Below, piece after piece: positions 1-64,000 of a stretch of 64,000 bases of DNA. The stretch covers positions 1 through 64,000 of IMG/VR virus record IMGVR_UViG_3300045996_001458; one strand, 5' to 3'. How positions within the stretch are numbered: the first letter of the stretch is position 1; each line of letters opens with the position of its first letter. The notes under the pieces were generated by a model. That model saw only the letters and a program-made list of their open reading frames with translations, ran no database searches and was not told the origin of the DNA. The translations under genes were made by a program, and so were the position numbers. The DNA comes from a virus.

Positions 1-37
1 GCGGGGAGGCAAATGGGTGCCCCACCGGGGACTCCCC

Positions 38-349
38 CTACCCGTCGGTAGGTTCGGGGTTGATCGACTCGTCTGTGCCCACCCGGAGCACCGTCACCCC
101 TCCCGATCGGGCAGAGGCGAGGAGCGCGGGCCAGCTCTCGGCGAACAGGTGGCCGCAGCGGACGTACACCCATGTGTCGGCGGTGGACTGCTCGAACTCC
201 CATCCGCCGTACTTGCCACCGTTGACCCGGACCCGGGAACCGAAGGGTGGCTGGACCGGCATCACCAACCCGTCGCCAACCTGTACCCCGCCGCGTGTGC
301 TCCACTCGGCGAGGTAGTCGAGGACGGTGTGTGGTGGACGTGTCATCAC
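38..349 (-). CDS. Hypothetical phage protein (103 aa)
   Basis: No family recognised. It is a small protein with aromatic residues and a Cys-Gly-His turn near residue 65. The GTG start shares four bases (GTGA) with the stop of the gene upstream, the translational coupling used throughout this leftward operon; an ATG one codon later is the alternative. It is the last complete gene before the left edge, and the operon probably continues beyond it. Confidence 0.7.
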   Translation of the reverse strand: MMTRPPHTVLDYLAEWSTRGGVQVGDGLVMPVQPPFGSRVRVNGGKYGGWEFEQSTADTWVYVRCGHLFAESWPALLASARSGGVTVLRVGTDESINPEPTDG

Positions 350-606
350 CCCTCCTCGCCATCGCCACGGTCGAGCCTTGCCTGCGCCCTGTCGATGCGG
401 GCTCGGGCCTCGTCGAACATCCCGCGCACCACATAGGTCGGGAGGTCGTCGTCGGACACCACGGCTCGCACTTCGCCTCCGCCAGAGGTTCGGGTGGCGG
501 CGAGAACTACCCAGTTGGTGACGACCTCGCCCGATCCGGTCAGGTGTTCCAGGTGGGCGCGGATGGCGGTATCGAGGTCGGCGTGGGTGGAGCGCTGGTC
601 AGCCAT
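346..606 (-). CDS. Conserved small actinophage protein (86 aa)
   Basis: Helical N-terminus beginning MADQRSTHADL, then a strand-rich middle (VVTNWVVLAAT) and a charged C-terminal helix. This plan resembles a conserved protein of unknown function seen in actinomycete phages and prophages; that is from memory of the family. ATG at 606 overlaps the upstream stop by 8 nt; a GTG at 612 is the alternative. It is coupled to its downstream neighbour by GTGA. Confidence 0.75.
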   Translation of the reverse strand: MADQRSTHADLDTAIRAHLEHLTGSGEVVTNWVVLAATRTSGGGEVRAVVSDDDLPTYVVRGMFDEARARIDRAQARLDRGDGEEG

Positions 607-1033
607 GCCCACCGCCCTTGGCGTGCCACTGCTGTTCGAACGAGGCGTAGATCTCCCCGTAGATGTACGCGAAGTCTTCCTCGCGGATGCCGACGTCCTT
701 GCCGAGTCGGATGTCCGGCTTGACGTTCATGCGGTAGACGGCGGCGGCTGCGTGCACCAGTTCGTGGGCCACGATCTCCGCGGTGATGTGACCCTCGGCC
801 AGGCGCACCAGGCCTGCGTAGCCGTTGCCCGGCCACACCGGGTTGCCCTCGTCGTCCCTGCCGTAGCAGGTCGGTTGCCAGCACGCCCATGTCTCGGCGT
901 CCACCGCGGGGTCGGCGCTGGCCGGGTTGAGCTTGGTCTTCGCCGCCCGCAGGTCTTCGACCGTGTCGTGGATGCGGACCCAGCACCAGCGACGGGGGCC
1001 GATGCGGTCGGTGGAGATGGTGAAGCTACGCAT
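599..1033 (-). CDS. Putative zinc metallopeptidase-like phage protein (144 aa)
   Basis: Contains HELVHAA, an HExxH motif in a predicted helix typical of gluzincin-type metallopeptidases, after a region with Cys and Trp (ETWACWQPTCYG). The C-terminal part (DFAYIYGEIYASF) could supply the third ligand, but none is proven. I chose the internal ATG at 1033 (MRSFTIST) because it sits at the junction with the upstream gene. Substrate unknown; possibly a small phage peptidase or only a zinc-binding fold. Confidence 0.7.
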   Translation of the reverse strand: MRSFTISTDRIGPRRWCWVRIHDTVEDLRAAKTKLNPASADPAVDAETWACWQPTCYGRDDEGNPVWPGNGYAGLVRLAEGHITAEIVAHELVHAAAAVYRMNVKPDIRLGKDVGIREEDFAYIYGEIYASFEQQWHAKGGGHG

Positions 1034-1319
1034 CGCCGGACATCGGGACGACGGGGCCATCACGGAAGCAGTCGATGGCGTGCCTCAACTCCGGGCCGGG
1101 CTCGCCGTTGAAGACCCACCGACGCGGGTACACCAGGTATGCGAGCACCGTCTGCCTGTCCTTGAGGACCTGCTCCGCTTCGGCCAGTCGCTCTGCCTCG
1201 GTCATCTGGTTCCAGAGGTGGATGTACCGGCCGGGAGTGAGGTGGGTGCCGGGCTCTGTCGGTGTCGGGTCTGCGCCTGCGGTGAGGCGGGCGATAGCCT
1301 CTTCGGGCGTCTGGGTCAT
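1026..1319 (-). CDS. Hypothetical protein (97 aa)
   Basis: Acidic, mainly helical protein with a central segment rich in Glu/Ala (TEAERLAEAEQVLKDRQT) that may form a short coiled coil. No family recognised. It overlaps the start of the peptidase-like gene by 8 nt and belongs to the leftward operon. Confidence 0.7.
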   Translation of the reverse strand: MTQTPEEAIARLTAGADPTPTEPGTHLTPGRYIHLWNQMTEAERLAEAEQVLKDRQTVLAYLVYPRRWVFNGEPGPELRHAIDCFRDGPVVPMSGDA

Positions 1320-1335
1320 GGCGGTGACTCCACGG

Positions 1336-1581
1336 CTAGAGGGTCAGACGATGGGCGGCGAGGATGGCCTGTGCCGCGTTCCAGGCTGCGACGACGTCCC
1401 TGCCGAGCAGGTGCTTCCATCCCTGCCCGATGGCGCGGGCCTCGGCAGCTCGGAGCCAGAGGGAGATGGGTTCGCGGAGCGCTGCGGGCTGGACGAGGTC
1501 GAGGTGAGCGACGGCCTCGTGCAGGTCGGCGAGGAACGCCTGGACGGTGACGCCGTCGAGTTGGTGGTCCATCCCAGTCAT
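1336..1581 (-). CDS. Hypothetical helical protein (81 aa)
   Basis: Starts MTGMDHQLDG. Alpha-helical and rich in Ala and Leu, without Cys or recognisable motif. Its ATG overlaps the stop of the upstream gene at 1581, so the two are probably translationally coupled. Function unknown. Confidence 0.65.
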   Translation of the reverse strand: MTGMDHQLDGVTVQAFLADLHEAVAHLDLVQPAALREPISLWLRAAEARAIGQGWKHLLGRDVVAAWNAAQAILAAHRLTL

Positions 1582-1769
1582 CACCACCTCCGGTGTGCGG
1601 CGAAGGTGTGGGAGCCGAACGCCACGTAGACGCCGGACCTGACGTCGGGCGCGGGCGTGTAGGTCAGTCCCGGCTTCGGGCGGGAGACCAGCACCGGGCC
1701 TACCGCGAACCACGGCCGGTCGTAGGAGGTGTCGCGGTAGTGGGTGAAGTAGCGGCGGAGGTTCGTCAC
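1581..1769 (-). CDS. Hypothetical small protein (62 aa)
   Basis: GTG start (VTNLRRYFTHY) within a GTGA overlap with the upstream membrane protein. Rich in Tyr, Arg and Pro, predicted mostly beta. No family recognised. Confidence 0.6.
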   Translation of the reverse strand: MTNLRRYFTHYRDTSYDRPWFAVGPVLVSRPKPGLTYTPAPDVRSGVYVAFGSHTFAAHRRW

Positions 1770-1933
1770 GGCTGCGGCTCCACAAGGAGGACGACGGCGA
1801 GGAAGGCGAGCGAGGCGGCGAACCACCGGTTCGCACCGGCTTGGTCCCCGTGGTGCCGGTCGATGAGTGCCATGGCGATGCTGACGACTTGACCGGCGAA
1901 CGCCATGGCTTCGAGCCATCCGACCGGGCTCAC
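1766..1933 (-). CDS. Small two-helix membrane protein (55 aa)
   Basis: GTG start (VSPVGWLEAM). Two hydrophobic stretches, around residues 5-22 and 38-52 (FAASLAFLAVVLLV), are separated by a charged turn (DRHHGDQAG), so it is likely a small hairpin membrane protein with short termini. GTGA overlaps on both sides. Role unknown; it is small enough to be a superinfection or host-modulating peptide, but nothing shows that. Confidence 0.6.
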   Translation of the reverse strand: MSPVGWLEAMAFAGQVVSIAMALIDRHHGDQAGANRWFAASLAFLAVVLLVEPQP

Positions 1934-2529
1934 GAAGCCCGCTCCGTCTGCTCGGCGATGGTGGTCCACGTGGGGCAGGGCCACTCGTGGTGGACCTCTC
2001 CGGACTCGCCGTACGGGTCGTCCTCCCAGTAGGTGGGGCAGCCGTGACACTCGGCGTACTGCTTGCCCCCGACTTCGATCGTGTGCGGGCCGTGGGCTTC
2101 GAGCAGAGCCGACACCACACGGTGGTCGCGGTACTCGTCGAATAGTGCGACGTGGCGGGCGATGGAGTGGCCCAGTGCCTGGCGTCGCTCGGCTTCCTGA
2201 CGCGCCGCTTCCCTGCCCCAGCGCTTCCGGTCCTCGGGAGTCGGACCCTCGGCGAGGCGACGCATGATCTCGGCGTGACCCGGACTTGCGAACGGGATGT
2301 ACGACTCGGGCTCGCCCTGATGGCTGTCGCCGATGATGCGCCACGTCTGCGGCGGGACGATGTGTCCGTCCGCTGGCGACCGTGGATCGAGTGACCGCAG
2401 GACGTCCGCAGTGGTCGGGCCGTTCGGGTCGAACATGTGGACCTGCTCGAAGCCGTGCTCGTTCTCCATCTGCCGGGTGAACTGCCGGACGGCTTCGAGG
2501 AACGGCTTCATGCCTTCGGGCTCGGTCAC
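1930..2529 (-). CDS. Hypothetical zinc-site-containing protein (199 aa)
   Basis: Starts at GTG 2529 (VTEPEGMKPF), two bases after the upstream TAG. An Arg/Glu-rich helical middle (EDRKRWGREAARQEAERR) precedes a C-terminal segment with CHGCP and a later Cys, suggesting a small metal site. No confident family. Part of the leftward operon. Confidence 0.7.
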   Translation of the reverse strand: MTEPEGMKPFLEAVRQFTRQMENEHGFEQVHMFDPNGPTTADVLRSLDPRSPADGHIVPPQTWRIIGDSHQGEPESYIPFASPGHAEIMRRLAEGPTPEDRKRWGREAARQEAERRQALGHSIARHVALFDEYRDHRVVSALLEAHGPHTIEVGGKQYAECHGCPTYWEDDPYGESGEVHHEWPCPTWTTIAEQTERAS

Positions 2530-2531
2530 GG

Positions 2532-3038
2532 CTACACCTCCACGCCGTAGGCGGAGAAGAGCAGCAGCATCGTGGAGCAGAAGCCCTTGCGTCCGTCCAT
2601 GCAGATGCCGCACTCTCCGGCATCGGTGGTGGCGTGGAGGCGGATCATCTGCCGGTCCGCTTCGCAGCGCCTGATGATCGCAGCCGGGTCGTGTCGGGCG
2701 ATGTGACGCGCTGGCCCCACTTCCTGCCCGGCCTCGTCCACGTGTACCACCCAATGCGGCGACGCACCGGCCACGCGGCCGGGGTAGGGCAACCAGCGGT
2801 ACTCCTCTACCGACGTTAGGTCGACCGCTCCGCCGTCCTCTACATCCTCCCCAAGATACTCGTTGACCGTCATGTCGACGGGCAACATGTACTTGGAGCA
2901 ATGTCGGTAGCCGTGCACCCAGTGCCAGTGCTCGCCGGTTGCCGGGGCGTCGTCGTGGCCGGCGGAGCGAGCGATGCGTTCGGTTTCGTCGATGACTTCG
3001 AGTAGGCGGTCTTCGGCCGCGATGTGCTCGACCATCAC
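2532..3038 (-). CDS. DUF6221-like phage protein (168 aa)
   Basis: Matches the plan of DUF6221 proteins common in actinobacterial phages: N-terminal acidic helix, a WHWV segment, a LTSVEEYRWLPY strand, then the hallmark HIARHDPAAIIRRCEADRQ helix and a C-terminal Cys pair (CGICMDG). Function of the family is unknown. It is one of about five related genes in this window (also at 3.0, 3.8, 13.2 and 13.9 kb). GTG or ATG start at the junction with the next gene. Confidence 0.8.
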   Translation of the reverse strand: MMVEHIAAEDRLLEVIDETERIARSAGHDDAPATGEHWHWVHGYRHCSKYMLPVDMTVNEYLGEDVEDGGAVDLTSVEEYRWLPYPGRVAGASPHWVVHVDEAGQEVGPARHIARHDPAAIIRRCEADRQMIRLHATTDAGECGICMDGRKGFCSTMLLLFSAYGVEV

Positions 3039-3343
3039 GCCACCCCGTACGCGGTGGCGAGGTCACGGATCACGGACCGCATGACCATCCACGCGTCGGC
3101 GTGAAGGTCGGAGGACTCCGCCGTCAGGCGGTAGGCCGCCACGATCCGGCGGTCGGCGTCGCAGCGGCGCAGAACCGCGTTCGGGTCGTTGTCGGCGAGG
3201 AACGGGAACAGGGTCGCCTTGCCGTTGCGGCGCGGCAGGATGAGTACGGTCCGTGCGGCCTCGGCCTTGGACGCCTTGGCTTCGATCGCCTCGGTCAGGC
3301 GGGCGAGGAGGTCATCAGTGACAGGTGGTGCGTAGGACGGCAT
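3035..3343 (-). CDS. DUF6221-like paralogue (102 aa)
   Basis: Shorter relative of the preceding gene and very similar to the gene at 13159: both carry PRRNGK followed by DNDP and LRRCxADR. A GGAG ribosome site lies about 8 nt upstream of ATG 3343. Function unknown; duplication within the phage is likely. Confidence 0.75.
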   Translation of the reverse strand: MPSYAPPVTDDLLARLTEAIEAKASKAEAARTVLILPRRNGKATLFPFLADNDPNAVLRRCDADRRIVAAYRLTAESSDLHADAWMVMRSVIRDLATAYGVA

Positions 3344-3367
3344 GGTGGCGGCTCCATGAGGTGAGGG

Positions 3368-3646
3368 TCAGGCGGAGATCGGCGACGTCGAGCGAGTGAC
3401 CGAGACCGGGTCGAACCGGGACGGGAACAAGTACGCGCGGTGTGAAATCAGTTTGGCGTCCGGCCCAAAGTTGCGGATTCTGCGGTTGGCAGCGCGGGTT
3501 CGTCGCCACATGTCGATGCGCCAGAAGCGAGGGAAACGTGGCCGGGTGTAGTTCCGGGATCGGTGGCGTCCGACGTGGAATCGGCGGCGTTGGCAGCGCC
3601 AGTCGGGTATGTAGCCCTGCGGCACAGCGTGGTGGCAGGTGCCCAT
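3368..3646 (-). CDS. Arg-rich basic small protein (92 aa)
   Basis: Highly basic (RRRFHVGRHRSR, RRTRAANRR) with two N-terminal Cys; a nucleic-acid contact is plausible but no fold is recognised. A strong GGAGG lies seven bases before ATG 3646. The ORF lacks clear conservation I can recall. Confidence 0.55.
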   Translation of the reverse strand: MGTCHHAVPQGYIPDWRCQRRRFHVGRHRSRNYTRPRFPRFWRIDMWRRTRAANRRIRNFGPDAKLISHRAYLFPSRFDPVSVTRSTSPISA

Positions 3647-3671
3647 TGGTCCTCCTCGGCGGAAGGGGCGA

Positions 3672-3830
3672 TCAGGTGGCGAGCCACGCCTTGAGCAGGC
3701 GGCTCAGCTTCTTGGCGTTGCGTCGCGGTACACGGGCACCGCAGCAGGAGGTGTAGACGTAGAGGCCGTTCGGGGTGAACTCGAACAGGACGGTGTGGTG
3801 GCCGGAGCGGAGTCGGAACCGCTTGGTCAC
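3672..3830 (-). CDS. Small basic protein (52 aa)
   Basis: GTG start (VTKRFRLRSG) in a GTGA overlap with the upstream DUF6221-like gene. Predicted beta hairpin (TVLFEFTPNGLYVYT), a CC pair, then a basic C-terminal helix (RRNAKKLSRLLK). Function unknown. Confidence 0.6.
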   Translation of the reverse strand: MTKRFRLRSGHHTVLFEFTPNGLYVYTSCCGARVPRRNAKKLSRLLKAWLAT

Positions 3831-4195
3831 GGTCGCCACTCCGGGCGATAGCCGGGGCGGTGGCGGTAGGCCAGGGTCAACGCGTCTACGGCAGCACCGA
3901 GTCCACACAGGGTGAGGTAGTCGCCGTCCTCCATCTCGGCGTCGTATGAGTCGAGAATGGCGGTGTGAGCTTCACACTGGGCGAGGACGGCGCGGGGGCT
4001 GTGCAGCTGCCAGTGGCGATCGAGCCCCGTCGGCGGCGGGTACCAACCGGCGTCTTCCAGTTTGCCGGACGGTCGCCACTTCTCCCAGTCGGCGTCGCGG
4101 TGGTCGTCCTCGTCGCCCCACTCGGCACGGGCAGCAAGCGCCGCCTTCTTTGTCTCCGCAATCTGCTCGCGAAGCCAGTTGATCTGATCGAGCAT
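3827..4195 (-). CDS. DUF6221-like paralogue (122 aa)
   Basis: Starts MLDQINWLREQ with GGAG upstream; the longer frame would run into the tRNA gene at 4236, so I reject it. It keeps the family layout: N-terminal helix, HWQLHSP segment, and a VLAQCEAHTAIL helix in place of LREVEAKR. Function unknown. First gene after the tRNA-like locus. Confidence 0.7.
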   Translation of the reverse strand: MLDQINWLREQIAETKKAALAARAEWGDEDDHRDADWEKWRPSGKLEDAGWYPPPTGLDRHWQLHSPRAVLAQCEAHTAILDSYDAEMEDGDYLTLCGLGAAVDALTLAYRHRPGYRPEWRP

Positions 4196-4235
4196 GGTGT
4201 GACTCCTCGGCGGAAGGGTCGGAGGGAAGATCGTG

Positions 4236-4332
4236 CTCACCGGACAGGATTTGAACCTGCGCTTCCGCCCCTCGGTCGTCCATCTCTGTCCGACCGAGCG
4301 AGTGGCGTCCTGGGCCGCTAAACGACCGGTGA
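4236..4332 (-). tRNA. tRNA-like gene with an expanded anticodon arm (97 nt), anticodon unassigned
   Basis: A perfect 7-bp acceptor stem (TCACCGG with CCGGTGA), a Glu-type D-arm (GTTTAGCGGCCCAGGAC) and a standard T-arm (GCAGG-TTCAAAT-CCTGT) are present, with discriminator G. Between them the anticodon region is too long: a short CGCC/GGCG stem encloses about 34 nt including an extra perfect 8-bp hairpin (CTCGGTCG/CGACCGAG, 12-nt loop). The total of 97 nt is about 20 nt above a class I tRNA. It could contain an intron-like insertion, be a class II variant, or be a decayed gene. Confidence 0.75.
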
Positions 4333-4336
4333 ACTC

Positions 4337-4609
4337 TTAGGCGTGCACCCTTGTGCGCTGGCGCATCCCGTAGGGGTGATCGCGGGCGAGCGGAGGGTTC
4401 TCAACCTCGACGCAATGGCGACTGTCCACGGCCCACACCGCGCCGCCTTCCAGCCGTACCAGCAACCAGCCCGGTCGTTCGTTGCCGACGACCGTCACCG
4501 GCATGTGGCGGTGCCGCGTCAGGTAGTAGAGGACCCGGCGCCCTTCGGGAAAGGTCTTCGGAGTGCGCAGGTCCGGATGGGTGCAGTTGGCGCACCTGTT
4601 CACGGGCAT
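4337..4609 (-). CDS. Small zinc-finger-like protein (90 aa)
   Basis: Starts MPVNRCANC with GGAGG seven bases upstream. One N-terminal CANC pair and a later Cys/His could bind metal; the rest looks like a small beta barrel (RHMPVTVVGNERPGWLLVRL). Ends four bases before the tRNA-like gene. Family not recognised. Confidence 0.65.
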   Translation of the reverse strand: MPVNRCANCTHPDLRTPKTFPEGRRVLYYLTRHRHMPVTVVGNERPGWLLVRLEGGAVWAVDSRHCVEVENPPLARDHPYGMRQRTRVHA

Positions 4610-4625
4610 CGGCGCACCTCCTTCG

Positions 4626-5012
4626 CTACCTCGATGCCGGTTCACTCACATAGGTCGGGGTGACACCGTCAGCGGGCACAACATCTTCGACCAACCAGTA
4701 GGTCTTCCCGCCGTCATGGGACATGGCACGGGAGTGGCGAAGGTTCTGCCACCACGGCGACCCGCTCATCTCCGAGCGATCGATCCACTCGTTGGGGTCG
4801 TCCGTGATCGGCGAGAGGGGTTCGAAGCGGAGTAGGCGTTCGAGGTACGCGATCGCGTACGGGGCGGAGCCGCCGGAGTGTCCGCAGTCGGCGAACGCCT
4901 GGACCACGGCGACGATGCCGTCGATGGTGTCCGGATCTTCGCCGAGGCGCTGGAGTTCGCGTCGGGCGTGGGCGACGAGATTGCTGTCGGTGGACGTGAT
5001 GGCGGCGGTCAT
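4626..5012 (-). CDS. Conserved hypothetical phage protein (128 aa)
   Basis: Helical N-terminal half followed by a characteristic C-terminal segment, PWWQNLRHSRAMSHDGGK then TYWLVEDV, which I recall from several actinophage proteins of unknown function. ATG overlaps the upstream HNH gene stop by 4 nt. Confidence 0.7.
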   Translation of the reverse strand: MTAAITSTDSNLVAHARRELQRLGEDPDTIDGIVAVVQAFADCGHSGGSAPYAIAYLERLLRFEPLSPITDDPNEWIDRSEMSGSPWWQNLRHSRAMSHDGGKTYWLVEDVVPADGVTPTYVSEPASR

Positions 5013-5365
5013 CGGGCACCTTTCCTGGAGTTACAAGATCGACAAAGAGGCGTGAGCGGTTGCATCGGGTCTCCACCGCGTGCGATGGGCACCGGGTCGT
5101 CGGCGGTCAGCTCGGACGGGAACACCTCGTGCGGCTCGCGGCCGTAGCCCGGACACCAGCCCATCCCGTCGTGCTCTTCGACGTGGGCATCAATCGTCGC
5201 CTTCCGGTGCCGCCGGACCTCGGGTGTCCGTGCCCGGTTGGTGGGTGAGGCGAGGCGACGTGACCGCTCGTGCCGGGCGTGGCACTTCTCGATGCAGTAG
5301 CCGGACGGGGTGGACTTGTTGTTGCAGCCCGGGGTGGAGCACCGCTTCGTGGCCCGCTGAGGCAT
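5009..5365 (-). CDS. HNH-endonuclease-like protein with an altered first catalytic position (118 aa)
   Basis: N-terminal CSTPGCNNKS zinc ribbon, a basic helical linker, then the HNH core: WCPGYGREPHEV, LTADDPVPIARGGD and LTPLCRSCNSRKG. In active relatives the middle strand reads D-H-V-x-P; here the residue following the first Asp is Asp rather than His (ADDPVP, codons GAC GAC CCG), so the general-base His seems absent. It may be inactive or only bind DNA. Such proteins are common in actinophage early regions. Starts at ATG 5365, four bases after the upstream stop. Confidence 0.75.
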   Translation of the reverse strand: MPQRATKRCSTPGCNNKSTPSGYCIEKCHARHERSRRLASPTNRARTPEVRRHRKATIDAHVEEHDGMGWCPGYGREPHEVFPSELTADDPVPIARGGDPMQPLTPLCRSCNSRKGAR

Positions 5366-5369
5366 GGCT

Positions 5370-6263
5370 TCACCGCCGGAGTGCGTAAACCTTCTCGCCG
5401 CCGAGTAGCGGTGCGCCCTCGGGGCCCTTGATGTGGGGGGCGATCCAGACCGGGCGGTGGACTTGACGGGTGGCGTACCACTGCTGACGCCAGTGGCCAC
5501 GGACGATCCACTGGTGGTGGTAGTCGCGGGTCGACTCCGAATCGCCTGCGGACCCAGGGGGCCGACGCAGGGTGATCACTCGAACCTGACGCGGCTCAAC
5601 TCCCTGACGGGCCAGCCTGCGGACGGACGCGCGGTCGTACCGAGCATTGGCCACGCCGCAAAGCGTCTGCCCCATCAGCAGCCATGTCGTCTTCAGCACC
5701 CGGAGGTAGTGCAACTCCTCGTCTCCGAGGTACGCCCCTTCCCCCAGAACGCTGATCCCGCTGTCGACTCGGTCGCGGTCGAGTGGAACGGTCACGGTGT
5801 GGAAGACGCTCAGGCGGGTGAGGATCGAACCCCGATCTTTCCCCACCACATCCGCATACAACGCGCTGTCTGACAGGAGGTGGACCGTGAGAAGCCCTGG
5901 GGATTCTTCGCCCCACACGACCCCACGGACTGCCAGGCCCGTACCGGATGGGGTCGGCATGTCGCGTTCGAAGACAAGCAAGCCGCGCGGCGTCGGGATG
6001 TCCTCGCGAGCGAGATCGAAGTGCGGTAGCCCACTGGCGGCTGCTTCAGCCAAAGAGGCCATGTCGGCGGCGACGAAGTACAGGTCCGCCTCACGGAGAC
6101 TGCGCATCAGGCCGTGCCAGTAGAACATGGCATTTCGTGCCTCAGTGGTGGCTCCGAGCATCGCCTTGACTACCGCCTCCTGCCTTGCTTGTGCTTCGGG
6201 CAGGTCGCCAAGGTGTGCCATCTCGAAGCGGAACGCGGGCAGGTCAACCGGTCTGATCTCCAT
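5370..6263 (-). CDS. Conserved actinobacterial protein of unknown function (297 aa)
   Basis: Largest gene of this stretch. The C-terminal segment HRPVWIAPHIKGP plus GAPLLGGEKVYAL resembles a conserved ending seen in many actinomycete and actinophage hypothetical proteins. I chose ATG 6263 because GGGAG precedes it at good spacing; an ATG 12 nt upstream is possible. No catalytic motif is visible. Preceded by a cluster of hairpins that probably ends the tailspike transcript. Confidence 0.75.
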   Translation of the reverse strand: MEIRPVDLPAFRFEMAHLGDLPEAQARQEAVVKAMLGATTEARNAMFYWHGLMRSLREADLYFVAADMASLAEAAASGLPHFDLAREDIPTPRGLLVFERDMPTPSGTGLAVRGVVWGEESPGLLTVHLLSDSALYADVVGKDRGSILTRLSVFHTVTVPLDRDRVDSGISVLGEGAYLGDEELHYLRVLKTTWLLMGQTLCGVANARYDRASVRRLARQGVEPRQVRVITLRRPPGSAGDSESTRDYHHQWIVRGHWRQQWYATRQVHRPVWIAPHIKGPEGAPLLGGEKVYALRR

Positions 6264-6282
6264 CGGATCTCCCATGAGGTGC

Positions 6283-6316
6283 GGAGACCCCGACACATGG
6301 GTACGCCGGGGTCTCC
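6283..6316 (-). terminator. 10-bp inverted repeat between tailspike operon and next gene
   Basis: GGAGACCCCG and CGGGGTCTCC form a perfect 10-bp stem with a 14-nt loop. It is followed closely by two more hairpins (6319-6339 and 6351-6362). No strong T-run follows on the minus strand, so this may be a weak terminator or an RNA-processing site. Confidence 0.55.
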
Positions 6317-6318
6317 TG

Positions 6319-6362
6319 CCTGCGGGAGCTACCCGCAGGGTGTTTGCTTCCGCGAGTGCGGA
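6319..6362 (-). terminator. Two further hairpins downstream of the tailspike module
   Basis: CCTGCGGG/CCCGCAGG (5-nt loop) and CCGC/GCGG (4-nt loop) lie side by side after gene 6385. With the 6283 hairpin they make a triple structure, the main break in the leftward operon apart from the tRNA loci. Confidence 0.5.
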
Positions 6363-6384
6363 AAGTTCGCTGGTGGTACTCGAT

Positions 6385-6564
6385 TCAGACGCCCGAACCG
6401 GCAGGCGTGAGACCCATCAGGTCGCGACGCTCGTCCAGTAGCCGGTCGACGTGTTCGGACCACAGTCCGGCCAGCATGTGCTCGCCGAGCCTGCGGTACT
6501 CACGTCCGGCCAGGTGCGCGGTGATCAGGGCGTCGTCGACCTCGGCCAGAGTCCTCACCGTCAT
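6385..6564 (-). CDS. Small helical protein downstream of tailspike (59 aa)
   Basis: Translated directly: starts MTVRTLAEVDDAL, ends TPAGSGV. GAGGGG precedes ATG 6564, six bases after the tailspike stop. All-helical with a heptad-like LAGLWSEHVDRLLDERRDLM. Small helical proteins often follow the last fibre gene in actinophage tail modules; a chaperone or fibre accessory role is only inferred. Confidence 0.65.
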   Translation of the reverse strand: MTVRTLAEVDDALITAHLAGREYRRLGEHMLAGLWSEHVDRLLDERRDLMGLTPAGSGV

Positions 6565-6570
6565 GACCCC

Positions 6571-8721
6571 TCACGCCGCCGAGCGGATCTCCAGGTCCAC
6601 CCAGTAGCCGCCGCCCGAACCCGAGGTGCTCGGGGCGTTGGTGATCGCACCCGTCGAGAACACGCCCTGACCGCCCGCGTCGGCATCGCTGTAGGCCCGC
6701 AACGGGCCGGCGATGATGCCGCCCGTACCCGGCCCGCTCCCCCAGTAGGAGGAGGTGAACGGGAACCTGACCGGAAAGTGGACGGTCGGGATGTACACGG
6801 CACCCGTCATCGGACCGGTCGCGACGTCCAGTGCGACCGGGGTGGGGAGTTCGGCGAACACCCAGCCCTCGAACCCGGACTCGAAGGAGAACGTCACGTC
6901 GGATCCGACCTGGGTGTAGGTGGAGCCGTCCTTGCGCCACAACCTGCCGGTGATCACGCCGGCGACGTCGGCGACCTTCCAGAACGCGATGCGGGTCGCC
7001 TCGGCCGCCGCGGTCACCTGGACCTTGGTGCCGAGGTTGATGGCCCCCGCGTCCACCGCGGAGGTGGCGGGACCCGTCACGGCGTCCCACAGCCTGTAGA
7101 GGTTCACCGCCGGTGCGTTGGGGCTGGCCAGTCGGGTTGCGGGGCTGTCATGGTTGGGTCCGTAGATCGCCACGGGCGAGTTCGTGCCGGATGGGCCGAT
7201 GACGTACAACGAGCTGGATCCGCCGCCCGGTCCGATGCCGATGCCGGTCGGCGAGGGCGGCTCGGAGTTGATCCGGCCCAGGAAGCCGACTTCGCCGTTG
7301 AGCACGCCGTCCGCGTCGTTGACGTGCGCGCCCGCCGTCGGGGCGTAGATCCACGGCGTCAGCCCGTTGTAGGCGTAGTCCTCGATGTCCAGGTAGCCGA
7401 TGACACCTGTCCAGCCGGGGATCGGCACCACACCGCCGTCAGGGCCGGCCCCGGACGGGGCGTAGCCCGAGATGCCCCAAGGGCACTGTTCGAGCTTCAC
7501 GTGGTGCACGATGCCGTTGTGCGAGCAGGGCCGGCGGACCGCGAGGCCGATCTTGCAGCGGAGCGGGATGATGCTGTCCGCACGGAGATGCTCGGTCAGC
7601 ACACCGCCCGTGTAGTGGCCCTCCACCACCAACCGGCCCACGTCGACCACGACGTTGTTGTTGCTCCTCGGCAAGAGGACGGCCGCGCCGGTGGGGTGGG
7701 TCGGTTCGGGGATGTCGTCCAGGACCGCGTCCACGTCCACGCGGACGTCGCCCAGGCGCACCGTGGAGCACTGCTCAAGGTTCAACGCGCAGAGGCTCGG
7801 GTCGACCGGCTGCCGGATGATGAGTCGGTCGACGGTGAAGTGGACGTTGCTGAACGTGTTGCCGCTGCTATCGGTCATGTCGGAGTCGGTGGCGCCGACG
7901 ATGCTCGGCAGGCCGTCTGTGTCCGACCACGTGAACGGCGTCGAGTAGTCCACCCGCAGCACCGACGCGGTCTGCACCTGGCCGGGAGAGCCGCCCAGAT
8001 CCGCCGCGCGCACCACGTACGGCTCCCCGACACCCAGGAGACCGTAGGAGAGCTTCGTGAGCGCCCTGGACCGCATGGGGATCGGGAACAGGGCCCTGGC
8101 TTCGTCCGCGCTCACGGTGAGCCTGCCGCCCACCGCAGCGTTCGCCCGGTACGACACGGCGCGCGGGAAGTACACCAGCCCACCGACAGGGGAGGCGAGC
8201 ATCGCATCCCAGGCGGCACGGATCGCCGGGTAGTCGTCAGTGACGTTGTCCCCGACCGCGCCGTAGGTTTCGACGTTGAACAGAGGGAGCGTCCCTGCGC
8301 CGCCACCGGAGCCGCCTGCCGGTGCGCCGATCAGGTCCGCGTAGTCACCGGAGAACGCGACCGCGGCCAGCTCCGGGGTACCGGCAGGAACAGCCGCGGA
8401 CTCGGAGGTGATGACCAGTCGGTACGAGTCCGGCTCGAACGGAACCTCCGGGTCCAGGTCGGTCTTGTAGTACACCCGGTACCAGCCCGGAGTGAGGGCG
8501 CCGACGTCGGAATCCGGGCCTACCAGCACGCGGGCACGCCTGCGGCCGTTGGTCCACGTCTCCCCCGGCACCCACTCCGCCACGATCAGGTCGCTGTCAC
8601 CGGCAGGGGTGCCTACGGGTTTGACCGCCATCCACACCGGATCGCTGGACGGGTCGGTGGAGCTGGGGACCATGGCGTAGACGTACTTGGTGGACAGGCG
8701 GTACATGCGGACGTCGGTCAC
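6571..8721 (-). CDS. Tailspike/fibre with right-handed beta-helix (716 aa)
   Basis: GTG start (VTDVRMYRLSTKY) seven bases after GGAGGAGG. Residues 1-100 look like a virion-attachment domain; AVAFSGDYADL is a short repeat motif typical of phage fibres. FNVETYGAVGDNVTDDYPAI is the signature entry of pectate-lyase-type beta-helix tailspikes (YGAVGDGxTDD). A long strand-rich helix and a C-terminal lectin/jelly-roll-like domain follow. Likely binds or degrades a host surface glycan. It lies far from the main tail module at the right of the window, among small early-type genes. Confidence 0.85.
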   Translation of the reverse strand: MTDVRMYRLSTKYVYAMVPSSTDPSSDPVWMAVKPVGTPAGDSDLIVAEWVPGETWTNGRRRARVLVGPDSDVGALTPGWYRVYYKTDLDPEVPFEPDSYRLVITSESAAVPAGTPELAAVAFSGDYADLIGAPAGGSGGGAGTLPLFNVETYGAVGDNVTDDYPAIRAAWDAMLASPVGGLVYFPRAVSYRANAAVGGRLTVSADEARALFPIPMRSRALTKLSYGLLGVGEPYVVRAADLGGSPGQVQTASVLRVDYSTPFTWSDTDGLPSIVGATDSDMTDSSGNTFSNVHFTVDRLIIRQPVDPSLCALNLEQCSTVRLGDVRVDVDAVLDDIPEPTHPTGAAVLLPRSNNNVVVDVGRLVVEGHYTGGVLTEHLRADSIIPLRCKIGLAVRRPCSHNGIVHHVKLEQCPWGISGYAPSGAGPDGGVVPIPGWTGVIGYLDIEDYAYNGLTPWIYAPTAGAHVNDADGVLNGEVGFLGRINSEPPSPTGIGIGPGGGSSSLYVIGPSGTNSPVAIYGPNHDSPATRLASPNAPAVNLYRLWDAVTGPATSAVDAGAINLGTKVQVTAAAEATRIAFWKVADVAGVITGRLWRKDGSTYTQVGSDVTFSFESGFEGWVFAELPTPVALDVATGPMTGAVYIPTVHFPVRFPFTSSYWGSGPGTGGIIAGPLRAYSDADAGGQGVFSTGAITNAPSTSGSGGGYWVDLEIRSAA

Positions 8722-9155
8722 GAGGGACCTCCTCCGCGTGAAGTTGTTGTCCGGTCGAGCCCTCACCCAAGGGAGGGGCACCAATGCCAACGGTTCCCGC
8801 AGGGGCCTGAACCGGGCGGCGCAGCAGTTGGCGTGCCGCGCTGTCGGTGGTGTCCCTGACGCTCCCCCGGATCAAGGCTCGACCGGGAAGTAAGTGGGCC
8901 ACGACCCCGAGCACACCGCCGCCGCTGGTGCTCAAGAGGTCGTGGCCGGTATCCCCAACCGCGAGGGTCGGGGAGTTAGGCGACGGTCCGTTGCGGCCTG
9001 AAGCGTGCCGCCCGGTCTCCGCCTTGCCGGTGCGCCCGGTACTGCCGAAGCAGAACGGTCCCGCTGGCCGACTCGTTCTTGGGTGGGCGCATCCGGCCAG
9101 GGCGTGTACCCCTGGGCTGTCCGGACACTGCATCAGCACTTCCGAATGCGCCTCG
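8722..9155 (-). promoter_or_regulatory. Non-coding 434-bp leader between tRNA-fMet and the tailspike
   Basis: No convincing gene on either strand; the frames here have poor ribosome sites and end in the tailspike leader. It is unusually long for this packed genome, so it probably carries the promoter and 5' leader of the tailspike gene. No promoter was assigned with confidence. Confidence 0.45.
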
Positions 9156-9230
9156 TAGCGAGGGCAGGATTTGAACCTGCGACCTCTGGGTTATGAGCCC
9201 AGCGAGCTGACCGAGCTGCTCCACCTCGCG
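9156..9230 (-). tRNA. Initiator-type tRNA-Met (CAT)
   Basis: A 75-nt cloverleaf with anticodon CAT. Initiator hallmarks are visible: three consecutive G-C pairs at the base of the anticodon stem (CTGGG-CTCATAA-CCCAG) and a mismatched first acceptor pair (C1 opposite T72), with six normal pairs after it. D-arm (GAGC...GCTC) and T-arm (GCAGG-TTCAAAT-CCTGC) are canonical; discriminator A. No CCA is encoded. Function as a phage initiator tRNA is inferred. Confidence 0.9.
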
Positions 9231-9395
9231 TTGATGCTCGACGGGGTGCGCGACCACGTCGAGCGGTGCCGGCCGCGACGCCGGGAGGACGTCCGCAAAC
9301 GGTCCCGAAGGACATTCACTTGTACGCCGCTGGCTGTACCGGAGGCCGGGTGCCACGGTTGCCCGTGGCAGACAGCGGACGACTGGGGGATGCAC

Positions 9396-9421
9396 AAAAC
9401 CCCCGGACCGGAGTCACGGGG
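9396..9421 (-). terminator. Probable Rho-independent terminator after gene 9528
   Basis: On the minus strand CCCCG...CGGGG (about 11-nt loop) is followed by GTTTT, downstream of the stop at 9528 and upstream of tRNA-fMet. A second small hairpin (CGACGG-TTTT-CCGTCG at 9434-9449) precedes it. The 9231-9527 interval otherwise holds no supported gene. Confidence 0.5.
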
Positions 9422-9527
9422 ATTGGGGCTGGACGACGGTTTTCCGTCGCAGTCGGGCGAACCTCGAAGACTCAGAACCCGACGCTATCGAAGATAGGCG
9501 GTCACTTTGCCTTCGTCAACTCGGGGG

Positions 9528-10469
9528 CTACGCAGCCTGACTCGTACGCCGGACGTACCGGCCGGTGATGGCGTCCAACACCTCGCCGACCCGGAACAGT
9601 CGGCCCGCCACCGGGTCCTTGCGGGGCACCCATGGGCGGACGAACCAGCCGTTCACGTCCGTCACACCCGCGCCCGAATCGTCCTCGGTTAATTCGACGT
9701 AGGCGGCGATGCGCTTGCGTCGCAGAAGGCTGCGGAGCATGTCCGCGGTGACCCGCTCACCGTTGGCGCGGACGAGGCCGACCAGGAGGCCGATCTCCAC
9801 GTACCGCACCTCAGCAGCCGCGCTCAGCACGTCCTGCCTCTCGCCAACGTCGTGGATCGTGGAGCAGGCGGGGCAGCGCTTCTCCCAATCCCCTTCGCGG
9901 GCGAACAGCTTCTCCGGGCACTGCTCGAACACCCCATCCACTTCGATGGGGGCGGAGCAGATGCCGATGTAGACCTTGCCCGGAGCGGAGTCCACCGCCC
10001 GCCACGCGAGCCGGATCGTCTCCCGGACCTGGTCGTACAACTCGTCGGCGGCGCGGTGGAGAGCGATCCACGTCGGGTGGCGCATCAGCCAGCGCGAGGC
10101 GGCCAGCACGCCCGGGTTCAGGTCGAGCGGCGGGATCGTGCCGTCTTCGTCGTGGACGGCGTTGGCCTCCCACAGGTCGCGGCACCACGAGACGAGGCGG
10201 TCTCGGAGCAGGAGCTTGGACTCGGTAGCGGCGAGGTTGATCGGCATCGGCTGCTCGTCACCGCCGTTGGACACGAAGCCGACGCTCGCCCCGCCGATCT
10301 TGTCGCACCGGGAGATGGTGGTGTCCAGCTCTTCCACGAGGGCGGCGCAGTTACCCAGGTCCCGCAGTAGGTTGCCGAGACAGCCGCTCACGGCCCGCTC
10401 GTCGCCGCACAGGAACCGATCGGTCTGCGCACCGCAGACGACACACGTGCTGACGGTCTGCGCAGACAT
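9528..10469 (-). CDS. Zinc-ribbon and winged-helix DNA-binding protein (313 aa)
   Basis: Starts MSAQTVSTCVVCG with GGGAGG six bases upstream; a longer start 18 nt earlier is less likely. CVVCG at the N-terminus and CPEK...CPAC in the middle suggest two metal sites. The C-terminal 90 residues (LLVGLVRANGERVTADMLRSLLRRKR) look like a winged helix-turn-helix. Similar proteins are annotated as HTH DNA-binding proteins in actinophages. Probably an early regulator. Confidence 0.75.
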   Translation of the reverse strand: MSAQTVSTCVVCGAQTDRFLCGDERAVSGCLGNLLRDLGNCAALVEELDTTISRCDKIGGASVGFVSNGGDEQPMPINLAATESKLLLRDRLVSWCRDLWEANAVHDEDGTIPPLDLNPGVLAASRWLMRHPTWIALHRAADELYDQVRETIRLAWRAVDSAPGKVYIGICSAPIEVDGVFEQCPEKLFAREGDWEKRCPACSTIHDVGERQDVLSAAAEVRYVEIGLLVGLVRANGERVTADMLRSLLRRKRIAAYVELTEDDSGAGVTDVNGWFVRPWVPRKDPVAGRLFRVGEVLDAITGRYVRRTSQAA

Positions 10470-10539
10470 CCAGGCCTCCCGGTCCACTGTGGCTGTACGG
10501 GTAGTGTGAGCGATCTAGAGGCAGATGCAAGTCCGCAGG

Positions 10540-10770
10540 TCAGAGACCTAGAGCATGCTTCAGGTTGCTCCACCGTCGGCGACGAGCGGGATGTTGAGTC
10601 CGCACAAGGAACGGGCTTGGCGGAGCCAGCCGCCAGCCCACCCACGGGATGCGGACCCACTGCCGTCCTTGCGGGTCCGTGTAGCCCTCTTCCGCGCACG
10701 GTCCGACGTACTCGTTGAACTCGTATCCTTCGTGGTCGATGGCGGTGATGATGTCAATCACGACGTCCAC
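10540..10770 (-). CDS. Possible small protein (76 aa)
   Basis: GTG start (MDVVIDIITAIDHEGYEF) overlapping the upstream stop by 13 nt. The first 50 residues look protein-like; the C-terminal Arg-rich tail (HPARRRRW) is less convincing. Weakly supported. Confidence 0.45.
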   Translation of the reverse strand: MDVVIDIITAIDHEGYEFNEYVGPCAEEGYTDPQGRQWVRIPWVGWRLAPPSPFLVRTQHPARRRRWSNLKHALGL

Positions 10771-11189
10771 TCCCCCAAGTACCGGCGCAGCTCCTCGACA
10801 GCGTGAGCCGCCGCGGATTCGGGCGTGAGCCTGTACCCGCAGCGGCAGTCACCGATGGCGGCGTGAGCCACCTGCGAATCGGCGTAGTCCCTGCCCCAGC
10901 GGATCCGCTCGTCTTGGATTGGGTGCGCCTCGGCCAGATATCGGGCCCACTCGACGTCCAGCACCACCTGACATGCAGGACAGGATGCGTTATCCGGGTG
11001 CTGACGCAACCACCACCGGGTGCCCGCGTCGAAACGCTCCCACAGTTGCCGAGCCCACTCCTCCGGAGACGGGCGCAGGAAGTCGTCCTTCCTGCGGACC
11101 CTCGGCCACCTGGCAGCGGACACATCGGCGGGCGGGTCGGCGGGCGGGTCGAGATGGCGGTCCAGCCACCGCCACAGACTGTTGTTCAC
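10758..11189 (-). CDS. Trp-rich zinc-site protein (143 aa)
   Basis: GTG start (VNNSLWRWLDR) in a GTGA overlap. CPAC near residue 70 and CRCG near residue 115 may form a zinc site. Many Trp/Arg; no family recognised. Confidence 0.65.
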   Translation of the reverse strand: MNNSLWRWLDRHLDPPADPPADVSAARWPRVRRKDDFLRPSPEEWARQLWERFDAGTRWWLRQHPDNASCPACQVVLDVEWARYLAEAHPIQDERIRWGRDYADSQVAHAAIGDCRCGYRLTPESAAAHAVEELRRYLGEWTS

Positions 11190-11626
11190 TCCGTCGCCTC
11201 CTTCCAGGCTGTACGGGTGATGGTGACCTTCCTGGACTCGAACGTCACGTCGGTCCAGCCGCGTTCGCCCGACCTCTCGAAGATGGTCCGCAGCGAAGCG
11301 ACCCGCTCGGGGTCGCGGAACGTCAGGTCGTAGAACGGGAAGTCGCCGGGCGGCTGACCGCGTAGGCGCCACTCCGTGTAGGTCTCGGTGTCGTCGGGTT
11401 CGGCGTCATCGTCCGTCCAGTGGGTCACCGACTCATTGGCGGGCCGGGTGGTGATGCGCCGCCCGAACACCTTCTCCTCGCGCTCCCCCGGCGTCATGGC
11501 GTTCCACCTTCGCGTATCGCGTCGAATCCAAAACCAAAACAACACGCCGAACACCAACGCGCTACCGCCCGCGAGGACACCCCACTGGGTCCACGTCAGG
11601 TCGTACGGTCCGGTCATGCCGCTCAC
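11186..11626 (-). CDS. Single-pass membrane protein (146 aa)
   Basis: GTG start in a GTGA overlap. Residues about 12-32 (WGVLAGGSALVFGVLFWFWI) form one transmembrane helix near the N-terminus; the remaining hydrophilic domain (YDLTFRDPERV, DVTFESRKVTI) should be cytoplasmic. Function unknown. Confidence 0.65.
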   Translation of the reverse strand: MSGMTGPYDLTWTQWGVLAGGSALVFGVLFWFWIRRDTRRWNAMTPGEREEKVFGRRITTRPANESVTHWTDDDAEPDDTETYTEWRLRGQPPGDFPFYDLTFRDPERVASLRTIFERSGERGWTDVTFESRKVTITRTAWKEATE

Positions 11627-11973
11627 CAGACCATGCTGATCAGGTTCGCCCACGACTTGCCCTCGTCGTCCACCAGGAGCATCTGCATCACCGGCATGTC
11701 TCCGTGCATCTCGAACGTCGGGCGGACCCGCAACGGCCCTTGGAGCCCCTGCGTCACGCACTGCACCGTCCCCGCATAAGACTCACCGGTCCACAGTATG
11801 GAGGTCTCCCCCGTCTCGGAGTCGATGTTCAGTACCACGTGGGCGGCGATGGGCAAGGTGCCGTCGTCGCGCCACAGCTGCTGGGGGACAGTGTTCATCC
11901 GCTGCCAGGCCTGGTCCTCGGTCACGATCCGGTCGGCGTTCTGGAGCATGTCCAAGAAGGTCGGGTCGCTCAC
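11623..11973 (-). CDS. Hypothetical beta-rich protein (116 aa)
   Basis: GTG start (VSDPTFLDML) coupled by GTGA on both sides. Helical N-terminus, then alternating strands (AAHVVLNIDSETGETSILW). No family recognised. Confidence 0.6.
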   Translation of the reverse strand: MSDPTFLDMLQNADRIVTEDQAWQRMNTVPQQLWRDDGTLPIAAHVVLNIDSETGETSILWTGESYAGTVQCVTQGLQGPLRVRPTFEMHGDMPVMQMLLVDDEGKSWANLISMVW

Positions 11974-12353
11974 GTCGTCTCCGATCCGGCCTCTGCGGCC
12001 TCTTCCCTGAGGGTGTCGATCGCGTACTGCGGCACGTTGTAGCCCAGCGCACGCAGCGACTCCAACCGGTCGGCGCACTCGCCCGGCGTGCCGTCGTTGA
12101 AGTTGTCGCCGTCGTGGGGCAGGCCGATCGGCACCAACTCCGCCGCGTCGCGCATCGCGGTCACGATCTGGTGGCGTTCTAACCACGCGTCCGGCGATGC
12201 GGTGTCGCCCCGTACGGTCTCGACCGGCGGAGGCAGCGGCTCAAGGTAGGCGACGCGGCGGTTGGCCACGTGGGTGGTCCACCCTCCGCGCACGTCTTCG
12301 TACACGTACACGTCCGACTGGAAGTCGTCCGAGGACCAACGGCAGTAGCTCAC
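11970..12353 (-). CDS. Conserved actinophage protein, MSYCRWSS family (127 aa)
   Basis: Begins MSYCRWSSDDFQSDVYVYED and GGWTTHVANRR, a highly recognisable N-terminus of small proteins shared by many actinobacterial phages and prophages; function unknown. N-terminal beta domain and C-terminal helices (ADRLESLRALGYNVPQYAI). ATG overlaps the upstream stop by 4 nt. Confidence 0.75.
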   Translation of the reverse strand: MSYCRWSSDDFQSDVYVYEDVRGGWTTHVANRRVAYLEPLPPPVETVRGDTASPDAWLERHQIVTAMRDAAELVPIGLPHDGDNFNDGTPGECADRLESLRALGYNVPQYAIDTLREEAAEAGSETT

Positions 12354-12643
12354 TCGGTCACCTCACGGGCGATCTCGTCCGCCTCTTCCTCGGTCAGCGC
12401 ATACCCGCCGACCTTGACGCACTCCACCGAGCAGTCGCCCTCGGAGTTCGCGTACCGCATGAACCGCACCGCCTCCCAGAGGTTGTCGAAGGATGCGTCC
12501 TCCCTGCGTTCGCCGTGTGACCACACGACGGCCACCGGAACGACACGCGGGCCGTTGACCAGCACCTTGAGGTGCCTCTGCCGTTCGCGGAGGAGTCGGA
12601 GTTCGTCTTCTACAGCGGCAAGTTCAACGCGGGGATCGTTCAC
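12350..12643 (-). CDS. Coiled-coil small protein (97 aa)
   Basis: GTG start (VNDPRVELAAVEDELRLL). Residues 5-32 form a coiled coil (LRLLRERQRHLKVL), then a short beta part with two Cys (CSVECVKV). Function unknown. Confidence 0.6.
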   Translation of the reverse strand: MNDPRVELAAVEDELRLLRERQRHLKVLVNGPRVVPVAVVWSHGERREDASFDNLWEAVRFMRYANSEGDCSVECVKVGGYALTEEEADEIAREVTE

Positions 12644-12963
12644 TCGGTCACCTCCCGTACCTCTGCGACCGCTTCCAGCCGCCGAGGCGGATCGGCCTCG
12701 GGGGACCACCGCGCGAAGAGTCCACTGAACGCGCTGGCCCAGTCCGCGGCTTCGATCCTGACGAGGGACCGCATGGTCGTGCTGAGTATGAACTCGCGCC
12801 TACTGACGCGGATCCGGCGCGGGTCGGCGACCCACTGATCCCACGGGTCATCGACGCGTTCTTCGAGTTCGGCTTGGGTCAGGTCTTTGCTGGCGAACAG
12901 CACAACGCGACCGGGCTGGGGCTCGAATCCACACATGACCCAAGCGGGGGTGAGGTCATCCAT
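12640..12963 (-). CDS. Hypothetical protein (107 aa)
   Basis: ATG start (MDDLTPAWVMCGFEPQ), overlapping the upstream gene by 8 nt. Mixed alpha/beta, acidic-basic alternation, no motif. Its C-terminal EVREVTE resembles the end of its downstream neighbour (IAREVTE). Confidence 0.6.
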   Translation of the reverse strand: MDDLTPAWVMCGFEPQPGRVVLFASKDLTQAELEERVDDPWDQWVADPRRIRVSRREFILSTTMRSLVRIEAADWASAFSGLFARWSPEADPPRRLEAVAEVREVTE

Positions 12964-13162
12964 GGCCCCGCTCCTCACTGACGAACTCACGGAAACGCTC
13001 GGACACCCGGTCGTACACCTCTTCGCGGATGCTGTTGACGAAGCCCTGCATCGCGGCGGCGCACTCCTCTGCGACGTCCACGGTGTTCGGGACGCCACGG
13101 CGGTGCAGGACGCCTACGAGCTCCCGAGTCATCGCGGGACGCCAGTCGGCCAAGTCGGTCAT
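12956..13162 (-). CDS. Small helical protein (68 aa)
   Basis: MTDLADWRPAMTRELVG start in an ATGA overlap. Predicted all-helical (ECAAAMQGFVNSIREEVYDRVSERFREF). No family recognised. Confidence 0.6.
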   Translation of the reverse strand: MTDLADWRPAMTRELVGVLHRRGVPNTVDVAEECAAAMQGFVNSIREEVYDRVSERFREFVSEERGHG

Positions 13163-13500
13163 CCGGCCACGTCCAATCCATAGCCTCGCGCGAGGTTCAG
13201 CAGCGTCTCGGCAGCCAGTGTGACGGCCAGCGATTGCGGATGGTCCTTGAGTAGCCCCGGTTCACCGTAACGACTCAGGTCGAGATCGCCGGCCACCTCG
13301 ATGCACCACTCCACGATGCCCCGGTCAGCAGTGCAGCGGCGGAGGGCGGAGGAGGGGTCGTTGTCGTTCAAGAAGGCGTACAGCGTCTCCTTGCCGTTGC
13401 GGCGAGGCATGGTGACAGACACGTGCAGCGCCTTCGCCGCAGTGGCCTTCTCCTCCTTGGCCGTGATCGCTGCAAGGAGGAGGGATACGAGGTCGGTCAC
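13159..13500 (-). CDS. DUF6221-like paralogue (113 aa)
   Basis: GTG start (VTDLVSLLLAAITAKEEKA). Carries MPRRNGKETL, NDNDP and LRRCTADRG, closely matching the gene at 3035, about 10 kb away, so the two are duplicates. Unknown function. Confidence 0.7.
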   Translation of the reverse strand: MTDLVSLLLAAITAKEEKATAAKALHVSVTMPRRNGKETLYAFLNDNDPSSALRRCTADRGIVEWCIEVAGDLDLSRYGEPGLLKDHPQSLAVTLAAETLLNLARGYGLDVAG

Positions 13501-13952
13501 GATGCCTCCCGGTTGACGTACGCCCGCAGCTCCTCGGGCAGGTGGGACCACCACAGGTTCTCGGCGTTGTTCGCCGGACGGCCAGGACGACCGATCGCCG
13601 TCCCGGCTGATGTCCAACTGAGGTTCGCGCCGCACCCGCACGACACCGACACCTTGGCGTCACTGCCGCGGGCACCGGGGCGTCCGTCCGTGCGCGGCGG
13701 ATGGGCATCGAACGCGTTGGGGTGCTCAGGGCACAGGTGCAGGTTGAACGACCCCATGCACCGCTCCGGGTAGGTGAGGCGATTGGTGCGCCGTCGCCGG
13801 GCCGGGTACGGACTGGACTGGTGCGGCTCGATGTGCTCCACCGAGGACAGCTTCCGCCACCCGTCGGGGGTTGCGGTCACGCTGTCCGCCATCTCCGCGT
13901 GAGGGCAGGCCGGGGCGTCGCAGAGGATGCGGTACACGGGCTGGGCGGTCAC
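13497..13952 (-). CDS. Cys-rich conserved protein, paralogue of gene 34223 (151 aa)
   Basis: YRILCDAPACPHAEM, HIEPHQSSPYPARRRRT, LTYPERCMGSFNLHLCPEH and FDAHPPRTDGRPGARG are all shared with the protein encoded at 34223, including the zinc-ligand-like Cys/His and a second CGCG. Likely a zinc-binding domain of unknown function duplicated across 20 kb of the same genome. ATG/GTGA coupled. Confidence 0.75.
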   Translation of the reverse strand: MTAQPVYRILCDAPACPHAEMADSVTATPDGWRKLSSVEHIEPHQSSPYPARRRRTNRLTYPERCMGSFNLHLCPEHPNAFDAHPPRTDGRPGARGSDAKVSVSCGCGANLSWTSAGTAIGRPGRPANNAENLWWSHLPEELRAYVNREAS

Positions 13953-14302
13953 TCCGTCACCTTCAGCCCGTATCCGACGGCCGTCATCTGCACGACCTCA
14001 CCCCACACCTTCAACGACCTCTTGGATGCCATGACGGCACTCGAAGCCCACGGGTCACCCTCGGTTTCCGCGATCAGATCACGGAGCTGGGACGCAGCTC
14101 CGTGGTACACGCCCACCATGGCGCGGTCCTCTGCGCATCGGCGTCGAATTCGGTCCGGCTGGCCGCATGTGCACCTGTCTCGGTGATCGGCCGACATGGC
14201 GTAGGCGAGGTGCACCTTCTGGCAGTCCGAATGGTGCACGTCAGGGGCGATCCGCTCGGCCTCGGCGATCGCTTCGAGCAGTCGGGACACCAGGTCAGTC
14301 AT
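13949..14302 (-). CDS. DUF6221-like paralogue (117 aa)
   Basis: Begins MTDLVSRLLEAIAEAERIA; contains CQKVHLAYA, CTCGQ and IRRRCAEDRAMV, aligning with the other DUF6221-like genes. An ATG two codons upstream (14308) is an alternative start. Function unknown. Confidence 0.65.
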   Translation of the reverse strand: MTDLVSRLLEAIAEAERIAPDVHHSDCQKVHLAYAMSADHRDRCTCGQPDRIRRRCAEDRAMVGVYHGAASQLRDLIAETEGDPWASSAVMASKRSLKVWGEVVQMTAVGYGLKVTE

Positions 14303-14489
14303 CGACATCCGCCCACATCTCCGCTTCCAGGCTCTCCGGGGTACAGCCCTGACCGCAGGGCCAGGGGTCGGCGGGGATGGTGGCGGGGTAGTCGCTCCGG
14401 TCGTCCGGGTCCACCACGAGGACGTGGTGACCGTGGGGGCACCAGGTGCCGTAGGCATCGGCGGGGACGCCGTTAATGAGGTCGCTCAT
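14295..14489 (-). CDS. Small Cys/His protein (64 aa)
   Basis: Begins MSDLINGVPADAYGTWCPHGHHV and has a second Cys pair (PCGQGC); a compact zinc-binding fold is likely. ATGA overlap with the upstream gene. Confidence 0.6.
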   Translation of the reverse strand: MSDLINGVPADAYGTWCPHGHHVLVVDPDDRSDYPATIPADPWPCGQGCTPESLEAEMWADVDD

Positions 14490-14719
14490 CGCGAACCGTC
14501 CATCTCACGGGCGACGCGCCGTACCGCGTCCGCCAAGGTCATCAGCTGCTCATACGGCCCGTGGCAGGCGGTCTCTGCCTCGGACTCCAGTGCGTCGGCG
14601 ATCTCCGGCAGGGTCATGCGGGCGGCAGGCTCACAGCCAGGGCAGTCGTCGATGCACTCCGGGTTGTCGCTGGCGTCCATGACCACGTGGGTCACGGTGT
14701 CATCGGTAGGCGTGGTCAT
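14486..14719 (-). CDS. Small acidic protein with CxDDCPGC motif (77 aa)
   Basis: A strong GGAGG precedes ATG 14719. ECIDDCPGCEPAARMTL gives three Cys in an N-terminal loop, followed by two helices. Likely metal binding; function unknown. Starts a new cluster after a 44-nt gap. Confidence 0.65.
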   Translation of the reverse strand: MTTPTDDTVTHVVMDASDNPECIDDCPGCEPAARMTLPEIADALESEAETACHGPYEQLMTLADAVRRVAREMDGSR

Positions 14720-14763
14720 TGCTGCCTCCTAGGCGGCGGATAGGGGCGTGGGTTAGGGGCGGC

Positions 14764-15141
14764 TCAGCGGGGTGCGGACGCCCACCATTGGCGTACGCCG
14801 TTGTCGATGTGACGTGCGATCACGTCGACAGGCACCCACTTGTCCACGCCGCTGAGGACATCCAACGGGTCGTGCTGCTTCGCCGGGTCGAACAGGGGCA
14901 TGGTGTCGTCGTGCACGTCCACCGCGCCGGTCTCGCGGAGCATGGCGGCGATCTGCCCGGCACCATCCGGCGGCGGTCCGACTGGCGTGGTCACGACGGA
15001 CAGCGCGGCACGGGCCAGCGTCTCGGCGGTCGTCGGCCCGTCGTGCTCCGGGCGTTCGTCCGGGTCGACGCCGAGCATGACGAGCAGATCGTGCAAGCGG
15101 TCGGCGGCATCACTCACGGTCGCGGCGGACGGGGTGGTCAT
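14764..15141 (-). CDS. Hypothetical protein (125 aa)
   Basis: Starts MTTPSAATVSDAADRL with GGAGGG upstream. Helical N-terminal half (LHDLLVMLGVDPDERP), then a Pro/Gly linker and a C-terminal helix ending RQWWASAPR. No family recognised. Confidence 0.65.
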   Translation of the reverse strand: MTTPSAATVSDAADRLHDLLVMLGVDPDERPEHDGPTTAETLARAALSVVTTPVGPPPDGAGQIAAMLRETGAVDVHDDTMPLFDPAKQHDPLDVLSGVDKWVPVDVIARHIDNGVRQWWASAPR

Positions 15142-15175
15142 GGAGCCCTCCAGGGTGGCGGCGTACACAGTGGGG

Positions 15176-15424
15176 TCAGGCGGGCATGTGCGGAGAGGCG
15201 GCGTTCAACGCGGCAAGGATCGCCTCCGAGCCGCCGCCGGACACTCCCTCGGCGGCGGCGCGGGCATCACGCACCGCCTGGGCCGGCACGTCGTCCTCGT
15301 GGGCGTCCGGCCATGCAGCGGTGAGGATCATCCACACCTGGTGGTCGGGATGATTGAACGCGAACCCGGGCACGGTAGCCACCTTCACGGCGGCGGCGAG
15401 TCGGGCGGCGGTCACAGCACTCAC
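15176..15424 (-). CDS. Small Ala-rich helical protein (82 aa)
   Basis: GTG start (VSAVTAARLAAAVK) preceded by GGAGG. Ala-rich helices and an acidic segment (AAWPDAHEDDVPAQ). Function unknown. Confidence 0.6.
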   Translation of the reverse strand: MSAVTAARLAAAVKVATVPGFAFNHPDHQVWMILTAAWPDAHEDDVPAQAVRDARAAAEGVSGGGSEAILAALNAASPHMPA

Positions 15425-15493
15425 GGGAACCTCCGAGAGGGTGGTGTGCACAGTGGATTCTAGCAGTTTCCGCAGGTCAGAGCACGTTCAACG

Positions 15494-15820
15494 TCACTTG
15501 TCCCGCTTCGACCGACGCCGCTCGGCGATCACCCCGATGGTGTAACCGCACAGGATCAGGGACACGCCGATGGCAACACTGGCCAGGACCTGAAGAGACA
15601 TCGGGACACCTTCCGGGGAGGGTTCGGGGGGAACAGGGAACGTAGCCGGTTGGACCGTCGCACAACCCGGCCATCCGCAGGTGCTCGACCCGCCCGGCGG
15701 ATCACACTCCGGGTACCTGCCACACGGAGACGGGACGTCGACCTGCTCGGCGTAGCCCATCTCCGCGAAGCACGACTGGCAGCCGTGGCAGGGGTGGACC
15801 GGGTTGGTCTCTGGGGTCAC
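15494..15820 (-). CDS. Cys-rich N-terminus plus transmembrane helix (108 aa)
   Basis: GTG start in a GTGA overlap. Residues 10-55 hold eight Cys (CHGCQSCFAEM, CGRYPECD, CGWPGC), and residues 75-98 (LQVLASVAIGVSLILCGYTI) form one transmembrane helix with a basic tail. An internal ATG at residue 74 with a GGAAGG site could make the membrane part alone, so this may be two proteins. Confidence 0.6.
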   Translation of the reverse strand: MTPETNPVHPCHGCQSCFAEMGYAEQVDVPSPCGRYPECDPPGGSSTCGWPGCATVQPATFPVPPEPSPEGVPMSLQVLASVAIGVSLILCGYTIGVIAERRRSKRDK

Positions 15821-16140
15821 GGGGACTCGCCGAGAACTTGGCGGGCGAAGGCCAGGGCGGCCCGGTCGCTGCCGTTCACCCAGTTCTCGACGTCACGGGC
15901 GTGGTGCATCCGGACCCGTCGCTCCGCCACCTCGTACTGGGCACCGGCGTAGCGCAGCCACTCCACGAGAGGAGGAGCCGCAGGTGGACCGATGAGCCTT
16001 GCCCACGCCGCTCCTGCTTCGCTCAGGTCGGCACCGCGCACCTCGCGGTCCCAGTACTGCGGCGTGCGGAAGGCCTCCACCCGCTGCTCGATCAGTGCAG
16101 CTGCTCTCCCTAGGAGAGCAGAAGGGGACTCGGTCACCAC
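15817..16140 (-). CDS. Hypothetical helical protein (107 aa)
   Basis: GTG start near the upstream stop. Mostly helical with conserved-looking WDREV and WLRYAGAQYEVAERRVRM. No family recognised. Confidence 0.65.
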   Translation of the reverse strand: MVTESPSALLGRAAALIEQRVEAFRTPQYWDREVRGADLSEAGAAWARLIGPPAAPPLVEWLRYAGAQYEVAERRVRMHHARDVENWVNGSDRAALAFARQVLGESP

Positions 16141-16415
16141 GGGCTCTCCTCAGGCTTCTCGTCCAACACGCGTCGGACCTTGTCGAGCTTGGTCCGGAGG
16201 AGTTCGGCCTCGCGTTCGGCACGGTCGGCCCGGATCACTGCTTCCTGCCACTGCCTCGTCAGAGCGGTCTCTTCGAGGCGGTCCTGGACGGCGTTGACCT
16301 GCTCGATGACGTCGGCAGACAGCCCGCAGTAGGGGCACGGACGTTCCTCTCGAACGGCAGCGCGGACCGCACTCGTATGGGCGTTGCAGCCTGGACATGT
16401 GGACTTGTCGCTCAT
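16134..16415 (-). CDS. Zinc ribbon plus coiled coil (93 aa)
   Basis: CPGC at residues 7-10 and CPYC at 27-30 form a classic four-Cys zinc ribbon, followed by a coiled coil (EREAELLRTKLDKVRRVL). Such proteins often bind nucleic acid or assemble with partners; role unknown. ATGA overlap with the upstream gene. Confidence 0.7.
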   Translation of the reverse strand: MSDKSTCPGCNAHTSAVRAAVREERPCPYCGLSADVIEQVNAVQDRLEETALTRQWQEAVIRADRAEREAELLRTKLDKVRRVLDEKPEESPW

Positions 16416-16690
16416 TCGGTCTCCTCTCGACCATCAGGGATAGAGCGGGCCTGCGGCACTCCGGCGAGGCTTTCGCGGCAGTCGTGACCGCAGTAGGCCG
16501 GAAGACCGTCCACAAGGACGAACGCCGTGCATCTGCCACAGAACGCCGACGTGTGGTGATCACAACCACGGCACACACCGATCGGCTTCTCCGCTGTGGC
16601 GTAGTCCTCCGGGCGGATCGGCTCTGGTGTTCGCGGGCGGACGCGACGCTTCAACGAGGACGGCCCGCCGAAGCGTCGGCGCTGGCTCAC
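16412..16690 (-). CDS. Basic zinc-finger protein (92 aa)
   Basis: GTG start (VSQRRRFGGPSSLKRRVR). Basic N-terminus, then CRGCDHH, CGRC and CGHDC giving at least six Cys, likely one or two zinc fingers. Possible nucleic-acid binding; function unknown. Confidence 0.65.
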   Translation of the reverse strand: MSQRRRFGGPSSLKRRVRPRTPEPIRPEDYATAEKPIGVCRGCDHHTSAFCGRCTAFVLVDGLPAYCGHDCRESLAGVPQARSIPDGREETE

Positions 16691-17193
16691 GTCGCCTCCT
16701 TCACGGGTAGTCCACGCTCGGCGTACCGGGCGGTCAACTTGTCGATGTTGGCCTGCATCACGTCGGACATCGTCCAGCCGTACACCTCGGCGGCCCGCGC
16801 CAACGTCTGCCACGCGAAGCCCAACGCGTTGGCCACCTCCAGCTCGGTCGGCCAGTGGGCGACACGGTCGCGGCCCCACTTCTCCATCAGGCCGGACACC
16901 TTCGCGCAGGCGATGGATAGGGCGCGGTCGGGGTCCAGATAGGGCAGCCGCTCGAACTCCACCGGCTCGGTGAGCCACCTGACACCCGTGGCGGTGACAT
17001 CGGTGAAACGGACGATGTTCCACGCGACGTCCCCCAGTTCGGAGAGCAGCTCGTTACCGACGTTGCCCGCCGAGCAGGCCTCCATCACCTCCCCAGCTTC
17101 CGCGGTGAGGCCGTGGATGAGGGACGCCCACAGGACGTCCTCGCGGTGGTTGCCGAAGCGTTTGGCTTCGCGCATGTAGGTCTCGATGTCCAC
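16687..17193 (-). CDS. MazG-like nucleotide pyrophosphohydrolase (168 aa)
   Basis: The helix EAGEVMEA followed by ELLSELGDVAWNI matches the MazG/HisE four-helix Mg-binding signature (EExxE then ExxD). Members hydrolyse (d)NTPs to NMP and pyrophosphate, or alarmones; phage versions are thought to adjust nucleotide or (p)ppGpp pools. The C-terminal half is less typical. GTG 17193 lies 8 nt after GGAG, better than the TTG two codons earlier. Confidence 0.8.
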   Translation of the reverse strand: MDIETYMREAKRFGNHREDVLWASLIHGLTAEAGEVMEACSAGNVGNELLSELGDVAWNIVRFTDVTATGVRWLTEPVEFERLPYLDPDRALSIACAKVSGLMEKWGRDRVAHWPTELEVANALGFAWQTLARAAEVYGWTMSDVMQANIDKLTARYAERGLPVKEAT

Positions 17194-17256
17194 AGTCAAA
17201 ACTCCAATCGGAGGGGCGGGCCGGGCCGCCGTCGTGGCGACCCGGCGGCGGAACGA

Positions 17257-17400
17257 TCAGAAACCAATGCGGAACCAGAACCGGAACCTCTTCTTCTTGT
17301 TCTTGTTCGGGTTCCAGTCGGCCCCGCAGTCCTTGCATTCCATGTAGCCGTCGCCGAAGTCACTGGCCTTGACATTCTCGCTGCCGCAAATGGGGCACAT
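17257..17400 (-). CDS. Zinc-ribbon microprotein (47 aa)
   Basis: MCPICGSENVK and ECKDCGADW give a four-Cys zinc ribbon, followed by a basic aromatic tail (KNKKKRFRFWFRIGF). AAGGAG lies 7 nt before ATG 17400. Function unknown; resembles transcription-type ribbons. Confidence 0.7.
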   Translation of the reverse strand: MCPICGSENVKASDFGDGYMECKDCGADWNPNKNKKKRFRFWFRIGF

Positions 17401-17485
17401 GACGTTCTCCTTATCGATCTTTCGCCGACCGGCCGTCGGGTAGGTGCCGGGCCGCCACGTTCGACGGCCCGACCGGTGATGGGAT

Positions 17486-17590
17486 CTACCACTGGATCCA
17501 GCCGTGGTCCGGGCAGGACGGGTTCGGGTTACCCGTCTGGCCACCGGAGCAGGTGCACGCGTTCAGGACGGGCCTCGCGATGAAGTTCAT
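17486..17590 (-). CDS. Cys-rich microprotein (34 aa)
   Basis: Translated directly: MNFIARPVLNACTCSGGQ... ending HGWIQW. Three Cys plus a His late in the chain; GAGAGGA precedes ATG 17590. Too short for default gene callers. Function unknown. Confidence 0.55.
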   Translation of the reverse strand: MNFIARPVLNACTCSGGQTGNPNPSCPDHGWIQW

Positions 17591-17648
17591 GACAGTTCCT
17601 CTCGATTCGGGTACTTCTAGTGGTTCGCTGTTGAGTGACAGTCGCCTG

Positions 17649-17885
17649 TCACTCGCACTCCTCGCCCTCGGTCACCGGCTCGGAGTCGATGACGGTGAGG
17701 AACTCCGGGGCGAGGTTGCCGGCGATGTATCCGGGCCTCATCGGCTCGCCGAAATTGCCCGGGTCCACCACTTCGGCGACGTACCGCCCTGAGGTGTGGT
17801 CACGCCGCCGCACGATCGCGGTGAACCGCCGACCGTCCACCGCCCACTCCACGGTCTTGCCGATCAAGTCCATCGACTCGTTCAC
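17649..17885 (-). CDS. Small beta-rich protein (78 aa)
   Basis: GTG start (VNESMDLIGKTVEW). Strands VDGRRFTAIVRRRD and RYVAEVVDPG suggest a small SH3-like barrel. Acidic tail (EPVTEGEECE). Function unknown; GTGA overlap upstream. Confidence 0.65.
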   Translation of the reverse strand: MNESMDLIGKTVEWAVDGRRFTAIVRRRDHTSGRYVAEVVDPGNFGEPMRPGYIAGNLAPEFLTVIDSEPVTEGEECE

Positions 17886-18073
17886 TGCTCCGTCTCCCAC
17901 TGCCCTCGTCCCCAGTTCCACACGTTCCCTGCGCCGCGATGGTCGGTGAACGTGATGCGGCAGCAGGGCAGCGGGCAACCGTCAACGGGGTGGTCGAGAT
18001 GCTCCTGGACGTAGCTCGAAGTCTCGGTCGGAGTGCCGGAGGCTCCCGGCGTAGTCGCCTCAGAGTCGGTCAC
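17882..18073 (-). CDS. Small protein with CPLPCC motif (63 aa)
   Basis: GTG start (VTDSEATTPG). Disordered first third, then DGCPLPCCRITFTDHRG, a likely metal site or redox pair. Function unknown. Confidence 0.55.
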   Translation of the reverse strand: MTDSEATTPGASGTPTETSSYVQEHLDHPVDGCPLPCCRITFTDHRGAGNVWNWGRGQWETEQ

Positions 18074-18462
18074 GACTCCTCCTCGTCCACTTCGACAGCC
18101 TGAAGCGCGGTGATGGCGGCCATCCGGTTCTCGCGGGTGCGCTTCTTGTCCCACGTCTCCACGGCCTTGCGTGCGGCCCAGGACAGGTTCTGGTGGCGCA
18201 GGTTCTCCAGCACAGCCCGGGCCTCATCGCTGCCCGCGGGGGCGCAGAAGGCCAGCCGGAAGCCGTTGGCGGCCGTGGACTTGGTCATCAGTCCGTGGAT
18301 CTCGAACGTGTCCGTGCCGGCCGCGACGGTGAACGTCTCCGCCCACACCTTCGTTACCGTGGTCGTCGTGACTCCGCGCAGTTGGCGGCGATAGTTGTCC
18401 TCGGTCCAGATCACCACCTCCGCTCCCGGCTTCAACCAGTCGGGGCGCTCCACTTCGGTCAT
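18070..18462 (-). CDS. Hypothetical protein (130 aa)
   Basis: Starts MTEVERPDWLKPGAEVVIWT. A small beta domain (residues 10-60) precedes a long charged helix (ARKAVETWDKKRTRENRMAA). No family recognised. ATGA overlap with the 30-aa gene upstream. Confidence 0.65.
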   Translation of the reverse strand: MTEVERPDWLKPGAEVVIWTEDNYRRQLRGVTTTTVTKVWAETFTVAAGTDTFEIHGLMTKSTAANGFRLAFCAPAGSDEARAVLENLRHQNLSWAARKAVETWDKKRTRENRMAAITALQAVEVDEEES

Positions 18463-18551
18463 CCCTCCGCCTTCCACCATCCGCAGCAAGGGCACCAGCA
18501 CCACTCCCAGTCGTCGTCCGGTGTCGAGCGCACGAACACGTCGTCGGTCAT
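18459..18551 (-). CDS. Trp/Cys-rich microprotein (30 aa)
   Basis: MTDDVFVRSTPDDD followed by a compact WEWCWCPCCGWWK. Four Cys and five Trp in 13 residues are striking; GGGGAGAG precedes ATG 18551. Overlaps the next gene by 4 nt. Likely a tiny metal-binding peptide. Confidence 0.55.
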   Translation of the reverse strand: MTDDVFVRSTPDDDWEWCWCPCCGWWKAEG

Positions 18552-18582
18552 TGCTCTCCCCTTCCGGGAGTGAGAGGGATGG

Positions 18583-18807
18583 TCAGAGGCCGAGCAAGCC
18601 GCCGGACTCGCGGCGCTTCCACCACACGTCCAGCCGACGGGACTTGCGGTTGCCCATGCGCCACTGGACGCCGCACCTTCCGGGGCAGACGCCACGCGTG
18701 CGCGGTCCGTGCGCCCGCTTGTCCCACGTGGCGACGGCGTGGCACTCGGGGCAACGGTGCGGCTTGTCCTCGTTGCGGGTGACCCATCGCAGTTTGGCTG
18801 TGGTCAC
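18583..18807 (-). CDS. Basic zinc-ribbon protein (74 aa)
   Basis: GTG start (VTTAKLRWVTRNE) with AAGGAGAG upstream. CPEC and CPGRC form a zinc ribbon, with basic flanks (RMGNRKSRRLDVWWKRRES). Probable nucleic-acid binding; function unknown. Confidence 0.6.
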   Translation of the reverse strand: MTTAKLRWVTRNEDKPHRCPECHAVATWDKRAHGPRTRGVCPGRCGVQWRMGNRKSRRLDVWWKRRESGGLLGL

Positions 18808-18838
18808 GTCTCTCCTTGGTCTTGGTACGGGATATGGG

Positions 18839-19042
18839 TCAGGACAGGGGGCGGAGTCGGGTGAGGTCACCGGCCACGTTCAGGCGTTCCACCGTGAACA
18901 CCGTCAGTTCGTCCGCCGGCTCCCCGTCGAGCCACCACGTGCCACCCTCCGGGTTGTAGGCGAGGCGACCGGAGGCGTACAGGGCACGGACCTGTTCCTC
19001 AAGGAGCTGGACGGCCTGGGCGATGTCGTCTGTGTCGGCCAT
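18839..19042 (-). CDS. Small helical protein (67 aa)
   Basis: MADTDDIAQAVQLLEEQVRAL begins a helix, then a beta hairpin (GGTWWLDGEPADELTVFTV). Function unknown. Confidence 0.6.
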   Translation of the reverse strand: MADTDDIAQAVQLLEEQVRALYASGRLAYNPEGGTWWLDGEPADELTVFTVERLNVAGDLTRLRPLS

Positions 19043-19094
19043 GGTGCACTCCGTTCGGCTCGGTGGTGGGTGTTCGGCCCCTTCGGGGGAGGGC

Positions 19095-19415
19095 CTACGG
19101 CACTGACGGGGCGGAGGTCGCGGCGGCGTCTTCGAGGTGCTTCACCTTGGCCTGCAACCCGGCGATCTGCTCGCGCAACTGGTCCACGTACGTCTTGCCG
19201 TTCCACACCGGCTCGCCGTTCTCATCGGCGACCTCGTACGCCTCCATGTCCTCGAACACCACGTCCAGGCTGTACTTCCGCTTGTACCCGGAGCACTGAA
19301 GGCACAGAGACGGAACGCGCTCGTGCGCCTTCTCGACGGCCGATTCGTCGTCGTCAGCCTCGACCCTGATGGTCAGGTCGGCGTTCGGCATGAACCGGAC
19401 AAGGAACTCGGGCAT
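19095..19415 (-). CDS. Hypothetical protein with C-terminal coiled coil (106 aa)
   Basis: MPEFLVRFMPNADLTIRVEADD suggests an N-terminal strand-rich domain with CLQC; residues 78-96 (DQLREQIAGLQAKVKHLED) form a coiled coil. Function unknown. GGAG upstream of ATG 19415. Confidence 0.65.
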   Translation of the reverse strand: MPEFLVRFMPNADLTIRVEADDDESAVEKAHERVPSLCLQCSGYKRKYSLDVVFEDMEAYEVADENGEPVWNGKTYVDQLREQIAGLQAKVKHLEDAAATSAPSVP

Positions 19416-19505
19416 CTCTTCTCCTCGGGGTTGGGGGTCAGTCGGTCATCGGGACGAGACGACCGCAGGGGGCGGGGCGGGCGGTGGAGTGGTGGCCTCC
19501 CGGGA

Positions 19506-19823
19506 TTAGGCGTCGGTGTCCCACCGGAACGACCCGCCCTCGTAAGCGCAGGACCGGTCCGTGGTCTTGTACGTCGCGTCGCCGCCACCGTTGCCGCGCG
19601 CGTTGTTGATCGCCCACAGGTCGGCGTCCTGCACGGCCTCGTCGGCGCGGCGGAACAACTCGGCCAGCGGCGAGAACGCGTCGTACAGGTCGGCGTCGGT
19701 GCTGTCCATCAAGTCGCGGGCGGTGTGCAGGTGAGCGAGCGCCGCCTTGACGTGCCGGCCGACGAGCATGGCCGTGGCCCGGTCCATGACCACGGGCTTG
19801 ATGCCCTCCGGTTCGATGTGCAT
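19506..19823 (-). CDS. Hypothetical helical protein (105 aa)
   Basis: Starts MHIEPEGIKPVVMDRATAML with GGAAG upstream. Helical region with GRHVKAALAHLHTARDLMD, then a charged tail (RADEAVQDADLW). No family recognised. Confidence 0.6.
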   Translation of the reverse strand: MHIEPEGIKPVVMDRATAMLVGRHVKAALAHLHTARDLMDSTDADLYDAFSPLAELFRRADEAVQDADLWAINNARGNGGGDATYKTTDRSCAYEGGSFRWDTDA

Positions 19824-19892
19824 CGCTGCTTCCTTCCGGTCTGAACATCCGTGGCGTGGGCGCGTCCCCCGGCCGCGCCCCACCATGGCGGT

Positions 19893-20192
19893 TCAGGCGG
19901 ACGCGCGCGGCAGGACGCTGACCGGGACCTCGCGGGTGTCGGGGTCGCAACCGAGGGGGCAGCCGTAGGTGCAGGAGTGGATCAGCGCGTACCGGAGCAC
20001 CGCGCCCTGCTTGCGGACGTACAGCTTGCAGCCGTAGCCGCACTCCCGCATGACCTGCACCTCGGACCACTCGCGGACCGGCTTGACGTAGATCCGGACG
20101 TGCTGGGCGATCTCCCGGGCCTCGCTGCCCACGATCCGGATGCGGGTGGGCGCGGCGGTGTCGGTCGTGGACTGGGTGAGCGTGGCGGTCAT
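19893..20192 (-). CDS. Hypothetical Cys-containing protein (99 aa)
   Basis: MTATLTQSTTDTAAPTRIRI start with GGGAG upstream. Four Cys in CGYGCKLYV and CTYGCPLGC. Divergent from the plus-strand RHH gene; the three palindromic operators lie in the shared interval, so its transcription may be controlled by them. Confidence 0.65.
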   Translation of the reverse strand: MTATLTQSTTDTAAPTRIRIVGSEAREIAQHVRIYVKPVREWSEVQVMRECGYGCKLYVRKQGAVLRYALIHSCTYGCPLGCDPDTREVPVSVLPRASA

Positions 20193-20228
20193 GTCGTCTC
20201 CCTTGGCGGCGGTTCCGGGCCTTCCCCG

Positions 20229-20299
20229 GTGTCATGACACCACGGTACAGTGGGTGTCATGACACCGGCAAGAGGTTCAGCAGAGAAATGTCATGACAC
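20229..20299. promoter_or_regulatory. Three copies of operator palindrome GTGTCATGACAC
   Basis: Perfect copies at 20229-20240 and 20254-20265 and an 11/12 copy at 20288-20299, with centres 25 and 35 bp apart. They lie between the divergent starts of genes 19893 and 20310. The likely ligand is the ribbon-helix-helix protein encoded next to them, giving autoregulation; inferred. Confidence 0.75.
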
Positions 20300-20309
20300 C
20301 CTTAACGGC

Positions 20310-20495
20310 GTGACCGGCAGGAGCGGGAAGGGCACCGCGCGGCAGACCGTCCGCATCGACGAGGACCTGTGGGCCAAGCTCGGCGCGGCCTGCGAATCCG
20401 CCGGCATTGACCGGTCCGCCGCGTTGCGCGCGTTCGCCCGCTGGTACGTCGGGGAGGGCGACGCCGAACTCCCCGAGCGCCCTGCTCCCGAGTAG
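20310..20495 (+). CDS. Ribbon-helix-helix-type repressor (61 aa)
   Basis: One of few plus-strand genes in this arm. RQTVRIDEDLWAKL, then AGIDRSAALRAFARWYV, matches an RHH/CopG-like N-terminal strand and two helices. Starts at GTG 20310 with poor ribosome site; ATG 20259 in the same frame (MTPARG) would place the operators inside the gene. Likely binds the adjacent palindromes. Confidence 0.65.
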   Translation: MTGRSGKGTARQTVRIDEDLWAKLGAACESAGIDRSAALRAFARWYVGEGDAELPERPAPE

Positions 20496-20504
20496 CCCTC
20501 CCGG

Positions 20505-20642
20505 TCAGGCAGCGGACGGAGACGGCGGGTCGAACACCGCGGCCACCTCGTCCAACGCCTCGTACATCTCCTCCAGTGTCAGCCCCGGTCCGTCCGCCGT
20601 CACCGACCATCCGGCGGCGGGGACCTCCCATGCCCAACTCAT
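20505..20642 (-). CDS. Small acidic protein (45 aa)
   Basis: Translated directly: MSWAWEVPAAGWSVT... ending PPSPSAA. GAGGAG lies before ATG 20642. Contains a helix TLEEMYEALDEVAAVF. Convergent with the RHH gene. Function unknown. Confidence 0.55.
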   Translation of the reverse strand: MSWAWEVPAAGWSVTADGPGLTLEEMYEALDEVAAVFDPPSPSAA

Positions 20643-20682
20643 GTCGTCTCCTCTCGTGTCGTCAGTCGTGCGGTCACGCTGG

Positions 20683-20961
20683 TCACGATTGCGTCCGGGT
20701 GAGCTTCAGCCAGGACCACTGGTCGTCGTGCTCGGTGATCTCGTAGCCGTAGCCGTGCTTCATGGCCAACAGGTCGGCCTGCGGAACGTTGGCCAACTGG
20801 ATGGCCATCTCCAGGACGGGCGGACGCTCGTACTCCAGTCGCGCGTCGAGCGCGCCCATCTCCCAGCCCGCCACGTAGGACTGGTCGTCGTGGGGGCCGC
20901 CCTTGGTCGCGACGGTGACAAACGGCATCACCAGCCCGTAGCCCTGCTCTTCCTCGCTCAC
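20683..20961 (-). CDS. Hypothetical phage protein (92 aa)
   Basis: GTG start (VSEEEQGYGLVMPFVTVATKGG). The GGPHDDQSYVAGWEMGALDA segment resembles a small conserved actinophage family; function unknown. GTGA coupled to the RuvC-like gene. Confidence 0.65.
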   Translation of the reverse strand: MSEEEQGYGLVMPFVTVATKGGPHDDQSYVAGWEMGALDARLEYERPPVLEMAIQLANVPQADLLAMKHGYGYEITEHDDQWSWLKLTRTQS

Positions 20962-21515
20962 GCTGCCTCCTCGTTCGTCGGCCTGAGCTTCGCCACCACG
21001 TCGGCCCGGTAGTCCGTCACCGGGTACGGCAGGGGTCCATCGAGCAGGTGCACACCCACCGCGGCCAGCCACAGGGCGTCCCGCTCGTCGGAGCTGGTCG
21101 CCAGCACCTCGGGGAACGCCTCAGCCATGGCGGCCTTCATGGCGGCCTTGTCCGCACGCCCGTTGCCCGTCGCGTAGAGCTTCAGCGTGTTCGGGTGCAC
21201 TTCCACCACCCGGGCACCCCGGTAGACGAGCGCCGAGATGGCCAGATACCAGAGGCCCGCGCGTTCGTTGGTCGAGGTGGACGCCGGGTTCGGCACCATG
21301 GCCTCCACGACCACGAGGTCGGCCGGGTGGACCCAGTCCACGATGGCAGTCTTGAGCCGGTGCAGCACTTCGCAGCGATCCATGGGGTCGGCGAGCGTGG
21401 TCACGCCCGCCTCGCCCTTCTTGGCCGTCTCCATCACCGTGGTGCCCAGACCCCAGGTGATGCGGGCCAAGCCGCTGGAGGTGAGCGAGAGGTCAAGGCC
21501 GACGACGGCGCTCAC
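20958..21515 (-). CDS. RuvC-like Holliday junction resolvase (185 aa)
   Basis: RNase H-fold with four acidic positions in RuvC order: D8 in VVGLDLSLTSSG, E71 in DLVVVEAMV, and D143/D146 in SSDERDALWLAA. The ATGNGRADKAAM segment is typical of phage RuvC-like enzymes. Probably resolves branched DNA during replication or packaging. GTG 21515 in a GTGA overlap. It may also be viewed as a stand-alone RuvC domain in a genome whose IS110-type protein lacks one (46027). Confidence 0.85.
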   Translation of the reverse strand: MSAVVGLDLSLTSSGLARITWGLGTTVMETAKKGEAGVTTLADPMDRCEVLHRLKTAIVDWVHPADLVVVEAMVPNPASTSTNERAGLWYLAISALVYRGARVVEVHPNTLKLYATGNGRADKAAMKAAMAEAFPEVLATSSDERDALWLAAVGVHLLDGPLPYPVTDYRADVVAKLRPTNEEAA

Positions 21516-21859
21516 CAGGGCTCCTCGGTGCACTCGGCGTTCGCTTCCCAGCCTGTCGGGTATGCCTTGACCAGCTCGTCCCAGACGCCCACGCCGCTGT
21601 GCACCGCTCGCAGTTCGCTGCACGGGTAGGCCGCACCGCTCTTGGAGCAGAGCGCGCCGTCCTCGAACATCGGGCCGTGGTCGGCGAATACGGCAGCCGT
21701 GGTCAGGTCACCTGTCGACAGCAGCCGGTCTGCCTCCTTGGCGTGGGCCCCGTTGACTGCCATGAACGAGCCGGGCAGCCATGCCACGATGCCCGCCGCC
21801 GCCACGTGGATCTCGGCGTCGAGGAGCATCCGCTCCACGTCGCCCTCGTCGGGGCTCAC
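21512..21859 (-). CDS. Hypothetical protein (115 aa)
   Basis: GTG start (VSPDEGDVERMLLDAEIHV). Hydrophobic segment VAAAGIVAWLPGSFMAV and two C-terminal Cys (CSKSGAAYPCSEL). No family recognised. GTGA coupled on both sides. Confidence 0.65.
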   Translation of the reverse strand: MSPDEGDVERMLLDAEIHVAAAGIVAWLPGSFMAVNGAHAKEADRLLSTGDLTTAAVFADHGPMFEDGALCSKSGAAYPCSELRAVHSGVGVWDELVKAYPTGWEANAECTEEPW

Positions 21860-22689
21860 CCCCCACCGCCTTCGATGTCGTCGGCCGGGTCGGACCCGAC
21901 GACGTACTCGACGCTCATCGCCACCTCGCCGCACAGGCACGCGGTGGACTCGACCGTCGCCGTGCCTGGCCACCGGTGTCCGCCCGGAGGGCAAGTCGCG
22001 GGCACACCAGTCGCGGCGTCACCCGCCATCGCCGTCAGCACCGAGCACGGCGCGGGCACGAGCACGTCAACCTGCCCCTCCCACTCGCCCTGTTCCGGAC
22101 CGGTCAGGACCGAACACGCCAGGCACGCGACCGTCGGCGTGTCGCCGTAGCATCCCGCCGGGGTGTCGTGGTCGCAGTCACCCTCGGCGCAGCTCTCGTC
22201 CATCAGCAGCACCGGGCGATGCGCGGTCACATGCCCCAGCACCCGCGGCCAGCGTTCGCTGTCCGCGTCGTAGTCCCGCTCCGCACGGCGGTCGGCGAGG
22301 AGTCGTCGGCAGATCCGCACCGCGATCAGCGGATCGACCGGCACCAGGGACAGGGCGTGCGTCTCGGCGCCGGTCGGGGTGAGCACCGCGAGTTCGACCT
22401 CCTCCGTGCCGCGTTGGAGAGCGACGGACCACGCGCACTCCGGGCACAGCGTGTGGTTGTCGACGTGCCTGTTGCCGCGTGCGAAGCCGCCCCAGTGGCG
22501 GGCGATGACCGCGGTCGAGCCGCACTCCGTCGCAGCGCGGACGCGTCGGGCGGAACTGTCGCCCATCTCCACCGCGCGGACCGCGTGGTCGTGGCCGATG
22601 GCGTGGATCGGGCCGGGCCTGTCGTCGATGCCGATGACGTGCGACACGGCGGGGATGGGTGGTAGCGGTTCAACCTCGGTGTCGATCAC
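21856..22689 (-). CDS. Cys-rich hypothetical protein (277 aa)
   Basis: GTG start (VIDTEVEPLPP) in a GTGA overlap. CPECAW, CAEGDCDH, CYGD, CLACS and CLCGE suggest several metal sites across a mixed alpha/beta chain. Possibly a nucleic-acid-binding early protein; function unknown. Confidence 0.65.
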   Translation of the reverse strand: MIDTEVEPLPPIPAVSHVIGIDDRPGPIHAIGHDHAVRAVEMGDSSARRVRAATECGSTAVIARHWGGFARGNRHVDNHTLCPECAWSVALQRGTEEVELAVLTPTGAETHALSLVPVDPLIAVRICRRLLADRRAERDYDADSERWPRVLGHVTAHRPVLLMDESCAEGDCDHDTPAGCYGDTPTVACLACSVLTGPEQGEWEGQVDVLVPAPCSVLTAMAGDAATGVPATCPPGGHRWPGTATVESTACLCGEVAMSVEYVVGSDPADDIEGGGG

Positions 22690-23084
22690 GACTCGCCTCC
22701 GTCCGGCCCGCCATGCGATGCCGGGTGCCACCAGTCGCATGGCGGCTCGGTCTGCCTTCGGCGCAACCCCCGACCGTCGCGGATCTGCTGCGACAGGTCG
22801 GCCAGCATCGCGTTGAGCGTGTTCGAGATCGCCGCCAACCACATGCTGTTACCCGTGGCGTCGCCCTCCCACAGGTCCGCGATGGCGTGGATGGTGCCGA
22901 TCACCACGTCCTTCGCCGTGTGCGGTACGCCGGAGTCGGTCAGCCGCAGGAGCGTCGAGTGCAGACGTCGGGCCACCTCGCGTCCCATCTCCAAGTCGTC
23001 TTCGAAGCCGCCCGCCTTCGCGGCCCGGTCGAGGTCGTAGCGCACGGCGTCCACATCCGTGCGCGGGTTGCCGGTGTCGTTCAC
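22686..23084 (-). CDS. Helical hypothetical protein (132 aa)
   Basis: GTG start (MNDTGNPRTDVDAVRYDL). All-helical (ARRLHSTLLRLTDSG, TLNAMLADLSQQI) with a basic Trp-His C-terminus. Function unknown. Confidence 0.6.
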   Translation of the reverse strand: MNDTGNPRTDVDAVRYDLDRAAKAGGFEDDLEMGREVARRLHSTLLRLTDSGVPHTAKDVVIGTIHAIADLWEGDATGNSMWLAAISNTLNAMLADLSQQIRDGRGLRRRQTEPPCDWWHPASHGGPDGGES

Positions 23085-23314
23085 GACTCGGCTCCTTCGA
23101 TGTCGTCGGCCATCAGTTCCAGGTCTCCGGAGTCCGGCCAGTCCTCGTCGGTGCCCTCGTCGTCCATCAACTCGACCAACTCGCGGAGCACCGCCGCGGT
23201 GGCGGCCTTCGCCAAGGCGTCGTAGGTCAGGTCCGTCGACCCTTGGCCAGTGAGCGCCTTTCGGGCGGCGATCACAAGCCGGACAGCGGCGTCTGTCTCG
23301 TCGGTCAAATCCAT
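23081..23314 (-). CDS. Small acidic helical protein (77 aa)
   Basis: MDLTDETDAAVRLVIAARKAL start with GGAG upstream. Strongly acidic C-terminus (MDDEGTDEDWPDSGDLELM), reminiscent of DNA-mimic or adaptor peptides, which is only a resemblance. Upstream of the CPR-like end of the replication block. Confidence 0.6.
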   Translation of the reverse strand: MDLTDETDAAVRLVIAARKALTGQGSTDLTYDALAKAATAAVLRELVELMDDEGTDEDWPDSGDLELMADDIEGAES

Positions 23315-23317
23315 GTC

Positions 23318-23527
23318 TCAGGTCTCCTCACTAGCGCCAGCGGGGTTCAGGCCGTCAGCGGCGATCTCAGGGGGTCGGACGGTGGCATTGCGTCGGGTCG
23401 CGGCGATCCACTGCTGCCACTCGGGCAGCAACCACCACGGAGGCCTCGGGTCACATCGGGGGTTGGAGTGGCGGGACCGCCCGAGACGGGGGTCGAGCGG
23501 TGTCCCGCACTCCACGCACTTCAGCAA
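23318..23527 (-). CDS. Small Cys/Trp protein upstream of SSB operon end (69 aa)
   Basis: Starts at TTG 23527 (MLKCVECGTPLDPRL); a GTG three codons later is plausible. One CVEC pair plus a later Cys and PPWWLLPEWQQW. Ten bases after the ssb stop. Function unknown. Confidence 0.55.
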   Translation of the reverse strand: MLKCVECGTPLDPRLGRSRHSNPRCDPRPPWWLLPEWQQWIAATRRNATVRPPEIAADGLNPAGASEET

Positions 23528-23537
23528 AGTTCAGCCA

Positions 23538-24011
23538 TCAGAACGGGGGTTCCGAGTCGAACCCCGATGCGCCCTGACGGGCGGGAGCCGGCGGCGCAGA
23601 TCCCCACGGATCGTCAGCCGCTGCCGGTCGGGAGTCGGTGCCGGAGCGCTCCGCCTTGGACACCTTGGCCGTGGCGTAGCGGAGGTTCGGGCCGATGCCG
23701 TCCAGCAACAGCGACACACCGGAGCGCTTCTCGCCCGTGGCCCGGTCCTCCCACTGCTCGGTCTTCAGACGGCCGGTCACCACGACCTCGGTGCCGCGGG
23801 TGAGGGACTCGGCCATCGACTCGGCCAGTTCCTTGAACGCCGTGGCCCGGACGAAGAACACGTCCCCGTCTTCCCACTCCTGGGTCGAGGGGTTCTTGCG
23901 GCGGGAGTTGAACGCGAGGTTCACGGTGCACACCGCGGTGCCGTTCCCGGCGAACCTGAGCTCCGGATCGGCGGTCGCCCGGCCGATACCGGTCAACGTG
24001 GGCAGGGACAT
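23538..24011 (-). CDS. ssb: Single-stranded DNA-binding protein
   Basis: OB-fold of bacterial SSB: TLTGIGRATADPELRFAGNG, FNSRR, FFVRATAFKELAE, TEVVVTGRLKTEQWED and the C-terminal acidic tip ending DSEPPF, the tail that docks partner proteins. Binds and protects ssDNA in phage replication. Immediately precedes (downstream of) the loader gene, two bases apart, so they are in one replication operon. Confidence 0.95.
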   Translation of the reverse strand: MSLPTLTGIGRATADPELRFAGNGTAVCTVNLAFNSRRKNPSTQEWEDGDVFFVRATAFKELAESMAESLTRGTEVVVTGRLKTEQWEDRATGEKRSGVSLLLDGIGPNLRYATAKVSKAERSGTDSRPAAADDPWGSAPPAPARQGASGFDSEPPF

Positions 24012-24012
24012 G

Positions 24013-24702
24013 TCAGGCAGCTCCCTTGCTCTGGCCGCCGCGGCGGCGGTCGTCGCCCTTGAGGACGACTCGGGTGGTCATCTCGACGAGCCGGGACGTG
24101 ACCCGGTCGCCGAGGATGGGCTTGAGGTCGGCGGGCTTCACGTTGCTGGTGATCAGCGTCGGCAGCTCCCGCTCGTAGCGGTGGTTGATCAGCCGGTAGT
24201 CGACTTCCTCGGTCCACTCCGTCGACTTCGCCGCGCCGAGGTCGTCGATGACCAGCAGGCGCGTGTTGGCGATCGAGCGAAACTCCTCCTCGGAGTCGAC
24301 CCGTGGTCTCGGACGCAGGCGGGCGTAGATGTCCGCAGCGGTGGAGAACTGCCACGAGCACATCAGCCCGGACAGGGACAGGGCGCGTACGGCGCCGTAG
24401 GCCTGGAACGTCTTGCCCGTGCCGGTGGGTCCGAGGATCAGCAGGGATCGCCCGGTTGTGAGCGCGACCGCGGCGCGGCCGGTGTCGCGCACCGCGTCGC
24501 TCACGAGGTCGCGCACCCAGTCGCGGATGGCGGGCACGTCAGCAACAGCCTCGGCGTAGTGGACCGGGATGGCCTTGCGGTTGTACTCCACGCCGCGCTC
24601 CACCGCCTCGCGGGCCATGAGCAGGCGCTCCCTCCGCTCGTCGTCGCCGAAGGGCAGCAACTCCTCCGACTCCAGGGAGATCACCACGGGGTCGATGTCC
24701 AC
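24013..24702 (-). CDS. DnaC/IstB-type replicative helicase loader ATPase (229 aa)
   Basis: Walker A GPTGTGKT at residues 91-98, Walker B LLVIDDLGAAK at 149-159, sensor TLITSNVKP at 182-190 and arginine finger region GDRVTSRL at 199-206. This is the DnaC-like AAA+ layout used to load the host replicative helicase. GTG 24702 shares one base with the upstream TAG. Follows the replication initiator gene and precedes ssb, the classic phage replication order. Confidence 0.9.
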   Translation of the reverse strand: MDIDPVVISLESEELLPFGDDERRERLLMAREAVERGVEYNRKAIPVHYAEAVADVPAIRDWVRDLVSDAVRDTGRAAVALTTGRSLLILGPTGTGKTFQAYGAVRALSLSGLMCSWQFSTAADIYARLRPRPRVDSEEEFRSIANTRLLVIDDLGAAKSTEWTEEVDYRLINHRYERELPTLITSNVKPADLKPILGDRVTSRLVEMTTRVVLKGDDRRRGGQSKGAA

Positions 24703-25475
24703 TACAGCTCCTCGTCGTAGGCCGACTGGTCGGCCGGGTTGGTCCATGCCTGGTGTCCGCCGACCACTCGCAGGTGCGGCTGTTCTGGCTCGTCTTCCCA
24801 ACGGCCTTGGTTCAGCCAGGTCGCCGGATGGGGGGTGAACTTCGGGTCCTGTCCGGTTCGGATCGCGGCGAACCTTTGCGCTGCCGCCACCACGGCCGCC
24901 GAGTCCGCGCCGTCCTTGAGCGCCTTGGCCCATGCCTTCTCGGCTGCCTTGCGGCCGATCTTGCGGGGGTAGGCGGCGTAGAAGCGGGCGAAGCTCTCGG
25001 CCGTCGAACGTAGAGATGACTGCTCCACTGCTCCACTGCTCCACTGCTCCACTGCTCCGGGCACTGAGTCTCCGTGGAGTTCCTCACTGTCGTCCTCAGG
25101 GAGCGGCTCAGTGAGTCCTTTGTGCATCGGGCATGGTGGGAGCCGGGATGGGGTGGGCCGGTTGGGCTTCTGGTGCTCCGACCAGTTCACGCAGTGGATG
25201 TACTTGCGACCGTCGACTTCGTACCGACAGATAGGTCCTTGCTCACCACGGAGCCCAACTTGCATCTGTTCGAGCCAGTCGTCGATGCGTCCGGAGGTGA
25301 TTTTCTCGTCGTGAGGGAAGCAGTCACCGGCGATCCGCTTGGGCGCGTCGATGCCCCTGCCGCGGTCGTCCAGGTACCCCCAGAGGAGGACGAAGAAGTA
25401 GCGCATCTCGAACGGCCAGGACGCCACGAGGTCGGAGGTCCGCAGTTCAGGCTTGATGGAACGGATGCGCGCCAT
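24702..25475 (-). CDS. Phage replication initiation protein (257 aa)
   Basis: Starts MARIRSIKPE; N-terminal winged helix typical of phage replisome organisers (SLVASW-like FEMRYFFVLLWGYLDDRGRG), C-terminal FYAAYPRKIGRKAAEKAWAK plus FTPHPATWLNQGRW, a well-known phage initiator ending. In between, residues about 150-165 are a low-complexity linker encoded by an 8-bp tandem repeat (25021-25060). Likely binds the origin and recruits the loader. No origin was identified. Confidence 0.85.
   Translation of the reverse strand: MARIRSIKPELRTSDLVASWPFEMRYFFVLLWGYLDDRGRGIDAPKRIAGDCFPHDEKITSGRIDDWLEQMQVGLRGEQGPICRYEVDGRKYIHCVNWSEHQKPNRPTPSRLPPCPMHKGLTEPLPEDDSEELHGDSVPGAVEQWSSGAVEQSSLRSTAESFARFYAAYPRKIGRKAAEKAWAKALKDGADSAAVVAAAQRFAAIRTGQDPKFTPHPATWLNQGRWEDEPEQPHLRVVGGHQAWTNPADQSAYDEEL
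25021..25060 (-). repeat. 8-bp tandem repeat (TGCTCCAC)4.5 in the replication gene
   Basis: TGCTCCAC is repeated four times in tandem at 25021-25052, with a fifth partial copy. It encodes alternating EQWSSGAV residues; because 8 is not a multiple of 3 all frames read the same peptide pattern. Loss or gain of one unit would shift the frame of the replication protein. Confidence 0.8.
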
Positions 25476-25762
25476 CAGACGTTCGCCCCCTTCCGGGCGT
25501 TGCAGGAGTTGCAGAGAGCCTGCAAGTTGTCCACCTCGAACTTGCCGCCGAACAGGTACGGCCACACGTGGTCAAGCGCCAGGTAGCGCACTCCGAACTT
25601 GCCGTTCGGCTTCCGGTAGGTGTCGCCGAGCGCGAACTCCCCGTCGTAGCCCTCAGGAACCACGGGCTTCCACCCGCAGGACTTGCAGGCGTACCCGTCA
25701 CGCTCGTAGACGGCAAGACGGGTGCGCTTGAGCCGGGTGAGGCCGACCTTGGGCCGGGCCAT
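25475..25762 (-). CDS. HNH endonuclease (95 aa)
   Basis: Compact HNH with all parts: CKSCGW, LALDHVWPYLFGGK, DNLQALCNSCNARKG. The first His (DH) and the Asn/His-type end are present, so it is likely an active nickase or homing-type nuclease, as in other actinophage replication regions. ATG 25762 overlaps the HTH gene stop by 4 nt. Confidence 0.85.
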   Translation of the reverse strand: MARPKVGLTRLKRTRLAVYERDGYACKSCGWKPVVPEGYDGEFALGDTYRKPNGKFGVRYLALDHVWPYLFGGKFEVDNLQALCNSCNARKGANV

Positions 25763-26028
25763 CAGGCTGCCCCCTCGATCGGTTCGTTTACACCCAGTTC
25801 CAGACGGGTCCGGATGCGGGCGGTGGTGTACTCGGTCATGCAGGTGTGCTCGGCGATCTCCCGGTCCGTCCAGCGGCGCTGGTGCAGATGCCACACCAGG
25901 TCCTCACGGTCCCTGGTGTCCAGGACTTCCGCCGGGAGGCGGCCTTCCCAGCAGGCGAGCCACAGTGCACGGCGGGACCGGGGAACGATCGGCACCTCTT
26001 CGTTGGGTGCCGGTCGGTGGTGGTCCAT
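25762..26028 (-). CDS. Helix-turn-helix protein (88 aa)
   Basis: Starts MDHHRPAPNEEV. Helix WTDREIAEHTCMTEYTTARI is a good recognition-helix pattern, preceded by LVWHLHQRR. Probably a small DNA-binding regulator at the replication region. A longer start to 26070 is possible. Confidence 0.65.
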   Translation of the reverse strand: MDHHRPAPNEEVPIVPRSRRALWLACWEGRLPAEVLDTRDREDLVWHLHQRRWTDREIAEHTCMTEYTTARIRTRLELGVNEPIEGAA

Positions 26029-26066
26029 GCTCGCCTCCTTGCTTGGTGGGGATGGGTGGAGAGAGG

Positions 26067-26399
26067 TCACGCCGACGCTGGGCCGACGTCGGTCAGCGGG
26101 ACTCCGGCGGCCAGCTGCTCACGCCACTGCCAGCGCATCTCGGCAGCCGTGTCGCCGTCCTCCATCGCCTGGTTCACCCAGACGGCGAGGCGGTGGGCAC
26201 GGTCCGGGTCGTACTCGTGCAGCGCGGCGAGGAAGGCGGTTGTCGTGAATGCGAACTGGGTGCGCAGCGCGTTGTAGAGGGCACCACCCATGTCGCCGCG
26301 GTCGACGCAGCCGACGATCTTCTCCTCGGCCACGTCGGCGTCGGCGAGCGCGTGACGCATGAACGATCCTGCGTCCTTGATCTCGGGCTTGTCGCTCAT
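26067..26399 (-). CDS. Hypothetical protein, relative of gene 36103 (110 aa)
   Basis: MSDKPEIKDAGSFMRHALAD... with a C-terminal segment EMRWQWREQLAAGVPLTDVGP resembling YEWRQQITAGEPLSPIAP in gene 36103. Mostly helical. Function unknown. Confidence 0.6.
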   Translation of the reverse strand: MSDKPEIKDAGSFMRHALADADVAEEKIVGCVDRGDMGGALYNALRTQFAFTTTAFLAALHEYDPDRAHRLAVWVNQAMEDGDTAAEMRWQWREQLAAGVPLTDVGPASA

Positions 26400-26926
26400 G
26401 CCGCTCTCCCCATCTCGACCTGCAACGGGTGGGGCTCGCACTCCACCCAGCCGTTCTGTCCGTTCCCGTCCGGTTCACCCGGCATGGCCCAGTGGTCCCG
26501 GAACCGCAGCACCGGCCACGTCTCCGGGGTGACCATCGGGCCGCTCGGCACCAGCCAGCCCTCACGGGTCGCCCACTGGCGGGCCTGGTTCTCGATCTCG
26601 TCGTGACACATGCCGGGCGTGGTGGCCGACCCGCACACCGTCACGAGGTTGCACATCGTGTTCTTCCCGCCCCTGCCCCTCGGTAGGCGGTGCTGGAGGG
26701 AGTAGTACGGCGGGACGATGTCGTGACCGCACACTTGACACGTGGCGTCGTCTCGTGCGAGCACTGCCTTGCGCATCTTCTCGGACGGGCCGGTGTAGCG
26801 CGCGGCCTTCCGCTTCGGTGCAGGCTTGCCCTCTCTTCCGTTCCCTGTGGAGCGGAGGGAGGAGCGGCGGAGGGGTTGCCCTGTGGGCATCGGGGTCTTG
26901 CGCCGGAGTGGTTCGCCGGGCTTCAT
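26396..26926 (-). CDS. HNH endonuclease-like protein with basic N-terminus (176 aa)
   Basis: Basic disordered N-terminus (MKPGEPLRRKTPMPTGQPLRR), then CQVCG, YYSLQHRLPRGRGGKNTMCNL and CHDEIENQARQW, an HNH core with the catalytic His in LQHRLP. Phage nuclease. ATGA overlap upstream. Confidence 0.8.
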   Translation of the reverse strand: MKPGEPLRRKTPMPTGQPLRRSSLRSTGNGREGKPAPKRKAARYTGPSEKMRKAVLARDDATCQVCGHDIVPPYYSLQHRLPRGRGGKNTMCNLVTVCGSATTPGMCHDEIENQARQWATREGWLVPSGPMVTPETWPVLRFRDHWAMPGEPDGNGQNGWVECEPHPLQVEMGRAA

Positions 26927-27408
26927 GAACTCACCTCGGCGCGCTCGACAACCGGACGCCACACGTGCTCCGGGAACCTCAGCACCGACTCGTACTCCGG
27001 CAGGTCTTCGGCCGGCACGTGAAAGCGGAGCGAGGTCGACGTGGCCGGTAGCGGCTCGGCGTCGAACATGGTGAAGAACCGGGGCGTGCAACCCGTCAAC
27101 CCGGCGAGCAGGCATAGTTGCTCCCACGTCGGGTACAGCTCGCCCGCTTCCCATCGGTCCACATCCGGCTCTTCCGCACCGCAAGCCACGTCCACCTCCG
27201 GGCCGTACAGGTCTGCCATGTTGAGTGCGGTGGTGATACGCCACGGCACGACGAGCCCGGCGGCCCACTTGCGGCGGCCCTTGGCCATATCGCGTTCGTG
27301 GCTGGCTTCCGCCTGGTGCTTGCGGGCGAGGATCGCCGTGCGACGCCGTTGCGCTTCAGCGGGATCAAGTCGCTGGCCGGCCTTGCCCCACCGCTTCCGC
27401 TCGCTCAC
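26923..27408 (-). CDS. Helix-turn-helix-like regulator (161 aa)
   Basis: GTG start (VSERKRWGKAGQRLDPAEA). WEAGELYPTWEQLCLLAGLTGCTPRFF resembles a lambda-repressor-type second helix followed by its recognition helix, though weakly. C-terminal domain of unknown fold. Could regulate the replication operon. Confidence 0.55.
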   Translation of the reverse strand: MSERKRWGKAGQRLDPAEAQRRRTAILARKHQAEASHERDMAKGRRKWAAGLVVPWRITTALNMADLYGPEVDVACGAEEPDVDRWEAGELYPTWEQLCLLAGLTGCTPRFFTMFDAEPLPATSTSLRFHVPAEDLPEYESVLRFPEHVWRPVVERAEVSS

Positions 27409-27791
27409 TGCTCCGCCCTCCCCGTCAACCGTCCGGTCTCGAACGCGGACTTCCACAGTTCGTCGATCCGCTCGATCGGGTCCTTCCAGCCGGGCAGGGC
27501 GAGGTCGAGCGCGTCGTGCAGCCACTCTGATGGCGGTTCGGGGCACCCGCCGTCGCCAACGTGCACCAACGCCCAGCCACGTTCGGCGAGTCGGTCACGG
27601 AACGAGCCATCGGTGATGGAGTCGAGCACCGCCGACGCCACGGCCTCGCCGACCCAGTCGGCAGGCCGGTCCGGGCGGTTGTCGACGACCCGCCGCCACT
27701 CGGCCTCGCGCTTCTCGGTCGCGCGGTGCACGGCGTCGCGCTCCGCCTTGGGCATCGCCTCCCAAGTGGCTTCGTCGATGGGCCCGCTCAC
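27405..27791 (-). CDS. Hypothetical helical protein (128 aa)
   Basis: GTG start. Alpha-helical with MPKAERDAVHRATEKREAEW and SEWLHDALDLALPGWKDP. Function unknown; GTGA coupled both sides. Confidence 0.6.
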   Translation of the reverse strand: MSGPIDEATWEAMPKAERDAVHRATEKREAEWRRVVDNRPDRPADWVGEAVASAVLDSITDGSFRDRLAERGWALVHVGDGGCPEPPSEWLHDALDLALPGWKDPIERIDELWKSAFETGRLTGRAEQ

Positions 27792-28171
27792 TGCCCCTCC
27801 TCGTCGTTGTGCTCGTACAACAGGCAGTTAAGCCCTGCCCCCATGGCCAAGTCGTAGGTGTGACGTGCCCCTTTGGAGTGGTTGTGGATGAACGCGAGGA
27901 TCAGATGCGGCCCGGAGCCGACCAGTTCGACCATCTCGGCGTTCCGCCGGAAGCCTGCGGCCCTGCCGTACCGCTTCCAGTCCGCCGGGTGCCGCTCCAC
28001 CGCACCGCCCAGGTCACGCCAGATACCGGCAGCCTGCCGGTCCCCCTGCGGGGCGTCGCCGTGATGCAGCACCGCGTCCGGGTAGTAGGCGTGGATCTCG
28101 GTCAACTTCTCCCGCACCACGGACCAGCGTGTCCAGGAGCGCGAGATCGTCACGAGAATCCGGGGGCTCAC
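27788..28171 (-). CDS. SLOG/DUF2493-type nucleotide-binding protein (127 aa)
   Basis: Begins VTISRSWTRWSVVREKL, a Rossmann-like strand-loop with the SLOG motif; HGDAPQGDRQA, then GSGPHLILAFIHNHSKG completes the family pattern (YspA/cpYpsA). SLOG domains bind or cleave nucleotide-derived ligands. Role in phage unknown. GTG start coupled upstream. Confidence 0.7.
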   Translation of the reverse strand: MSPRILVTISRSWTRWSVVREKLTEIHAYYPDAVLHHGDAPQGDRQAAGIWRDLGGAVERHPADWKRYGRAAGFRRNAEMVELVGSGPHLILAFIHNHSKGARHTYDLAMGAGLNCLLYEHNDEEGQ

Positions 28172-28524
28172 ACCGCACCTCCCGGAACCTGGTACATGGC
28201 CCGGATAGAGGCCCCGATCGACTGGTACGCCCGCAGCTTCTCCGTCAGCGCGCGGGCGGTGCGCTCAGCGTGCCTGAACGCCACCTCCGCGACGTCGGCC
28301 GCTTCCAGCTCCTTCTCAGTGGCGAGGATCGCCGCATACTTCTTCGCGTGCGCCGGCCCGGTCCAGTTGATGTAGGCGTGGGCGAACGCCACGTCGTAGG
28401 CGCGTCGGGCGTCACGTGCCTTGGCCTCCGCGTTGGACACCACGGGCACGCCGCGGGCGATGTCGTTGGCCACAGCGCTGATCTGCTGCTCGATGTCCAC
28501 CGGGTTGAGAACGTCTCCGGTCAT
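28168..28524 (-). CDS. Coiled-coil hypothetical protein (118 aa)
   Basis: Starts MTGDVLNPVDIEQQIS. Long Ala/Glu helices with ATEKELEAADVAEVAFRHAERTARALTEKL suggest a coiled coil, as in small phage exonuclease accessory or recombination-associated proteins. Upstream of HTH gene; function unknown. Confidence 0.6.
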   Translation of the reverse strand: MTGDVLNPVDIEQQISAVANDIARGVPVVSNAEAKARDARRAYDVAFAHAYINWTGPAHAKKYAAILATEKELEAADVAEVAFRHAERTARALTEKLRAYQSIGASIRAMYQVPGGAV

Positions 28525-29300
28525 GCCGCATCCGCCCCCAACCACGACTGCACGTACACCGCGGTCGTGCCGAGAACGCGGGCGGCCTCCAGCGGGGTCA
28601 GCCCGTCGTTGACCAGCCGCACCGCCGCTTCGACCCGATCGGCTTTCGTGAGGTCGGCCGGTCGCTCACCGGTCATGTACGCCTGAACCCGGTCTTCGTC
28701 GTAGCCGGTGAAGTTCGGGGTGGCGCGAGGGTCGTCGATCGCGCCGTCGCTCCACGCGGCGGGAGAGGGGTAGCCGCGTGACTCGGCGTAGATCCGCGCC
28801 CTGGCCGACGGGCCGGGCTCCCCGCCCAACTCCCGATAGAGGGTGGCCACCTTGTAGGCGAACCGGTATGACACGCACGGCTTGGTCATCGTCGTCATCA
28901 ACGACTTTCGGGTCGTCCCCAGCCGCCCGGCAACGACCTCAGTGGACCAGCCGAGCCGCATGAGTGCCTGCACCCTGCGCCGGGTTCCGGTCGCATCCAT
29001 CCCACGTCGCGAGGCACGGCCCACCAGAGGGACCGACATGATGCCCCGGTGCGTGGACAGGCGGACCTTTTCCGGACGTCGGGAGAGGACGGAACTGGGG
29101 ACAGTCTCGCCTACGCCGGCCGCTTCGGCGATCTGGTCCAGGGTCCAGCCGAGTGACTGCAACCGTTCGATGTGCTCGATCACGGGACCGGAGGGCCGGA
29201 AGCCCACGAGGCCCAACCGGGAGGCCTCGGCGTAGTCCGGGTTGCACAGTCCCCCGCGGTGTCGTGCCCGGAAGCAGCCGGGGCGGATGCAGGTGGTCAT
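28521..29300 (-). CDS. Multi-HTH DNA-binding protein (259 aa)
   Basis: MTTCIRPGCFRARHRGGLC gives an N-terminal Cys pair; then helix-turn-helix-like units: LGWTLDQIAEAAGVGETV, GWSTEVVAGRLGTTRKSLM and LTPLEAARVLGTTAVYVQSW. Resembles actinophage helix-turn-helix proteins and may bind phage promoters or replication sites. Confidence 0.7.
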   Translation of the reverse strand: MTTCIRPGCFRARHRGGLCNPDYAEASRLGLVGFRPSGPVIEHIERLQSLGWTLDQIAEAAGVGETVPSSVLSRRPEKVRLSTHRGIMSVPLVGRASRRGMDATGTRRRVQALMRLGWSTEVVAGRLGTTRKSLMTTMTKPCVSYRFAYKVATLYRELGGEPGPSARARIYAESRGYPSPAAWSDGAIDDPRATPNFTGYDEDRVQAYMTGERPADLTKADRVEAAVRLVNDGLTPLEAARVLGTTAVYVQSWLGADAA

Positions 29301-29998
29301 GCCACACCGTCCAGTGGAGCCCGCACAGCCCGGGAGAACTTGACGACGTACTGCCCGGCCCGGGTTGCGAGCTGCGAGAGGGTGAGCGCGGTGCCTTCCT
29401 CTACGCCGAGTAACTCACGGTCGGAGTCTTCGAGCAGCCCCGCCACGTCGATATCCGACGCCGCATTGGCCCTCGCCGCCGCTTCCTTCCACAAGGCGGT
29501 GACGCCGTCCTTGGAGTCGACGTGCAGCCATTTCTTCGTGTACGTCGCGGCGATCACGTTCAGGTCGTTCGGCGAGGGCTGCTCGTCGGAAGGTGGTCGC
29601 CGCCGGGCAGCCTGCTCCACGTCCGGCAGCGGCGCGTCGAGTGCCTCCCGCTGGTTGCGGACGTCTTCCGCAGTGGACACACCGCGTTTAGTGTCGGCTG
29701 CCAGCGCGGCGACGATCGCCCTACCCCAGGCAGAGGTCTCGGCGTTCTGCAACTCCGACCCGCGGGTGAACCGAGTACGGCCGGGAAACGGCTCATACGC
29801 CATACCCACTCCGGGGCACAGGTCGTCAGGCGTGCGGTACGCCGCGGCGACCACGACGATGTAGGTCTGACCGGCCAACTCCTCGATCGCGTAGGGATTC
29901 GCCCGGTCGTTGGGCTGCAACGAGCCCTCCGGATACTTGGTGCGGAACTCGACGATGCGCTCGGCGACGTCGACGTAGTCCATCTCGATGTCGCTCAC
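29297..29998 (-). CDS. Phage ssDNA-annealing-type protein (Erf/RecT-like candidate, 233 aa)
   Basis: GTG start (VSDIEMDYVDVAERIVEFRTK). The conserved YPEGSLQ, VVVAAAYRTPDD, GMAYEPFPGRTRFTRGSELQN and AETSAWGRAIVAALA segments mark a large actinophage family often annotated as DNA recombination/ERF-like. Probably anneals ssDNA with the neighbouring replication proteins. The family call is from recall. Confidence 0.6.
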   Translation of the reverse strand: MSDIEMDYVDVAERIVEFRTKYPEGSLQPNDRANPYAIEELAGQTYIVVVAAAYRTPDDLCPGVGMAYEPFPGRTRFTRGSELQNAETSAWGRAIVAALAADTKRGVSTAEDVRNQREALDAPLPDVEQAARRRPPSDEQPSPNDLNVIAATYTKKWLHVDSKDGVTALWKEAAARANAASDIDVAGLLEDSDRELLGVEEGTALTLSQLATRAGQYVVKFSRAVRAPLDGVA

Positions 29999-30594
29999 TC
30001 CGAACCTCCGGCAGGCAGTGCCACGAGTTGGCCGTCGAGGTCGACCACGCCGGCCGCCCACATCTCTTCCACGATGTCCGCACCGCCGTCCTGAACGGTC
30101 ACCCGCAAGGTCCCCTCCGGGGTGGACACGGTGAGCCCCGGCGGTGCCTTCTCCCCGACCTCACCGCCGAACCCCACCGGCTCTCCGGCGGCCTGCGACT
30201 TCAAGACCAACTCGTTGATGACGTAGTCGGGTACCTCGGTGACCTCGTCCAGCAGGAACGGGGCGTGCTCACGCAGGACTGCGATCACGTCGGCTTGCGA
30301 CCCGATCACCACGGTCTTCGTCTCTGCCTTCCCGGGGTAGTTCGCCCGGACCCACATCTCCACCTCGCGGCGACTGTCCACCGTGGCGCGGTTCTTCGGC
30401 TTGGACTTGTTGACCTCGACGATTGCCTGCTCAGGGCAGGTCGGGTTGGACACAGTGCTGTTGTCGCCCTTGGCGAGGAGGCCGGCCACGACGTTGCGGG
30501 CATCCCGCTCGGCTTCGGTCACCCGGTTCTTCAGCACGGTGAGGACGCCGAGCTTCAGCAGGGCGGCGTCACGCGGGGACAGTTCGGCGTTCAC
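29995..30594 (-). CDS. Hypothetical protein (199 aa)
   Basis: GTG start (VNAELSPRDAALLKLGVL). N-terminal helices (VLKNRVTEAERDARNVVAGLL) and a strand region (KTVVIGSQADVIAVLREHAP). Usually found beside the annealing protein in such phages, so may cooperate with it; no motif proves function. Confidence 0.65.
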   Translation of the reverse strand: MNAELSPRDAALLKLGVLTVLKNRVTEAERDARNVVAGLLAKGDNSTVSNPTCPEQAIVEVNKSKPKNRATVDSRREVEMWVRANYPGKAETKTVVIGSQADVIAVLREHAPFLLDEVTEVPDYVINELVLKSQAAGEPVGFGGEVGEKAPPGLTVSTPEGTLRVTVQDGGADIVEEMWAAGVVDLDGQLVALPAGGSE

Positions 30595-31031
30595 GCCTTC
30601 ACCTCTTCGGGGATAGTCCACGAGCCTGAGCACGTGGTGTCGGTCCTCTTGTCCGTGTGGTCGTAGGTACGTCCGATGGCGTCCAGACCGACCGGCCGCT
30701 CACACACCCGGCACGGATGGCGCTTGGTCTGCGACCGCCGCGACGGGAGCGGCGGGGAGGGGGCGACCGGGGAGGCCTTGGCCATGCCGTCCCGGTCCCG
30801 CTTCGACAGGCCACCCCACACGCCGTGTTCCTGATCGGTGGCCAGTGCCCAGGCGCGGCATCCGTCCATCACCCGGCACTCGGTCATGCAGATCGACTTG
30901 GCCCGGTCGATCTCCTCCGCGACGACGCTGTGCCACAGGTCCGGTTCGTGCCGTCCGCTTCCGCAGGCCGCCTTGGTGTCGATGCGCTCCAGCTCTTCGC
31001 GGACGGATCGCGGCGGGAGGGTGGCGGTCAT
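30591..31031 (-). CDS. whiB: WhiB-family Fe-S transcription factor (146 aa)
   Basis: Four cysteines at residues 23, 48, 52 and 58 (AACG, CMTECRVMDGC) with GVWGGLSKRDR, the WhiB/Wbl signature including the turn that contacts sigma factor region 4. Phage Wbl proteins can repress host genes or block superinfection. The C-terminal extension has an extra CRVC zinc-ribbon-like pair. Start ATG 31031 (MTATLPPRS) after GGAGG. Confidence 0.9.
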   Translation of the reverse strand: MTATLPPRSVREELERIDTKAACGSGRHEPDLWHSVVAEEIDRAKSICMTECRVMDGCRAWALATDQEHGVWGGLSKRDRDGMAKASPVAPSPPLPSRRSQTKRHPCRVCERPVGLDAIGRTYDHTDKRTDTTCSGSWTIPEEVKA

Positions 31032-31657
31032 GGTCGTGGCACCTCCCTGGTCTCCGTCGGAGTGGCGGTCCAGGTGAGGCTGTACTCGCAACCCTCGCGG
31101 GGCTCGTCGTAGTCGCCCGGCCCGTGCACGACGACCTTCGTCGGTCGGCCGTCGCGGTCAGCGGTGACATGCACCGTGACGCCACCGACGTTCATCCACC
31201 ACGTGCAGTTGTCCATCTGCTCCACGTGCAGCCAGCGACCTACCACCAGCTCGTCGAACTCGGCGTTCGGGAACAGATGCCCGCGGTGGTGCTCCGTGTC
31301 CGCGCTGACGCTGCGGTTGCTGAAACTGTGCGTCGGGGTCTGCTCACCGTCGGTCCAGGTGTGCACGCGAACGGTCCACGGCGAACCGGGACGGCGGAGC
31401 CGTGGAGTCTTGACCGGAGCGCCGGAGGCCTCGGAGCGAAGCGACCCGGATCCCTCCCGTGTGGAGTCCCCAGAGAGGGAGAGCAACCCGGCGGTGGCGA
31501 GCTTGGTCACCACGTCGGCGGTGACGGCCTCGATTCCGGGGAACCTTCCGAGGCGTGACAGGAGGACGTTGACGACGACACGGCTGGCGTCTTCGACAGC
31601 GCGCTGGACGACCGCCGGGACGGATGGGGTGTCGGGGGAAGCAGCGTCAGCGGTCAC
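31028..31657 (-). CDS. Hypothetical protein (209 aa)
   Basis: GTG start (VTADAASPDTPSVP). Helical N-terminal third, low-complexity linker, C-terminal beta-rich part with Trp and Cys (CTWWMNVGGVTVHVTAD). Function unknown. GTGA coupled. Confidence 0.6.
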   Translation of the reverse strand: MTADAASPDTPSVPAVVQRAVEDASRVVVNVLLSRLGRFPGIEAVTADVVTKLATAGLLSLSGDSTREGSGSLRSEASGAPVKTPRLRRPGSPWTVRVHTWTDGEQTPTHSFSNRSVSADTEHHRGHLFPNAEFDELVVGRWLHVEQMDNCTWWMNVGGVTVHVTADRDGRPTKVVVHGPGDYDEPREGCEYSLTWTATPTETREVPRP

Positions 31658-31845
31658 CGGGCACCGCCTCGGCGAGCGCGTGCGGCCTGGTTGAGGTCGG
31701 CCAGGTGCTTCCGCTGGTCGGCGCGGATGGAGATCCCGACGTCGGTCCACAGGCCCTTGACCTCTTTGCGCAGGCTGTGGACTTCGACGGCGAGGCCGAC
31801 CATCAGGAGGAAGTTCGCGCAGGAGAAGATGAACAGTCCGGTCAT
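31654..31845 (-). CDS. Membrane-anchored coiled-coil protein (63 aa)
   Basis: MTGLFIFSCANFLLMVGLAVEV is one transmembrane helix, followed by a coiled coil (HSLRKEVKGLWTDVGISI). ATGA overlap upstream. Function unknown. Confidence 0.6.
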   Translation of the reverse strand: MTGLFIFSCANFLLMVGLAVEVHSLRKEVKGLWTDVGISIRADQRKHLADLNQAARARRGGAR

Positions 31846-32384
31846 GGCTGCTGGGTGTTCCTCTCAGTGGGGTCGGGCGGGACGACACCGTGCGCCTCAG
31901 GCCAGAGGTACGACGTGAGGTGACCCGGCAGGAACAGCGGATGGCCCGGCTGCCCGTCCTTGGTGAGGGCGAGCACGTGCAGGCGCACACCCGCACAGAT
32001 CAGCGAACCGACCGTGCGTTGAACGTCCGCCATGTCGGCGTTGGCACCCCAGGCGCACACGGTCAGGGCGTCTTCCTTGGCGCGGTGAAGGTGGGTTGCG
32101 TTGTCCGGTCCGACCGGGTCTGCGTGCCGCTTCAGCGCCTTCGGGTCGCGGGAGCGCAGCGCATACAGGTTGCGGACGACGATGCCGCCGTAGCCCCACG
32201 CCTTGGCGTACCGGACGCACTTGCGGATGGTGGCGTCGTCGGCGTCCGCGTCGGCGGTCGAGGGGTTGAGCATGATCCAGCCGACGGCGGGCTCGGGTGC
32301 CCACGTGCGGCGCAGCTCGTAGCGGTAGGTACCGCAAGGGCTCAGGACAGCGCTGCTCGTCAGCCCGAACAGATCGGCGGCCAT
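31842..32384 (-). CDS. DUF1643 family protein (180 aa)
   Basis: CGTYRYELRRTW, WIMLNPSTADADADDATIRK and RYAKAWGYGGIVVRNLYALRS form the DUF1643 signature, a family of unknown, probably enzymatic function found in bacteria and phages. Start ATG 32384 overlaps the gene upstream by 4 nt. Confidence 0.85.
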   Translation of the reverse strand: MAADLFGLTSSAVLSPCGTYRYELRRTWAPEPAVGWIMLNPSTADADADDATIRKCVRYAKAWGYGGIVVRNLYALRSRDPKALKRHADPVGPDNATHLHRAKEDALTVCAWGANADMADVQRTVGSLICAGVRLHVLALTKDGQPGHPLFLPGHLTSYLWPEAHGVVPPDPTERNTQQP

Positions 32385-32557
32385 CAAAGCTTCCCGCCTT
32401 TCTTGGTGGCGGACGGCGTCCGACGGGCTGCGTACGCCGCCATGCAGGCGTGTTCGTCGTCGCAGCCGTGGCGCTGCTCGCCGGTCGCGCCGGTGTAGTC
32501 GCGGCAGCCGCCTTGGCAGGGCTGCCCGCAGGTGTCGCAGACGTGGTCGGTGGGCAT
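32384..32557 (-). CDS. Cys-rich microprotein (57 aa)
   Basis: Translated directly: MPTDHVCDTCGQPCQGGC, then a second CxDDEHAC cluster, seven Cys in all, and a basic tail ending KKGGKL. ATGA overlaps link it to both neighbours, supporting it as real. Zinc-binding likely; function unknown. Confidence 0.65.
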   Translation of the reverse strand: MPTDHVCDTCGQPCQGGCRDYTGATGEQRHGCDDEHACMAAYAARRTPSATKKGGKL

Positions 32558-32865
32558 CACGGCTTCCCGCCTTCCTGGGAGACACCGGATGGGCGCGGGT
32601 GACGGATCTCGTCGGCGGCGTCGATGAGCTTCAGGCGGACCAGCCCGAGACCGAGCTTCTGCGCCGCGCGGGCCTTGCGGTCCTCGGGCTTGACGATGGG
32701 CTTCTGGTCGATGCGCTGCTTCCAGGCGTCAAGCTCGGCGATTAGGACGTCCAGCACAGCCGCTGTCGCCTTGCGTGCGGCTTCGTCGGTGTGCCGGTCG
32801 TCGGGGGTGTGGTCGACCAGCGGGACGGCGGCGGCGTGGACGAGGCGGTCGGTGAAGGCGCTCAC
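32557..32865 (-). CDS. Helical protein (102 aa)
   Basis: GTG start (VSAFTDRLVHAAAVPLVDH). All-helical, basic middle (KPEDRKARAAQKLGLGLVRL). Function unknown. GTGA coupled to the ASCH gene. Confidence 0.6.
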   Translation of the reverse strand: MSAFTDRLVHAAAVPLVDHTPDDRHTDEAARKATAAVLDVLIAELDAWKQRIDQKPIVKPEDRKARAAQKLGLGLVRLKLIDAADEIRHPRPSGVSQEGGKP

Positions 32866-33425
32866 TGCTCCTCCTCGGGTGTCGGGTTGGCCGGAGCGGG
32901 GATGTCGAGGGTGATGCTCACTTCGAGCAGCGCAGGCGGGGCGGGCTCCTCCCACGAGGCGACGATCTGACCGACCGGGCAGTCCGATTCGCAGTCGAAC
33001 TCCGCGTCGGTTCCGCAGTGCCCGCAGGGCCCGTAGGCGTGGTGCCGGGTCGGGTTGTGGGAGCGGCAGCCGCAGGTCTCGCCGTCGCGGTAGCGCCACT
33101 CGACGCGGGTCACCTCGTCGTCCACGTGCATCCGCTGCGCCTCGACGAAGAACCTGCGCACGAACTCGACCGGGAACATGCCGGGGAAGCCCTCGCGCGC
33201 GACGTCGTCGGCGGTGATCGCGGACAGTGGTTCGCGCCGGACGCTGACCACTTCGACATCCACGATCCGCACCAGCGGCTCACCCTTGCGGCGGCCCATG
33301 ACCTTGCGGCACAACGTGAGGAAGTCACCCGGTTCGAGATTGGCCCAGCCCTTGCGGCGGGTGACGGTCTTGGAGCGGTCGCGGACCTGCTGCTCGGTGA
33401 ACGAGACGGACATCAGGCGCGGCAT
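32862..33425 (-). CDS. ASCH-domain protein (187 aa)
   Basis: SFTEQQVRDRSKTVTRRKGW and LTLCRKVMGRRKGEPLVRI match the ASCH (PUA-related) fold common in actinophages; ASCH proteins bind RNA or act on modified nucleosides. A Cys cluster (CGCRSH, CGHCG) in the second half suggests an added zinc ribbon. Start at 33425, alternative MSVSF at 33413. Confidence 0.75.
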   Translation of the reverse strand: MPRLMSVSFTEQQVRDRSKTVTRRKGWANLEPGDFLTLCRKVMGRRKGEPLVRIVDVEVVSVRREPLSAITADDVAREGFPGMFPVEFVRRFFVEAQRMHVDDEVTRVEWRYRDGETCGCRSHNPTRHHAYGPCGHCGTDAEFDCESDCPVGQIVASWEEPAPPALLEVSITLDIPAPANPTPEEEQ

Positions 33426-33426
33426 G

Positions 33427-33546
33427 TCAGGCCTCCCAGAACGTCTGGTCGTCCGGGGTCACCCGGATCAGCAGGGCCAGCACCAACGGGATCAGCCCTG
33501 CGCCCACGGCGATGGCGATGATGGTGATGATCTGGTGTGCGGGCAT
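33427..33546 (-). CDS. Tiny membrane protein (39 aa)
   Basis: MPAHQIITIIAIAVGAGLIP then LVLALLIRV: one long hydrophobic helix with a short polar C-terminus (PDDQTFWEA). ATGA overlap upstream. Function unknown. Confidence 0.6.
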   Translation of the reverse strand: MPAHQIITIIAIAVGAGLIPLVLALLIRVTPDDQTFWEA

Positions 33547-34226
33547 CACGCCTCCTCGGATGGGATGGGGGTGTCTCCGTCCACAGCGGGAGCGGAGGGA
33601 CGGGGCGCGTCGGTGCGGTTCCAGCCGCCGATGTCGTCGCCGTAGTCGTCGTCCTCGGCCGTGTCTTGGCCACGCGCGTACGGCGTGCCGCACAGCTCGT
33701 GCCGGATAGAGAACGGGGCTGCGGCGGCGGTGTGGTAGCCGCACTCGGCCATCGGCTCGGCCGGGGTCGCGGCGTCCTCGCGTGCGGCGAGACCGGCGAG
33801 GTCGGCGCGCGGGGCCCGCGGTGCGGCGGCGGCGAGTTCGTCGCCGATCCCCATGGAGTAGGTGGGGATGTCCTCCAAGTCGCCCACGCTGTCGACGGTC
33901 AGGCCACGCGAGGTGAGCCACGCGACGAGCCCATTCCACGCGGCCGGGTGCACCAGGAGCGCGCGCACCTCCCCGTCCGCTGCTGCGGGTGCCGGTCCCG
34001 CATTGGTCTGCATGTCGGCGACCGGAAACCGTTGGGGCACCGTTCCGGATGAGTCAGCTTGTGCGGGATTGGTCTGCTCCGGTGCGGGTGCCGGGTCCGT
34101 GGTGGGAGTGGCCCCGGCGAGCTGGCGCAGCTTCCACGCCACGTCTACGGCCGGGACCGTGCCGGTGCGCCGGTTGAGGACGTTGGCCCACGTCAGCAGT
34201 TCGGCGCGGAGGGTGGAGTCGTTCAC
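33546..34226 (-). CDS. Hypothetical protein with disordered linker (226 aa)
   Basis: GTG start (VNDSTLRAELLTWANVL). A short N-terminal domain, a Pro/Thr/Ala-rich linker, then WLTSRGLTVDSVGDLEDIP and a C-terminal acidic region. Function unknown. Confidence 0.6.
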   Translation of the reverse strand: MNDSTLRAELLTWANVLNRRTGTVPAVDVAWKLRQLAGATPTTDPAPAPEQTNPAQADSSGTVPQRFPVADMQTNAGPAPAAADGEVRALLVHPAAWNGLVAWLTSRGLTVDSVGDLEDIPTYSMGIGDELAAAAPRAPRADLAGLAAREDAATPAEPMAECGYHTAAAAPFSIRHELCGTPYARGQDTAEDDDYGDDIGGWNRTDAPRPSAPAVDGDTPIPSEEA

Positions 34227-34702
34227 TGGTCGTCCCCCTCGGTGACATGGCTGTCCTGGGCGCGGTGCATGTAGCTCTGCAATTCGCGGGGCAGGTGCCG
34301 CCACCACAGGCGATGTGGCGAGTGCGCCGGACCGTCGGTGTGGCCGATGGAGGTAGCGGCGTAGGTCCACCCGAACGTCTCGCCGCACCCGCACGACACC
34401 GCGACCGTCGCGTCCCTGCCCCTCCCGCCGGGCCTGCCATCGGTGCGCGGCGGGTGGGCGTCGAACACGTCACGGTGGCCGGGGCATAGGTGCAGGGCGA
34501 ACGAGCCCGTGCACCGCTCCGAGTAGGTCAAGCCGGTGCGTCCGCGGCGTGCCGGGTAAGGGCTGGACCGGTACGGCTCGATGTGGTCGGACGAGTCCAG
34601 CCGACGCCACCCTGTCGGCAGGATGATCGCGTCGTCGCGCAACTCGGCGTGGTCGCAGCGGAGCGCATCGCAGAGGAAACGGTAGACGGACTGGACGGTC
34701 AC
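34223..34702 (-). CDS. Cys-rich conserved protein, paralogue of gene 13497 (159 aa)
   Basis: VYRFLCDALRCDHAEL, HIEPYRSSPYPARRGRT, LTYSERCTGSFALHLCPGH, FDAHPPRTDGRPGGRG, SCGCGETFGW and LPRELQSYM align with gene 13497 over the whole length. Likely zinc-binding domain of unknown function. Confidence 0.75.
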   Translation of the reverse strand: MTVQSVYRFLCDALRCDHAELRDDAIILPTGWRRLDSSDHIEPYRSSPYPARRGRTGLTYSERCTGSFALHLCPGHRDVFDAHPPRTDGRPGGRGRDATVAVSCGCGETFGWTYAATSIGHTDGPAHSPHRLWWRHLPRELQSYMHRAQDSHVTEGDDQ

Positions 34703-35478
34703 CCCGTCACCCCCGGCCCAGAACCCGCGACGGCGAGAGTGACCCCGAGGTCGGCCAGCACGTGGCGTGCCATCTCTCGCAGCCGGTCGCGGTCCTCGTC
34801 CTCCAGCCACGTGTTCCAGCGCTTCTCCTGCCGCTCCGGGCTGGCCGCGCCGTCGCCGTACGGCGGCTCACCCTGGCGTCGGCCGTTCATGCGGAACAGC
34901 CAGCGCGCCAGCCGCTCCGCCGCGTCGTCGGGGATGGTGCGGGCACCGGCAGAGCGGGCACGTCGGGCGCTCGCGTGCAGTTCCTCGCACTCGGCGCGGA
35001 GGATGTTCATCGAGTGGAGGTGACGGTCGATCATCTCGCTGGCGGCTGCCCGACCTGCGGACACGCGTCTGGCCAGCCCCCGCGCCACCGACGACCACGC
35101 CTCCCGCTCGGCACGAACGGCGTTCAGGCTGGCGATCGTCTCGTCGTGGGTGCGGGCCTCGCCACGGTGCAAGTCGGCGAGCTTGTCCCGCTCGCGGCGG
35201 GCCCGGTCGAGGTCGGCGCGCAACCCCGCGATCCGCTCGTCGCGCTCCGCCTTGGCGTCGGCCAGCATCAGCACGAACGCCTCGTGCCGAGAGGTGATCT
35301 CCCGCTCGATCGCGGGCACGACGTCTTCGAACACTCGCAAGACGGACAGCGCGTCGTCGTCATCCACCAGGTCGGCCGCGATCAGCCGTCGCTCGAAGTC
35401 GCCGCCGATCGTGCGGCGGAGGTAGGCGCGCAGTGCTTCGGTGTCGGGGGCGGGCGACACGGGCTCGGGGGTGGTCAC
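34699..35478 (-). CDS. Long coiled-coil protein (259 aa)
   Basis: GTG start (VTTPEPVSPAPDTEAL). Residues about 45-180 are dominated by heptad-like helices (AKAERDERIAGLRADLDRAR, RGEARTHDETIASLNAV). Function unknown; scaffold or DNA-binding possibilities not shown. C-terminal LADLGVTLAVAGSG. Confidence 0.65.
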   Translation of the reverse strand: MTTPEPVSPAPDTEALRAYLRRTIGGDFERRLIAADLVDDDDALSVLRVFEDVVPAIEREITSRHEAFVLMLADAKAERDERIAGLRADLDRARRERDKLADLHRGEARTHDETIASLNAVRAEREAWSSVARGLARRVSAGRAAASEMIDRHLHSMNILRAECEELHASARRARSAGARTIPDDAAERLARWLFRMNGRRQGEPPYGDGAASPERQEKRWNTWLEDEDRDRLREMARHVLADLGVTLAVAGSGPGVTG

Positions 35479-35789
35479 GATGCACGCTCCTCGGAGTAGG
35501 TGGGCTCGATCCACAGGTGCACCGCCACGTCGGCGGTGAACGCGCGCTCCATCTCGCGGCGGGTCTGCTCGCCCACGTAGTCGCCCTGCATCGCGCACGC
35601 CACCACCACGTCGGCCGCGTCGATGAGCTGGTACCAACGGTCCACGTGCAACTCGAACGCCACATCGTCGTCCCGCACCGGCTTGTGCACGGTGTAGCCC
35701 TCGGCGAGGTAGTGCCGTTCGGCGGCGTTCAGGGCGTCCACGGCGCGGGTGACCGAGCCGCACAGCACGGCGGTCTTCTGCTCGGTCAT
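35475..35789 (-). CDS. Nucleoside deoxyribosyltransferase/SLOG-like protein (104 aa)
   Basis: MTEQKTAVLCGSVTRAV opens a Rossmann-like domain; DAADVVVACAMQGDYVGEQT matches the second motif of nucleoside 2-deoxyribosyltransferase-type (SLOG-related) proteins. Could act in nucleotide salvage. ATG 35789 overlaps the gene upstream by 4 nt. Confidence 0.65.
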   Translation of the reverse strand: MTEQKTAVLCGSVTRAVDALNAAERHYLAEGYTVHKPVRDDDVAFELHVDRWYQLIDAADVVVACAMQGDYVGEQTRREMERAFTADVAVHLWIEPTYSEERAS

Positions 35790-36106
35790 CCCTGATCCCT
35801 GTAGGCGTCGTTGGTGGGCTCGACCCACAGCAGGCCGTTACGGGCGGCGCTGCCGGTCTCGCGGACTTGGTGAATGCGCACCGGCACGGCGGGCTTGCCC
35901 TGCCGGTCGAACTTCGCCTGGATCGTCAGCAGCCCGTTCGGGCGGTGCAGCGACGAGGTGGCGAACGCCTGCTTCATGGCGCGCTCGGCGATGAACACGG
36001 CGTCCGCGAAGTCCACCGCGCGCACGCCGGTGAACACCGTGACGGCCACGCGGTGCTCGACCAGCTCGCCGCCGCTGCCCGTGGGGTCCGGGGTGGAGGG
36101 GATCAC
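35786..36106 (-). CDS. Hypothetical beta-rich protein (106 aa)
   Basis: GTG start (VIPSTPDPTGSG). Strands VEHRVAVTVFTGVRAV and PAVPVRIHQVRETG suggest a small beta domain. Function unknown. Confidence 0.6.
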   Translation of the reverse strand: MIPSTPDPTGSGGELVEHRVAVTVFTGVRAVDFADAVFIAERAMKQAFATSSLHRPNGLLTIQAKFDRQGKPAVPVRIHQVRETGSAARNGLLWVEPTNDAYRDQG

Positions 36107-36471
36107 AGGGACACCTCCGTGGCGTCCGGCGCGATCGGGGACAGCGGCTCGCCAGCCGTGATCTGCTGCCGCCACTCGTAGGCCAGTTCGCCTGCGTACG
36201 AGTCGGTGAAGATGCCGTCCGGTCCCAACGCCCACGGCACCAGGCGGTCGGCAAGTTCCGGGTCGAGGCGGCGCAGGTTCTCCAGCAGGATGACGATGGT
36301 CGTGTGGTGGATGAACCACGCCTGACTCATCGACCGGGTCTGCTTTGACAGGTCGAGGTCCAGCATCGCCGCAAAGTTGGCCTGCGCGCGACCAAGGGCG
36401 TCGTCGATGAACGCGGCGGACGTTGTGCCGGCGTCTGTCGGCGTTGCCGCCGAGGGGATGGGGGTGGACAT
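36103..36471 (-). CDS. Hypothetical protein, relative of gene 26067 (122 aa)
   Basis: Starts MSTPIPSAATPTDAGTTS; leader GAGGAGACCCCC is identical in its core to that of gene 36991. The C-terminal YEWRQQITAGEPLSPIAP resembles the end of gene 26067. Mostly helical. Function unknown. Confidence 0.6.
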   Translation of the reverse strand: MSTPIPSAATPTDAGTTSAAFIDDALGRAQANFAAMLDLDLSKQTRSMSQAWFIHHTTIVILLENLRRLDPELADRLVPWALGPDGIFTDSYAGELAYEWRQQITAGEPLSPIAPDATEVSL

Positions 36472-36498
36472 GGGGGTCTCCTCAGGTCTGGTGGTCGG

Positions 36499-36572
36499 TG
36501 CCCCCGCCGGGGTTCGAACCCGGACGGGTCCGCTTTTAAGGCGGCTGCCTCTGCCGGTTGGGCTACGGGGGC
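36499..36572 (-). tRNA. tRNA with anticodon TAA (reads UUA), class I shape
   Basis: A 74-nt cloverleaf: acceptor GCCCCCG/CGGGGGC, T-arm CCGGG-TTCGAAC-CCCGG, anticodon loop CTTAAAA giving anticodon TAA, discriminator A and no encoded CCA. The anticodon reads leucine codon UUA, rare in actinomycetes and developmentally restricted in some. The variable loop is only 5 nt (CCCGT), unlike normal bacterial tRNA-Leu, so charging identity is uncertain. Overlaps the end of gene 36563 by 10 nt. Confidence 0.85.
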
Positions 36573-36994
36573 GTTGGACGAACGAGCGGATTCGGTGGCG
36601 CGTCCGGACAGCCGACCGGGACACGCCCGGAGGGGATGCCGTAGTGGCGGCGTGCGGCGCACCAGTGCAGGCCGAACGCGTCCACGCCGCCGTCGACGTG
36701 GGCGAGGGCCGCGATCCCGGCGACAAGGACGTTGAACACCTCCCCGGTCTCGCCGGGCCGGTGCCCTCCGTGCTGGAGGATGTCGCCGTACTGACCGAGC
36801 ACGGTGGCGGCGCGGGACGTGGTGGGCGGCCCGATGACGGCGACCGCGGACATCACCTGCTCCCGCACCCCGGCGGTGTCGTCGATCCGCCCGCCGTCGG
36901 GATCGGTGAGCATGCGCAGCATCACCGCCGCCTGCAAGGCGGTGACGAGGTGCCCGGACCGGGCGGCGGGGCTCATAGAGGTCGGGTCGGTCAT
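36563..36994 (-). CDS. Hypothetical helical protein (143 aa)
   Basis: MTDPTSMSPAARSGHLVTALQ... alpha-helical with MLRMLTDPDGGRIDDTAG and a His/Trp region (GLHWCAARRHYGIP). Its stop lies 10 nt inside the tRNA gene, an intimate arrangement. ATGA overlap with gene 36991. Confidence 0.6.
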   Translation of the reverse strand: MTDPTSMSPAARSGHLVTALQAAVMLRMLTDPDGGRIDDTAGVREQVMSAVAVIGPPTTSRAATVLGQYGDILQHGGHRPGETGEVFNVLVAGIAALAHVDGGVDAFGLHWCAARRHYGIPSGRVPVGCPDAPPNPLVRPTPP

Positions 36995-37668
36995 GCCGCC
37001 GGCTCTTCGTCGTCGTACCGGAAGACCCGCTTGTCCAGCCGGTACCTACCCGATGGCTTCTCGCCCTCGTGCCACAACTCCCGGAACCGGCCACGGGCGC
37101 GGGCGAGAAGCGATTTGAGCGTGCTCATCTCGATGTCCAAGGCGGCGGCGGTCGCCCGGTAGTCGTCCAACGCTCCCAGGGCTGCGAGCGCTTGCACTTG
37201 CCGGTCTGTGAGTTCGTCGAGGATCTGTCGCAGGGCGATGCGGTCGACCACCGCGGACTCACACGATGAAGTGGTGCGGCACCACCCCGCCCAGTAGCGG
37301 GCGAACGCCGGCGACGATCCGGGACCAGCAGCACCACCGATGGTCTTGGCCTTGTAGTAGCCGTGATGGTGGTAGTGGTCGCTGACCACCGCGTAGATGC
37401 CCAATTGCCCGGCGCGGACCAGGTCGTGGCGTGGCGGGGCGGTCTCACTGGCACAGAGGTGCTCGGCGATGGCGGAGTAGGCGATGTCGTAGCGCTCGTG
37501 CCAGTCCATGCCCATCGGGCCGACGGTGTGCACGGCGAGACGCGCGATGCCGTGAAGATCGCGGAGGCTGTAGCCCCAGGGTAGTTCGGAGCCGGCCGCG
37601 AACCGGTCGGCACGGACCGGGGTCGCGAACGTCGGTTCGCGCTCGGGGTAGTAGGTGCGGGCAACCAT
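36991..37668 (-). CDS. Sigma-70 region 4-type DNA-binding protein (225 aa)
   Basis: C-terminal LDELTDRQVQALAALGALDD... with ATAAALDIEMSTLKSLLARA matches a sigma-factor region 4 / LuxR-like winged HTH. The N-terminal two thirds (WGYSLRDLHGIARLAV, HYHHHGYYKAKTIGG) have no clear family. Could be a phage transcription factor. Shares an 18-bp start leader with gene 36103. Confidence 0.65.
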   Translation of the reverse strand: MVARTYYPEREPTFATPVRADRFAAGSELPWGYSLRDLHGIARLAVHTVGPMGMDWHERYDIAYSAIAEHLCASETAPPRHDLVRAGQLGIYAVVSDHYHHHGYYKAKTIGGAAGPGSSPAFARYWAGWCRTTSSCESAVVDRIALRQILDELTDRQVQALAALGALDDYRATAAALDIEMSTLKSLLARARGRFRELWHEGEKPSGRYRLDKRVFRYDDEEPAA

Positions 37669-37678
37669 GGGGGTCTCC

Positions 37679-39127
37679 TCAGGCCGCGGCGGCGGCAGAC
37701 AGGTGGGCGAGCAGGTAGGCGATCGCGGCGGCACCCTGCTGCCAGACGACGCCGTTGCCCAAGATCGTGAGCATCTGGTTTCGGGACAGGCCCGGGACAC
37801 CGGTGACGTGGCCGGCATCCAAGCCCATCAACCACTGGACGAACGCTGGGTTCAGGACCGGGTTGCCTTTGGCGCTGGTGATGGTCGGCCAAGGGGCGGG
37901 GCGCCCGAGGATGGCCGCCCACCGGTCGACAGCGGGGCCGTAGTCACCCCAGTCGAGTCCGACGGCGGGGCGCTCGTCGAAGACTCCGGGGACAGCAGGT
38001 AGTAGCCCAGAACTTCCGGCAAGGTGCTGAACCCATCCCTGACGTGCTGCATCGCCGAGGGCGCCGTCATGGAGTTGTTCCCGTCGGTCGTTCTCGGTGT
38101 CGGCAGCAGGCTCACCGTGGTCCGCAGGTCCGGTGCTCCCGTCCCGTGCGGTCCCGGCCCGTTCGCGTCCGAGGCTGTCGGGGTGGGCAGCAGTGCCCCG
38201 TGCAGGCAGGTCGCGTCGCCGCGCTGGTTCGCGCCCTTCCCGTCCCGCGCCGTCGGCGTCGGAAGCAGGGTTTGCACCGCCGACGGCAACATCAAGTCCC
38301 CGGACGAGCCGCGCTGGTTCGGCCCGCCCTTCGTCCCGTCCGTTGCCCGCGGGGTTGGGAGCAACCCCGCGGGCAACGGACGGGACGGCAATGACGAAGA
38401 CGCGGAATCGTCCGTGAGGGGCGCCCACGTCGGCTGCCCGTAGGCCGCACCAGCGTGCGTCATACCCGAGGCGGGCCAGGTCCCCGAGAACGGTTCCGAT
38501 GGCTCGAACAATGAGGGCGTCCGCCCGCTGTGCGGCGGAAGCTGCCCGGCGTCGTCGTCCCACGTAGCGAAGGCGCGCGGCTTGGACACGGTGCAGAAGC
38601 TCCTTGTTTCCGGATCGGGCGGCACGGGCTTGGGCACGCGCGAGGTAGGCGAGCCCCTGGTCGCACTGGTCGCGGTCTTCCCAGGCGGCGACCAGGTCCG
38701 CGGTGGGCGGGGCGCCGCGGGCGGTGAGCAGACCGCGGACGTTCTCGATGACGACCAAGCGCGGCCGGAGAGCGCCGATGGCGCGGCCCATCTGCCCCCA
38801 CAGGCCCGAGCGGGTGCCCTCGTACAGGCCGTCTTGCTTGCCGGCGGCGGACACGTCAGTGCACGGGAACCCGCCGGTGAGCACGTCCACCGGTTCGACC
38901 TGTGACCAGTCCACGTGCGACACGTCGCCGAGATTGGGGACGTCGGGGTGGTGGTGGGCCAGCACGGCGCAGGCACCGGGGTCGATGTCGGACACCCACG
39001 CCAGTTCACCGCCGAGCACTTGGCGCACGGCCATGTCGAGCCCGCCGTAGCCGCTGAAGAGTGAGCCGACGCGGAGCCCGTGCGGGTGTGGTGCCCCGGG
39101 TAGCGGCGGGTACGGGGGCGGGGTCAT
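37679..39127 (-). CDS. C5-cytosine DNA methyltransferase (482 aa)
   Basis: Contains all key motifs: I GSLFSGYGGLDMA (residues 21-33), IV GGFPCTDVS with catalytic Cys 89, VI VVIENVRGL, VIII APHGRFRVFVIA, and X LTILGNGVV with C-terminal QQGAAA. Starts MTPPPYPPLP. Probably protects phage DNA from host restriction; no nuclease partner nearby. The central section contains a 26-bp perfect inverted repeat (38332-38387) and is also open in a second frame that reads LPTP repeats. Confidence 0.85.
   Translation of the reverse strand: MTPPPYPPLPGAPHPHGLRVGSLFSGYGGLDMAVRQVLGGELAWVSDIDPGACAVLAHHHPDVPNLGDVSHVDWSQVEPVDVLTGGFPCTDVSAAGKQDGLYEGTRSGLWGQMGRAIGALRPRLVVIENVRGLLTARGAPPTADLVAAWEDRDQCDQGLAYLARAQARAARSGNKELLHRVQAARLRYVGRRRRAASAAQRADALIVRAIGTVLGDLARLGYDARWCGLRAADVGAPHGRFRVFVIAVPSVARGVAPNPAGNGRDEGRAEPARLVRGLDVAVGGANPASDADGAGREGREPARRRDLPARGTAAHPDSLGRERAGTARDGSTGPADHGEPAADTENDRREQLHDGALGDAARQGWVQHLAGSSGLLPAVPGVFDERPAVGLDWGDYGPAVDRWAAILGRPAPWPTITSAKGNPVLNPAFVQWLMGLDAGHVTGVPGLSRNQMLTILGNGVVWQQGAAAIAYLLAHLSAAAAA
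38332..38387. repeat. 26-bp perfect palindrome with 4-nt loop inside the methyltransferase gene
   Basis: Arms at 38332-38357 and 38362-38387 match as exact reverse complements around GGAG. A perfect 26-bp stem in coding DNA is very unlikely by chance and looks like a templated inverted duplication. It adds short extra residues in both frames relative to expected family sequence. Confidence 0.9.
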
Positions 39128-39321
39128 GCCGGGTCCTCCGGGGTGACGACCTCGGACGACTCGTCGTGCCCGTCGGGGCAGATGTCCTTGCCCTGGAGGC
39201 GCTTCCAACCGTGCCCTCTGGCCTCACGGCGGATGTCCGGGGCGAGGGCGAGCGGGTCTCCGCCGTCGTACCAGTTGGCGCAGCTGTCGCAGAACAGGGC
39301 GCGCGTGACGACGATGCTCAT
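39124..39321 (-). CDS. Small Cys-containing protein (65 aa)
   Basis: MSIVVTRALFCDSCANWYDGG with a CDSC pair and a later CPDG, likely a small metal site. ATGA overlaps on both sides link it to the methyltransferase and the gene upstream. Function unknown. Confidence 0.6.
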   Translation of the reverse strand: MSIVVTRALFCDSCANWYDGGDPLALAPDIRREARGHGWKRLQGKDICPDGHDESSEVVTPEDPA

Positions 39322-39635
39322 TGGACACCACCGCGGGGTGCGGGGGTGGGCTCGGACCGGTCCCCACCCGACACACCGAACCGCAGATCGCGCGCAGCTT
39401 CGGCGTACTCGTCGATCCGAACCGAGTGCTCCGCCCACGTGTTGGTCGTCTCTTCGCGGGAGGCGAGCTCGCGGCCGTGAAGTTCGCGGCTGGTCAACTC
39501 CTCCAGCACCACGGAAGTGATCTGCGCTGCCAACGCGTCGATGTCGTCGTCGGCGAGCGTGACCTTGCGGTCGGTGGCGACCTTGGCCACCTCGTAGGCT
39601 GCCGCGTTCTTCAGGTTGTCGCCGAGTTGGCTCAT
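39318..39635 (-). CDS. Hypothetical helical protein (105 aa)
   Basis: MSQLGDNLKNAAAYEVAKVAT with Glu/Arg-rich helices (ELTSRELHGRELASREETTN). Resembles small phage proteins of unknown function. ATGA coupled both sides. Confidence 0.6.
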   Translation of the reverse strand: MSQLGDNLKNAAAYEVAKVATDRKVTLADDDIDALAAQITSVVLEELTSRELHGRELASREETTNTWAEHSVRIDEYAEAARDLRFGVSGGDRSEPTPAPRGGVQ

Positions 39636-40237
39636 CCCTGCTCACCTCGCAGGGAGGCGGTGTACTCGGCATCCCGACGGCGCATCTCGTCCAGCTCGTT
39701 GACGTACCTCCGCACCTGCTCCAGCAGGTGGTTCCAGATGGTGTCCAGCGGCCGGTCCGGCATCGGGTCGCCGGGGTAGACGGCCTGGAGCAGGTCGCGG
39801 ACGCACTCGTCGGCCTGGGTGGTGTCCAGGACCGGGAGGGCGGCGGCCGTGCCCGGTGGCGTCAGGCCGTTGGCCGCCAGGTAGGTGCGGATGATCTCGG
39901 GCAGAGAGCCCTCGTGCACGAAGAGCATGTGCGGGTGGTTGTACTCGTCGGGGTCGTCGCAGATGGACTCGCCGGTGACGATCCAGGGCCGAAGCCAGAT
40001 CTCCTGTTCCTCGCCCGGCGGGACGCGGCGGACCTCGGACACGAGCGGGGTGATGGTGCGGATGCCGACTAGGGGCATCTCAACCCGGACACGGGGGCCG
40101 GGGTCGTTCGGGTACATGAGGCTCGGCGGTTCGACCACGACGCCGTAGTCGTCGTCGCGGGACTGGCTGTCGAGTTGGACTCGGTCGCCGACCTTCAGTT
40201 CGGTCACGGCGTCGTCGGTGATGTGAGAGTGGTCCAC
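39632..40237 (-). CDS. Hypothetical protein (201 aa)
   Basis: GTG start (VDHSHITDDAVTELKVGD). Begins with an SH3-like segment (VGDRVQLDSQSRDDDYGVVV), then a helical half with conserved-looking EEIWLRPW and YLAANGLTPPG. Function unknown. Confidence 0.6.
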   Translation of the reverse strand: MDHSHITDDAVTELKVGDRVQLDSQSRDDDYGVVVEPPSLMYPNDPGPRVRVEMPLVGIRTITPLVSEVRRVPPGEEQEIWLRPWIVTGESICDDPDEYNHPHMLFVHEGSLPEIIRTYLAANGLTPPGTAAALPVLDTTQADECVRDLLQAVYPGDPMPDRPLDTIWNHLLEQVRRYVNELDEMRRRDAEYTASLRGEQG

Positions 40238-40239
40238 GG

Positions 40240-40380
40240 TCAGAGCCGCCTTCCGGTGTCGAGGTCGTGCGTCTGCGGGGTCCATGGCCCCACGCCCCGG
40301 TAGCGGCACAGCAGGACGTAGGCGGCTGCCGCGCTGACGGGTTCCGACGTCTCGGCGTCCGGAGAGATCAGGTCGGTCAT
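40240..40380 (-). CDS. Small protein (46 aa)
   Basis: Translated directly: MTDLISPDAETSEPVSAAAA... ending HDLDTGRRL. Ends three bases before the next gene's start region and lies immediately downstream of gene 40385. One Cys and a compact helix. Function unknown. Confidence 0.55.
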   Translation of the reverse strand: MTDLISPDAETSEPVSAAAAYVLLCRYRGVGPWTPQTHDLDTGRRL

Positions 40381-40384
40381 CGGC

Positions 40385-41266
40385 TCAGCCCTTCGGGGTG
40401 GAGTCGGGAGTGGTGTAGCCGTTGCCCTTGCAGTGGGAGCAGGCCACGACGTTCATGTCCCGCACCTGCTCCACGAGGTCGGTGACGATCCGGTCCAACT
40501 CGGCTACGGCAGCGGCCTTGGACTCGGCGTAGATCGCACGCGGCGGCCGGAGTTCGAGCCGCTTGTCCACGTGCGTGGAGACGATCTTCTCCTTGCCGCG
40601 CAGCTTCTTCCCGCTAGTCCCGTACCGGTCGCGCCACCACGTCTGCGGCTCGTCCCACGGCAGCGACAGGTGGACGGCGATCTCGGTGCCGTTGGTGTAG
40701 ACGTTCTTCACATGCGGCAGCGGACGCAACGCCTCGGCGACGTACTCCCACACGTTGTGGAGCTGACCGGGGCGCAGGTGTCCGAACGGTGCGAACAACT
40801 CGTGGCTGACGCCGTTGTACCAGCGGTACTCGGTGTGCTCGTCAAGCCCACCGCCGGTCAGGACTTGGTGGTTGCTGAAGTCGGCGGTGTGCTGCTCGCC
40901 CGGCAGGTCTTCGGCGACCCTGCGGTACAGCCGCCACGCAAGGTCTTCGTCTTCCGCGGCGAGCACGGCGTGCCGCTCGGGAGTGATGCTTGCCGGAAAC
41001 TTCTCCGACGCGGTGGCCGGGTCGGCGAGTTCGTAGCCGAGCGTGCGCGACACCGGTCGGCCCGTCCACGTGACGGTGGTCAGCTTGTGGTCCGCGGCGA
41101 TCAGCTTGCGGGCGGTGTCGATGGTGACGCGGCCGGGCTGGTCGGAGGTGAGGGTGGTGACGAGGCTCGTGTAGGTGGTCGGGATGTCGCCGAGCGGGTA
41201 GTACCAGCGGGGACCGGCGGGGGTGTCCTCGTGGACGCACCAGCGCGGGAGGAGGTCGTCGTTCAC
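40385..41266 (-). CDS. Hypothetical protein with C-terminal zinc motif (293 aa)
   Basis: GTG start (MNDDLLPRWCVHEDTPAGP). Contains many conserved-looking aromatics, VTWTGRPVSRTLGYELAD, and a C-terminal CSHCKGNGY. No family recognised; likely a metal-binding protein of the replication/early region. Confidence 0.65.
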   Translation of the reverse strand: MNDDLLPRWCVHEDTPAGPRWYYPLGDIPTTYTSLVTTLTSDQPGRVTIDTARKLIAADHKLTTVTWTGRPVSRTLGYELADPATASEKFPASITPERHAVLAAEDEDLAWRLYRRVAEDLPGEQHTADFSNHQVLTGGGLDEHTEYRWYNGVSHELFAPFGHLRPGQLHNVWEYVAEALRPLPHVKNVYTNGTEIAVHLSLPWDEPQTWWRDRYGTSGKKLRGKEKIVSTHVDKRLELRPPRAIYAESKAAAVAELDRIVTDLVEQVRDMNVVACSHCKGNGYTTPDSTPKG

Positions 41267-41613
41267 CGGCCCGCCTCCGTGGTGGTCTTCCCCTCAACCA
41301 GGGAGGAGGGGGCGGAGTCACGCTTCCGGTAGCGGGTCACGGTCTTCTCGTACGGCTCCACCACGTAAGCCGTGGCGTCCGGCTGGGGCTCTTGCTTCTC
41401 TGTCGCGCCCACCTCGGCCTCGATCGCCGCGAACGTCCCGTCGGGGAGGCTGTAGACGTTGGCCTCGCGGTAGCCCCAGCGGTTCTTCTTGACGATCCAG
41501 GTGTGGACCTGGAGGAATCCGCCGTCGAACAGGTCGTAGAGGTACTCGCCGGGGTCGACGTCAGGCATGGACGCGGTGATCGCGTCGACCAGCCGCACGG
41601 CGTCGGTGCTCAC
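41263..41613 (-). CDS. Hypothetical protein (116 aa)
   Basis: GTG start (VSTDAVRLVDAITASMP). Beta-rich with WIVKKNRWGYREANVYS. Function unknown; GTGA coupled. Confidence 0.6.
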   Translation of the reverse strand: MSTDAVRLVDAITASMPDVDPGEYLYDLFDGGFLQVHTWIVKKNRWGYREANVYSLPDGTFAAIEAEVGATEKQEPQPDATAYVVEPYEKTVTRYRKRDSAPSSLVEGKTTTEAGR

Positions 41614-41849
41614 TTCTCGGTCCCTTCGGGGCAGTCGTCGGTACGGGGGGACAACTCGCTGGCGAACTCGACGAAGGTGCCGTAGCGCTCGAAGACGGCG
41701 ACGTCCACGACGTTCCCCGACACGCGGGCAACCGTGGCCTTCTGTTTGCGGCCGAAGAGGTTGGTCCACCACACGAGGTCCCCGGGCTTGTACGGGTCGC
41801 CCTCCGGGCTCTGGTCGCCCACAAGGGCGATCTGACGAGGGTTAGTCAT
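41610..41849 (-). CDS. Small SH3-like protein (79 aa)
   Basis: Starts MTNPRQIALVGDQSPEGDPY; KPGDLVWWTNLFGRKQKATV and VVDVAVFERYG look like a small SH3 barrel. Overlaps upstream gene by 8 nt. Function unknown. Confidence 0.6.
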   Translation of the reverse strand: MTNPRQIALVGDQSPEGDPYKPGDLVWWTNLFGRKQKATVARVSGNVVDVAVFERYGTFVEFASELSPRTDDCPEGTEK

Positions 41850-42354
41850 CGGCCCCGCCACCCTCGGTGTCGGAGGAGACCGCGAGCAGCGGCTTGCAGA
41901 TCCACTCGACGTCCTCGACGACCCGGGTCACGGTGGTGGTGGGGACGGCGGCCAGAGCGACCGGGTCCGGGATCTCCTCGGCCACCTCGCGGGTGCCGGT
42001 GACGACCCGCTCACACACCTCGCCTCGGCTCGCGAGGGCGGCGAACCCGACGGGGCCGTGCTTCAGAAGCACCTTGTAGACGTCGCCGAACGCGTCCTTC
42101 ATGACCTCGAAGCCGTGCGCCAGCGCGGCACGGGCGATGGCTGCCATGGCGGCCTTGTCCTGCACGTAGAACACGTTCGAGGCGTCGAGGTAACCGGCGT
42201 GGTCGGCCAGTTCCGGGTTGGCCTCGATCATGTCGGCCAGGGCGCGGAGTCCGGCGGCCTGCCGATGGGCGAGGGTCGGCTGGGTCGCAGAGGCTGCGGT
42301 CACTTCGGGCTCCAGTTCTCGGGCGGTGGTCAGGTCGGTGCCGGTCACGGTCAT
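41842..42354 (-). CDS. Hypothetical helical protein (170 aa)
   Basis: MTVTGTDLTTARELEPEVT with ADMIEANPELADHAGYLD and a C-terminal beta/helical part (VTRVVEDVEWICKPLLAV). Function unknown. Linked by ATGA to the lipoprotein gene upstream. Confidence 0.65.
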   Translation of the reverse strand: MTVTGTDLTTARELEPEVTAASATQPTLAHRQAAGLRALADMIEANPELADHAGYLDASNVFYVQDKAAMAAIARAALAHGFEVMKDAFGDVYKVLLKHGPVGFAALASRGEVCERVVTGTREVAEEIPDPVALAAVPTTTVTRVVEDVEWICKPLLAVSSDTEGGGADD

Positions 42355-42521
42355 CCCCTCTTCTCGCAGGCGTCGTCATCCGGGGAGCACGGCCAGCACG
42401 GGTCGTCCTCCTGGCAGGGCGTCACGTGTTCGGTGACGGTGACCTCTGCGGGAGGGGTGGTGTCCTCGCATCCGGAGAGGAGGAGGACCGCGGCGAAGAC
42501 TGCGGAGAGGGGGGCCCTCAC
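42351..42521 (-). CDS. Small lipoprotein (56 aa)
   Basis: Translated directly: MRAPLSAVFAAVLLLSGC with a lipobox LLSGC after a Leu/Ala-rich signal segment, then an acidic Cys-rich tail (CQEDDPCWPCSPDDDAC). GTG start overlaps upstream gene by 4 nt and it overlaps the downstream ATG as well. A phage-encoded surface lipoprotein is a typical superinfection-exclusion arrangement; inferred. Confidence 0.7.
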   Translation of the reverse strand: MRAPLSAVFAAVLLLSGCEDTTPPAEVTVTEHVTPCQEDDPCWPCSPDDDACEKRG

Positions 42522-42733
42522 TTCGCCACTTCCTTGGCAACCTCACCGATGACGTGCCCGACGATCAGGCGGAGCATCAACACGAACGAGATGACCAGCG
42601 ACGCCTCGTACGACATCGTCGGGAGGAACTGCCACCACTCGTGGTGCAGCACGCCGACGGTGAGCATGAGCATCCACGCGCCGAGGAACACGGAGGCGGC
42701 GAGGATGGCGATCCCTGCGATGAACTTGCTCAC
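42518..42733 (-). CDS. Two-helix membrane protein (71 aa)
   Basis: GTG start (VSKFIAGIAILAASVFLG). Hydrophobic stretches at about 3-29 and 43-60 (LVISFVLMLRLIVG) predict a membrane hairpin. Directly precedes the lipoprotein gene; together they could form a small exclusion or envelope module. Confidence 0.6.
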   Translation of the reverse strand: MSKFIAGIAILAASVFLGAWMLMLTVGVLHHEWWQFLPTMSYEASLVISFVLMLRLIVGHVIGEVAKEVAK

Positions 42734-42954
42734 GACTGGCCTCCGGTGAACCGACTGTTGGCGATGGCCCTCAGGTCGCCGTACGTCAACCCGGTGCGCT
42801 CGTTGGGCGAGTAGGCGTTCGAGGTGGCGGTGATGGCGTACTCGTCGTCGGGCTGGTCGGGGAACAGTTCGAGCACGTGCCCGAGCCGCGCCCACGGGTC
42901 GTCGCCGGGGTGCGGGTGGTGGGCGGCGAAGTCCTGACGTTCGCGGTCGTTCAT
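42730..42954 (-). CDS. Hypothetical protein (74 aa)
   Basis: MNDRERQDFAAHHPHPGDDP... with WARLGHVLELFPDQP and NERTGLTYGDLRAIAN. Mixed alpha/beta. Function unknown. Confidence 0.55.
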   Translation of the reverse strand: MNDRERQDFAAHHPHPGDDPWARLGHVLELFPDQPDDEYAITATSNAYSPNERTGLTYGDLRAIANSRFTGGQS

Positions 42955-43247
42955 GCCGCACTCCCTGTCGGGTGCTCGGAGTTCCAGTCGGACAGGCGGT
43001 CCACACCGGAGTCTGGGGTGAGGTGGACGGGGTTGCCGTCGGGGTTGGCGTGCCCGGTCCAGCCGATGAGGTGCGCGTGGTACAGCACCGTGAAGTGGGT
43101 CTCGATCTCCGGCGCCATGTACGCGTGGTCGACGTAGGCCCAACCCCTGGGGGGCGGTGCGTCGCCGGAGTGGTGCAGCACCTGGCCTTCGCCGACGGAC
43201 CAGAGTGCGTCGTGGAGGTCCCGGTCGTAGTGGACATCGGTCATCAT
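42951..43247 (-). CDS. Hypothetical beta-rich protein (98 aa)
   Basis: Starts MMTDVHYDRDLHDALWSV; strands WAYVDHAYMAPEIETHFTVL and HLIGWTGHANPDGNPV. Contains several His and Asp; possibly a fragment of a metal-dependent protein. Function unknown. Confidence 0.55.
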   Translation of the reverse strand: MMTDVHYDRDLHDALWSVGEGQVLHHSGDAPPPRGWAYVDHAYMAPEIETHFTVLYHAHLIGWTGHANPDGNPVHLTPDSGVDRLSDWNSEHPTGSAA

Positions 43248-43531
43248 CGGGTCACCCACCCGTTGAGCGTCACCGTGCCGGCGGGAGTCGGACAGACCCT
43301 CCACAGGTCGGAGCCATTGACCGGCACGGTGACGATCTTCTCGTCGTGCCGCAGTTCCACCAACGTCGTGATCTGTCGGACGGTCATGTCACGACCGCCG
43401 ACCCACTGGTAGCCGCCCATCGGCTTCTTGTGAGTGGAGTCCCACGCGCCCCGCGTGGCGTTCCACTCGATCGCGTCGTCGGCGACGTGGCGGAGCATCG
43501 CCACCCGCTCGGGCGTCTTCGCGATGCTCAC
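43244..43531 (-). CDS. Hypothetical protein (95 aa)
   Basis: GTG start (MSIAKTPERVAMLRHVAD). Contains an initiation helix then beta strands ending TPAGTVTLNGWVTR. Function unknown. Confidence 0.55.
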   Translation of the reverse strand: MSIAKTPERVAMLRHVADDAIEWNATRGAWDSTHKKPMGGYQWVGGRDMTVRQITTLVELRHDEKIVTVPVNGSDLWRVCPTPAGTVTLNGWVTR

Positions 43532-43785
43532 GACGCCACCGCCGCGTCCCGGACGTCCGCCGGGAACGCGCCCAGCAGCTCGCCGAGGTAGACCTCCCGC
43601 TCGTGGACACGCCGGACCAGCGTCTCGGCCGTGTCCAACTGGCCTGGCCGCACCGACATGGGGTCACGTCGCTGCTGTAGGACCAGGACGTCCCGGTCCC
43701 GACACAACACCTCGTACTCGGTGTGCCGCTGGACCTTCTCGCTGGCGAGGAACTTGCAGACCGCGGCGACTTCGGCCGGAGTCAT
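43528..43785 (-). CDS. Helical protein (85 aa)
   Basis: MTPAEVAAVCKFLASEKVQR with long charged helices (ETLVRRVHEREVYLGELLGAF). Function unknown. Confidence 0.6.
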   Translation of the reverse strand: MTPAEVAAVCKFLASEKVQRHTEYEVLCRDRDVLVLQQRRDPMSVRPGQLDTAETLVRRVHEREVYLGELLGAFPADVRDAAVAS

Positions 43786-43967
43786 GACGACACCTGCATG
43801 TCCCGGTCGTCGGACAGGTCACCGGCGAACGACACGGCGACGTGCCGGTGGTGGTCGGGCTTCACCCACACCACGCCCCGATGTTGGCGGACAACGTCGT
43901 AGGCGGTGCCCTGGGGGGCGTCGGTGCGGTGGCGTCCGGTGATGCGGACCGAATCGTCGGTGCTCAC
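43782..43967 (-). CDS. Small protein (61 aa)
   Basis: GTG start (VSTDDSVRITGRHRTDAP). His-rich beta segment (KPDHHRHVAVSFAGDL). Function unknown. Confidence 0.55.
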   Translation of the reverse strand: MSTDDSVRITGRHRTDAPQGTAYDVVRQHRGVVWVKPDHHRHVAVSFAGDLSDDRDMQVSS

Positions 43968-44362
43968 GACCCCACCTCCGCGTCGTCCTCGTCGTCCTTG
44001 GGGATCTCGCCGGGCTCGTGCACGGTGTCGGTGTAGTCGCCGACCTCGGTCGCGCCGCCGCAGTTTCCGCACTCGAACCGGGTCTGCGCCGCCATGTCGA
44101 ACGGCATGGCCGGCATCCCTTGGTGCTCCTCGGTCGAGACGACGAGGCCGTAGAACATGTCGGTCTCGCAGGTCGCGCACTCCATGGACAGGTAGAAGGC
44201 GCCGTTCTGCCGGACGAGCGGAGACCAGTCCGCGACGTCCTTGTCGGACAACTGCCTCACGTTCGACGGGGTGTCCAACAGCACGGCCGTCCATCCACCG
44301 GCCTTATTGCGCCAGGCGATGGAGTAGCCCTTCGGGCTGATGCGGCGTTCGCTGCTCATCAC
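43964..44362 (-). CDS. Zinc-binding hypothetical protein (132 aa)
   Basis: SMECATCETDMFYG and FECGNCGG give a four-Cys zinc site in a beta-rich chain; acidic C-terminus (EIPKDDEDDAEVGS). Function unknown. Confidence 0.6.
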   Translation of the reverse strand: MMSSERRISPKGYSIAWRNKAGGWTAVLLDTPSNVRQLSDKDVADWSPLVRQNGAFYLSMECATCETDMFYGLVVSTEEHQGMPAMPFDMAAQTRFECGNCGGATEVGDYTDTVHEPGEIPKDDEDDAEVGS

Positions 44363-44784
44363 GCACCACCGAGGATGTTGCGCAGGTCGTCGATCAGTGC
44401 TTGGACTAGGCCGGTGTCGTGCGGGGCGTCGAACTCATCGAGCAAGGCCAAGGCCGCAACGACACGTTCCCCGTCGCCCGACTCCACTGCGCTCGTGCTG
44501 TTGAGCTGGTCAATCAGGTGCGCGATCGCGACCTCGTGGTCCTTGACGTCGTCGAGCATGACGAGGTCGCCGTAGTCCTCCACGGTGCCGTCAGTCCTTG
44601 CTGGGAATACGGCCGTCTCGCAGGACTTGTACCCCGCGATGACAGGGGGTAGGTCCACGGCGCTCACGGCGTAGTGCAGGCCGCCGATCTCGACATGCCA
44701 CGCCTCGCCGTGCCAGCCGGGGGCAGTGCGTGAGTGCACGAGGACATCGGCGCGGGTGTACTGGGTAGACTGTTCGGTAACCAT
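44359..44784 (-). CDS. Hypothetical protein (141 aa)
   Basis: MVTEQSTQYTRADVLVHSRT with a GGAG ribosome site; strands HVEIGGLHYAVSAVDL and a helical C-terminus (LVQALIDDLRNILGG). Function unknown. Confidence 0.6.
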   Translation of the reverse strand: MVTEQSTQYTRADVLVHSRTAPGWHGEAWHVEIGGLHYAVSAVDLPPVIAGYKSCETAVFPARTDGTVEDYGDLVMLDDVKDHEVAIAHLIDQLNSTSAVESGDGERVVAALALLDEFDAPHDTGLVQALIDDLRNILGGA

Positions 44785-44813
44785 CTGGGAGCTCCTAACT
44801 CCTCGTGTGGCCA

Positions 44814-44850
44814 GCGGTCTCTCGCGTCTTGCACGGGCGCGGGAGACCGC
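44814..44850 (-). terminator. 13-bp hairpin between operon segments
   Basis: GCGGTCTC...GAGACCGC extended by TCGCG/CGCGG (one wobble) makes a 13-bp stem with an 11-nt loop. It lies in one of the few gaps, downstream of the 35-aa gene. Likely attenuator, terminator or processing site. Confidence 0.55.
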
Positions 44851-44862
44851 GTCCTGTATGGA

Positions 44863-44970
44863 TCAGTTGTCGGTGGCGAGCAGGACCTGTTCGCGGTCCC
44901 ACTGCTCGTCGTCCAGGTCGATCGGCCCGATGGCCTCTACGTAGGCGGCGTCCATCTCGTCCTCGGTCAC
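44863..44970 (-). CDS. Acidic microprotein (35 aa)
   Basis: GTG start (VTEDEMDAAYVEAIGPIDLD) in a GTGA overlap. Short acidic helix, unknown function. Confidence 0.5.
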   Translation of the reverse strand: MTEDEMDAAYVEAIGPIDLDDEQWDREQVLLATDN

Positions 44971-45242
44971 GCCGCACGCCCCGTACGGGACCGGTCGGCG
45001 AACGCCTTGACCAAGTCCGGCCCCAGGTAGCGGGCGAGGGCACCCCCGTCGCCGGCGAGGATGTCGGCGAGGACGTCGAGTGGGATGTTCAGCGAATGGA
45101 CCTTGCCGCGGCGCATGCGCGACAGGCGCATATCGAGACGGTGGGCGTCGAGGCATGGCTGGCACGCGAGGGTTCCGGTGCGGATGTGCTGCCCGTGACC
45201 GCGCGGCGTTCCGTGCTCGATGGAGGCCATCTCGCTCATCAC
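44967..45242 (-). CDS. Small Cys/His protein with basic helix (91 aa)
   Basis: MMSEMASIEHGTPRGHGQHI, then ACQPCLDAH and a basic helix RLDMRLSRMRRGKVHS. Possibly DNA binding; ATGA overlap with the 40-aa gene upstream. Confidence 0.6.
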   Translation of the reverse strand: MMSEMASIEHGTPRGHGQHIRTGTLACQPCLDAHRLDMRLSRMRRGKVHSLNIPLDVLADILAGDGGALARYLGPDLVKAFADRSRTGRAA

Positions 45243-45361
45243 TTGCCGCCCTTCCGCTTGCGGGCCGCCTCACGGAGTACCTGCTCGACACCGCGCTCCA
45301 TGCGTTGGAGGTCGCGTTCCGAGACTTTCTTGCGGCCGAAGAGGCGTCGGAGGAGTCCCAT
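45239..45361 (-). CDS. Basic microprotein (40 aa)
   Basis: Translated directly: MGLLRRLFGRKKVSERDLQR... then a charged helix MERGVEQVLREAARKRKGGK. Amphipathic N-terminus plus a basic helix. ATGA overlaps both sides. Function unknown; nucleic-acid or membrane association possible. Confidence 0.6.
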   Translation of the reverse strand: MGLLRRLFGRKKVSERDLQRMERGVEQVLREAARKRKGGK

Positions 45362-45570
45362 CACGCCACCGCCTCGCTGTAGTTCCGGGTAGTGGTGCCG
45401 TCGTCGAGGAACCAGACGCCCGGCCTGCCCGGGACCGGGCCGATCTCGACCGAGTCCAACCGCACGCCTCTGTCCGTGCGCTCTCCGTCGACCGGGATGA
45501 AGAACTCCCAGCGGTCACCGGCGCCGACGAAGATCCCGATGTACTGGATGGCGCGCTCGCGGTCGGTCAT
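45361..45570 (-). CDS. Small beta-rich protein (69 aa)
   Basis: Starts MTDRERAIQYIGIFVGAGD; WEFFIPVDGERTDRGVRLD and WFLDDGTTTRNYS form strands. Function unknown. Confidence 0.55.
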   Translation of the reverse strand: MTDRERAIQYIGIFVGAGDRWEFFIPVDGERTDRGVRLDSVEIGPVPGRPGVWFLDDGTTTRNYSEAVA

Positions 45571-45788
45571 CACGCACCCGCCCGGAACGTCGGCGAGTCG
45601 GTCTCCATGCGCCACGCGAACATCAGCCGCACCAACGGGTCACCGGTGAGCGCGCGGGCCTGCTCGATGTCACGCCCGCCCAGAATGGAGAGCAGTCGGT
45701 CGTCGGCGGCGATCACGTTGTGGGCCTCGCGGACCCCCCCGGGGGACGCGGGGAGGTACGCGAGGAGTCTGCGGACGAGGGTGATCAC
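45570..45788 (-). CDS. Helical protein (72 aa)
   Basis: GTG start (VITLVRRLLAYLPASPGG). Amphipathic helices with ADDRLLSILGGRDIEQARAL. Function unknown. Confidence 0.55.
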   Translation of the reverse strand: MITLVRRLLAYLPASPGGVREAHNVIAADDRLLSILGGRDIEQARALTGDPLVRLMFAWRMETDSPTFRAGA

Positions 45789-46030
45789 GCCGCACCGTCC
45801 ACCGGCAGCGGCCCGTAGGGCACCACGTCGAACGTCACGCGGGTGGTGTCGGTCTCCGTGTCGTACACGGCGTGCTTCGGGGTGAACTTCTCGCCCATCG
45901 TGTTCGGGCCGACGATCATCGTCGGGAACGACCGGGCGTCGGCGTACACCACACCGGGGTAGGTGGCGGCGAACTCCTTGGCGAACTTCACTGTGGGCTC
46001 CTCGGCGGTAGGAGAGGTACGGGGGTTCAT
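45785..46030 (-). CDS. Beta-rich hypothetical protein (81 aa)
   Basis: MNPRTSPTAEEPTVKFAKEF; strands GVVYADARSFPTMIV and VTFDVVPYGPLPV. ATGA-coupled to the IS110-type gene upstream. Function unknown. Confidence 0.55.
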   Translation of the reverse strand: MNPRTSPTAEEPTVKFAKEFAATYPGVVYADARSFPTMIVGPNTMGEKFTPKHAVYDTETDTTRVTFDVVPYGPLPVDGAA

Positions 46031-46920
46031 GCGGCACTCGCCCTGTCCGGCCCGGGCGCAGGGACGTGCACATCGGTGACGCCGTGCAGTCGTCGGGCCT
46101 CGATCCACAAGTCCTTCAGCACCGTCTTGGCGATGGCACGCAGAGCGCGACCGTGCTGGTGCGCGGGCGGCAACGGGGAGCCGACTTCGGCCGGCTTGCC
46201 ACTGGGTCCGCATTGTTTGCAGGGCACGTTGTGCACCGCGTCGGCGTACTTCGCCCGCGTCTCGTCGTAAACCGTGCGGTACTTCGAACCGGACGGGGCC
46301 TTCACGCACGAGGTGGCGATGAGCCACGCCCGCTTGCGGGCCTCTTGGGACCAGTTCGACTTCTGTCCGCGCGTCCGCTTGGGCGCGGTTGAATGGCTCC
46401 CGCCAGCGTTCACCATCTGGGTTTCGAGCACATAATGGCTGGCGGGAAGTTGGGTCCCAGTGGTGCGGGCGCCTTGGGTTTCGTCGCACGAATGACCACT
46501 GGGAAGTGTGTGGTATCCGCAGTACGCCCAGAGTTCGGACACGGTGCGGGGCCGCTGGTGCAGGGTGTTCCAGTACGGGTCGCCGATCTCGCCGAGCAGG
46601 CGGGCCAACTGCTTCTCGCCGACGCCGGTGGCCTGTTTGATCCACGGACCCCACTGCGAGCGGCGCATGTGCGACTGGAGCTGCTTGATCGCCTGGTCCT
46701 CCACGGCGGCCAGCGCTTCCAGCGACAGCGCGATGCGCTTCACGTCACGGTGGTCCTCGGGGAGTCCGAGGCTGCGGCGGATGCCGTCGTCGTCCACCTC
46801 GGTTGAGGTGAGCTGACGGAACCGGTTCCCGCTGGCGACGCGCAGGGACTCAAGGTCGTCCACCTGGGACGCGAGGATCTTCAGGAGCGGGTCGAAGAGC
46901 AGACCGTTGGGGTTGTTCAC
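46027..46920 (-). CDS. IS110/Tnp_20-domain protein without RuvC domain (297 aa)
   Basis: GTG start 46920 after AAAGGAG. Residues 1-90 are helical (coiled-coil-like), then HhH-type QATGVGEKQLARLLGEIGD (96-114), SELWAYCGYH (128-137), an insertion (138-178), and GQKSNWSQEARKRAWLIATS plus YRTVYDETRAKYADAV and HGRALRAIAKTVLKDLW, aligning with the C-terminal transposase_20 domain of IS110 recombinases. The N-terminal DEDD RuvC domain of true IS110 enzymes is missing. Its leader carries five hairpins and its insertion encodes two more of the same design (see array). Confidence 0.7.
   Translation of the reverse strand: MNNPNGLLFDPLLKILASQVDDLESLRVASGNRFRQLTSTEVDDDGIRRSLGLPEDHRDVKRIALSLEALAAVEDQAIKQLQSHMRRSQWGPWIKQATGVGEKQLARLLGEIGDPYWNTLHQRPRTVSELWAYCGYHTLPSGHSCDETQGARTTGTQLPASHYVLETQMVNAGGSHSTAPKRTRGQKSNWSQEARKRAWLIATSCVKAPSGSKYRTVYDETRAKYADAVHNVPCKQCGPSGKPAEVGSPLPPAHQHGRALRAIAKTVLKDLWIEARRLHGVTDVHVPAPGPDRASAA
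46398..46504 (-). ncRNA. Two hairpin units inside the Tnp_20 gene
   Basis: Units at 46398-46447 (CCCGCCAGC/GCTGGCGGG) and 46455-46504 (CCCAGTGGT/ACCACTGGG), separated by AAGTTGGGT, each with a 30-nt loop G-N9-TGGGTTTCG-N9-TG. They coincide with the family-specific insertion of the encoded protein. Same design as the leader array. Coding strand is minus; RNA function inferred. Confidence 0.7.
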
Positions 46921-46937
46921 GGTGACTCCTTTGGTTA

Positions 46938-47224
46938 CCGACCAGGGCGCATGTCATCTGGGTTTCGCATCGTCATTGGCCCGGTCGGGAAGTTGGGTGC
47001 CGAAGGCGGTCCCGCCATGGGTTCCGCAAGCACGTTGGCCTTCGGCAAGTTGGGTGCCCGGACGGAAAGACCTTGGGTGTCGGACGGCCTTTGGTCCGGG
47101 CAATCTGAGTGCCAGCGGGGCGCAGGCTGTATGGGCCTCGGCAGGAGCGTGGCCCGGCTGGCGAGTTGGGATGCCAGCCTGACGGGAACCCTTTGGGCTT
47201 TGCGTACATCCTGGTCAGGCTGGC
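46938..47224 (-). ncRNA. Tandem array of five hairpin units upstream of the Tnp_20 gene
   Basis: Units at 46938-46988, 46999-47046, 47056-47101, 47111-47162 and 47173-47224. Stems (8-11 bp) differ in sequence yet remain paired; every loop is exactly 30 nt, of form G-N9-TGGGTTTCG-N9-TG (e.g. TGGGTTTCG, TGGGTTCCG, TGGGTGTCG, TGGGCCTCG, TGGGCTTTG). Spacers resemble AAGTTGGGT. The array fills the whole gap between genes 46027 and 47231 (46921-47230). I infer structured RNA in the gene's 5' leader; a DNA-level role is possible. Confidence 0.8.
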
Positions 47225-47230
47225 AAGTCA

Positions 47231-47725
47231 TCAGTGCTTCAACACCTCTCGACCGACCTCGGGGTCGAGCGATGCGACGGTGTCCACCCCGAACTCCGTC
47301 ACGGCGGTCAGCAGGCGCTCGTAGCGCTCCGCCTCCGCCAGAACCTCGGCGGCCTTGCTCCGCCGCGAAGAGACCAGGTACTCCAGGTCCCGCGCGGAGC
47401 AGTCACCGAGACGCTTCCACGACTCGCCCACGTACACGGAAGCGGAGAGTTCGGCGCTGTACCAGTCGATCAGGGCGGCCGTCGCGGCACTCGCCGTTCG
47501 CTGACCGGACTTCGTCTTGTACGTCGCCGGATCGGCCGCGGGCTGCACGACCGGGCGGGACAGGACGTGGCGGACGTACTCCCGCAACGTCACCGACACC
47601 ACCACGTGCGCCTCGGCGTCCGTCAGGTTGGACAGCAACTTCTCCGTGACCACACCGGGGTCCGGGTCGTGCTTGCCCAACTCGGCGATAGCCGTCCGGA
47701 GATCGCTCGAAGACTCGATGCTCAC
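47231..47725 (-). CDS. Hypothetical protein next to hairpin array (164 aa)
   Basis: MSIESSSDLRTAIAELGKHD... with RDLEYLVSSRRSKAAEVLAE and TVASLDPEVGREVLKH; helical. Its stop codon abuts the array directly. I recall similar proteins beside IS110-type genes in actinophages, suggesting a functional link, but no motif shows function. ATGA coupled to the antirepressor gene. Confidence 0.6.
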   Translation of the reverse strand: MSIESSSDLRTAIAELGKHDPDPGVVTEKLLSNLTDAEAHVVVSVTLREYVRHVLSRPVVQPAADPATYKTKSGQRTASAATAALIDWYSAELSASVYVGESWKRLGDCSARDLEYLVSSRRSKAAEVLAEAERYERLLTAVTEFGVDTVASLDPEVGREVLKH

Positions 47726-48552
47726 GCCACACCGTCCTCATCCAGGACGAGCGGAGCGGTCCCACCCATCCGCTTGTGCAGATAGGACAGACCAGCCACC
47801 GTCACCCGCACCTGCGGCTTCGCCGGCACCTCCTCCTTGGTGTAGGAGTCGACCCGCGTACGGGGCCGCAGGGTGACGTGTGCCGAGTGGTTCGAGTACG
47901 GCTTGTCACCGGGGCCGATCAGCCGCCAGGACCGCAGCAGCTCGAACAGCCGGCGCTGGCCGGTGGAGATCGACGGATCCCGGTTGAGGATGTAGGCGGC
48001 CTCCCGCACCGAGTAGTCCGCGCCGGTGTCCGCGAGGACGTCCCACGACACGGCGCGGGGACGCAGCTCGATGACCTCGGCCTCGGCGGTGTCGGCACGC
48101 AGCGCTTCACGATCCGCGCGGTCCGCCTCGGCGATGACCATCTCCGCCAGCTCGCGGCGACCGATGGCAGTGACGTCCACGCGGGGTGCGGTCTCCGCCT
48201 CGCGGGTCTTCACAGCGAAGTAGACACGCGCCTCGGCGACGGCCTTCTTCGTGTCGTCACCGGCCATCGCGGTCAGGTACGCCGCGAAGCGGGTGAGCCG
48301 GTAGTCGTCCAAGCGCTGGTTGCCCCACCGCCCGCCATCACTTCCCGCGGCCAGGAAGTGATGGTCTGCCGAATCGGCACCTTCGACCAGCGACAGGGAG
48401 TACCTGGCCTTGGAGATGACGGCCGCGAAGTTCTCCCACTTCAGGTAGTCCATCACCGGGGCGAGGTCGCGCCCGGTCCAGAACTCGCCGGCCTCGTCGG
48501 TGCGACGGATGGCATCGAACTGGGACGAGCCGAAAAGGGTGAGGTCGGTCAT
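47722..48552 (-). CDS. Phage antirepressor (Bro-N/DinD-type N-terminus, KilAC-type C-terminus; 276 aa)
   Basis: FDAIRRTDEAGEFWTGRDLA and MDYLKWENFAAVISKARYS match the Bro-N/DinD fold; residues about 175-270 (VREAAYILNRDPSI...LRSWRLIGPGDKPYS) match the KilA-C/ANT domain. Antirepressors inactivate the phage repressor; it may be expressed from the promoter near the excisionase gene. MTDLTLFGSSQF start. Confidence 0.8.
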   Translation of the reverse strand: MTDLTLFGSSQFDAIRRTDEAGEFWTGRDLAPVMDYLKWENFAAVISKARYSLSLVEGADSADHHFLAAGSDGGRWGNQRLDDYRLTRFAAYLTAMAGDDTKKAVAEARVYFAVKTREAETAPRVDVTAIGRRELAEMVIAEADRADREALRADTAEAEVIELRPRAVSWDVLADTGADYSVREAAYILNRDPSISTGQRRLFELLRSWRLIGPGDKPYSNHSAHVTLRPRTRVDSYTKEEVPAKPQVRVTVAGLSYLHKRMGGTAPLVLDEDGVA

Positions 48553-48562
48553 GTCGTCCGCC

Positions 48563-48790
48563 TCACGCCGCGTCGGCGATGAGGGCGTCGATGAGGCCGA
48601 GGGCTTCCTCGCCGAACAGCCGGCTGACCTCGGTGACGGGGATGTAGAGGCGGTTGCCGAGGCGGGTGACCGCGATCTCGCCGTTTTGGATGGCGACCCT
48701 GACGGCCTTGACCTTCATGCCGGTGATCTGGGCGAACTCGGCGGGAGTGAGGGACACCCGCTTCGGCCGGGGGCTGTTCTGGGGGGTCAT
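48563..48790 (-). CDS. Excisionase/MerR-like DNA-binding protein (75 aa)
   Basis: Short protein with LTPAEFAQITGMKVKAVRVAI, a helix-turn-helix like those of excisionases, then wing region GEIAVTRLGNRLYIPV. Size, position beside repressor and antirepressor, and presence of repeated CGGTAA motifs at attP suggest the recombination directionality factor; inferred. Starts ATG 48790. Confidence 0.65.
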   Translation of the reverse strand: MTPQNSPRPKRVSLTPAEFAQITGMKVKAVRVAIQNGEIAVTRLGNRLYIPVTEVSRLFGEEALGLIDALIADAA

Positions 48791-48799
48791 ACCGGAAAC

Positions 48800-48960
48800 C
48801 CTAGGTGGAGTTACCGGTAACTACAAGAACTTGGACCTCCGACTTCCGGTAATTTCGGGTAGCCGGTTGACCACTTGCCGTCAACATCCACTACCTGTAA
48901 CCAGTTGTTTACCCGGCTAGCTCCAGTTGGATGTAGATGGACCTAGTTGGATCGGGCATG
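48800..48960. promoter_or_regulatory. Divergent immunity promoter region with palindrome GTTACCGGTAAC
   Basis: A perfect 12-bp palindrome GTTACCGGTAAC at 48810-48821 lies near the excisionase start, with a related TTCCGGTAAT at 48845. AGTTGGAT repeats at 48925 and 48945 before the repressor gene. Probably contains divergent promoters with repressor sites, but core elements were not assigned with confidence. Confidence 0.6.
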
Positions 48961-48968
48961 ATGACCCT

Positions 48969-49364
48969 ATGACGACAGACGCGGGACGTGTATGGCTCGG
49001 CGAGAAGGTGCAGGAGCACCGCAAGCGACTGCGCCTCAGTAAGGAAGAGGCGGCCCGACGGGCCGGTGTCAACGTCAAGACCTGGACGCAGGTCGAGCGG
49101 GGCGAGGTGGTTCGCGACACCACCTACGTCGGAGTCGAGGAGGCGCTGGAGTGGCAGAGCGGTAGCGCAGAGGCCGTACTGGACGGCAACGATCCAGTCG
49201 TGGTCGAGCGCGCCCAGGAAGAGCCACCCGACGAGGTCGCCGAGCTCGCCCGGCTCTTGGAGGTGGTACGGGACAAGTTCGGGGACTCCGTGTACACCGA
49301 GGCGATCCGTGTCGTCGAACGCACACGTACCGACACGAAGCGTGACCGTCACAACCTTGCGTAG
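48969..49364 (+). CDS. XRE-family repressor candidate (131 aa)
   Basis: Starts MTTDAGRVWLGEKVQEHRKR; RLSKEEAARRAGVNVKTWTQVERGEVV is a clear lambda-type HTH (helix 2, turn, recognition helix). The acidic C-terminus (ELARLLEVVRDKFGD) may dimerise. Located with integrase and opposite the excisionase; the likely immunity repressor. Confidence 0.75.
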   Translation: MTTDAGRVWLGEKVQEHRKRLRLSKEEAARRAGVNVKTWTQVERGEVVRDTTYVGVEEALEWQSGSAEAVLDGNDPVVVERAQEEPPDEVAELARLLEVVRDKFGDSVYTEAIRVVERTRTDTKRDRHNLA

Positions 49365-49493
49365 CTCGATCGGTCCAGTTCGCTACTCCATACGAGGTCG
49401 AACACCCACCGAACAGCGCAGCCGAACGGCGTAACAATCCGCATCTCTGCGGCGTTAATCCCTAGGTCAGGTGAAGTTGTCGGGGAGGCCGCC

Positions 49494-49835
49494 TTGTACC
49501 GAGTCGTGCTGATCACGCTCGCCGTGTCCGTTGTCGCAACCGCTGCCACCACCGCCATCAATCTTCTCGTCGACACCAATGTCGGCCCGGCCCGCTTCGG
49601 CGCCGACCTCATCTGGTCCGCCACCATCGCCTCATGGCTCGTCGTCGCCATGACGTGGTGCACCGAACGTGTCGTCACCAGCAACCGCAACGGCTGGAAG
49701 AAGGTCAGCGCGAAAGTCGACAAGGTCGAGACCCGCCTGGGCGAGGTAGAGGACGCGATGTCCGACATCGACAAGGAGCGTGTCCAGGCCAACGCCGTGG
49801 TGGTGCAACTGTTCAGGAACCGGCAGGCGAAGTAG
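49494..49835 (+). CDS. Membrane-anchored coiled-coil protein (113 aa)
   Basis: TTG start preceded by GGGGAGG. Two hydrophobic segments (LITLAVSVVATAATTAINLL and WSATIASWLVVAMTW) then a coiled coil (DKVETRLGEVEDAMSDIDKE). Expressed with the lysogeny genes, so it may be a superinfection-exclusion protein; inferred. The 129 nt upstream contain no gene. Confidence 0.65.
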   Translation: MYRVVLITLAVSVVATAATTAINLLVDTNVGPARFGADLIWSATIASWLVVAMTWCTERVVTSNRNGWKKVSAKVDKVETRLGEVEDAMSDIDKERVQANAVVVQLFRNRQAK

Positions 49836-49847
49836 AAGGGACCAGCC

Positions 49848-51044
49848 ATGGGCAGGCCGCCGCTTGAACCTGGCACCGCAGGCAGCATCACCGTCACAGC
49901 CCTACCGGAGGGCGGCCATGTCGCCCGATGCCGGTTCGGCGACTACGACGGCGTCACCCGCCCGGTCGAGCGTCGCGGAAAGAACCAGCAGGCCGCGCGT
50001 GCGAACCTCCAGAAGGCGCTGAAGGATCGCAAGCGACTGGGTGGCGACGGTGAGATCGGCCCGGAGACCTTCGTGAAGGAGCTCGCCGAGCTGTGGTTCA
50101 CCAAGATCGAGGAGCGGGTGGCCGCCGGCAAACGGTCGCCGGGAACCGCGCGGACCTACCGCATCTACATGGACTCGCTCGTGATCCCGCTCATGGGCAA
50201 ACTCCGCCTCCGGCAGGTAACCGTGGGACGAGTCGACGCGCTCATCGCCGCGGCAGTGAAGGAGAAAGGGCCGGGTGCGGCGAAGACCACGCGGGCGGTG
50301 ATCTCGGGCATCCTCGGCATCGCCGTCAGGCACGACGTACTCGACGCGAACCCGACCCGCGAGGCCGAGGTGATCGAGTCCCCCGACAAGAAGCCGGCCA
50401 GGGCGCTGACGCTGGACGAGGTGGCGCTCATACGTGGGAAGGTCCGCAGCGACAAGCGGTCCGCGGCGCGGGACCTCCCCGACTTGGTGGACATGCTGCT
50501 TGCCACGGGACTACGCATCGGTGAGGTCTGCGCGATCACCTGGGACTCGCTGAATCTCGACGCGCGGACTGTCGAGGTTCGGGGGGTGGTGATCAGAGTC
50601 AAAGGCCAGGGCCTCACCATCAAGACGTATCCGGGGTCCAAGACGAAACACCGGACGCTGCTTCTTCCTCGATGGGCCGTCGCGATGCTGCTCGATCGGC
50701 AGGTGAGGCAGATACCGAACGAGTGGAACGTGGTGTTCACGTCCCCAAGGGGATTCCTGCGCGACCCCAGTAATACAAACGCGGATCTGCGGGACGTTCT
50801 CGACAAGGCCGCCGTCGATGATCAGGGCATGGAGGTGTTCCCTGCGATGGAGTGGGTGACGAGCCATGTCCTCGGCCGCAAGACGGTGCTCACGCTGATG
50901 AACCTCGCCGGGCTTCCGGCCAGCGCGGCGGCGGACCAGGCGGGACACTCGAAGGTGTCGATGACGCAGGACCACTACTTCGGCAGGAAGACCACCGACA
51001 CGGGGGCCGCAGACCTGCTGGACGACCTGTTCGAGTCCAAGTAG
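49848..51044 (+). CDS. int: Tyrosine integrase (398 aa)
   Basis: SAM-like arm and core-binding N-terminus (residues 1-170, TFVKELAELWFTKIEERV) and C-terminal catalytic domain. Active-site R223 (GLRIGEV), K265 (SKTKHR), H340, R344, H367 (GHSKVSM) and Y377 (DHYFGR) are visible. Box II reads H340-V-L-G-R344, one residue more than the canonical H-x-x-R, see findings. It integrates at tRNA-Asn, judging by the adjacent attP. Plus strand, ending 19 nt before the first arm repeat. Confidence 0.9.
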   Translation: MGRPPLEPGTAGSITVTALPEGGHVARCRFGDYDGVTRPVERRGKNQQAARANLQKALKDRKRLGGDGEIGPETFVKELAELWFTKIEERVAAGKRSPGTARTYRIYMDSLVIPLMGKLRLRQVTVGRVDALIAAAVKEKGPGAAKTTRAVISGILGIAVRHDVLDANPTREAEVIESPDKKPARALTLDEVALIRGKVRSDKRSAARDLPDLVDMLLATGLRIGEVCAITWDSLNLDARTVEVRGVVIRVKGQGLTIKTYPGSKTKHRTLLLPRWAVAMLLDRQVRQIPNEWNVVFTSPRGFLRDPSNTNADLRDVLDKAAVDDQGMEVFPAMEWVTSHVLGRKTVLTLMNLAGLPASAAADQAGHSKVSMTQDHYFGRKTTDTGAADLLDDLFESK

Positions 51045-51062
51045 ATCCGGACAAGTCCTTCT

Positions 51063-51086
51063 GTTTCCGTGGGGTAAGCGTGGGGT
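51063..51086 (+). repeat. attP arm repeat 1
   Basis: GTTTCCGTGGGGTAAGCGTG plus GGGT; 22 of 24 bases are identical to the repeat at 51284. Directly repeated on either side of the tRNA core, typical arm-type integrase sites. Confidence 0.75.
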
Positions 51087-51113
51087 ACACCTGGTCATGA
51101 CCCCTACAAGACG

Positions 51114-51142
51114 ATCGCCCCAGGCCTGTGACCTGGGGCGAT
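51114..51142. terminator. Hairpin after integrase
   Basis: ATCGCCCCAGG and CCTGGGGCGAT form an 11-bp stem with a 7-nt loop between the integrase and the attP core. May terminate integrase transcription, lacking a T-run. Confidence 0.55.
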
Positions 51143-51189
51143 GGCTCCCCCTACTGGATTCGAACCAGTAACCCTTCGATTAACAGTCG
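51142..51189 (-). other. attP core: 3'-terminal fragment of tRNA-Asn (GTT)
   Basis: On the minus strand CGACTGTTAATCG reads the tRNA-Asn anticodon loop (GTT), then T-arm ACTGG-TTCGAAT-CCAGT and acceptor strand AGGGGGA with GCCA. The D-arm and 5' acceptor strand are absent or not paired, so this is only the 3' half, as expected of an attP core rather than a complete tRNA gene. The target is presumably the host tRNA-Asn gene. Confidence 0.85.
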
Positions 51190-51247
51190 CCGCTTGGCTG
51201 ACCAGGGAACTTTCGGTAACAAGACAGCTTGATAGCGGTTCGGACAT

Positions 51248-51267
51248 CCCGGTAACTCCCGGTAAGT
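51248..51267. repeat. Tandem CCCGGTAA motifs in attP P' arm
   Basis: CCCGGTAACT and CCCGGTAAGT are adjacent 10-bp direct repeats (51248-51267), with another CGGTAAC at 51214. The same CCGGTAA core occurs in the immunity region (48815, 48847). A helically phased tandem suggests excisionase binding; inferred. Confidence 0.65.
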
Positions 51268-51283
51268 CAGTCAAGGTTCTCGG

Positions 51284-51307
51284 GTTTCCGTGGGGTAAAC
51301 GTCGGGT
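51284..51307 (+). repeat. attP arm repeat 2
   Basis: GTTTCCGTGGGGTAAACGTC plus GGGT, near-identical direct repeat of 51063. Its presence on the other side of the core shows both P and P' arms are intact. Confidence 0.75.
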
Positions 51308-51374
51308 TTGATCACGACCGGGGCATGGGACGGCCCCCGTCTCCAGGGAGTACGGGGGCCGCCATCCCACCGGG

Positions 51375-51575
51375 TCAGAAGCCCAGGCGGTCGCACCTGG
51401 CCGCAGCGAGGAACGCCCCCGCTGAGGCTGCGGTGAACACCAGGACACTCGACGTGTTCTTCGAGTCGCGCACGCCGATCACCGTCGTTGTGATCGCCAG
51501 TTCCACACAGTTGCCGCCTTCGCCGCCGCTTCGAGCGCTCTTGCGCCATGCGACATCGGACAGGTCTGGATTCAT
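51375..51575 (-). CDS. DUF397 protein (66 aa)
   Basis: MNPDLSDVAWRKSARSGGEGGNCVEL is the DUF397 hallmark (W-R-K-S-x-x-S...CVE), a family in actinomycetes almost always beside DUF5753 XRE regulators, as here. Strong AAGGAGG before ATG 51575. May antagonise the regulator. Confidence 0.85.
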   Translation of the reverse strand: MNPDLSDVAWRKSARSGGEGGNCVELAITTTVIGVRDSKNTSSVLVFTAASAGAFLAAARCDRLGF

Positions 51576-51594
51576 CCCGACCTCCTTTGTGCTC

Positions 51595-52449
51595 TCACAG
51601 GTTCGAGGCAACTGTAGTCAGGCAGGTCACGCTGTCGTTCGGCGTCATGGCCATCCCGGAGAGCTGGGAGAACATCGCCTCGTAACGATTCAGATCCGCA
51701 GCCTTCTCCAGGTACAGCGACCCGCGGCCGTTCTCCAGGTAGACGGTGTTCATGCGCGGCTCGTCGTCGAACCCGAGCAGAAGGAACGGCGCCGTCATCG
51801 CCGGGTGTGCGCCCGCCTCGAACGGGAGCACCTGGATCGTGACGTGCGGAAGGTCGGCCAACTCGGCGAGGTGCCGCAGTTGCTCCGCCATGACCTCCCC
51901 GCCGCCGACCTTGCGTAGGAGCACGGCCTCGTTCAGGACGGCGTGCAACGTGGGCGGTTCGTCGTCCGTCAGCCGCTGCTGTCGGGCGCGGCGCAGTTCC
52001 ACCTGCCTGTCCAGTTCCGGCGGCGTGGACTCGGGCCGGTTCGCCAAGGCGACGGCGCGAGCGTACCCCGGCGTCTGGAGCAGGCCCGGGATCAGTTCCG
52101 ACTCGTAGGCGCGCAGCGTCGAGGCGTCGTGCTCATAGCCGAGGAAGAGCCGGAACCAGTCCGGCACGAGCTTGGAGTACGTCACCCAGTAGCCAGGCTG
52201 GTTGGCCTCTTCGGCGAGTTCGAGCAGGCGGGCACGGTCGGCGTCGGCCATCCCGTACTTGGGCGCGAGCAACTTGATGTACATCGGTTTGATCAGTTGC
52301 TTGCCGCCCTCGATCTTCGACAGCGTCCCCGGCGTCACCTCGATCTCCGCGGCGGCTTCCTTCGGGGTCACGTCCGCGATGGTGCGGAAGCGGCGGAGCT
52401 CGTCGCCGAGCTGCCACCGACGGATCGTGGGACGTGACTTGCTGGGCAT
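51595..52449 (-). CDS. XRE regulator with DUF5753 domain (284 aa)
   Basis: N-terminal HTH (DVTPKEAAAEIEVTPGTLSKIE) followed by the C-terminal ligand domain typical of DUF5753 regulators (YEHDASTLRAYESELIPGLL, LPFEAGAHPAMTAPFLLL). Pairs with DUF397 downstream. Common in actinomycete chromosomes; here carried as an accessory gene next to attP. Confidence 0.9.
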   Translation of the reverse strand: MPSKSRPTIRRWQLGDELRRFRTIADVTPKEAAAEIEVTPGTLSKIEGGKQLIKPMYIKLLAPKYGMADADRARLLELAEEANQPGYWVTYSKLVPDWFRLFLGYEHDASTLRAYESELIPGLLQTPGYARAVALANRPESTPPELDRQVELRRARQQRLTDDEPPTLHAVLNEAVLLRKVGGGEVMAEQLRHLAELADLPHVTIQVLPFEAGAHPAMTAPFLLLGFDDEPRMNTVYLENGRGSLYLEKAADLNRYEAMFSQLSGMAMTPNDSVTCLTTVASNL

Positions 52450-52752
52450 GTTCTCCTCCGGTGTCTGGGTGTGCGGCTACATCCTGCACCGCATCGACGC
52501 CCAGTTTCCTAGCACTTTCACCCGTCCGGCTAGTGCGTGCAGGAAATTCCTGAGCTACATTTCCTCTGCGCCCACTGCCGGTCGGTGGGAGGCAGCCCGG
52601 TCCCGCAGGCTCTCACAGGTTCGCGGGGCCGGGCCAAGGTCCCCGCCGGATCCTTCACCTGACTCGGCGGGTCGCCCGGTCCCTATGGCCGGGCAGGTGT
52701 CGGGGCATCGTCGCCGGTGTCCCGGCACCCCGGGCTCATGGACGGAGGAGCG
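52450..52752. promoter_or_regulatory. 303-bp divergent regulatory interval
   Basis: Between the DUF5753 gene (minus) and the tiny-gene operon (plus). Holds the palindrome AGGAA-A-TTCCT (52541-52551) and a matching inverted TTTCCT/AGGAAA pair around it. No gene seen. Probably operators of the XRE protein and divergent promoters; not assigned further. Confidence 0.45.
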
Positions 52753-53016
52753 ATGAGCACCCTGCTGGCTGTCGCGTTACTGGTCGGAGCCCTCCGCGCC
52801 CTGCTCTACGTGATCTGGCTTCTCGCCCGCCCCCACAGGGCGATGTACGAGGAGATCGCCGCGCGGTGCGCAGCCCTCAACACCTCCGTCCCCGACCCCT
52901 CGGTGGACGGAACGGCCACGGCCGGGGCGGGAACCCCCGACTCTGCTCCGGTCGTGGCCCGTCGTCGTGTCGGCTGGTGGAGCGGAAGCGCCCCGGCCCA
53001 CAGGCGGGTGGCGTGA
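52753..53016 (+). CDS. Membrane protein (87 aa)
   Basis: MSTLLAVALLVGALRALLYV forms one transmembrane helix, followed by a charged loop (RPHRAMYEEIAARCAAL) and Pro/Ala-rich tail. GGAGGAG before ATG 52753. It uses a rare TTA codon. First gene of the plus-strand operon. Confidence 0.65.
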   Translation: MSTLLAVALLVGALRALLYVIWLLARPHRAMYEEIAARCAALNTSVPDPSVDGTATAGAGTPDSAPVVARRRVGWWSGSAPAHRRVA

Positions 53017-53228
53017 TGGACGTCGTCCTCGGTGTGTGCGTGGCCCTCGTCCTCGCCGGCCCGTACGCGGTCGGCCTGATGCTGGACCCCACTGTCGTCC
53101 CCCGTGGGTATCGCTGGATCTCCGTGCCGGGCCGTGTCAGTGGGTCCGGGTCGGCACGGGAGGAGGTGGGCACGTCCGACGCTCCCCTGACGGACGTGCC
53201 CACCTCGCGCCGCGGGGAGGGGCCGTGA
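53016..53228 (+). CDS. Small membrane protein (70 aa)
   Basis: MDVVLGVCVALVLAGPYAVG is an N-terminal transmembrane helix; its ATG overlaps the upstream TGA (TGATG). The rest is hydrophilic. Function unknown. Confidence 0.6.
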   Translation: MDVVLGVCVALVLAGPYAVGLMLDPTVVPRGYRWISVPGRVSGSGSAREEVGTSDAPLTDVPTSRRGEGP

Positions 53229-53305
53229 CCGGGCCGGGGATCGAGACGTACCGGCCGCCCGCCGGCGGGCCGGCGAACGACAGCGCTGATGGGAGCGTGT
53301 CATGA
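53225..53305 (+). CDS. Microprotein (26 aa)
   Basis: GTG start (VTGPGIETYRPPAGGPAND) in a GTGA overlap, ending SADGSVS before the next ATGA. Coupling on both sides is the main support. Confidence 0.4.
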   Translation: MTGPGIETYRPPAGGPANDSADGSVS

Positions 53306-53673
53306 CAAGGGCCTCCGCCGAGGTGGTCAAACGGGCGCTTCTCGCCTACCCCAACCTGCGGATGCTGCTGCGGTTGGACGGGACAGGCTGGGTGTGGCTG
53401 CCGCCGCCGACGGACGAGCAGGGTGAGGTGCGGGAGATCCACGGCGTGCGTTTCTGGCTCGACACCGGCCGGGACCAGGTCGACGCGCTGCGGGTCCGGT
53501 CGGAGCTCGACGCCGCCGCCGTACGGACCGACAGCGAGGGCGGGATCCTCTGGAAACGCGATGGGGGGCTGGTCGACGTGGTTGAAGCGCTGATCGGGTT
53601 GCCGCCGCCCGACTCGCCGCACGCGCCGCGCCTGGTGATCGGCCACGCACCTCGGGACCAGTGGTGGTCGTGA
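53302..53673 (+). CDS. Hypothetical protein (123 aa)
   Basis: MTRASAEVVKRALLAYPNLR with a strand region (RMLLRLDGTGWVWLPPP) and acidic helix. ATG overlaps upstream stop. Function unknown. Confidence 0.65.
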   Translation: MTRASAEVVKRALLAYPNLRMLLRLDGTGWVWLPPPTDEQGEVREIHGVRFWLDTGRDQVDALRVRSELDAAAVRTDSEGGILWKRDGGLVDVVEALIGLPPPDSPHAPRLVIGHAPRDQWWS

Positions 53674-53804
53674 GCGACACCGAACTCCAACCGAAGCCGG
53701 ACCCGTCGGTGTGCATCTGCCGGTGGAAACGATCGCCCTACGCCGGTATGTCCGACGTGCGTGTACCGAACCCGGCGTGCCCCTTCCCCGGGCACGCCGG
53801 CTAG
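53670..53804 (+). CDS. Cys-containing microprotein (44 aa)
   Basis: GTG start (VSDTELQPKPDPSVCICR) in a GTGA overlap; CIC plus a later C and H suggest metal binding. Followed by two hairpins. Confidence 0.55.
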   Translation: MSDTELQPKPDPSVCICRWKRSPYAGMSDVRVPNPACPFPGHAG

Positions 53805-53810
53805 TAGCCA

Positions 53811-53882
53811 CCACTCCCGGTTCCGCACCCCTCCGGGAGTGGACATGACGCCCCCTTGCGCACCCCCACGTGAGGGGGCGTC
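53811..53882. terminator. Two hairpins with GACGCCCC-type stems
   Basis: CCACTCCCGG/CCGGGAGTGG (53811-53842) and GACGCCCCCT/AGGGGGCGTC (53847-53882), both 10-bp perfect stems. The second stem resembles that at 54101-54131. Likely intercistronic terminators or stabilisers. Confidence 0.55.
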
Positions 53883-53917
53883 ACCCCACCCGCCGCCACA
53901 GAGAGGCAGTCACCGAC

Positions 53918-54079
53918 ATGGGCTGGAAGATGTCCCGCGAGGAGTTCGAAGCCCGCGCCCTGCACACGCTGGAGGAGTCGTACACCGTGCGCCCCACGCC
54001 GCGGAACGCGGAGGCGACCGACGCCGAGGCCGCCGAGACGCCCTCGGCGCCCTCGGGACCCGCAGCGACCGCGGACTGA
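53918..54079 (+). CDS. Small protein (53 aa)
   Basis: MGWKMSREEFEARALHTLEE has a charged helix, then a Pro/Ala/Glu-rich tail. Function unknown. Confidence 0.5.
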   Translation: MGWKMSREEFEARALHTLEESYTVRPTPRNAEATDAEAAETPSAPSGPAATAD

Positions 54080-54100
54080 TGCCGAGGCTCACGCCGACCC

Positions 54101-54131
54101 GACGCCCCTCGGCTTCGACCCGGGGGGCGTC
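54101..54131. terminator. GACGCCCC/GGGGCGTC hairpin
   Basis: Eight paired bases with a 15-nt loop, sequence-related to the hairpin at 53847. Repeated stem sequence suggests a processed or regulated intercistronic element. Confidence 0.5.
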
Positions 54132-54163
54132 ACCCTGCCCGCACGAAGACTGAGGAGAGAGTC

Positions 54164-54250
54164 ATGTCCTGGGTGAAGAGGATCGAGTCCGAGCCGGTCA
54201 AGCAGCCGGGGTCGCCGTGCCCCGACGATCCGCCGACGGACAAGTCGTGA
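54164..54250 (+). CDS. Microprotein (28 aa)
   Basis: MSWVKRIESEPVKQPGSPCP, ending DDPPTDKS; GAGGAGAG before ATG. Its stop overlaps the following GTG. Function unknown. Confidence 0.45.
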   Translation: MSWVKRIESEPVKQPGSPCPDDPPTDKS

Positions 54251-54369
54251 GCGCGTTAGCCGCGGCCCGGCGCTGGGCGGTCGCCGCCTGGCGCCGGGCG
54301 TCGGCGCCGGTGGACCAGACGGACGACGAGCTGCGGTGGGACGAGCAGCACTGGCAGGTCGCGCCGTGA
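54247..54369 (+). CDS. Small basic protein (40 aa)
   Basis: GTG start (VSALAAARRWAVAAWRRASA) in a GTGA overlap. Basic amphipathic helix and acidic end. Contains a rare TTA codon. Function unknown. Confidence 0.5.
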   Translation: MSALAAARRWAVAAWRRASAPVDQTDDELRWDEQHWQVAP

Positions 54370-54421
54370 CGTCTGGCTCCCCGCAGTCATGCGGCCTACC
54401 CTGCTGTCCGGAGGTGCCGCC

Positions 54422-54694
54422 GTGTACGTGATCGCCAACCGCAGGACCGGGCAGACGTTGACCTCGACCACCGACCCGTACCGGGCGCGGCTGCTGGCGT
54501 GCGGGTTCGAGCAGTACTCGGCGCGCGGTGCGGTCCGGCCGGACATCGGCGGGGTCAACCACTACTGCCACGTCGGGCGGCTGCGGATGGGTCAGCCCCA
54601 CCCGTACGAGGCAGGCGCGCGGAGGCTGTTGGACGCGGAGCGGGACGCGCTGGCCCGTGGCGTGGTCGAGCGCTTGGCCGGGCGGCTCCCGTAG
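54422..54694 (+). CDS. Hypothetical protein (90 aa)
   Basis: GTG start (VYVIANRRTGQTLTSTTDPY) after GGAGGTG. Beta-rich N-terminus and Arg-rich helices (EAGARRLLDAERDALARGVV). Function unknown. Ends the plus-strand operon. Confidence 0.6.
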   Translation: MYVIANRRTGQTLTSTTDPYRARLLACGFEQYSARGAVRPDIGGVNHYCHVGRLRMGQPHPYEAGARRLLDAERDALARGVVERLAGRLP

Positions 54695-54763
54695 CCGGAG
54701 GTCGGGTTCGACACCCCGATGTATTCATAGGTGATCGAAGCATCCCCCCCGGGCATGCCGGAC

Positions 54764-54789
54764 GCCCCGCACCTCCTCGGGCACGGGGC
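54764..54789. terminator. GC-rich hairpin at convergent junction
   Basis: GCCCCG/CGGGGC with a 14-nt loop between the convergent plus operon and the RapZ-C-like gene. Likely bidirectional terminator. Confidence 0.4.
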
Positions 54790-54805
54790 GGCGCAGGCGG
54801 CGGAG

Positions 54806-55207
54806 CTACGTCGGCCGCTTGGCGGTGAGGACGCGGGGCAGGTGGACGTGCAGGTGCCGCACGGTGACGTCCACCTCCGCGAAGGCGAGCAGCAGTGCGA
54901 GGTCGGACGCCAGGGCCACCGAGCGGTGCCGGCCGCCGGCGCAGCCGAACGCCGCGGTCACGGGCTTCAGTCGTGCCATGGAGCGGACGAGCCGCGCCGT
55001 GGTCGACGCCAGCTCCACGGCTCCGGGCGTGGCGAACACGAACCGGGACACGTCCTCGTCCAGGCCGGTCCGGTCGAGCATGTCGGCGCCCGGGACGTGG
55101 GCGGGGTCGGCCAGCAGGCGGCGCAGGTCGAGCGTGATGTCCACGGTGTCGAGTTCGGGCGTGGGCGGGTGCAGGTAGCCGAAGGACAGGACGGTGACGG
55201 GGTGCAT
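54806..55207 (-). CDS. RapZ C-terminal domain-like protein (133 aa)
   Basis: AAFGCAGGRHRSVALASDLA matches the nucleotide-binding segment of RapZ (IGCTGGxHRSV) and the rest (VLSFGYLHPPTPELDTVDIT, RLLADPAH) resembles its C-terminal domain, which binds sRNA in RapZ. The N-terminal ATPase is absent. In phage context a standalone RapZ-C could bind an RNA; inferred. Confidence 0.7.
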   Translation of the reverse strand: MHPVTVLSFGYLHPPTPELDTVDITLDLRRLLADPAHVPGADMLDRTGLDEDVSRFVFATPGAVELASTTARLVRSMARLKPVTAAFGCAGGRHRSVALASDLALLLAFAEVDVTVRHLHVHLPRVLTAKRPT

Positions 55208-55277
55208 GACGGGCCTCTCGCTGGAGTCTCGGTGGGGAACGGAAAGGGGGCGGCCCCCGGAGGGGCCGCCGGTCCCG

Positions 55278-55460
55278 TCACCGGTTGAGGTGGTTCTCCA
55301 GGGCCTCGGCCTGGGCCTGGGTGAGGTTGAAGTACTTGGTCTGGGCCGGGTTGTTGATGTCGGCGGTGGTGCCGTCGTGGGTGAGGGCCTTGAGGATGGT
55401 GCTGCGGCTGTCGGTGACGAAGAAGCCGTTCCCCAGCTTGATCATGTTGTAGCGCTCCAT
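55278..55460 (-). CDS. Small phage protein (60 aa)
   Basis: MERYNMIKLGNGFFVTDSRS... with TILKALTHDGTTADINNP; ends HLNR. GGAGGAC before ATG 55460. Divergent from gene 55644; palindromes between them. Function unknown. Confidence 0.6.
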   Translation of the reverse strand: MERYNMIKLGNGFFVTDSRSTILKALTHDGTTADINNPAQTKYFNLTQAQAEALENHLNR

Positions 55461-55504
55461 GGTGTCCTCCTCGGCGGTGGTGTTCCTTGCTGCTGTAACC
55501 ATCA

Positions 55505-55602
55505 TGTCCCACTGTGGGACGTTACGCAAGCACCTGTCAGGGGAACCACTCGAACGGAGCAACTCGGAGGCGGAAGCTTGCACTGTGCCCCACAGTGGGG
55601 CA
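55505..55602. promoter_or_regulatory. Two CCCAC-N-GTGGG operators between divergent genes
   Basis: GTCCCACTGTGGGAC at 55506-55520 and TGCCCCACAGTGGGGCA at 55586-55602 are perfect palindromes sharing core CCCAC(T/A)GTGGG. They flank the divergent promoter region of genes 55278 and 55644. Ligand possibly the HTH protein at 55877. Confidence 0.65.
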
Positions 55603-55643
55603 TTATGGCTACACACACAGGACACGCCGCCACGGAGGACGAC

Positions 55644-55880
55644 ATGACCACCAACGCCACCGCCGTCATCACCGCCGTCATCGCAGACGCGAACGGTAAC
55701 CCGTTCACCGAGGAACAGGTCATCGACCGCGAGCCGATCGAGCACGACATCGAGCGCGACTTGTCCACCGTGTCGTTGTCCGCCGCAGACCTGGGCTGCG
55801 AGCCGGGCACGCTCTACCGCGTGTCGCTGGTGGACGACGAGGACCGCGTCCTCGGCTCCCGTGAGGTCGTCGCGCTGTGA
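55644..55880 (+). CDS. Small beta-rich protein (78 aa)
   Basis: MTTNATAVITAVIADANGNP, acidic middle and strands (YRVSLVDDEDRVLGSREVV). GGAGGAC before ATG. ATGA-type coupling to the HTH gene. Function unknown. Confidence 0.6.
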   Translation: MTTNATAVITAVIADANGNPFTEEQVIDREPIEHDIERDLSTVSLSAADLGCEPGTLYRVSLVDDEDRVLGSREVVAL

Positions 55881-56224
55881 CCGAGGTGTGGACCACCGAC
55901 CAGGTAGCCCAGCACCTCGGTATCGAGCCCCGCTCGGTGCGCAAGACCATGTCCCGGTGGGGTATCGCCGTGAGCGGGAGGGAGCCCGGTCGGGCGGGCG
56001 CGAACCTGTACCCCGCCGACGAGGTCCGCGCGGGCAAGTCGGCGTCCCAGGGCAAGGGCAACCGGACCTTCCGCAAGCTCACTGCGGCCCAGCTCGACGA
56101 GATCCGTTCGGCGCACGGGCAGCGCACCTCAGCCGAGGTGGCGGCCGACTACGGCGTGTCCTCCGGGTACGTCCGCGCCTTGTGGGCGGAGCGGCATCGG
56201 CAGGCGTCCGCCCAGTCGGAGTAG
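55877..56224 (+). CDS. HTH DNA-binding protein (115 aa)
   Basis: GTG start (MTEVWTTDQVAQHLGIEPRS). N-terminal MerR/excisionase-like HTH plus second HTH-like EVAADYGVSSGYVRALW. Likely regulator that binds the CCCAC-N-GTGGG operators upstream; inferred. Confidence 0.7.
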   Translation: MTEVWTTDQVAQHLGIEPRSVRKTMSRWGIAVSGREPGRAGANLYPADEVRAGKSASQGKGNRTFRKLTAAQLDEIRSAHGQRTSAEVAADYGVSSGYVRALWAERHRQASAQSE

Positions 56225-56292
56225 CCCGGCCAACCGCTTCGATCCCATATGGATACATCTCGGTGTCGAACCAGCACTCGCGCACGACGAAA

Positions 56293-56324
56293 CGGCCCCA
56301 CCCTCCCGTAGGAGAGTGGGGCCG
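56293..56324. terminator. Bidirectional terminator
   Basis: CGGCCCCAC/GTGGGGCCG, 9-bp stem with 14-nt loop; on minus it is followed by TTTCG. Lies between convergent genes 55877 and 56346. Confidence 0.7.
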
Positions 56325-56345
56325 GTTGCTGTCCGCGCGACGATG

Positions 56346-57344
56346 TCAATCGGTATCGATGACCAGGGGTAGTCGGGTCTGGGTCGAGAAGGCGCGGTCG
56401 AACATGTCCTCGAAGTCCTTCTTGTCCCTGGCGATGCGCATCAGGGTGGTCACCGTCGAGATCTGCTTGTCCAGGTGCGGGTTCCCGGTGTCCGCGGTGA
56501 GGAACTGGTGGTGCTTGTACGCCCGGCGGCCGCTGGCGTTCTTCGGGTTCAACGCCCGCAACTCCTCCAGCACCCCCGGGGGCAGTTGCTCGTAGACGTA
56601 CTTGTTGACGAGCCTGCCGACGTAGGGCGTCCGCTTCGACGTGCCCGGCTTGTACTCCCATCCCTGGAGTCGGTAGATCTCCTGGAAGAACTCGTTGGGG
56701 AAGCGCTTCACCCAGGGCATCAGCTCACGCTGCACGTACGCCTCCAGGATGCGCTGGAGTTCGTCGCGTGCACGCACCTCCTGGTAGCCGGTGGCCTCGT
56801 CGACCAGCGCCAGGATGCCGATCCTGGCGAGCGCGCGGATCAGGATCTCCGCCATGCGGGCGACCGGCTGCTGGTTCGGGGTGAGGCGGCCGTTCTCGCG
56901 GGCTTCCAGGTAGACCTCGCACACCATGGGCAGCATCTCCGCCCGGTATCCCCACGAGCGCATGGGGTGGCCGGCCTCCTTGTAGGCGATCGGCGCGGCG
57001 AGCTCGTTCAACTCGGGCGAGATGTAGGGCTGGAGGTTCTGCGCGGACAGGAACGGCGCGCGGGCCTCGCTGCCGTGCCGGGTACTGCGGGACTTGTCGG
57101 GGTTGCGGCCGAGGACGGTCAGGACGGTGGACTGGCTCAGGACCCGCGTGCCGTCGGTGAGCACCGCGCACGAGATCAACCGGTCGCCGATGACGAGTTC
57201 GCCGACGTGGGTGGCGGTCTGGATCGTCGACCCCCAGCGGGCCTCCGCGGCTTGGCGGGCGATCTCCGCGCGGCGATGTCCGGTCAGGTTGGCCGCCCTC
57301 GCCTTGCCGCCCTCGCTCGCCTTGCTGCTGATGTCGTCGGTCAC
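56346..57344 (-). CDS. P63C-domain phage/plasmid protein (332 aa)
   Basis: GTG start (VTDDISSKASEGGKARAANL) after GGAGG. FNEFFQEIYRLQGWEYKPG-like FPNEFFQEIYRLQGWEYK and TPYVGRLVNKYVYEQLPP match the P63C family, of unknown role in phages and mobile elements. Precedes (downstream of) the antirepressor gene. Confidence 0.75.
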   Translation of the reverse strand: MTDDISSKASEGGKARAANLTGHRRAEIARQAAEARWGSTIQTATHVGELVIGDRLISCAVLTDGTRVLSQSTVLTVLGRNPDKSRSTRHGSEARAPFLSAQNLQPYISPELNELAAPIAYKEAGHPMRSWGYRAEMLPMVCEVYLEARENGRLTPNQQPVARMAEILIRALARIGILALVDEATGYQEVRARDELQRILEAYVQRELMPWVKRFPNEFFQEIYRLQGWEYKPGTSKRTPYVGRLVNKYVYEQLPPGVLEELRALNPKNASGRRAYKHHQFLTADTGNPHLDKQISTVTTLMRIARDKKDFEDMFDRAFSTQTRLPLVIDTD

Positions 57345-57513
57345 AGCACCTCCACTCGTTGCTTGCCCAGCAAGCATGCCACACCGGGCTAGTTTCACCA
57401 ACTCTCCGGCCAGTAAGGAACCGCCAGCTAGAGGGGCTGAAAGTGCCTGCTGGGGGTCGACCTGGTCGGCTGTTCTTGCTCGGCAAGCAGGTCATGCAGG
57501 ATCAACGACGAAA

Positions 57514-57555
57514 CGCCCCCATCCTGCCGACCCGGGGGCCAACAGGATGGGGGCG
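57514..57555 (-). terminator. Terminator downstream of antirepressor
   Basis: CGCCCCCATCCTG and CAGGATGGGGGCG form a 13-bp stem with a 16-nt loop; on minus it is followed by TTTCG. Ends the 57611 transcript. The remaining 57345-57610 holds no gene. Confidence 0.75.
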
Positions 57556-57610
57556 CTCGCCTGCCCGCGCGAGGGGTTCGCGGGGCTACCTGCCGGGAAG
57601 GTGGCAGGTG

Positions 57611-58297
57611 TCAGAAGTCGGCACGCGGGACACCGTCCAACTGGAGGCGCAGTTGGTGCCACTGCAACCGCTCCAGCATCCGACCGCGGGTCTCGGTGAT
57701 CCTCGCGGCGATCTTCGGCACGTGGAAGTCGAGGACGTTCACGCTGCCCGTGTCGGTCAGCCAGAACCAGTCCTGGTACTTCGAGCGGGGGTTGCCGTTC
57801 TGGCGGAGGACGCCACCGGCGCGGAGGGCTCCGGTGATCTGGGTGACGGACAGCTTCAGGCCGTAGCGCTGGTAGAGCAACTGGGACAGCTGCTCCCAGG
57901 TCAGGGACTGCGGGTCGTCGATCACGCTGTAGTGGCCGCGCTTGCGGATCGCCGGCAGCACCTCGCCGAACACCCAGGTCTGGAACCGTTCGACCCGGTT
58001 CCGGATCACGGCATCCTGGATACGCGCGGAGACGCGCTGACCGATGGCGCGGTAGAACCCCTCCTCGGTCAGGTACCACACGCCGAGATCCTGTGGGCGC
58101 GTCAATGCGCCCACGGTGCGACCTGCGGAAACAGTGTCCTTGAACTTGCAGTGCTCGGGCAGGGTCCGGGCCAGGTCTGCGCCCTTCCTGTACCCGAGAG
58201 CCTCCGCGACAAGCATCCCGTGGACACGGAAGGCGTCATCGGTGAACTCGACCGCGATCTCGAACTCTCCGTTGTTGAACAGCTGGACAGCTGACAT
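57611..58297 (-). CDS. Phage antirepressor (Bro-N type, 228 aa)
   Basis: MSAVQLFNNGEFEIAVEFTD and HGMLVAEALGYRKGADLART match the Bro-N domain (DxxGxPWF-type variant); C-terminal DNA-binding part (SLTWEQLSQLLYQRYGLKLS) is an HTH-like. It is the second antirepressor in the same genome, next to the lysis cassette. Confidence 0.75.
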   Translation of the reverse strand: MSAVQLFNNGEFEIAVEFTDDAFRVHGMLVAEALGYRKGADLARTLPEHCKFKDTVSAGRTVGALTRPQDLGVWYLTEEGFYRAIGQRVSARIQDAVIRNRVERFQTWVFGEVLPAIRKRGHYSVIDDPQSLTWEQLSQLLYQRYGLKLSVTQITGALRAGGVLRQNGNPRSKYQDWFWLTDTGSVNVLDFHVPKIAARITETRGRMLERLQWHQLRLQLDGVPRADF

Positions 58298-58339
58298 GGA
58301 GGGGCGAACCCTCTCTCCGGGACCGGCAGGACTGGTTGT

Positions 58340-58382
58340 CGCGCCCGGCCGGCCACCAGTCCCATAGGACCGGCCGGGCGCG
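58340..58382. terminator. 13-bp GC-rich hairpin
   Basis: CGCGCCCGGCCGG and CCGGCCGGGCGCG are perfect arms around a 17-nt loop. Lies just left of the terminator below. Confidence 0.65.
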
Positions 58383-58383
58383 C

Positions 58384-58409
58384 AAAAAACCCAGGACCGT
58401 CGCCCTGGG
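58384..58409 (-). terminator. Rho-independent terminator of lysis operon
   Basis: On minus CCCAGG/CCTGGG stem with an 8-nt loop is followed by TTTTTT. Downstream of the holin-like gene. Confidence 0.8.
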
Positions 58410-58459
58410 CTCGTCTTGGTGTAGCGCGAGGAGTCGCGGCTACATGTCGCGGTTGGTTC

Positions 58460-58831
58460 TCACTCGACGTCGGACCACGGACCTGCGGTGATCGCCGGCG
58501 GGACCGGGGCCACGACGTTCGGGCGGACCAGCACGCCGGTCAGCAGCAGCTCGACCACGACCATGGCGGTGGACTGCATGTCGGGGGACAGACTCAGGCC
58601 GAACGCCAGGCCGACGGCGATCGCGGCCTTGAAGAAGCCGACGAGCGCGGCCACCAGGCCCTCGCCCTTCAGGGTCCAGGCGGTGACGACACCGAGCAGC
58701 GCGGCGACACCGGCGTTCAGCAGACCCTGCTGGTCGGTGGTCAGCGGGAAGACGGCGGCGGAGACGAGGGCGATCAAGCCGGACGCCAGCGCCAGCCAGT
58801 AGGCCGGCTCGCGGCCGAAGATCCGGTTCAT
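58460..58831 (-). CDS. Holin-like membrane protein (123 aa)
   Basis: Three predicted membrane helices (WLALASGLIALVSAAVFPL; LLNAGVAALLGVVTAW; AALVGFFKAAIAVGLAFGL) and a Pro-rich tail. Located next to the amidase endolysin, as holins are. ATG 58831 after AAAGG. Role inferred from position. Confidence 0.75.
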   Translation of the reverse strand: MNRIFGREPAYWLALASGLIALVSAAVFPLTTDQQGLLNAGVAALLGVVTAWTLKGEGLVAALVGFFKAAIAVGLAFGLSLSPDMQSTAMVVVELLLTGVLVRPNVVAPVPPAITAGPWSDVE

Positions 58832-58841
58832 GGGGTGCCTT

Positions 58842-59825
58842 TCAGGTGGTCGGGCTGGTGTTGGCGAGCCGGCGGGTCAGCTCGTCCACGATCTGGTCGG
58901 CCTGGTCGGTGTTGTCCTCGCCGAGCACGGCGCGCACGGCGTCCTTGATGTGCGGCAGCTGCGCGGCCGCCACCTGCTCCGGGGTCGGCGTGTGCCGCTC
59001 CACGGCCGCATCCACCACGCGCTCCAGTTCGGCGGGCGTGATGTCGGGGTCGGCCGCGACCGCCGCGAGCGTGGCCCTGATCGCGGCCAGCTGCTCGTAG
59101 ATGGTCGGCCCGAGCAGGTGGGTCGCCCCAGCGCCGCCGGGGCGCAGGTCGAACGCGATGGCACGCTGCGCCATCGCCAGGAACGCCGGGTAGTCGCGGT
59201 TGGCGTCGAGCGGCATGTCGTCCTCCTCGGTTCCGTTGAGTAGCGCCATGAACCGGGCGCGGGGGAAGGTGTCGAAGGTCCGGCCGCCCTCGGTGACGTA
59301 GCCGGGGTCACGCCGGTCGTCCCACTGGATCTCGGCGTGGGTGATGAACCCGACGGGGCCACCGCCGGTCGCGCGGGCGTGGTCCAACTCCGCCTTCGTC
59401 GCCCAGCGCAGCGGGATGCCGTTGTCGAGCGCGATCTTCCGCAGGCCGCTTCTGCCGTCCGGCCCGAGCGCGGACATGCGCAGCGTCTTGTCAATCCAGT
59501 TCTCGGGGACGTTGCGCCAGTCCGTGGTGCGCTTGCTGATCTCGTGGCCGTAGGTGCACGAGTTGTAGTTCGACGCGTGCCACGCCGTGTAGCCGGAGGG
59601 CAGCAGGAAGATCCACGAGTCGGCGTCGGACCCGCTGTGCCAACTGACGTCGCGGTCGGTGGTGGCGGCGTAGTGCGAGACGTTCTCGGCGGACAGGTCG
59701 TTCAGCGTGTCGAGGTCGTCGGCGCCCGCAGTGATGTGGACAACGATCGCCAGCAGGCGGTTGTTACGGGTCGTGTAGTAGTTGGGGCCGTACGGGTTGG
59801 GCCGGTCCAGGAGGTAGAAGCCCAC
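58842..59825 (-). CDS. N-acetylmuramoyl-L-alanine amidase endolysin (327 aa)
   Basis: N-terminal PGRP/amidase_2-type domain: VVHITAG, WHASNYNSCTYGHEI and THAEIQWDDRRDPGYV supply likely zinc ligands His and the substrate groove; C-terminal half is linker plus helical region (ELERVVDAAVERHTP). Cleaves peptidoglycan for release. Cassette order endolysin-holin is typical. Confidence 0.9.
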   Translation of the reverse strand: MGFYLLDRPNPYGPNYYTTRNNRLLAIVVHITAGADDLDTLNDLSAENVSHYAATTDRDVSWHSGSDADSWIFLLPSGYTAWHASNYNSCTYGHEISKRTTDWRNVPENWIDKTLRMSALGPDGRSGLRKIALDNGIPLRWATKAELDHARATGGGPVGFITHAEIQWDDRRDPGYVTEGGRTFDTFPRARFMALLNGTEEDDMPLDANRDYPAFLAMAQRAIAFDLRPGGAGATHLLGPTIYEQLAAIRATLAAVAADPDITPAELERVVDAAVERHTPTPEQVAAAQLPHIKDAVRAVLGEDNTDQADQIVDELTRRLANTSPTT

Positions 59826-59834
59826 GGGGTCACC

Positions 59835-60200
59835 TCACGCTGCTGTTGGGTCGGGGTAGAGCGGGGGCGGGTCGGAGACGTGGCCGCCGAGTTCGCGGAC
59901 CTGTTCGGCGATGTTGCGGTCCCACCGCTCGTGGAAGCGGAGCCGGGTCGCCTGCGCCGCGTCACGTGCCTCCTGTGCCCGCTGCGCGGTCTCCAGCTCC
60001 GTGATCCGGCCGCGCAGCGCGGACATGTCCTCCCGGACGCCCTTCACCCAGTCGGCGCTCGCGTCCTGGATGACCTGGGCGGCCTCGGCGTTCTTGAGCC
60101 GGTTCTCGGGTCGCGCCTTGACCAGCAGAACCAGCGCGGTGATGAGAGCGGCCAGTCCCGTCCCACCACCGAGCCATGCGGCTACGGAGGTAGGGCTCAT
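59835..60200 (-). CDS. Membrane-anchored coiled-coil protein (121 aa)
   Basis: MSPTSVAAWLGGGTGLAALI to ALVLLVKARP is one N-terminal transmembrane helix, followed by a coiled coil (LRGRITELETAQRAQEARDA). ATG overlaps the stop of 60197 by 4 nt. Possibly a second holin or a spanin-like accessory protein. Confidence 0.7.
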   Translation of the reverse strand: MSPTSVAAWLGGGTGLAALITALVLLVKARPENRLKNAEAAQVIQDASADWVKGVREDMSALRGRITELETAQRAQEARDAAQATRLRFHERWDRNIAEQVRELGGHVSDPPPLYPDPTAA

Positions 60201-60643
60201 GATCTGCCCGCCTTGTCGATCTCCTTCAGGTCGACGGTGATCTCCCAGACCCGCCAGACGGCCGCCGTCCACACGCCGCCGACGACGAGCACGAACGACA
60301 ACGCCCGCGGCCCGGCGGCGGCCAACGTCCACAGGGAGTAGGCGAAGCACAGTCCGCCCAGCAGGGTCAGCCCGGCGCGCTCGATCTCCAGGCCGCGCAG
60401 GTTCTGCCGGAACCGCACCATGGCCACGCCGAACAAGGCCAGCGCGCACCCGGCGGTGAGACACCCGAAGAACAGGTAGATCCCCCACGCCGGGATGATG
60501 CGCGCGCTGCTGCCCGACACCTTGGCCAATGCGAGGAGCGACACCGCGCCCCAGGTCATGAGCAGGGCGGTGAGGCACACCTCGAACGGCTGGTCTCCCG
60601 TCCTCACCGGAACGGGCACTTGTCCTTCTCGGATCACTATCAC
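60197..60643 (-). CDS. Polytopic membrane protein (148 aa)
   Basis: Four hydrophobic segments (CLTALLMTWGAVSLLALA, GIYLFFGCLTAGCALALFG, LTLLGGLCFAYSLWTLA, LSFVLVVGGVWTAAVW). Lies in the lysis/tail junction; possible holin. ATGA overlap with gene 59835. Confidence 0.65.
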   Translation of the reverse strand: MIVIREGQVPVPVRTGDQPFEVCLTALLMTWGAVSLLALAKVSGSSARIIPAWGIYLFFGCLTAGCALALFGVAMVRFRQNLRGLEIERAGLTLLGGLCFAYSLWTLAAAGPRALSFVLVVGGVWTAAVWRVWEITVDLKEIDKAGRS

Positions 60644-60644
60644 T

Positions 60645-60703
60645 GTCTCCGTACCCCCCGACAGGGCCGATGGAAAGACGAAAGGGTTGTGGCGTACGGA
60701 GAC
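60645..60703. other. Intergenic inverted repeat GTCTCCGTAC
   Basis: Exact 10-bp arms GTCTCCGTAC (60645-60654) and GTACGGAGAC (60694-60703) around 39 nt, between the SGNH gene stop and gene 60197. Probably a structured leader. Confidence 0.5.
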
Positions 60704-60709
60704 GCCGGG

Positions 60710-62440
60710 TCAGAGCGAGGTACGGCCGGAGCCGTCCAGGTGGTAGCGACGGGCGAGAGTCGCGACGGCCGACGACATCTCCGCCTGGGTGAGCGCCCGG
60801 TCGTAGACGACGACCTCCAGGTACTGGGCGTCGGCGTAAGCCCCGGTGCCGCCGGAATTCGCGCCGAGCGTGAAACCCGCCAGGCCGTAGGCACTTCCGT
60901 TGACGAGCGGCACGGACGCCGGGTCGAGACCGTGGGTGTAGACCATGGTGCCGGGTCCGTCGTAGACGACTCCGTACACCTGCCACGCCTGGTTCCCGGC
61001 GTACGTCCACTGGGAGGCCGGGGCGGACAGGCCTCCCGCGCTGGGCGCGACGACGTTGTCCACCGGCAGTTGCAGGGACGCGTACACCCCGGCGCGACCT
61101 GACCACAGATGGCCGGTGCTCGTGGTAGTGGCGGTGCCGCACCGCGCTACGGCGAGCACCGTGAGCGGACCCGTGTAGGTCGTCGACCACGCCGAGGTCT
61201 GAAGTGGCCTCCCGCCCGTGACGTCCACCGCCTGGTGGGTGGTGTGGGCGTTGTGCCGCAGCACCGGGGCTGTGCCGGTGGGCAGCAGGGGTGACGTCTC
61301 CGTGCCGGTGTACGGCGCCCACGACGTGACCGCCGAACCGTCCGTTCCGGTGAGGTCGCTCGCCCGCCATGCGGCCAACACACCCGGCAGTGGGACCGGG
61401 TCGGCTTCGGGCAGCGGAGCGGAGGTGACCGGTGGGGCTTGCGGGGCGAGGATCGCGTCACCGATCAGGTCGGCCAGCAACGCGGACCCCCGGTCGGTGA
61501 GGTGGACGCCGTCCGGGCCGATGAGCCGGTCCACGTCGGACGCCCGGTCGATCGGGAACGCCCCGGACGCGTCGAGGAACTGCGTGTCGGGGAGTTCGTC
61601 GGCGAGTTCCGCCAGCGCGGCGCCGAACTCCGCCCACGTGGACTGCGGTGTGGTGACGTCGAACCGCCGGTGCTGGTGGACGAGCAGGATGCTCGGCGGC
61701 TCCGGGCACGCGGCACGCACCATCTTCAGCGCCTTGCGGGTAGAGGCCTTGAACGAGACCGCCGACGAGGTGCCGTTGTAGTCGGCCCAGTCGTTGGAGC
61801 CGACCATCCAGATCAGCAGCGACGGAGACAGTGAAGCTACGGCCCGGTTGTGGGTGCGGCTCGGCTGGACGGCCTGGGCGTACAACTGCGCCGCGGTGCC
61901 GCCGTGGCCGGCGTTGACGATCCGCACTCCCCCGACCTCGGCCTGCACCCCGCCGATGGTCGTCGTGGCGTGCGCGGTGATGGTCACCGTGTGCTGCCCG
62001 TACCCCAGGTTGGGTGAGGTCCACACCCCGTCGTAGCGTTCGGACGATCCCGTCGTGCTCGGGGCCACCGGGTGGTGGACACCGTCGATCGTCACCGTGA
62101 ACGTCCCGGCCGCCATCGGACCCTGCTTGTGCTGCACGCTGACCCGCTCGCACGTCATGGTGCGGGACATGGAGGCGTTCGCTTCGAGGCGGCGGGTGAA
62201 ACGGGACAGGCCCGCGTTGACCACCGCCGTGGTGCCGGTGGTTGCCCATCCGGGGTGGTCGGCGAGATAGCTCGCGCCACCACCGAAACGGGCGGCCAGC
62301 ATGGACGCCACGGTGGTCTCCACGGCCGTCGTGTGGCCCGCGCTGTAGTGCCCGTGGATGTTGCTGGAGCCGATCATCACTGCGGTGACCGGCTGGTGCG
62401 CCCGCCACGAGTAGGCGGTACGCCACGACCACAAGCCCAT
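60710..62440 (-). CDS. SGNH/GDSL hydrolase tail protein (576 aa)
   Basis: MIGSSNIHGHYS carries the nucleophile Ser block; SLLIWMVGSNDWADYN gives the Asn block and GPDGVHLTDRG the Asp-x-x-His block, the SGNH triad order. The C-terminal third is a LamG/concanavalin-like domain (TYTGPLTVLAVARCG... VVYDRALTQAEM). It likely deacylates host surface glycan or mycolyl esters during adsorption. Tail module gene. Confidence 0.85.
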   Translation of the reverse strand: MGLWSWRTAYSWRAHQPVTAVMIGSSNIHGHYSAGHTTAVETTVASMLAARFGGGASYLADHPGWATTGTTAVVNAGLSRFTRRLEANASMSRTMTCERVSVQHKQGPMAAGTFTVTIDGVHHPVAPSTTGSSERYDGVWTSPNLGYGQHTVTITAHATTTIGGVQAEVGGVRIVNAGHGGTAAQLYAQAVQPSRTHNRAVASLSPSLLIWMVGSNDWADYNGTSSAVSFKASTRKALKMVRAACPEPPSILLVHQHRRFDVTTPQSTWAEFGAALAELADELPDTQFLDASGAFPIDRASDVDRLIGPDGVHLTDRGSALLADLIGDAILAPQAPPVTSAPLPEADPVPLPGVLAAWRASDLTGTDGSAVTSWAPYTGTETSPLLPTGTAPVLRHNAHTTHQAVDVTGGRPLQTSAWSTTYTGPLTVLAVARCGTATTTSTGHLWSGRAGVYASLQLPVDNVVAPSAGGLSAPASQWTYAGNQAWQVYGVVYDGPGTMVYTHGLDPASVPLVNGSAYGLAGFTLGANSGGTGAYADAQYLEVVVYDRALTQAEMSSAVATLARRYHLDGSGRTSL

Positions 62441-62452
62441 CGGTGTCCTTCG

Positions 62453-63043
62453 TCAGAGGTTGGTGCCGCCGGTCGCTCCGGTGTCGACACCCTGGTCGAT
62501 CACCATCAACTCGGTGCGGCGCACGGAGTCCGTGAACAGGCTCGCGGTTCCGGTACCGGTTTCGCGGGCCACGCAGAGGATCAGCGAGATGGTGAGGTTG
62601 GATCCGGGCACGAACACGGTGTCGATGTGGCTGGTGTTGCCCCAGCCCTCGTAGACCTGGGCGCCGGGCATCACCGTGGACGAGGTGGTGGCGATCCCTG
62701 CCGTGTTGTAGCGGATCTCGATCCGGATGGTGTCGGTGTTGACGGTCGAGGTGGGGTGCACGGTGCCGGTGGTGATCCGGTAGTTGCGGCCTGCCACGAG
62801 GGGGATGTCGTCGAGCCGGATCACACCCACCGCGGTCGTGCTGGTGGAGCCGGTCGACGGGGTGGTGCGTCGGTGTCGCTTGATGATGCCGCGCGCGGAC
62901 ACCGATTCGAGCGAGTCGATCCGGTCGTCCAGACTGTCGACCGTGAGATCGGCCGCGTCGGCGAGGGCTTTGATGTCGATCGGTACGTTGGGTGCGGCCG
63001 TCCCGGCCGGGTAGGGCCACGAGTAGTTCGCGGTTACGCCCAT
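62453..63043 (-). CDS. Tail/fibre-associated protein (196 aa)
   Basis: MGVTANYSWPYPAGTAAPNV starts a short N-terminal fibre motif; ALADAADLTVDSLDDRIDSL forms a coiled coil and the C-terminal part is strand-rich (NYRITTGTVHPTSTVN). Common in actinophage tail modules. Confidence 0.7.
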   Translation of the reverse strand: MGVTANYSWPYPAGTAAPNVPIDIKALADAADLTVDSLDDRIDSLESVSARGIIKRHRRTTPSTGSTSTTAVGVIRLDDIPLVAGRNYRITTGTVHPTSTVNTDTIRIEIRYNTAGIATTSSTVMPGAQVYEGWGNTSHIDTVFVPGSNLTISLILCVARETGTGTASLFTDSVRRTELMVIDQGVDTGATGGTNL

Positions 63044-63044
63044 G

Positions 63045-63983
63045 TCACCTCCTCCAGTCGATGCGGATCGCGCCGGCCATGCCGCTTTTGCTCAGCCCGT
63101 ACATGCGCATGTAGGGGGCGCCCTTGATGCCGATGGAGCCGCCGGAGTCCACAAGGGCCTGGCCCAGTGAGGCGGGGAGCCCGAACCAGCCCTCTTGGCC
63201 GACCGACAACGCAACGTCGGCGTAGTGGGCACCCCAGGTGAGCGCTCCGCCCGGTTGCCAGTTGTCGGCGACCCAGTAGGCGTGCATGTTCTGCGCCGCG
63301 TACACCCCGCCCGACGTTCGGCCCAGCCAGATGGACAGTCCGGTGACGGTGACGCCGGCGAGGGTTCCTCTCGGCTGTCCGCCGTAGAACCAGGCTCCCT
63401 CGTTGGCGGTCCCGTACGTGCCTTGGATGACGTCGCCGTTGTCGTCGGTGCGCCACCCGGACCGGTAGGTTCCGACGTCCACTGCCTGGAAGGTGTGGTT
63501 GCCTGTGATCGGCGCCGTCGGAGGCGGTGGCGGTGGCGGGACGGCGACCGGCGGCGGGAGTGTGGTGCCGATAGTGTCGAGCACCAGCCCGGAGTAGATG
63601 CCGCCGCGCCAGTCGACAGCGACCTGATCCCCCACGACCGGCGTGTAGTTGCCGAGGAACGGGAGCTCCACCGTGGAGTAGCCGGGGACCGTGACCTCGA
63701 TGACGGTGGGGATGAGACCGGGAACCTTGGTGACCGTGCAGACCCGAGGCAGTGGGCCGGTCACCGGTCCGACGACGTCGAGCCGCGCTCCTTGGCGGAG
63801 CACGAGCACCGGGTCTCCGGCGATCGGGATGTACCCGGCGCAGGAGAGGAGCTTGCCCGCGTGTAGGTGACCGCCGAGGTAGATGTCCACTGTGGTGGCG
63901 TTGACCGTTGCGATGGAGCCGGTGAGGACTTCGACGCCCGATCCGACCCGTCCGGCGATCTCGTCTGCCAGGGTCACGGTCAC
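63045..63983 (-). CDS. Minor tail protein (312 aa)
   Basis: GTG start (MTVTLADEIAGRVGSGVEVL) overlapping the stop of the next gene by GTGA. Beta-barrel N-terminal domain with repeated IPIAGDPVLV and FLGNYTPVVGDQVAVDW, a Pro hinge (PPPPPPP) and a receptor-like C-terminal domain. Tail tip/fibre component. Confidence 0.75.
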   Translation of the reverse strand: MTVTLADEIAGRVGSGVEVLTGSIATVNATTVDIYLGGHLHAGKLLSCAGYIPIAGDPVLVLRQGARLDVVGPVTGPLPRVCTVTKVPGLIPTVIEVTVPGYSTVELPFLGNYTPVVGDQVAVDWRGGIYSGLVLDTIGTTLPPPVAVPPPPPPPTAPITGNHTFQAVDVGTYRSGWRTDDNGDVIQGTYGTANEGAWFYGGQPRGTLAGVTVTGLSIWLGRTSGGVYAAQNMHAYWVADNWQPGGALTWGAHYADVALSVGQEGWFGLPASLGQALVDSGGSIGIKGAPYMRMYGLSKSGMAGAIRIDWRR

Positions 63984-64000
63984 CCCCAGACCTGCGAGCC
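63980..64000 (-). CDS. C-terminal end of the next tail gene (partial)
   Basis: Reading leftward, the last residues GSQVWG and a TGA precede gene 63045 in a GTGA overlap. Only the extreme C-terminus is inside the window. Confidence 0.55.
   Translation of the reverse strand, partial: GSQVWG

Follow-up and report, generated by a model that had tools for sequence, protein, structure and literature searches.

Gene order and fold at the locus

The window analysed here is a stretch of 64,000 nucleotides, a portion of an 82,067-base IMG/VR virus record (IMGVR_UViG_3300045996_001458). It contains a tRNA-like RNA gene on its minus strand, referred to below as W, whose parts and neighbours are as follows.

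3827..4195, minus strand: downstream ORF of the DUF6221 family (PF19730, E 6.1e-18)
4236..4332, minus strand: tRNA-like RNA gene, predicted to be non-decoding from its sequence, its cloverleaf-constrained fold and its homologs L005, L006 and L007
4237..4260, minus strand: T-arm GCAGG-UUCAAAU-CCUGU and acceptor 3' strand CCGGUGA, from sequence
4270..4300, minus strand: 31-nt structured insert replacing the 7-nt anticodon loop, from the fold
4301..4305, minus strand: anticodon stem 5' strand CCACU, pairing with GGCGG at 4265-4269 with one A.C mismatch
4307..4323, minus strand: D-arm GUUU-AGCGGCCCA-GGAC of tRNA-Glu type (U11-A24, U13.G22), identical in all four family members
4326..4332, minus strand: acceptor stem 5' strand UCACCGG, pairing with 4237-4243
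4337..4645, minus strand: small ORF, its stop codon 4 nt ahead of the 5' end of the tRNA-like gene
4626..5012, minus strand: Tad3-family protein (type I Thoeris inhibitor), within the cassette (Pfam PF25185, E 9.5e-37)
5009..5368, minus strand: HNH endonuclease, upstream of the cassette (phrog_144, E 1.5e-8)
51143..51193, minus strand: 3' half of a tRNA-Asn(GUU) beside a tyrosine integrase, a likely attP attachment site, from sequence

The 97-nt RNA, counted with its discriminator, has its 5' end at 4332 and its discriminator G at 4236, and reads UCACCGG-UC-GUUU-AGCGGCCCA-GGAC-G-CCACU-[CGCUCGGUCGGACAGAGAUGGACGACCGAGG]-GGCGG-AAGC-GCAGG-UUCAAAU-CCUGU-CCGGUGA-G from 5' to 3', with no CCA encoded at the 3' end. 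A preliminary description made from the letters of the window had proposed a tRNA-like gene of this length with an additional 8-bp hairpin and a 12-nt loop in the anticodon arm, and this was borne out on the minus strand with exactly those dimensions: positions 4291-4298 pair with 4271-4278 (CUCGGUCG/CGACCGAG) and close the loop GACAGAGAUGGA at 4279-4290. The same description had called the acceptor and T arms perfect, which holds for the acceptor, where all seven pairs are Watson-Crick, and not quite for the T-stem because one of its five pairs is G-U. The Glu-like D-arm that it noticed, GUUU/GGAC around the AGCGGCCCA loop, was recovered, and both this arm and the variable loop of 4 nt are of the type seen in bacterial tRNA-Glu. 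The 7-bp acceptor stem, D-arm and T-arm with a TTCRANN loop of a class I tRNA were all present, and in place of a 5-bp anticodon stem with a 7-nt loop and U33 we found a stem with one A.C mismatch and a 31-nt structured loop. When the fold was constrained to a cloverleaf the insert stacked on the anticodon stem to give one long arm, at a cost of 1.6 kcal/mol above the free MFE. A 17-nt stretch of the T-arm is identical in the phage's own tRNA-Met (9155-9230, minus strand; T-arm at about 9165-9182).

W was not called by ARAGORN in default mode nor by Rfam at the gathering score. The relaxed 'pseudo/intron' mode of ARAGORN returned a meaningless tRNA-Pro(cgg) for W, and its class II or pseudo-tRNA calls had inconsistent anticodons (Pro, Arg, Cys) without U33; a tRNA-Glu reported with '-i' at 46453-46555 was dropped for its poor T-arm. 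Comparable cloverleaf-plus-insert matches were found in none of 60 first-order Markov-simulated sequences of 64 kb, and the fold z-score of W was -2.9 on the correct (minus) strand. Together with three homologous loci, described below, these values confirmed that the tRNA-like feature is real and beyond chance.

The Tad3-family protein is a clear homolog of this anti-Thoeris protein in an actinophage-like genome, and the small ORF at 4337..4645 had no Pfam or PHROGs match. Three DUF6221 paralogs cluster around the element (2532-3038, 3035-3343 and 3827-4195, minus strand). The HNH and DUF6221 neighbour proteins gave no tblastn match in 50,697 phage records, and a promoter/terminator scan found none on the minus strand. 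The intergenic sequence CCTTCCGCCGAGGAG (window 4190-4220 and 3650-3667, minus strand) precedes two ORFs and recurs in L072, a syntenic relative. Another sequence, CCGAGGAG, which resembles start-associated sequences, has 20 copies on the minus strand against a single one on the plus strand.

The relative L072 encodes an HNH protein 77% identical to that of the window and is without the whole block of Tad3 gene, small ORF and tRNA-like gene; directly after its HNH stop comes the start of the next ORF, a region homologous to that of the window's downstream DUF6221 ORF. At L005 only 8 nt separate the HNH stop from the start of the tRNA-like gene, and 2-3 nt its end from the following ATG, and at L006 and L007 an ORF which we read by eye as HNH-like, with no profile match, ends just beside the tRNA-like 3' end. 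Since the block is present in W and missing in L072, and the relatives have HNH-adjacent placements, the element behaves as a cassette. Tad3 belongs to this presence/absence cassette in W and was not seen at L005, L006 or L007.

A constant body with variable hairpins

The preliminary description had proposed a comparison with homologous phage loci, and a search pattern consisting of the exact D-arm, a gap of 36-66 nt and the T-loop identified three of them, L005, L006 and L007, in three other viral contigs. Outside the insert their bodies are 90-95% identical to W; the HNH gene common to W and L005 has 67% DNA identity by comparison. The inserts of the three relatives span 18-29 nt. L006 and L007, which are closely related, have a common insert with two differences, while the W, L005 and L006 inserts are mutually unalignable, yet each forms a hairpin, so that a structured insert is present in all four members and is common only to L006 and L007. 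Cloverleaf folds lay 1.2-2.9 kcal/mol from the free optimum in all four. Between the W/L005 and the L006/L007 loci the tRNA-like gene is essentially the sole nucleotide similarity, apart from one marginal 49-nt match.

Two stem pairs differ between members. Acceptor pair 3:70 is A-U in W and L005 and G-C in L006 and L007, and anticodon-stem pair 29:41 is A-U in L005, G-C in L006 and L007 and A.C in W. Covariation at the level seen among the four sequences was reached by 56 of 500 shuffles; it is not beyond the shuffles and is suggestive only.

The exact D-arm spelling of W, TTTAGCGGCCCAGGAC, was seen only in insert-bearing members, and a search with the T-arm and acceptor gave no member with a normal anticodon arm. 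The T-arm plus acceptor 3' end had no copy in 396 Actinomycetota genomes, and BLAST against the 50,697 phage records returned T-arm or D-arm fragments only, with no full relative. A weak model match of 121 nt in L072 proved spurious on inspection.

Wider patterns recovered, in unrelated phages, further bodies of Glu type whose inserts are non-removable (L010, L018, L041, L045, L048, L077/L078); two of these bodies, L018 and L077, are followed by an encoded CCA. They also recovered Glu-like genes with a loop hairpin in Microtetraspora and, there with mispaired acceptors, in Streptomyces. A Glu-type D-arm was part of every pattern, so that the searches are silent on any preference for Glu bodies. 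Such genes are skipped by standard tRNA finders, which probably leaves the class under-counted; patterns tied to one Glu-type body already gave several unrelated lineages with inserts. In L010:4597-4702, L018:5066-5169 and L077:149-285 the D- and T-arms are separated by 53-81 nt and the inserts have an AGTAGGR motif in common. The phage of L018 carries RtcB.

Decoding capacity and alternative explanations

The preliminary description had found no clear anticodon and had raised an intron of the bacterial tRNA kind as an unusual possibility. Every single block that can be placed from position 26 to the variable loop was removed in turn, and a 5-bp stem, 7-nt loop and U33 were required of the product. 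There was no solution in W, L005, L006 or L007, even with one stem mismatch allowed, so the lack of a recoverable anticodon stands and the intron hint does not. A normal class II fold, the other outcome which that description had considered, failed the same test: with block placements in the variable loop included, no arm with at least 4 stem pairs and U33 was found in W. Archaeal tRNA loci from the same scan were mostly solved by block removal, as were jumbo-phage tRNAs, in which the insert follows position 28 and the restored anticodon fits the body. Under known rules W therefore does not decode as a tRNA, whether spliced or not, because a stable hairpin has taken the place of the anticodon loop.

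The W RNA is an unusual variant among phage tRNAs and tRNA-like RNAs and belongs to a small family. As the same body carries different hairpins in a few unrelated viruses, it is probably a tRNA look-alike with a job outside translation. We tentatively favour, at rather less than even probability, a non-decoding tRNA mimic built on a tRNA-Glu body which would be excised like a tRNA and may serve as a counter-defence decoy. The pairs 3:70 and 29:41, kept through changes on both sides, speak for the mimic, as do a body better conserved than the HNH gene nearby and almost the sole match between the W/L005 and L006/L007 loci, cloverleaf folds close to the free optimum and structured inserts in all four members, the failure of block removal to restore an anticodon, the absence of the Tad3 block from L072 and the comparable Glu-type bodies in unrelated phages. 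The family of only four close members, its covariation not beyond the shuffles and the A.C mismatch in the W anticodon stem speak against it. The counter-defence part comes from a single Tad3 neighbour, present in W only, which weighs against that part.

The strongest rival is a decaying tRNA-Glu pseudogene that moved between phages in an HNH or moron cassette, its anticodon loop lost and its body looking conserved only through recent transfer. We regard this as possible, although on the unlikely side. An HNH-like gene lies near the W and L005 copies and, by eye and without a profile match, beside L006 and L007 as well, the element is absent in the syntenic L072, and the A.C mismatch in the W anticodon stem and covariation no higher than in shuffles also point this way. 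The T-arm identity with the phage tRNA-Met is compatible with gene conversion, and degenerate Glu-like genes do occur in Streptomyces. However, every stem is kept in all four members, including the two pairs changed on both sides, and this counts against decay because random decay would strike stems too. Only the anticodon loop has been destroyed, and each time it was replaced by a structured element.

Next comes a processing signal in an operon, in which the body would be a cutting signal for RNase P and RNase Z that separates a polycistronic mRNA, leaving the anticodon arm free to vary. The tight placement of the gene, 4 nt past a stop codon in W and between the HNH stop and the next ATG in L005, fits this, as do the positions of L010 between terminase genes and of L077, flanked by a small ORF and a long tape-measure-like one. 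The L006 and L007 copies, however, are not similarly placed between codirectional genes, and RNase P and RNase Z read mainly the acceptor and T-arm, which would leave the invariant Glu-type D-arm and the structured inserts unexplained, so that we consider the punctuation reading unlikely.

An interrupted tRNA, in which a protein-spliced or self-splicing mini-intron is removed to give a normal tRNA, has a precedent in jumbo phages carrying tRNAs whose 41-50 nt insert, once removed, restores a body-matching anticodon. It is nevertheless very unlikely here, given that block removal was unsolved in all four members. RtcB-dependent splicing was set aside with no RtcB found in any of the four records, and a group I intron with the insert of 31 nt giving no Rfam match; group I introns are about 200 nt or more with a conserved core, far larger than this insert.

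Two further identities have little to recommend them. A Ro60-bound Y RNA of the YrlA type, a non-decoding tRNA mimic, appears highly improbable: bacterial Y RNAs have a tRNA-like domain and occur in phages (PMC7765460), but W has a full 7-bp acceptor stem, no TROVE/Ro gene was found in the four viral records, although the host might have a Ro protein, and no Rfam Y RNA matched at E values as high as 10. A tyrosine integrase in this phage (domain at 50481-50978) suggests a temperate lifestyle, but an attP role for the tRNA-like gene in integration into a host tRNA gene has almost no probability, with the integrase about 46 kb off, its own tRNA-Asn half-site directly beside it, and the tRNA-like 3' end absent from the 396 Actinomycetota genomes; we excluded the attP identity on the half-site adjoining the integrase. 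This tRNA-Asn half-site itself had no match in 119 Actinomycetota genomes. A tmRNA combines a tRNA-like end of Ala identity with a tag-peptide reading frame, and none was reported by ARAGORN. Antisense action of the W loop on the phage itself was rejected, the longest match being 10 nt against a null of mostly 9-11.

Possible action and related tRNA-like genes

Phage tRNAs are commonly interpreted in one of two ways, as codon helpers or as substitutes for tRNAs that host defences have cut. For a conserved phage body without decoding ability the codon explanation falls away altogether, and roles of phage tRNAs outside translation become open to direct test. As a tRNA mimic, the W RNA would be co-transcribed in a leftward operon and cut out by host RNase P and RNase Z, after which a CCA tail may be added and the RNA stabilised as a tRNA-shaped molecule. 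It could then bind a host protein that recognises the body of a tRNA, the likeliest role being that of a counter-defence decoy or tRNA mimic, and the lineage-specific hairpin might block decoding or cleavage, or contact the target.

Phage tRNAs are known to evade host tRNA nucleases (PMC10264068, PMC11555353), and van den Berg et al. (2023, PMC10264068) described phage tRNAs, including those of actinophages, whose altered anticodon loops evade anticodon nucleases. These resemble W in being phage genes with departures in the anticodon loop and a proposed tie to tRNA-targeting defence; they differ in that theirs are point changes in tRNAs that still decode, whereas W has a hairpin instead of the loop and is left with no anticodon. 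The nuclease RloC has tRNA-Glu as a natural substrate and cuts the isolated anticodon stem-loop (PMC3874168), and is a poor fit for the W RNA because the W RNA is without such a stem-loop.

A constant body with a variable hairpin is also the design of engineered tRNA scaffolds, which carry an RNA payload on a tRNA body and are expressed in E. coli (for example PMC3753655). Those are man-made, and a natural counterpart in W is hypothetical. The broader proposal, that phages have a natural class of 'tRNA scaffold' small RNAs in which a conserved tRNA-Glu body, processed as a tRNA by the host, would carry interchangeable hairpin payloads in the anticodon's place and inhibit or redirect host proteins such as tRNA-targeting defences, seems to us doubtful. 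We found no description of a class with a non-decoding tRNA body and a hairpin insert in the open-licence literature.

Among cellular genes, archaeal intron-containing tRNA-Glu genes (L023, L024, L026, L031, L033) share the Glu-type body and a hairpin insert in the anticodon arm, but block removal restores a decoding loop in these genes and not in W. In two Microtetraspora species (L020:2686-2766; L030:4777-4857) a CCC-GCAA-GGG hairpin replaces the anticodon loop of a Glu-type tRNA-like gene which adjoins genes looking MurB-like and MurA-like, and its product may be a tRNA dedicated to biosynthesis and not to decoding.

The jumbo-phage tRNAs (CBB, GAP32, Vibrio D479) likewise have an anticodon-arm insert and are missed or misnamed by annotation, being labelled tRNA-OTHER, Phe or Lys or left unlabelled in the records. 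In contrast to W, their insert of 41-50 nt interrupts the 5' strand of the anticodon stem, and its removal after position 28 gives body-matching anticodons (Glu UUC, Lys UUU, Asn GUU, Pro AGG). These genes, of 114-124 nt, were located at L050:2995-3108 and 4696-4817 (Pectobacterium phage CBB) and at L051:1345-1468, 1496-1618 and 2660-2779 (Vibrio phage D479), with similar ones in GAP32, BF and Erwinia SNUABM phages. The inserts all begin A-rich, contain a hairpin and often carry a TACnGCA-like motif, and they look like a putative, undescribed tRNA mini-intron. A fourth tRNA-like gene of Vibrio D479 (L051:1635-1750) has a similar insert of 42 nt in the anticodon loop and not in the stem.

The window also encodes a tRNA with anticodon UAA (Leu) at 36497-36572 on the minus strand, which has a class I body, unusual for leucine, and an encoded CCA. 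In Enterococcus phage EFDG1 (L057:340-440) an unannotated tRNA-like gene lies amid annotated tRNAs, with the acceptor and T-arm intact and an odd anticodon region.
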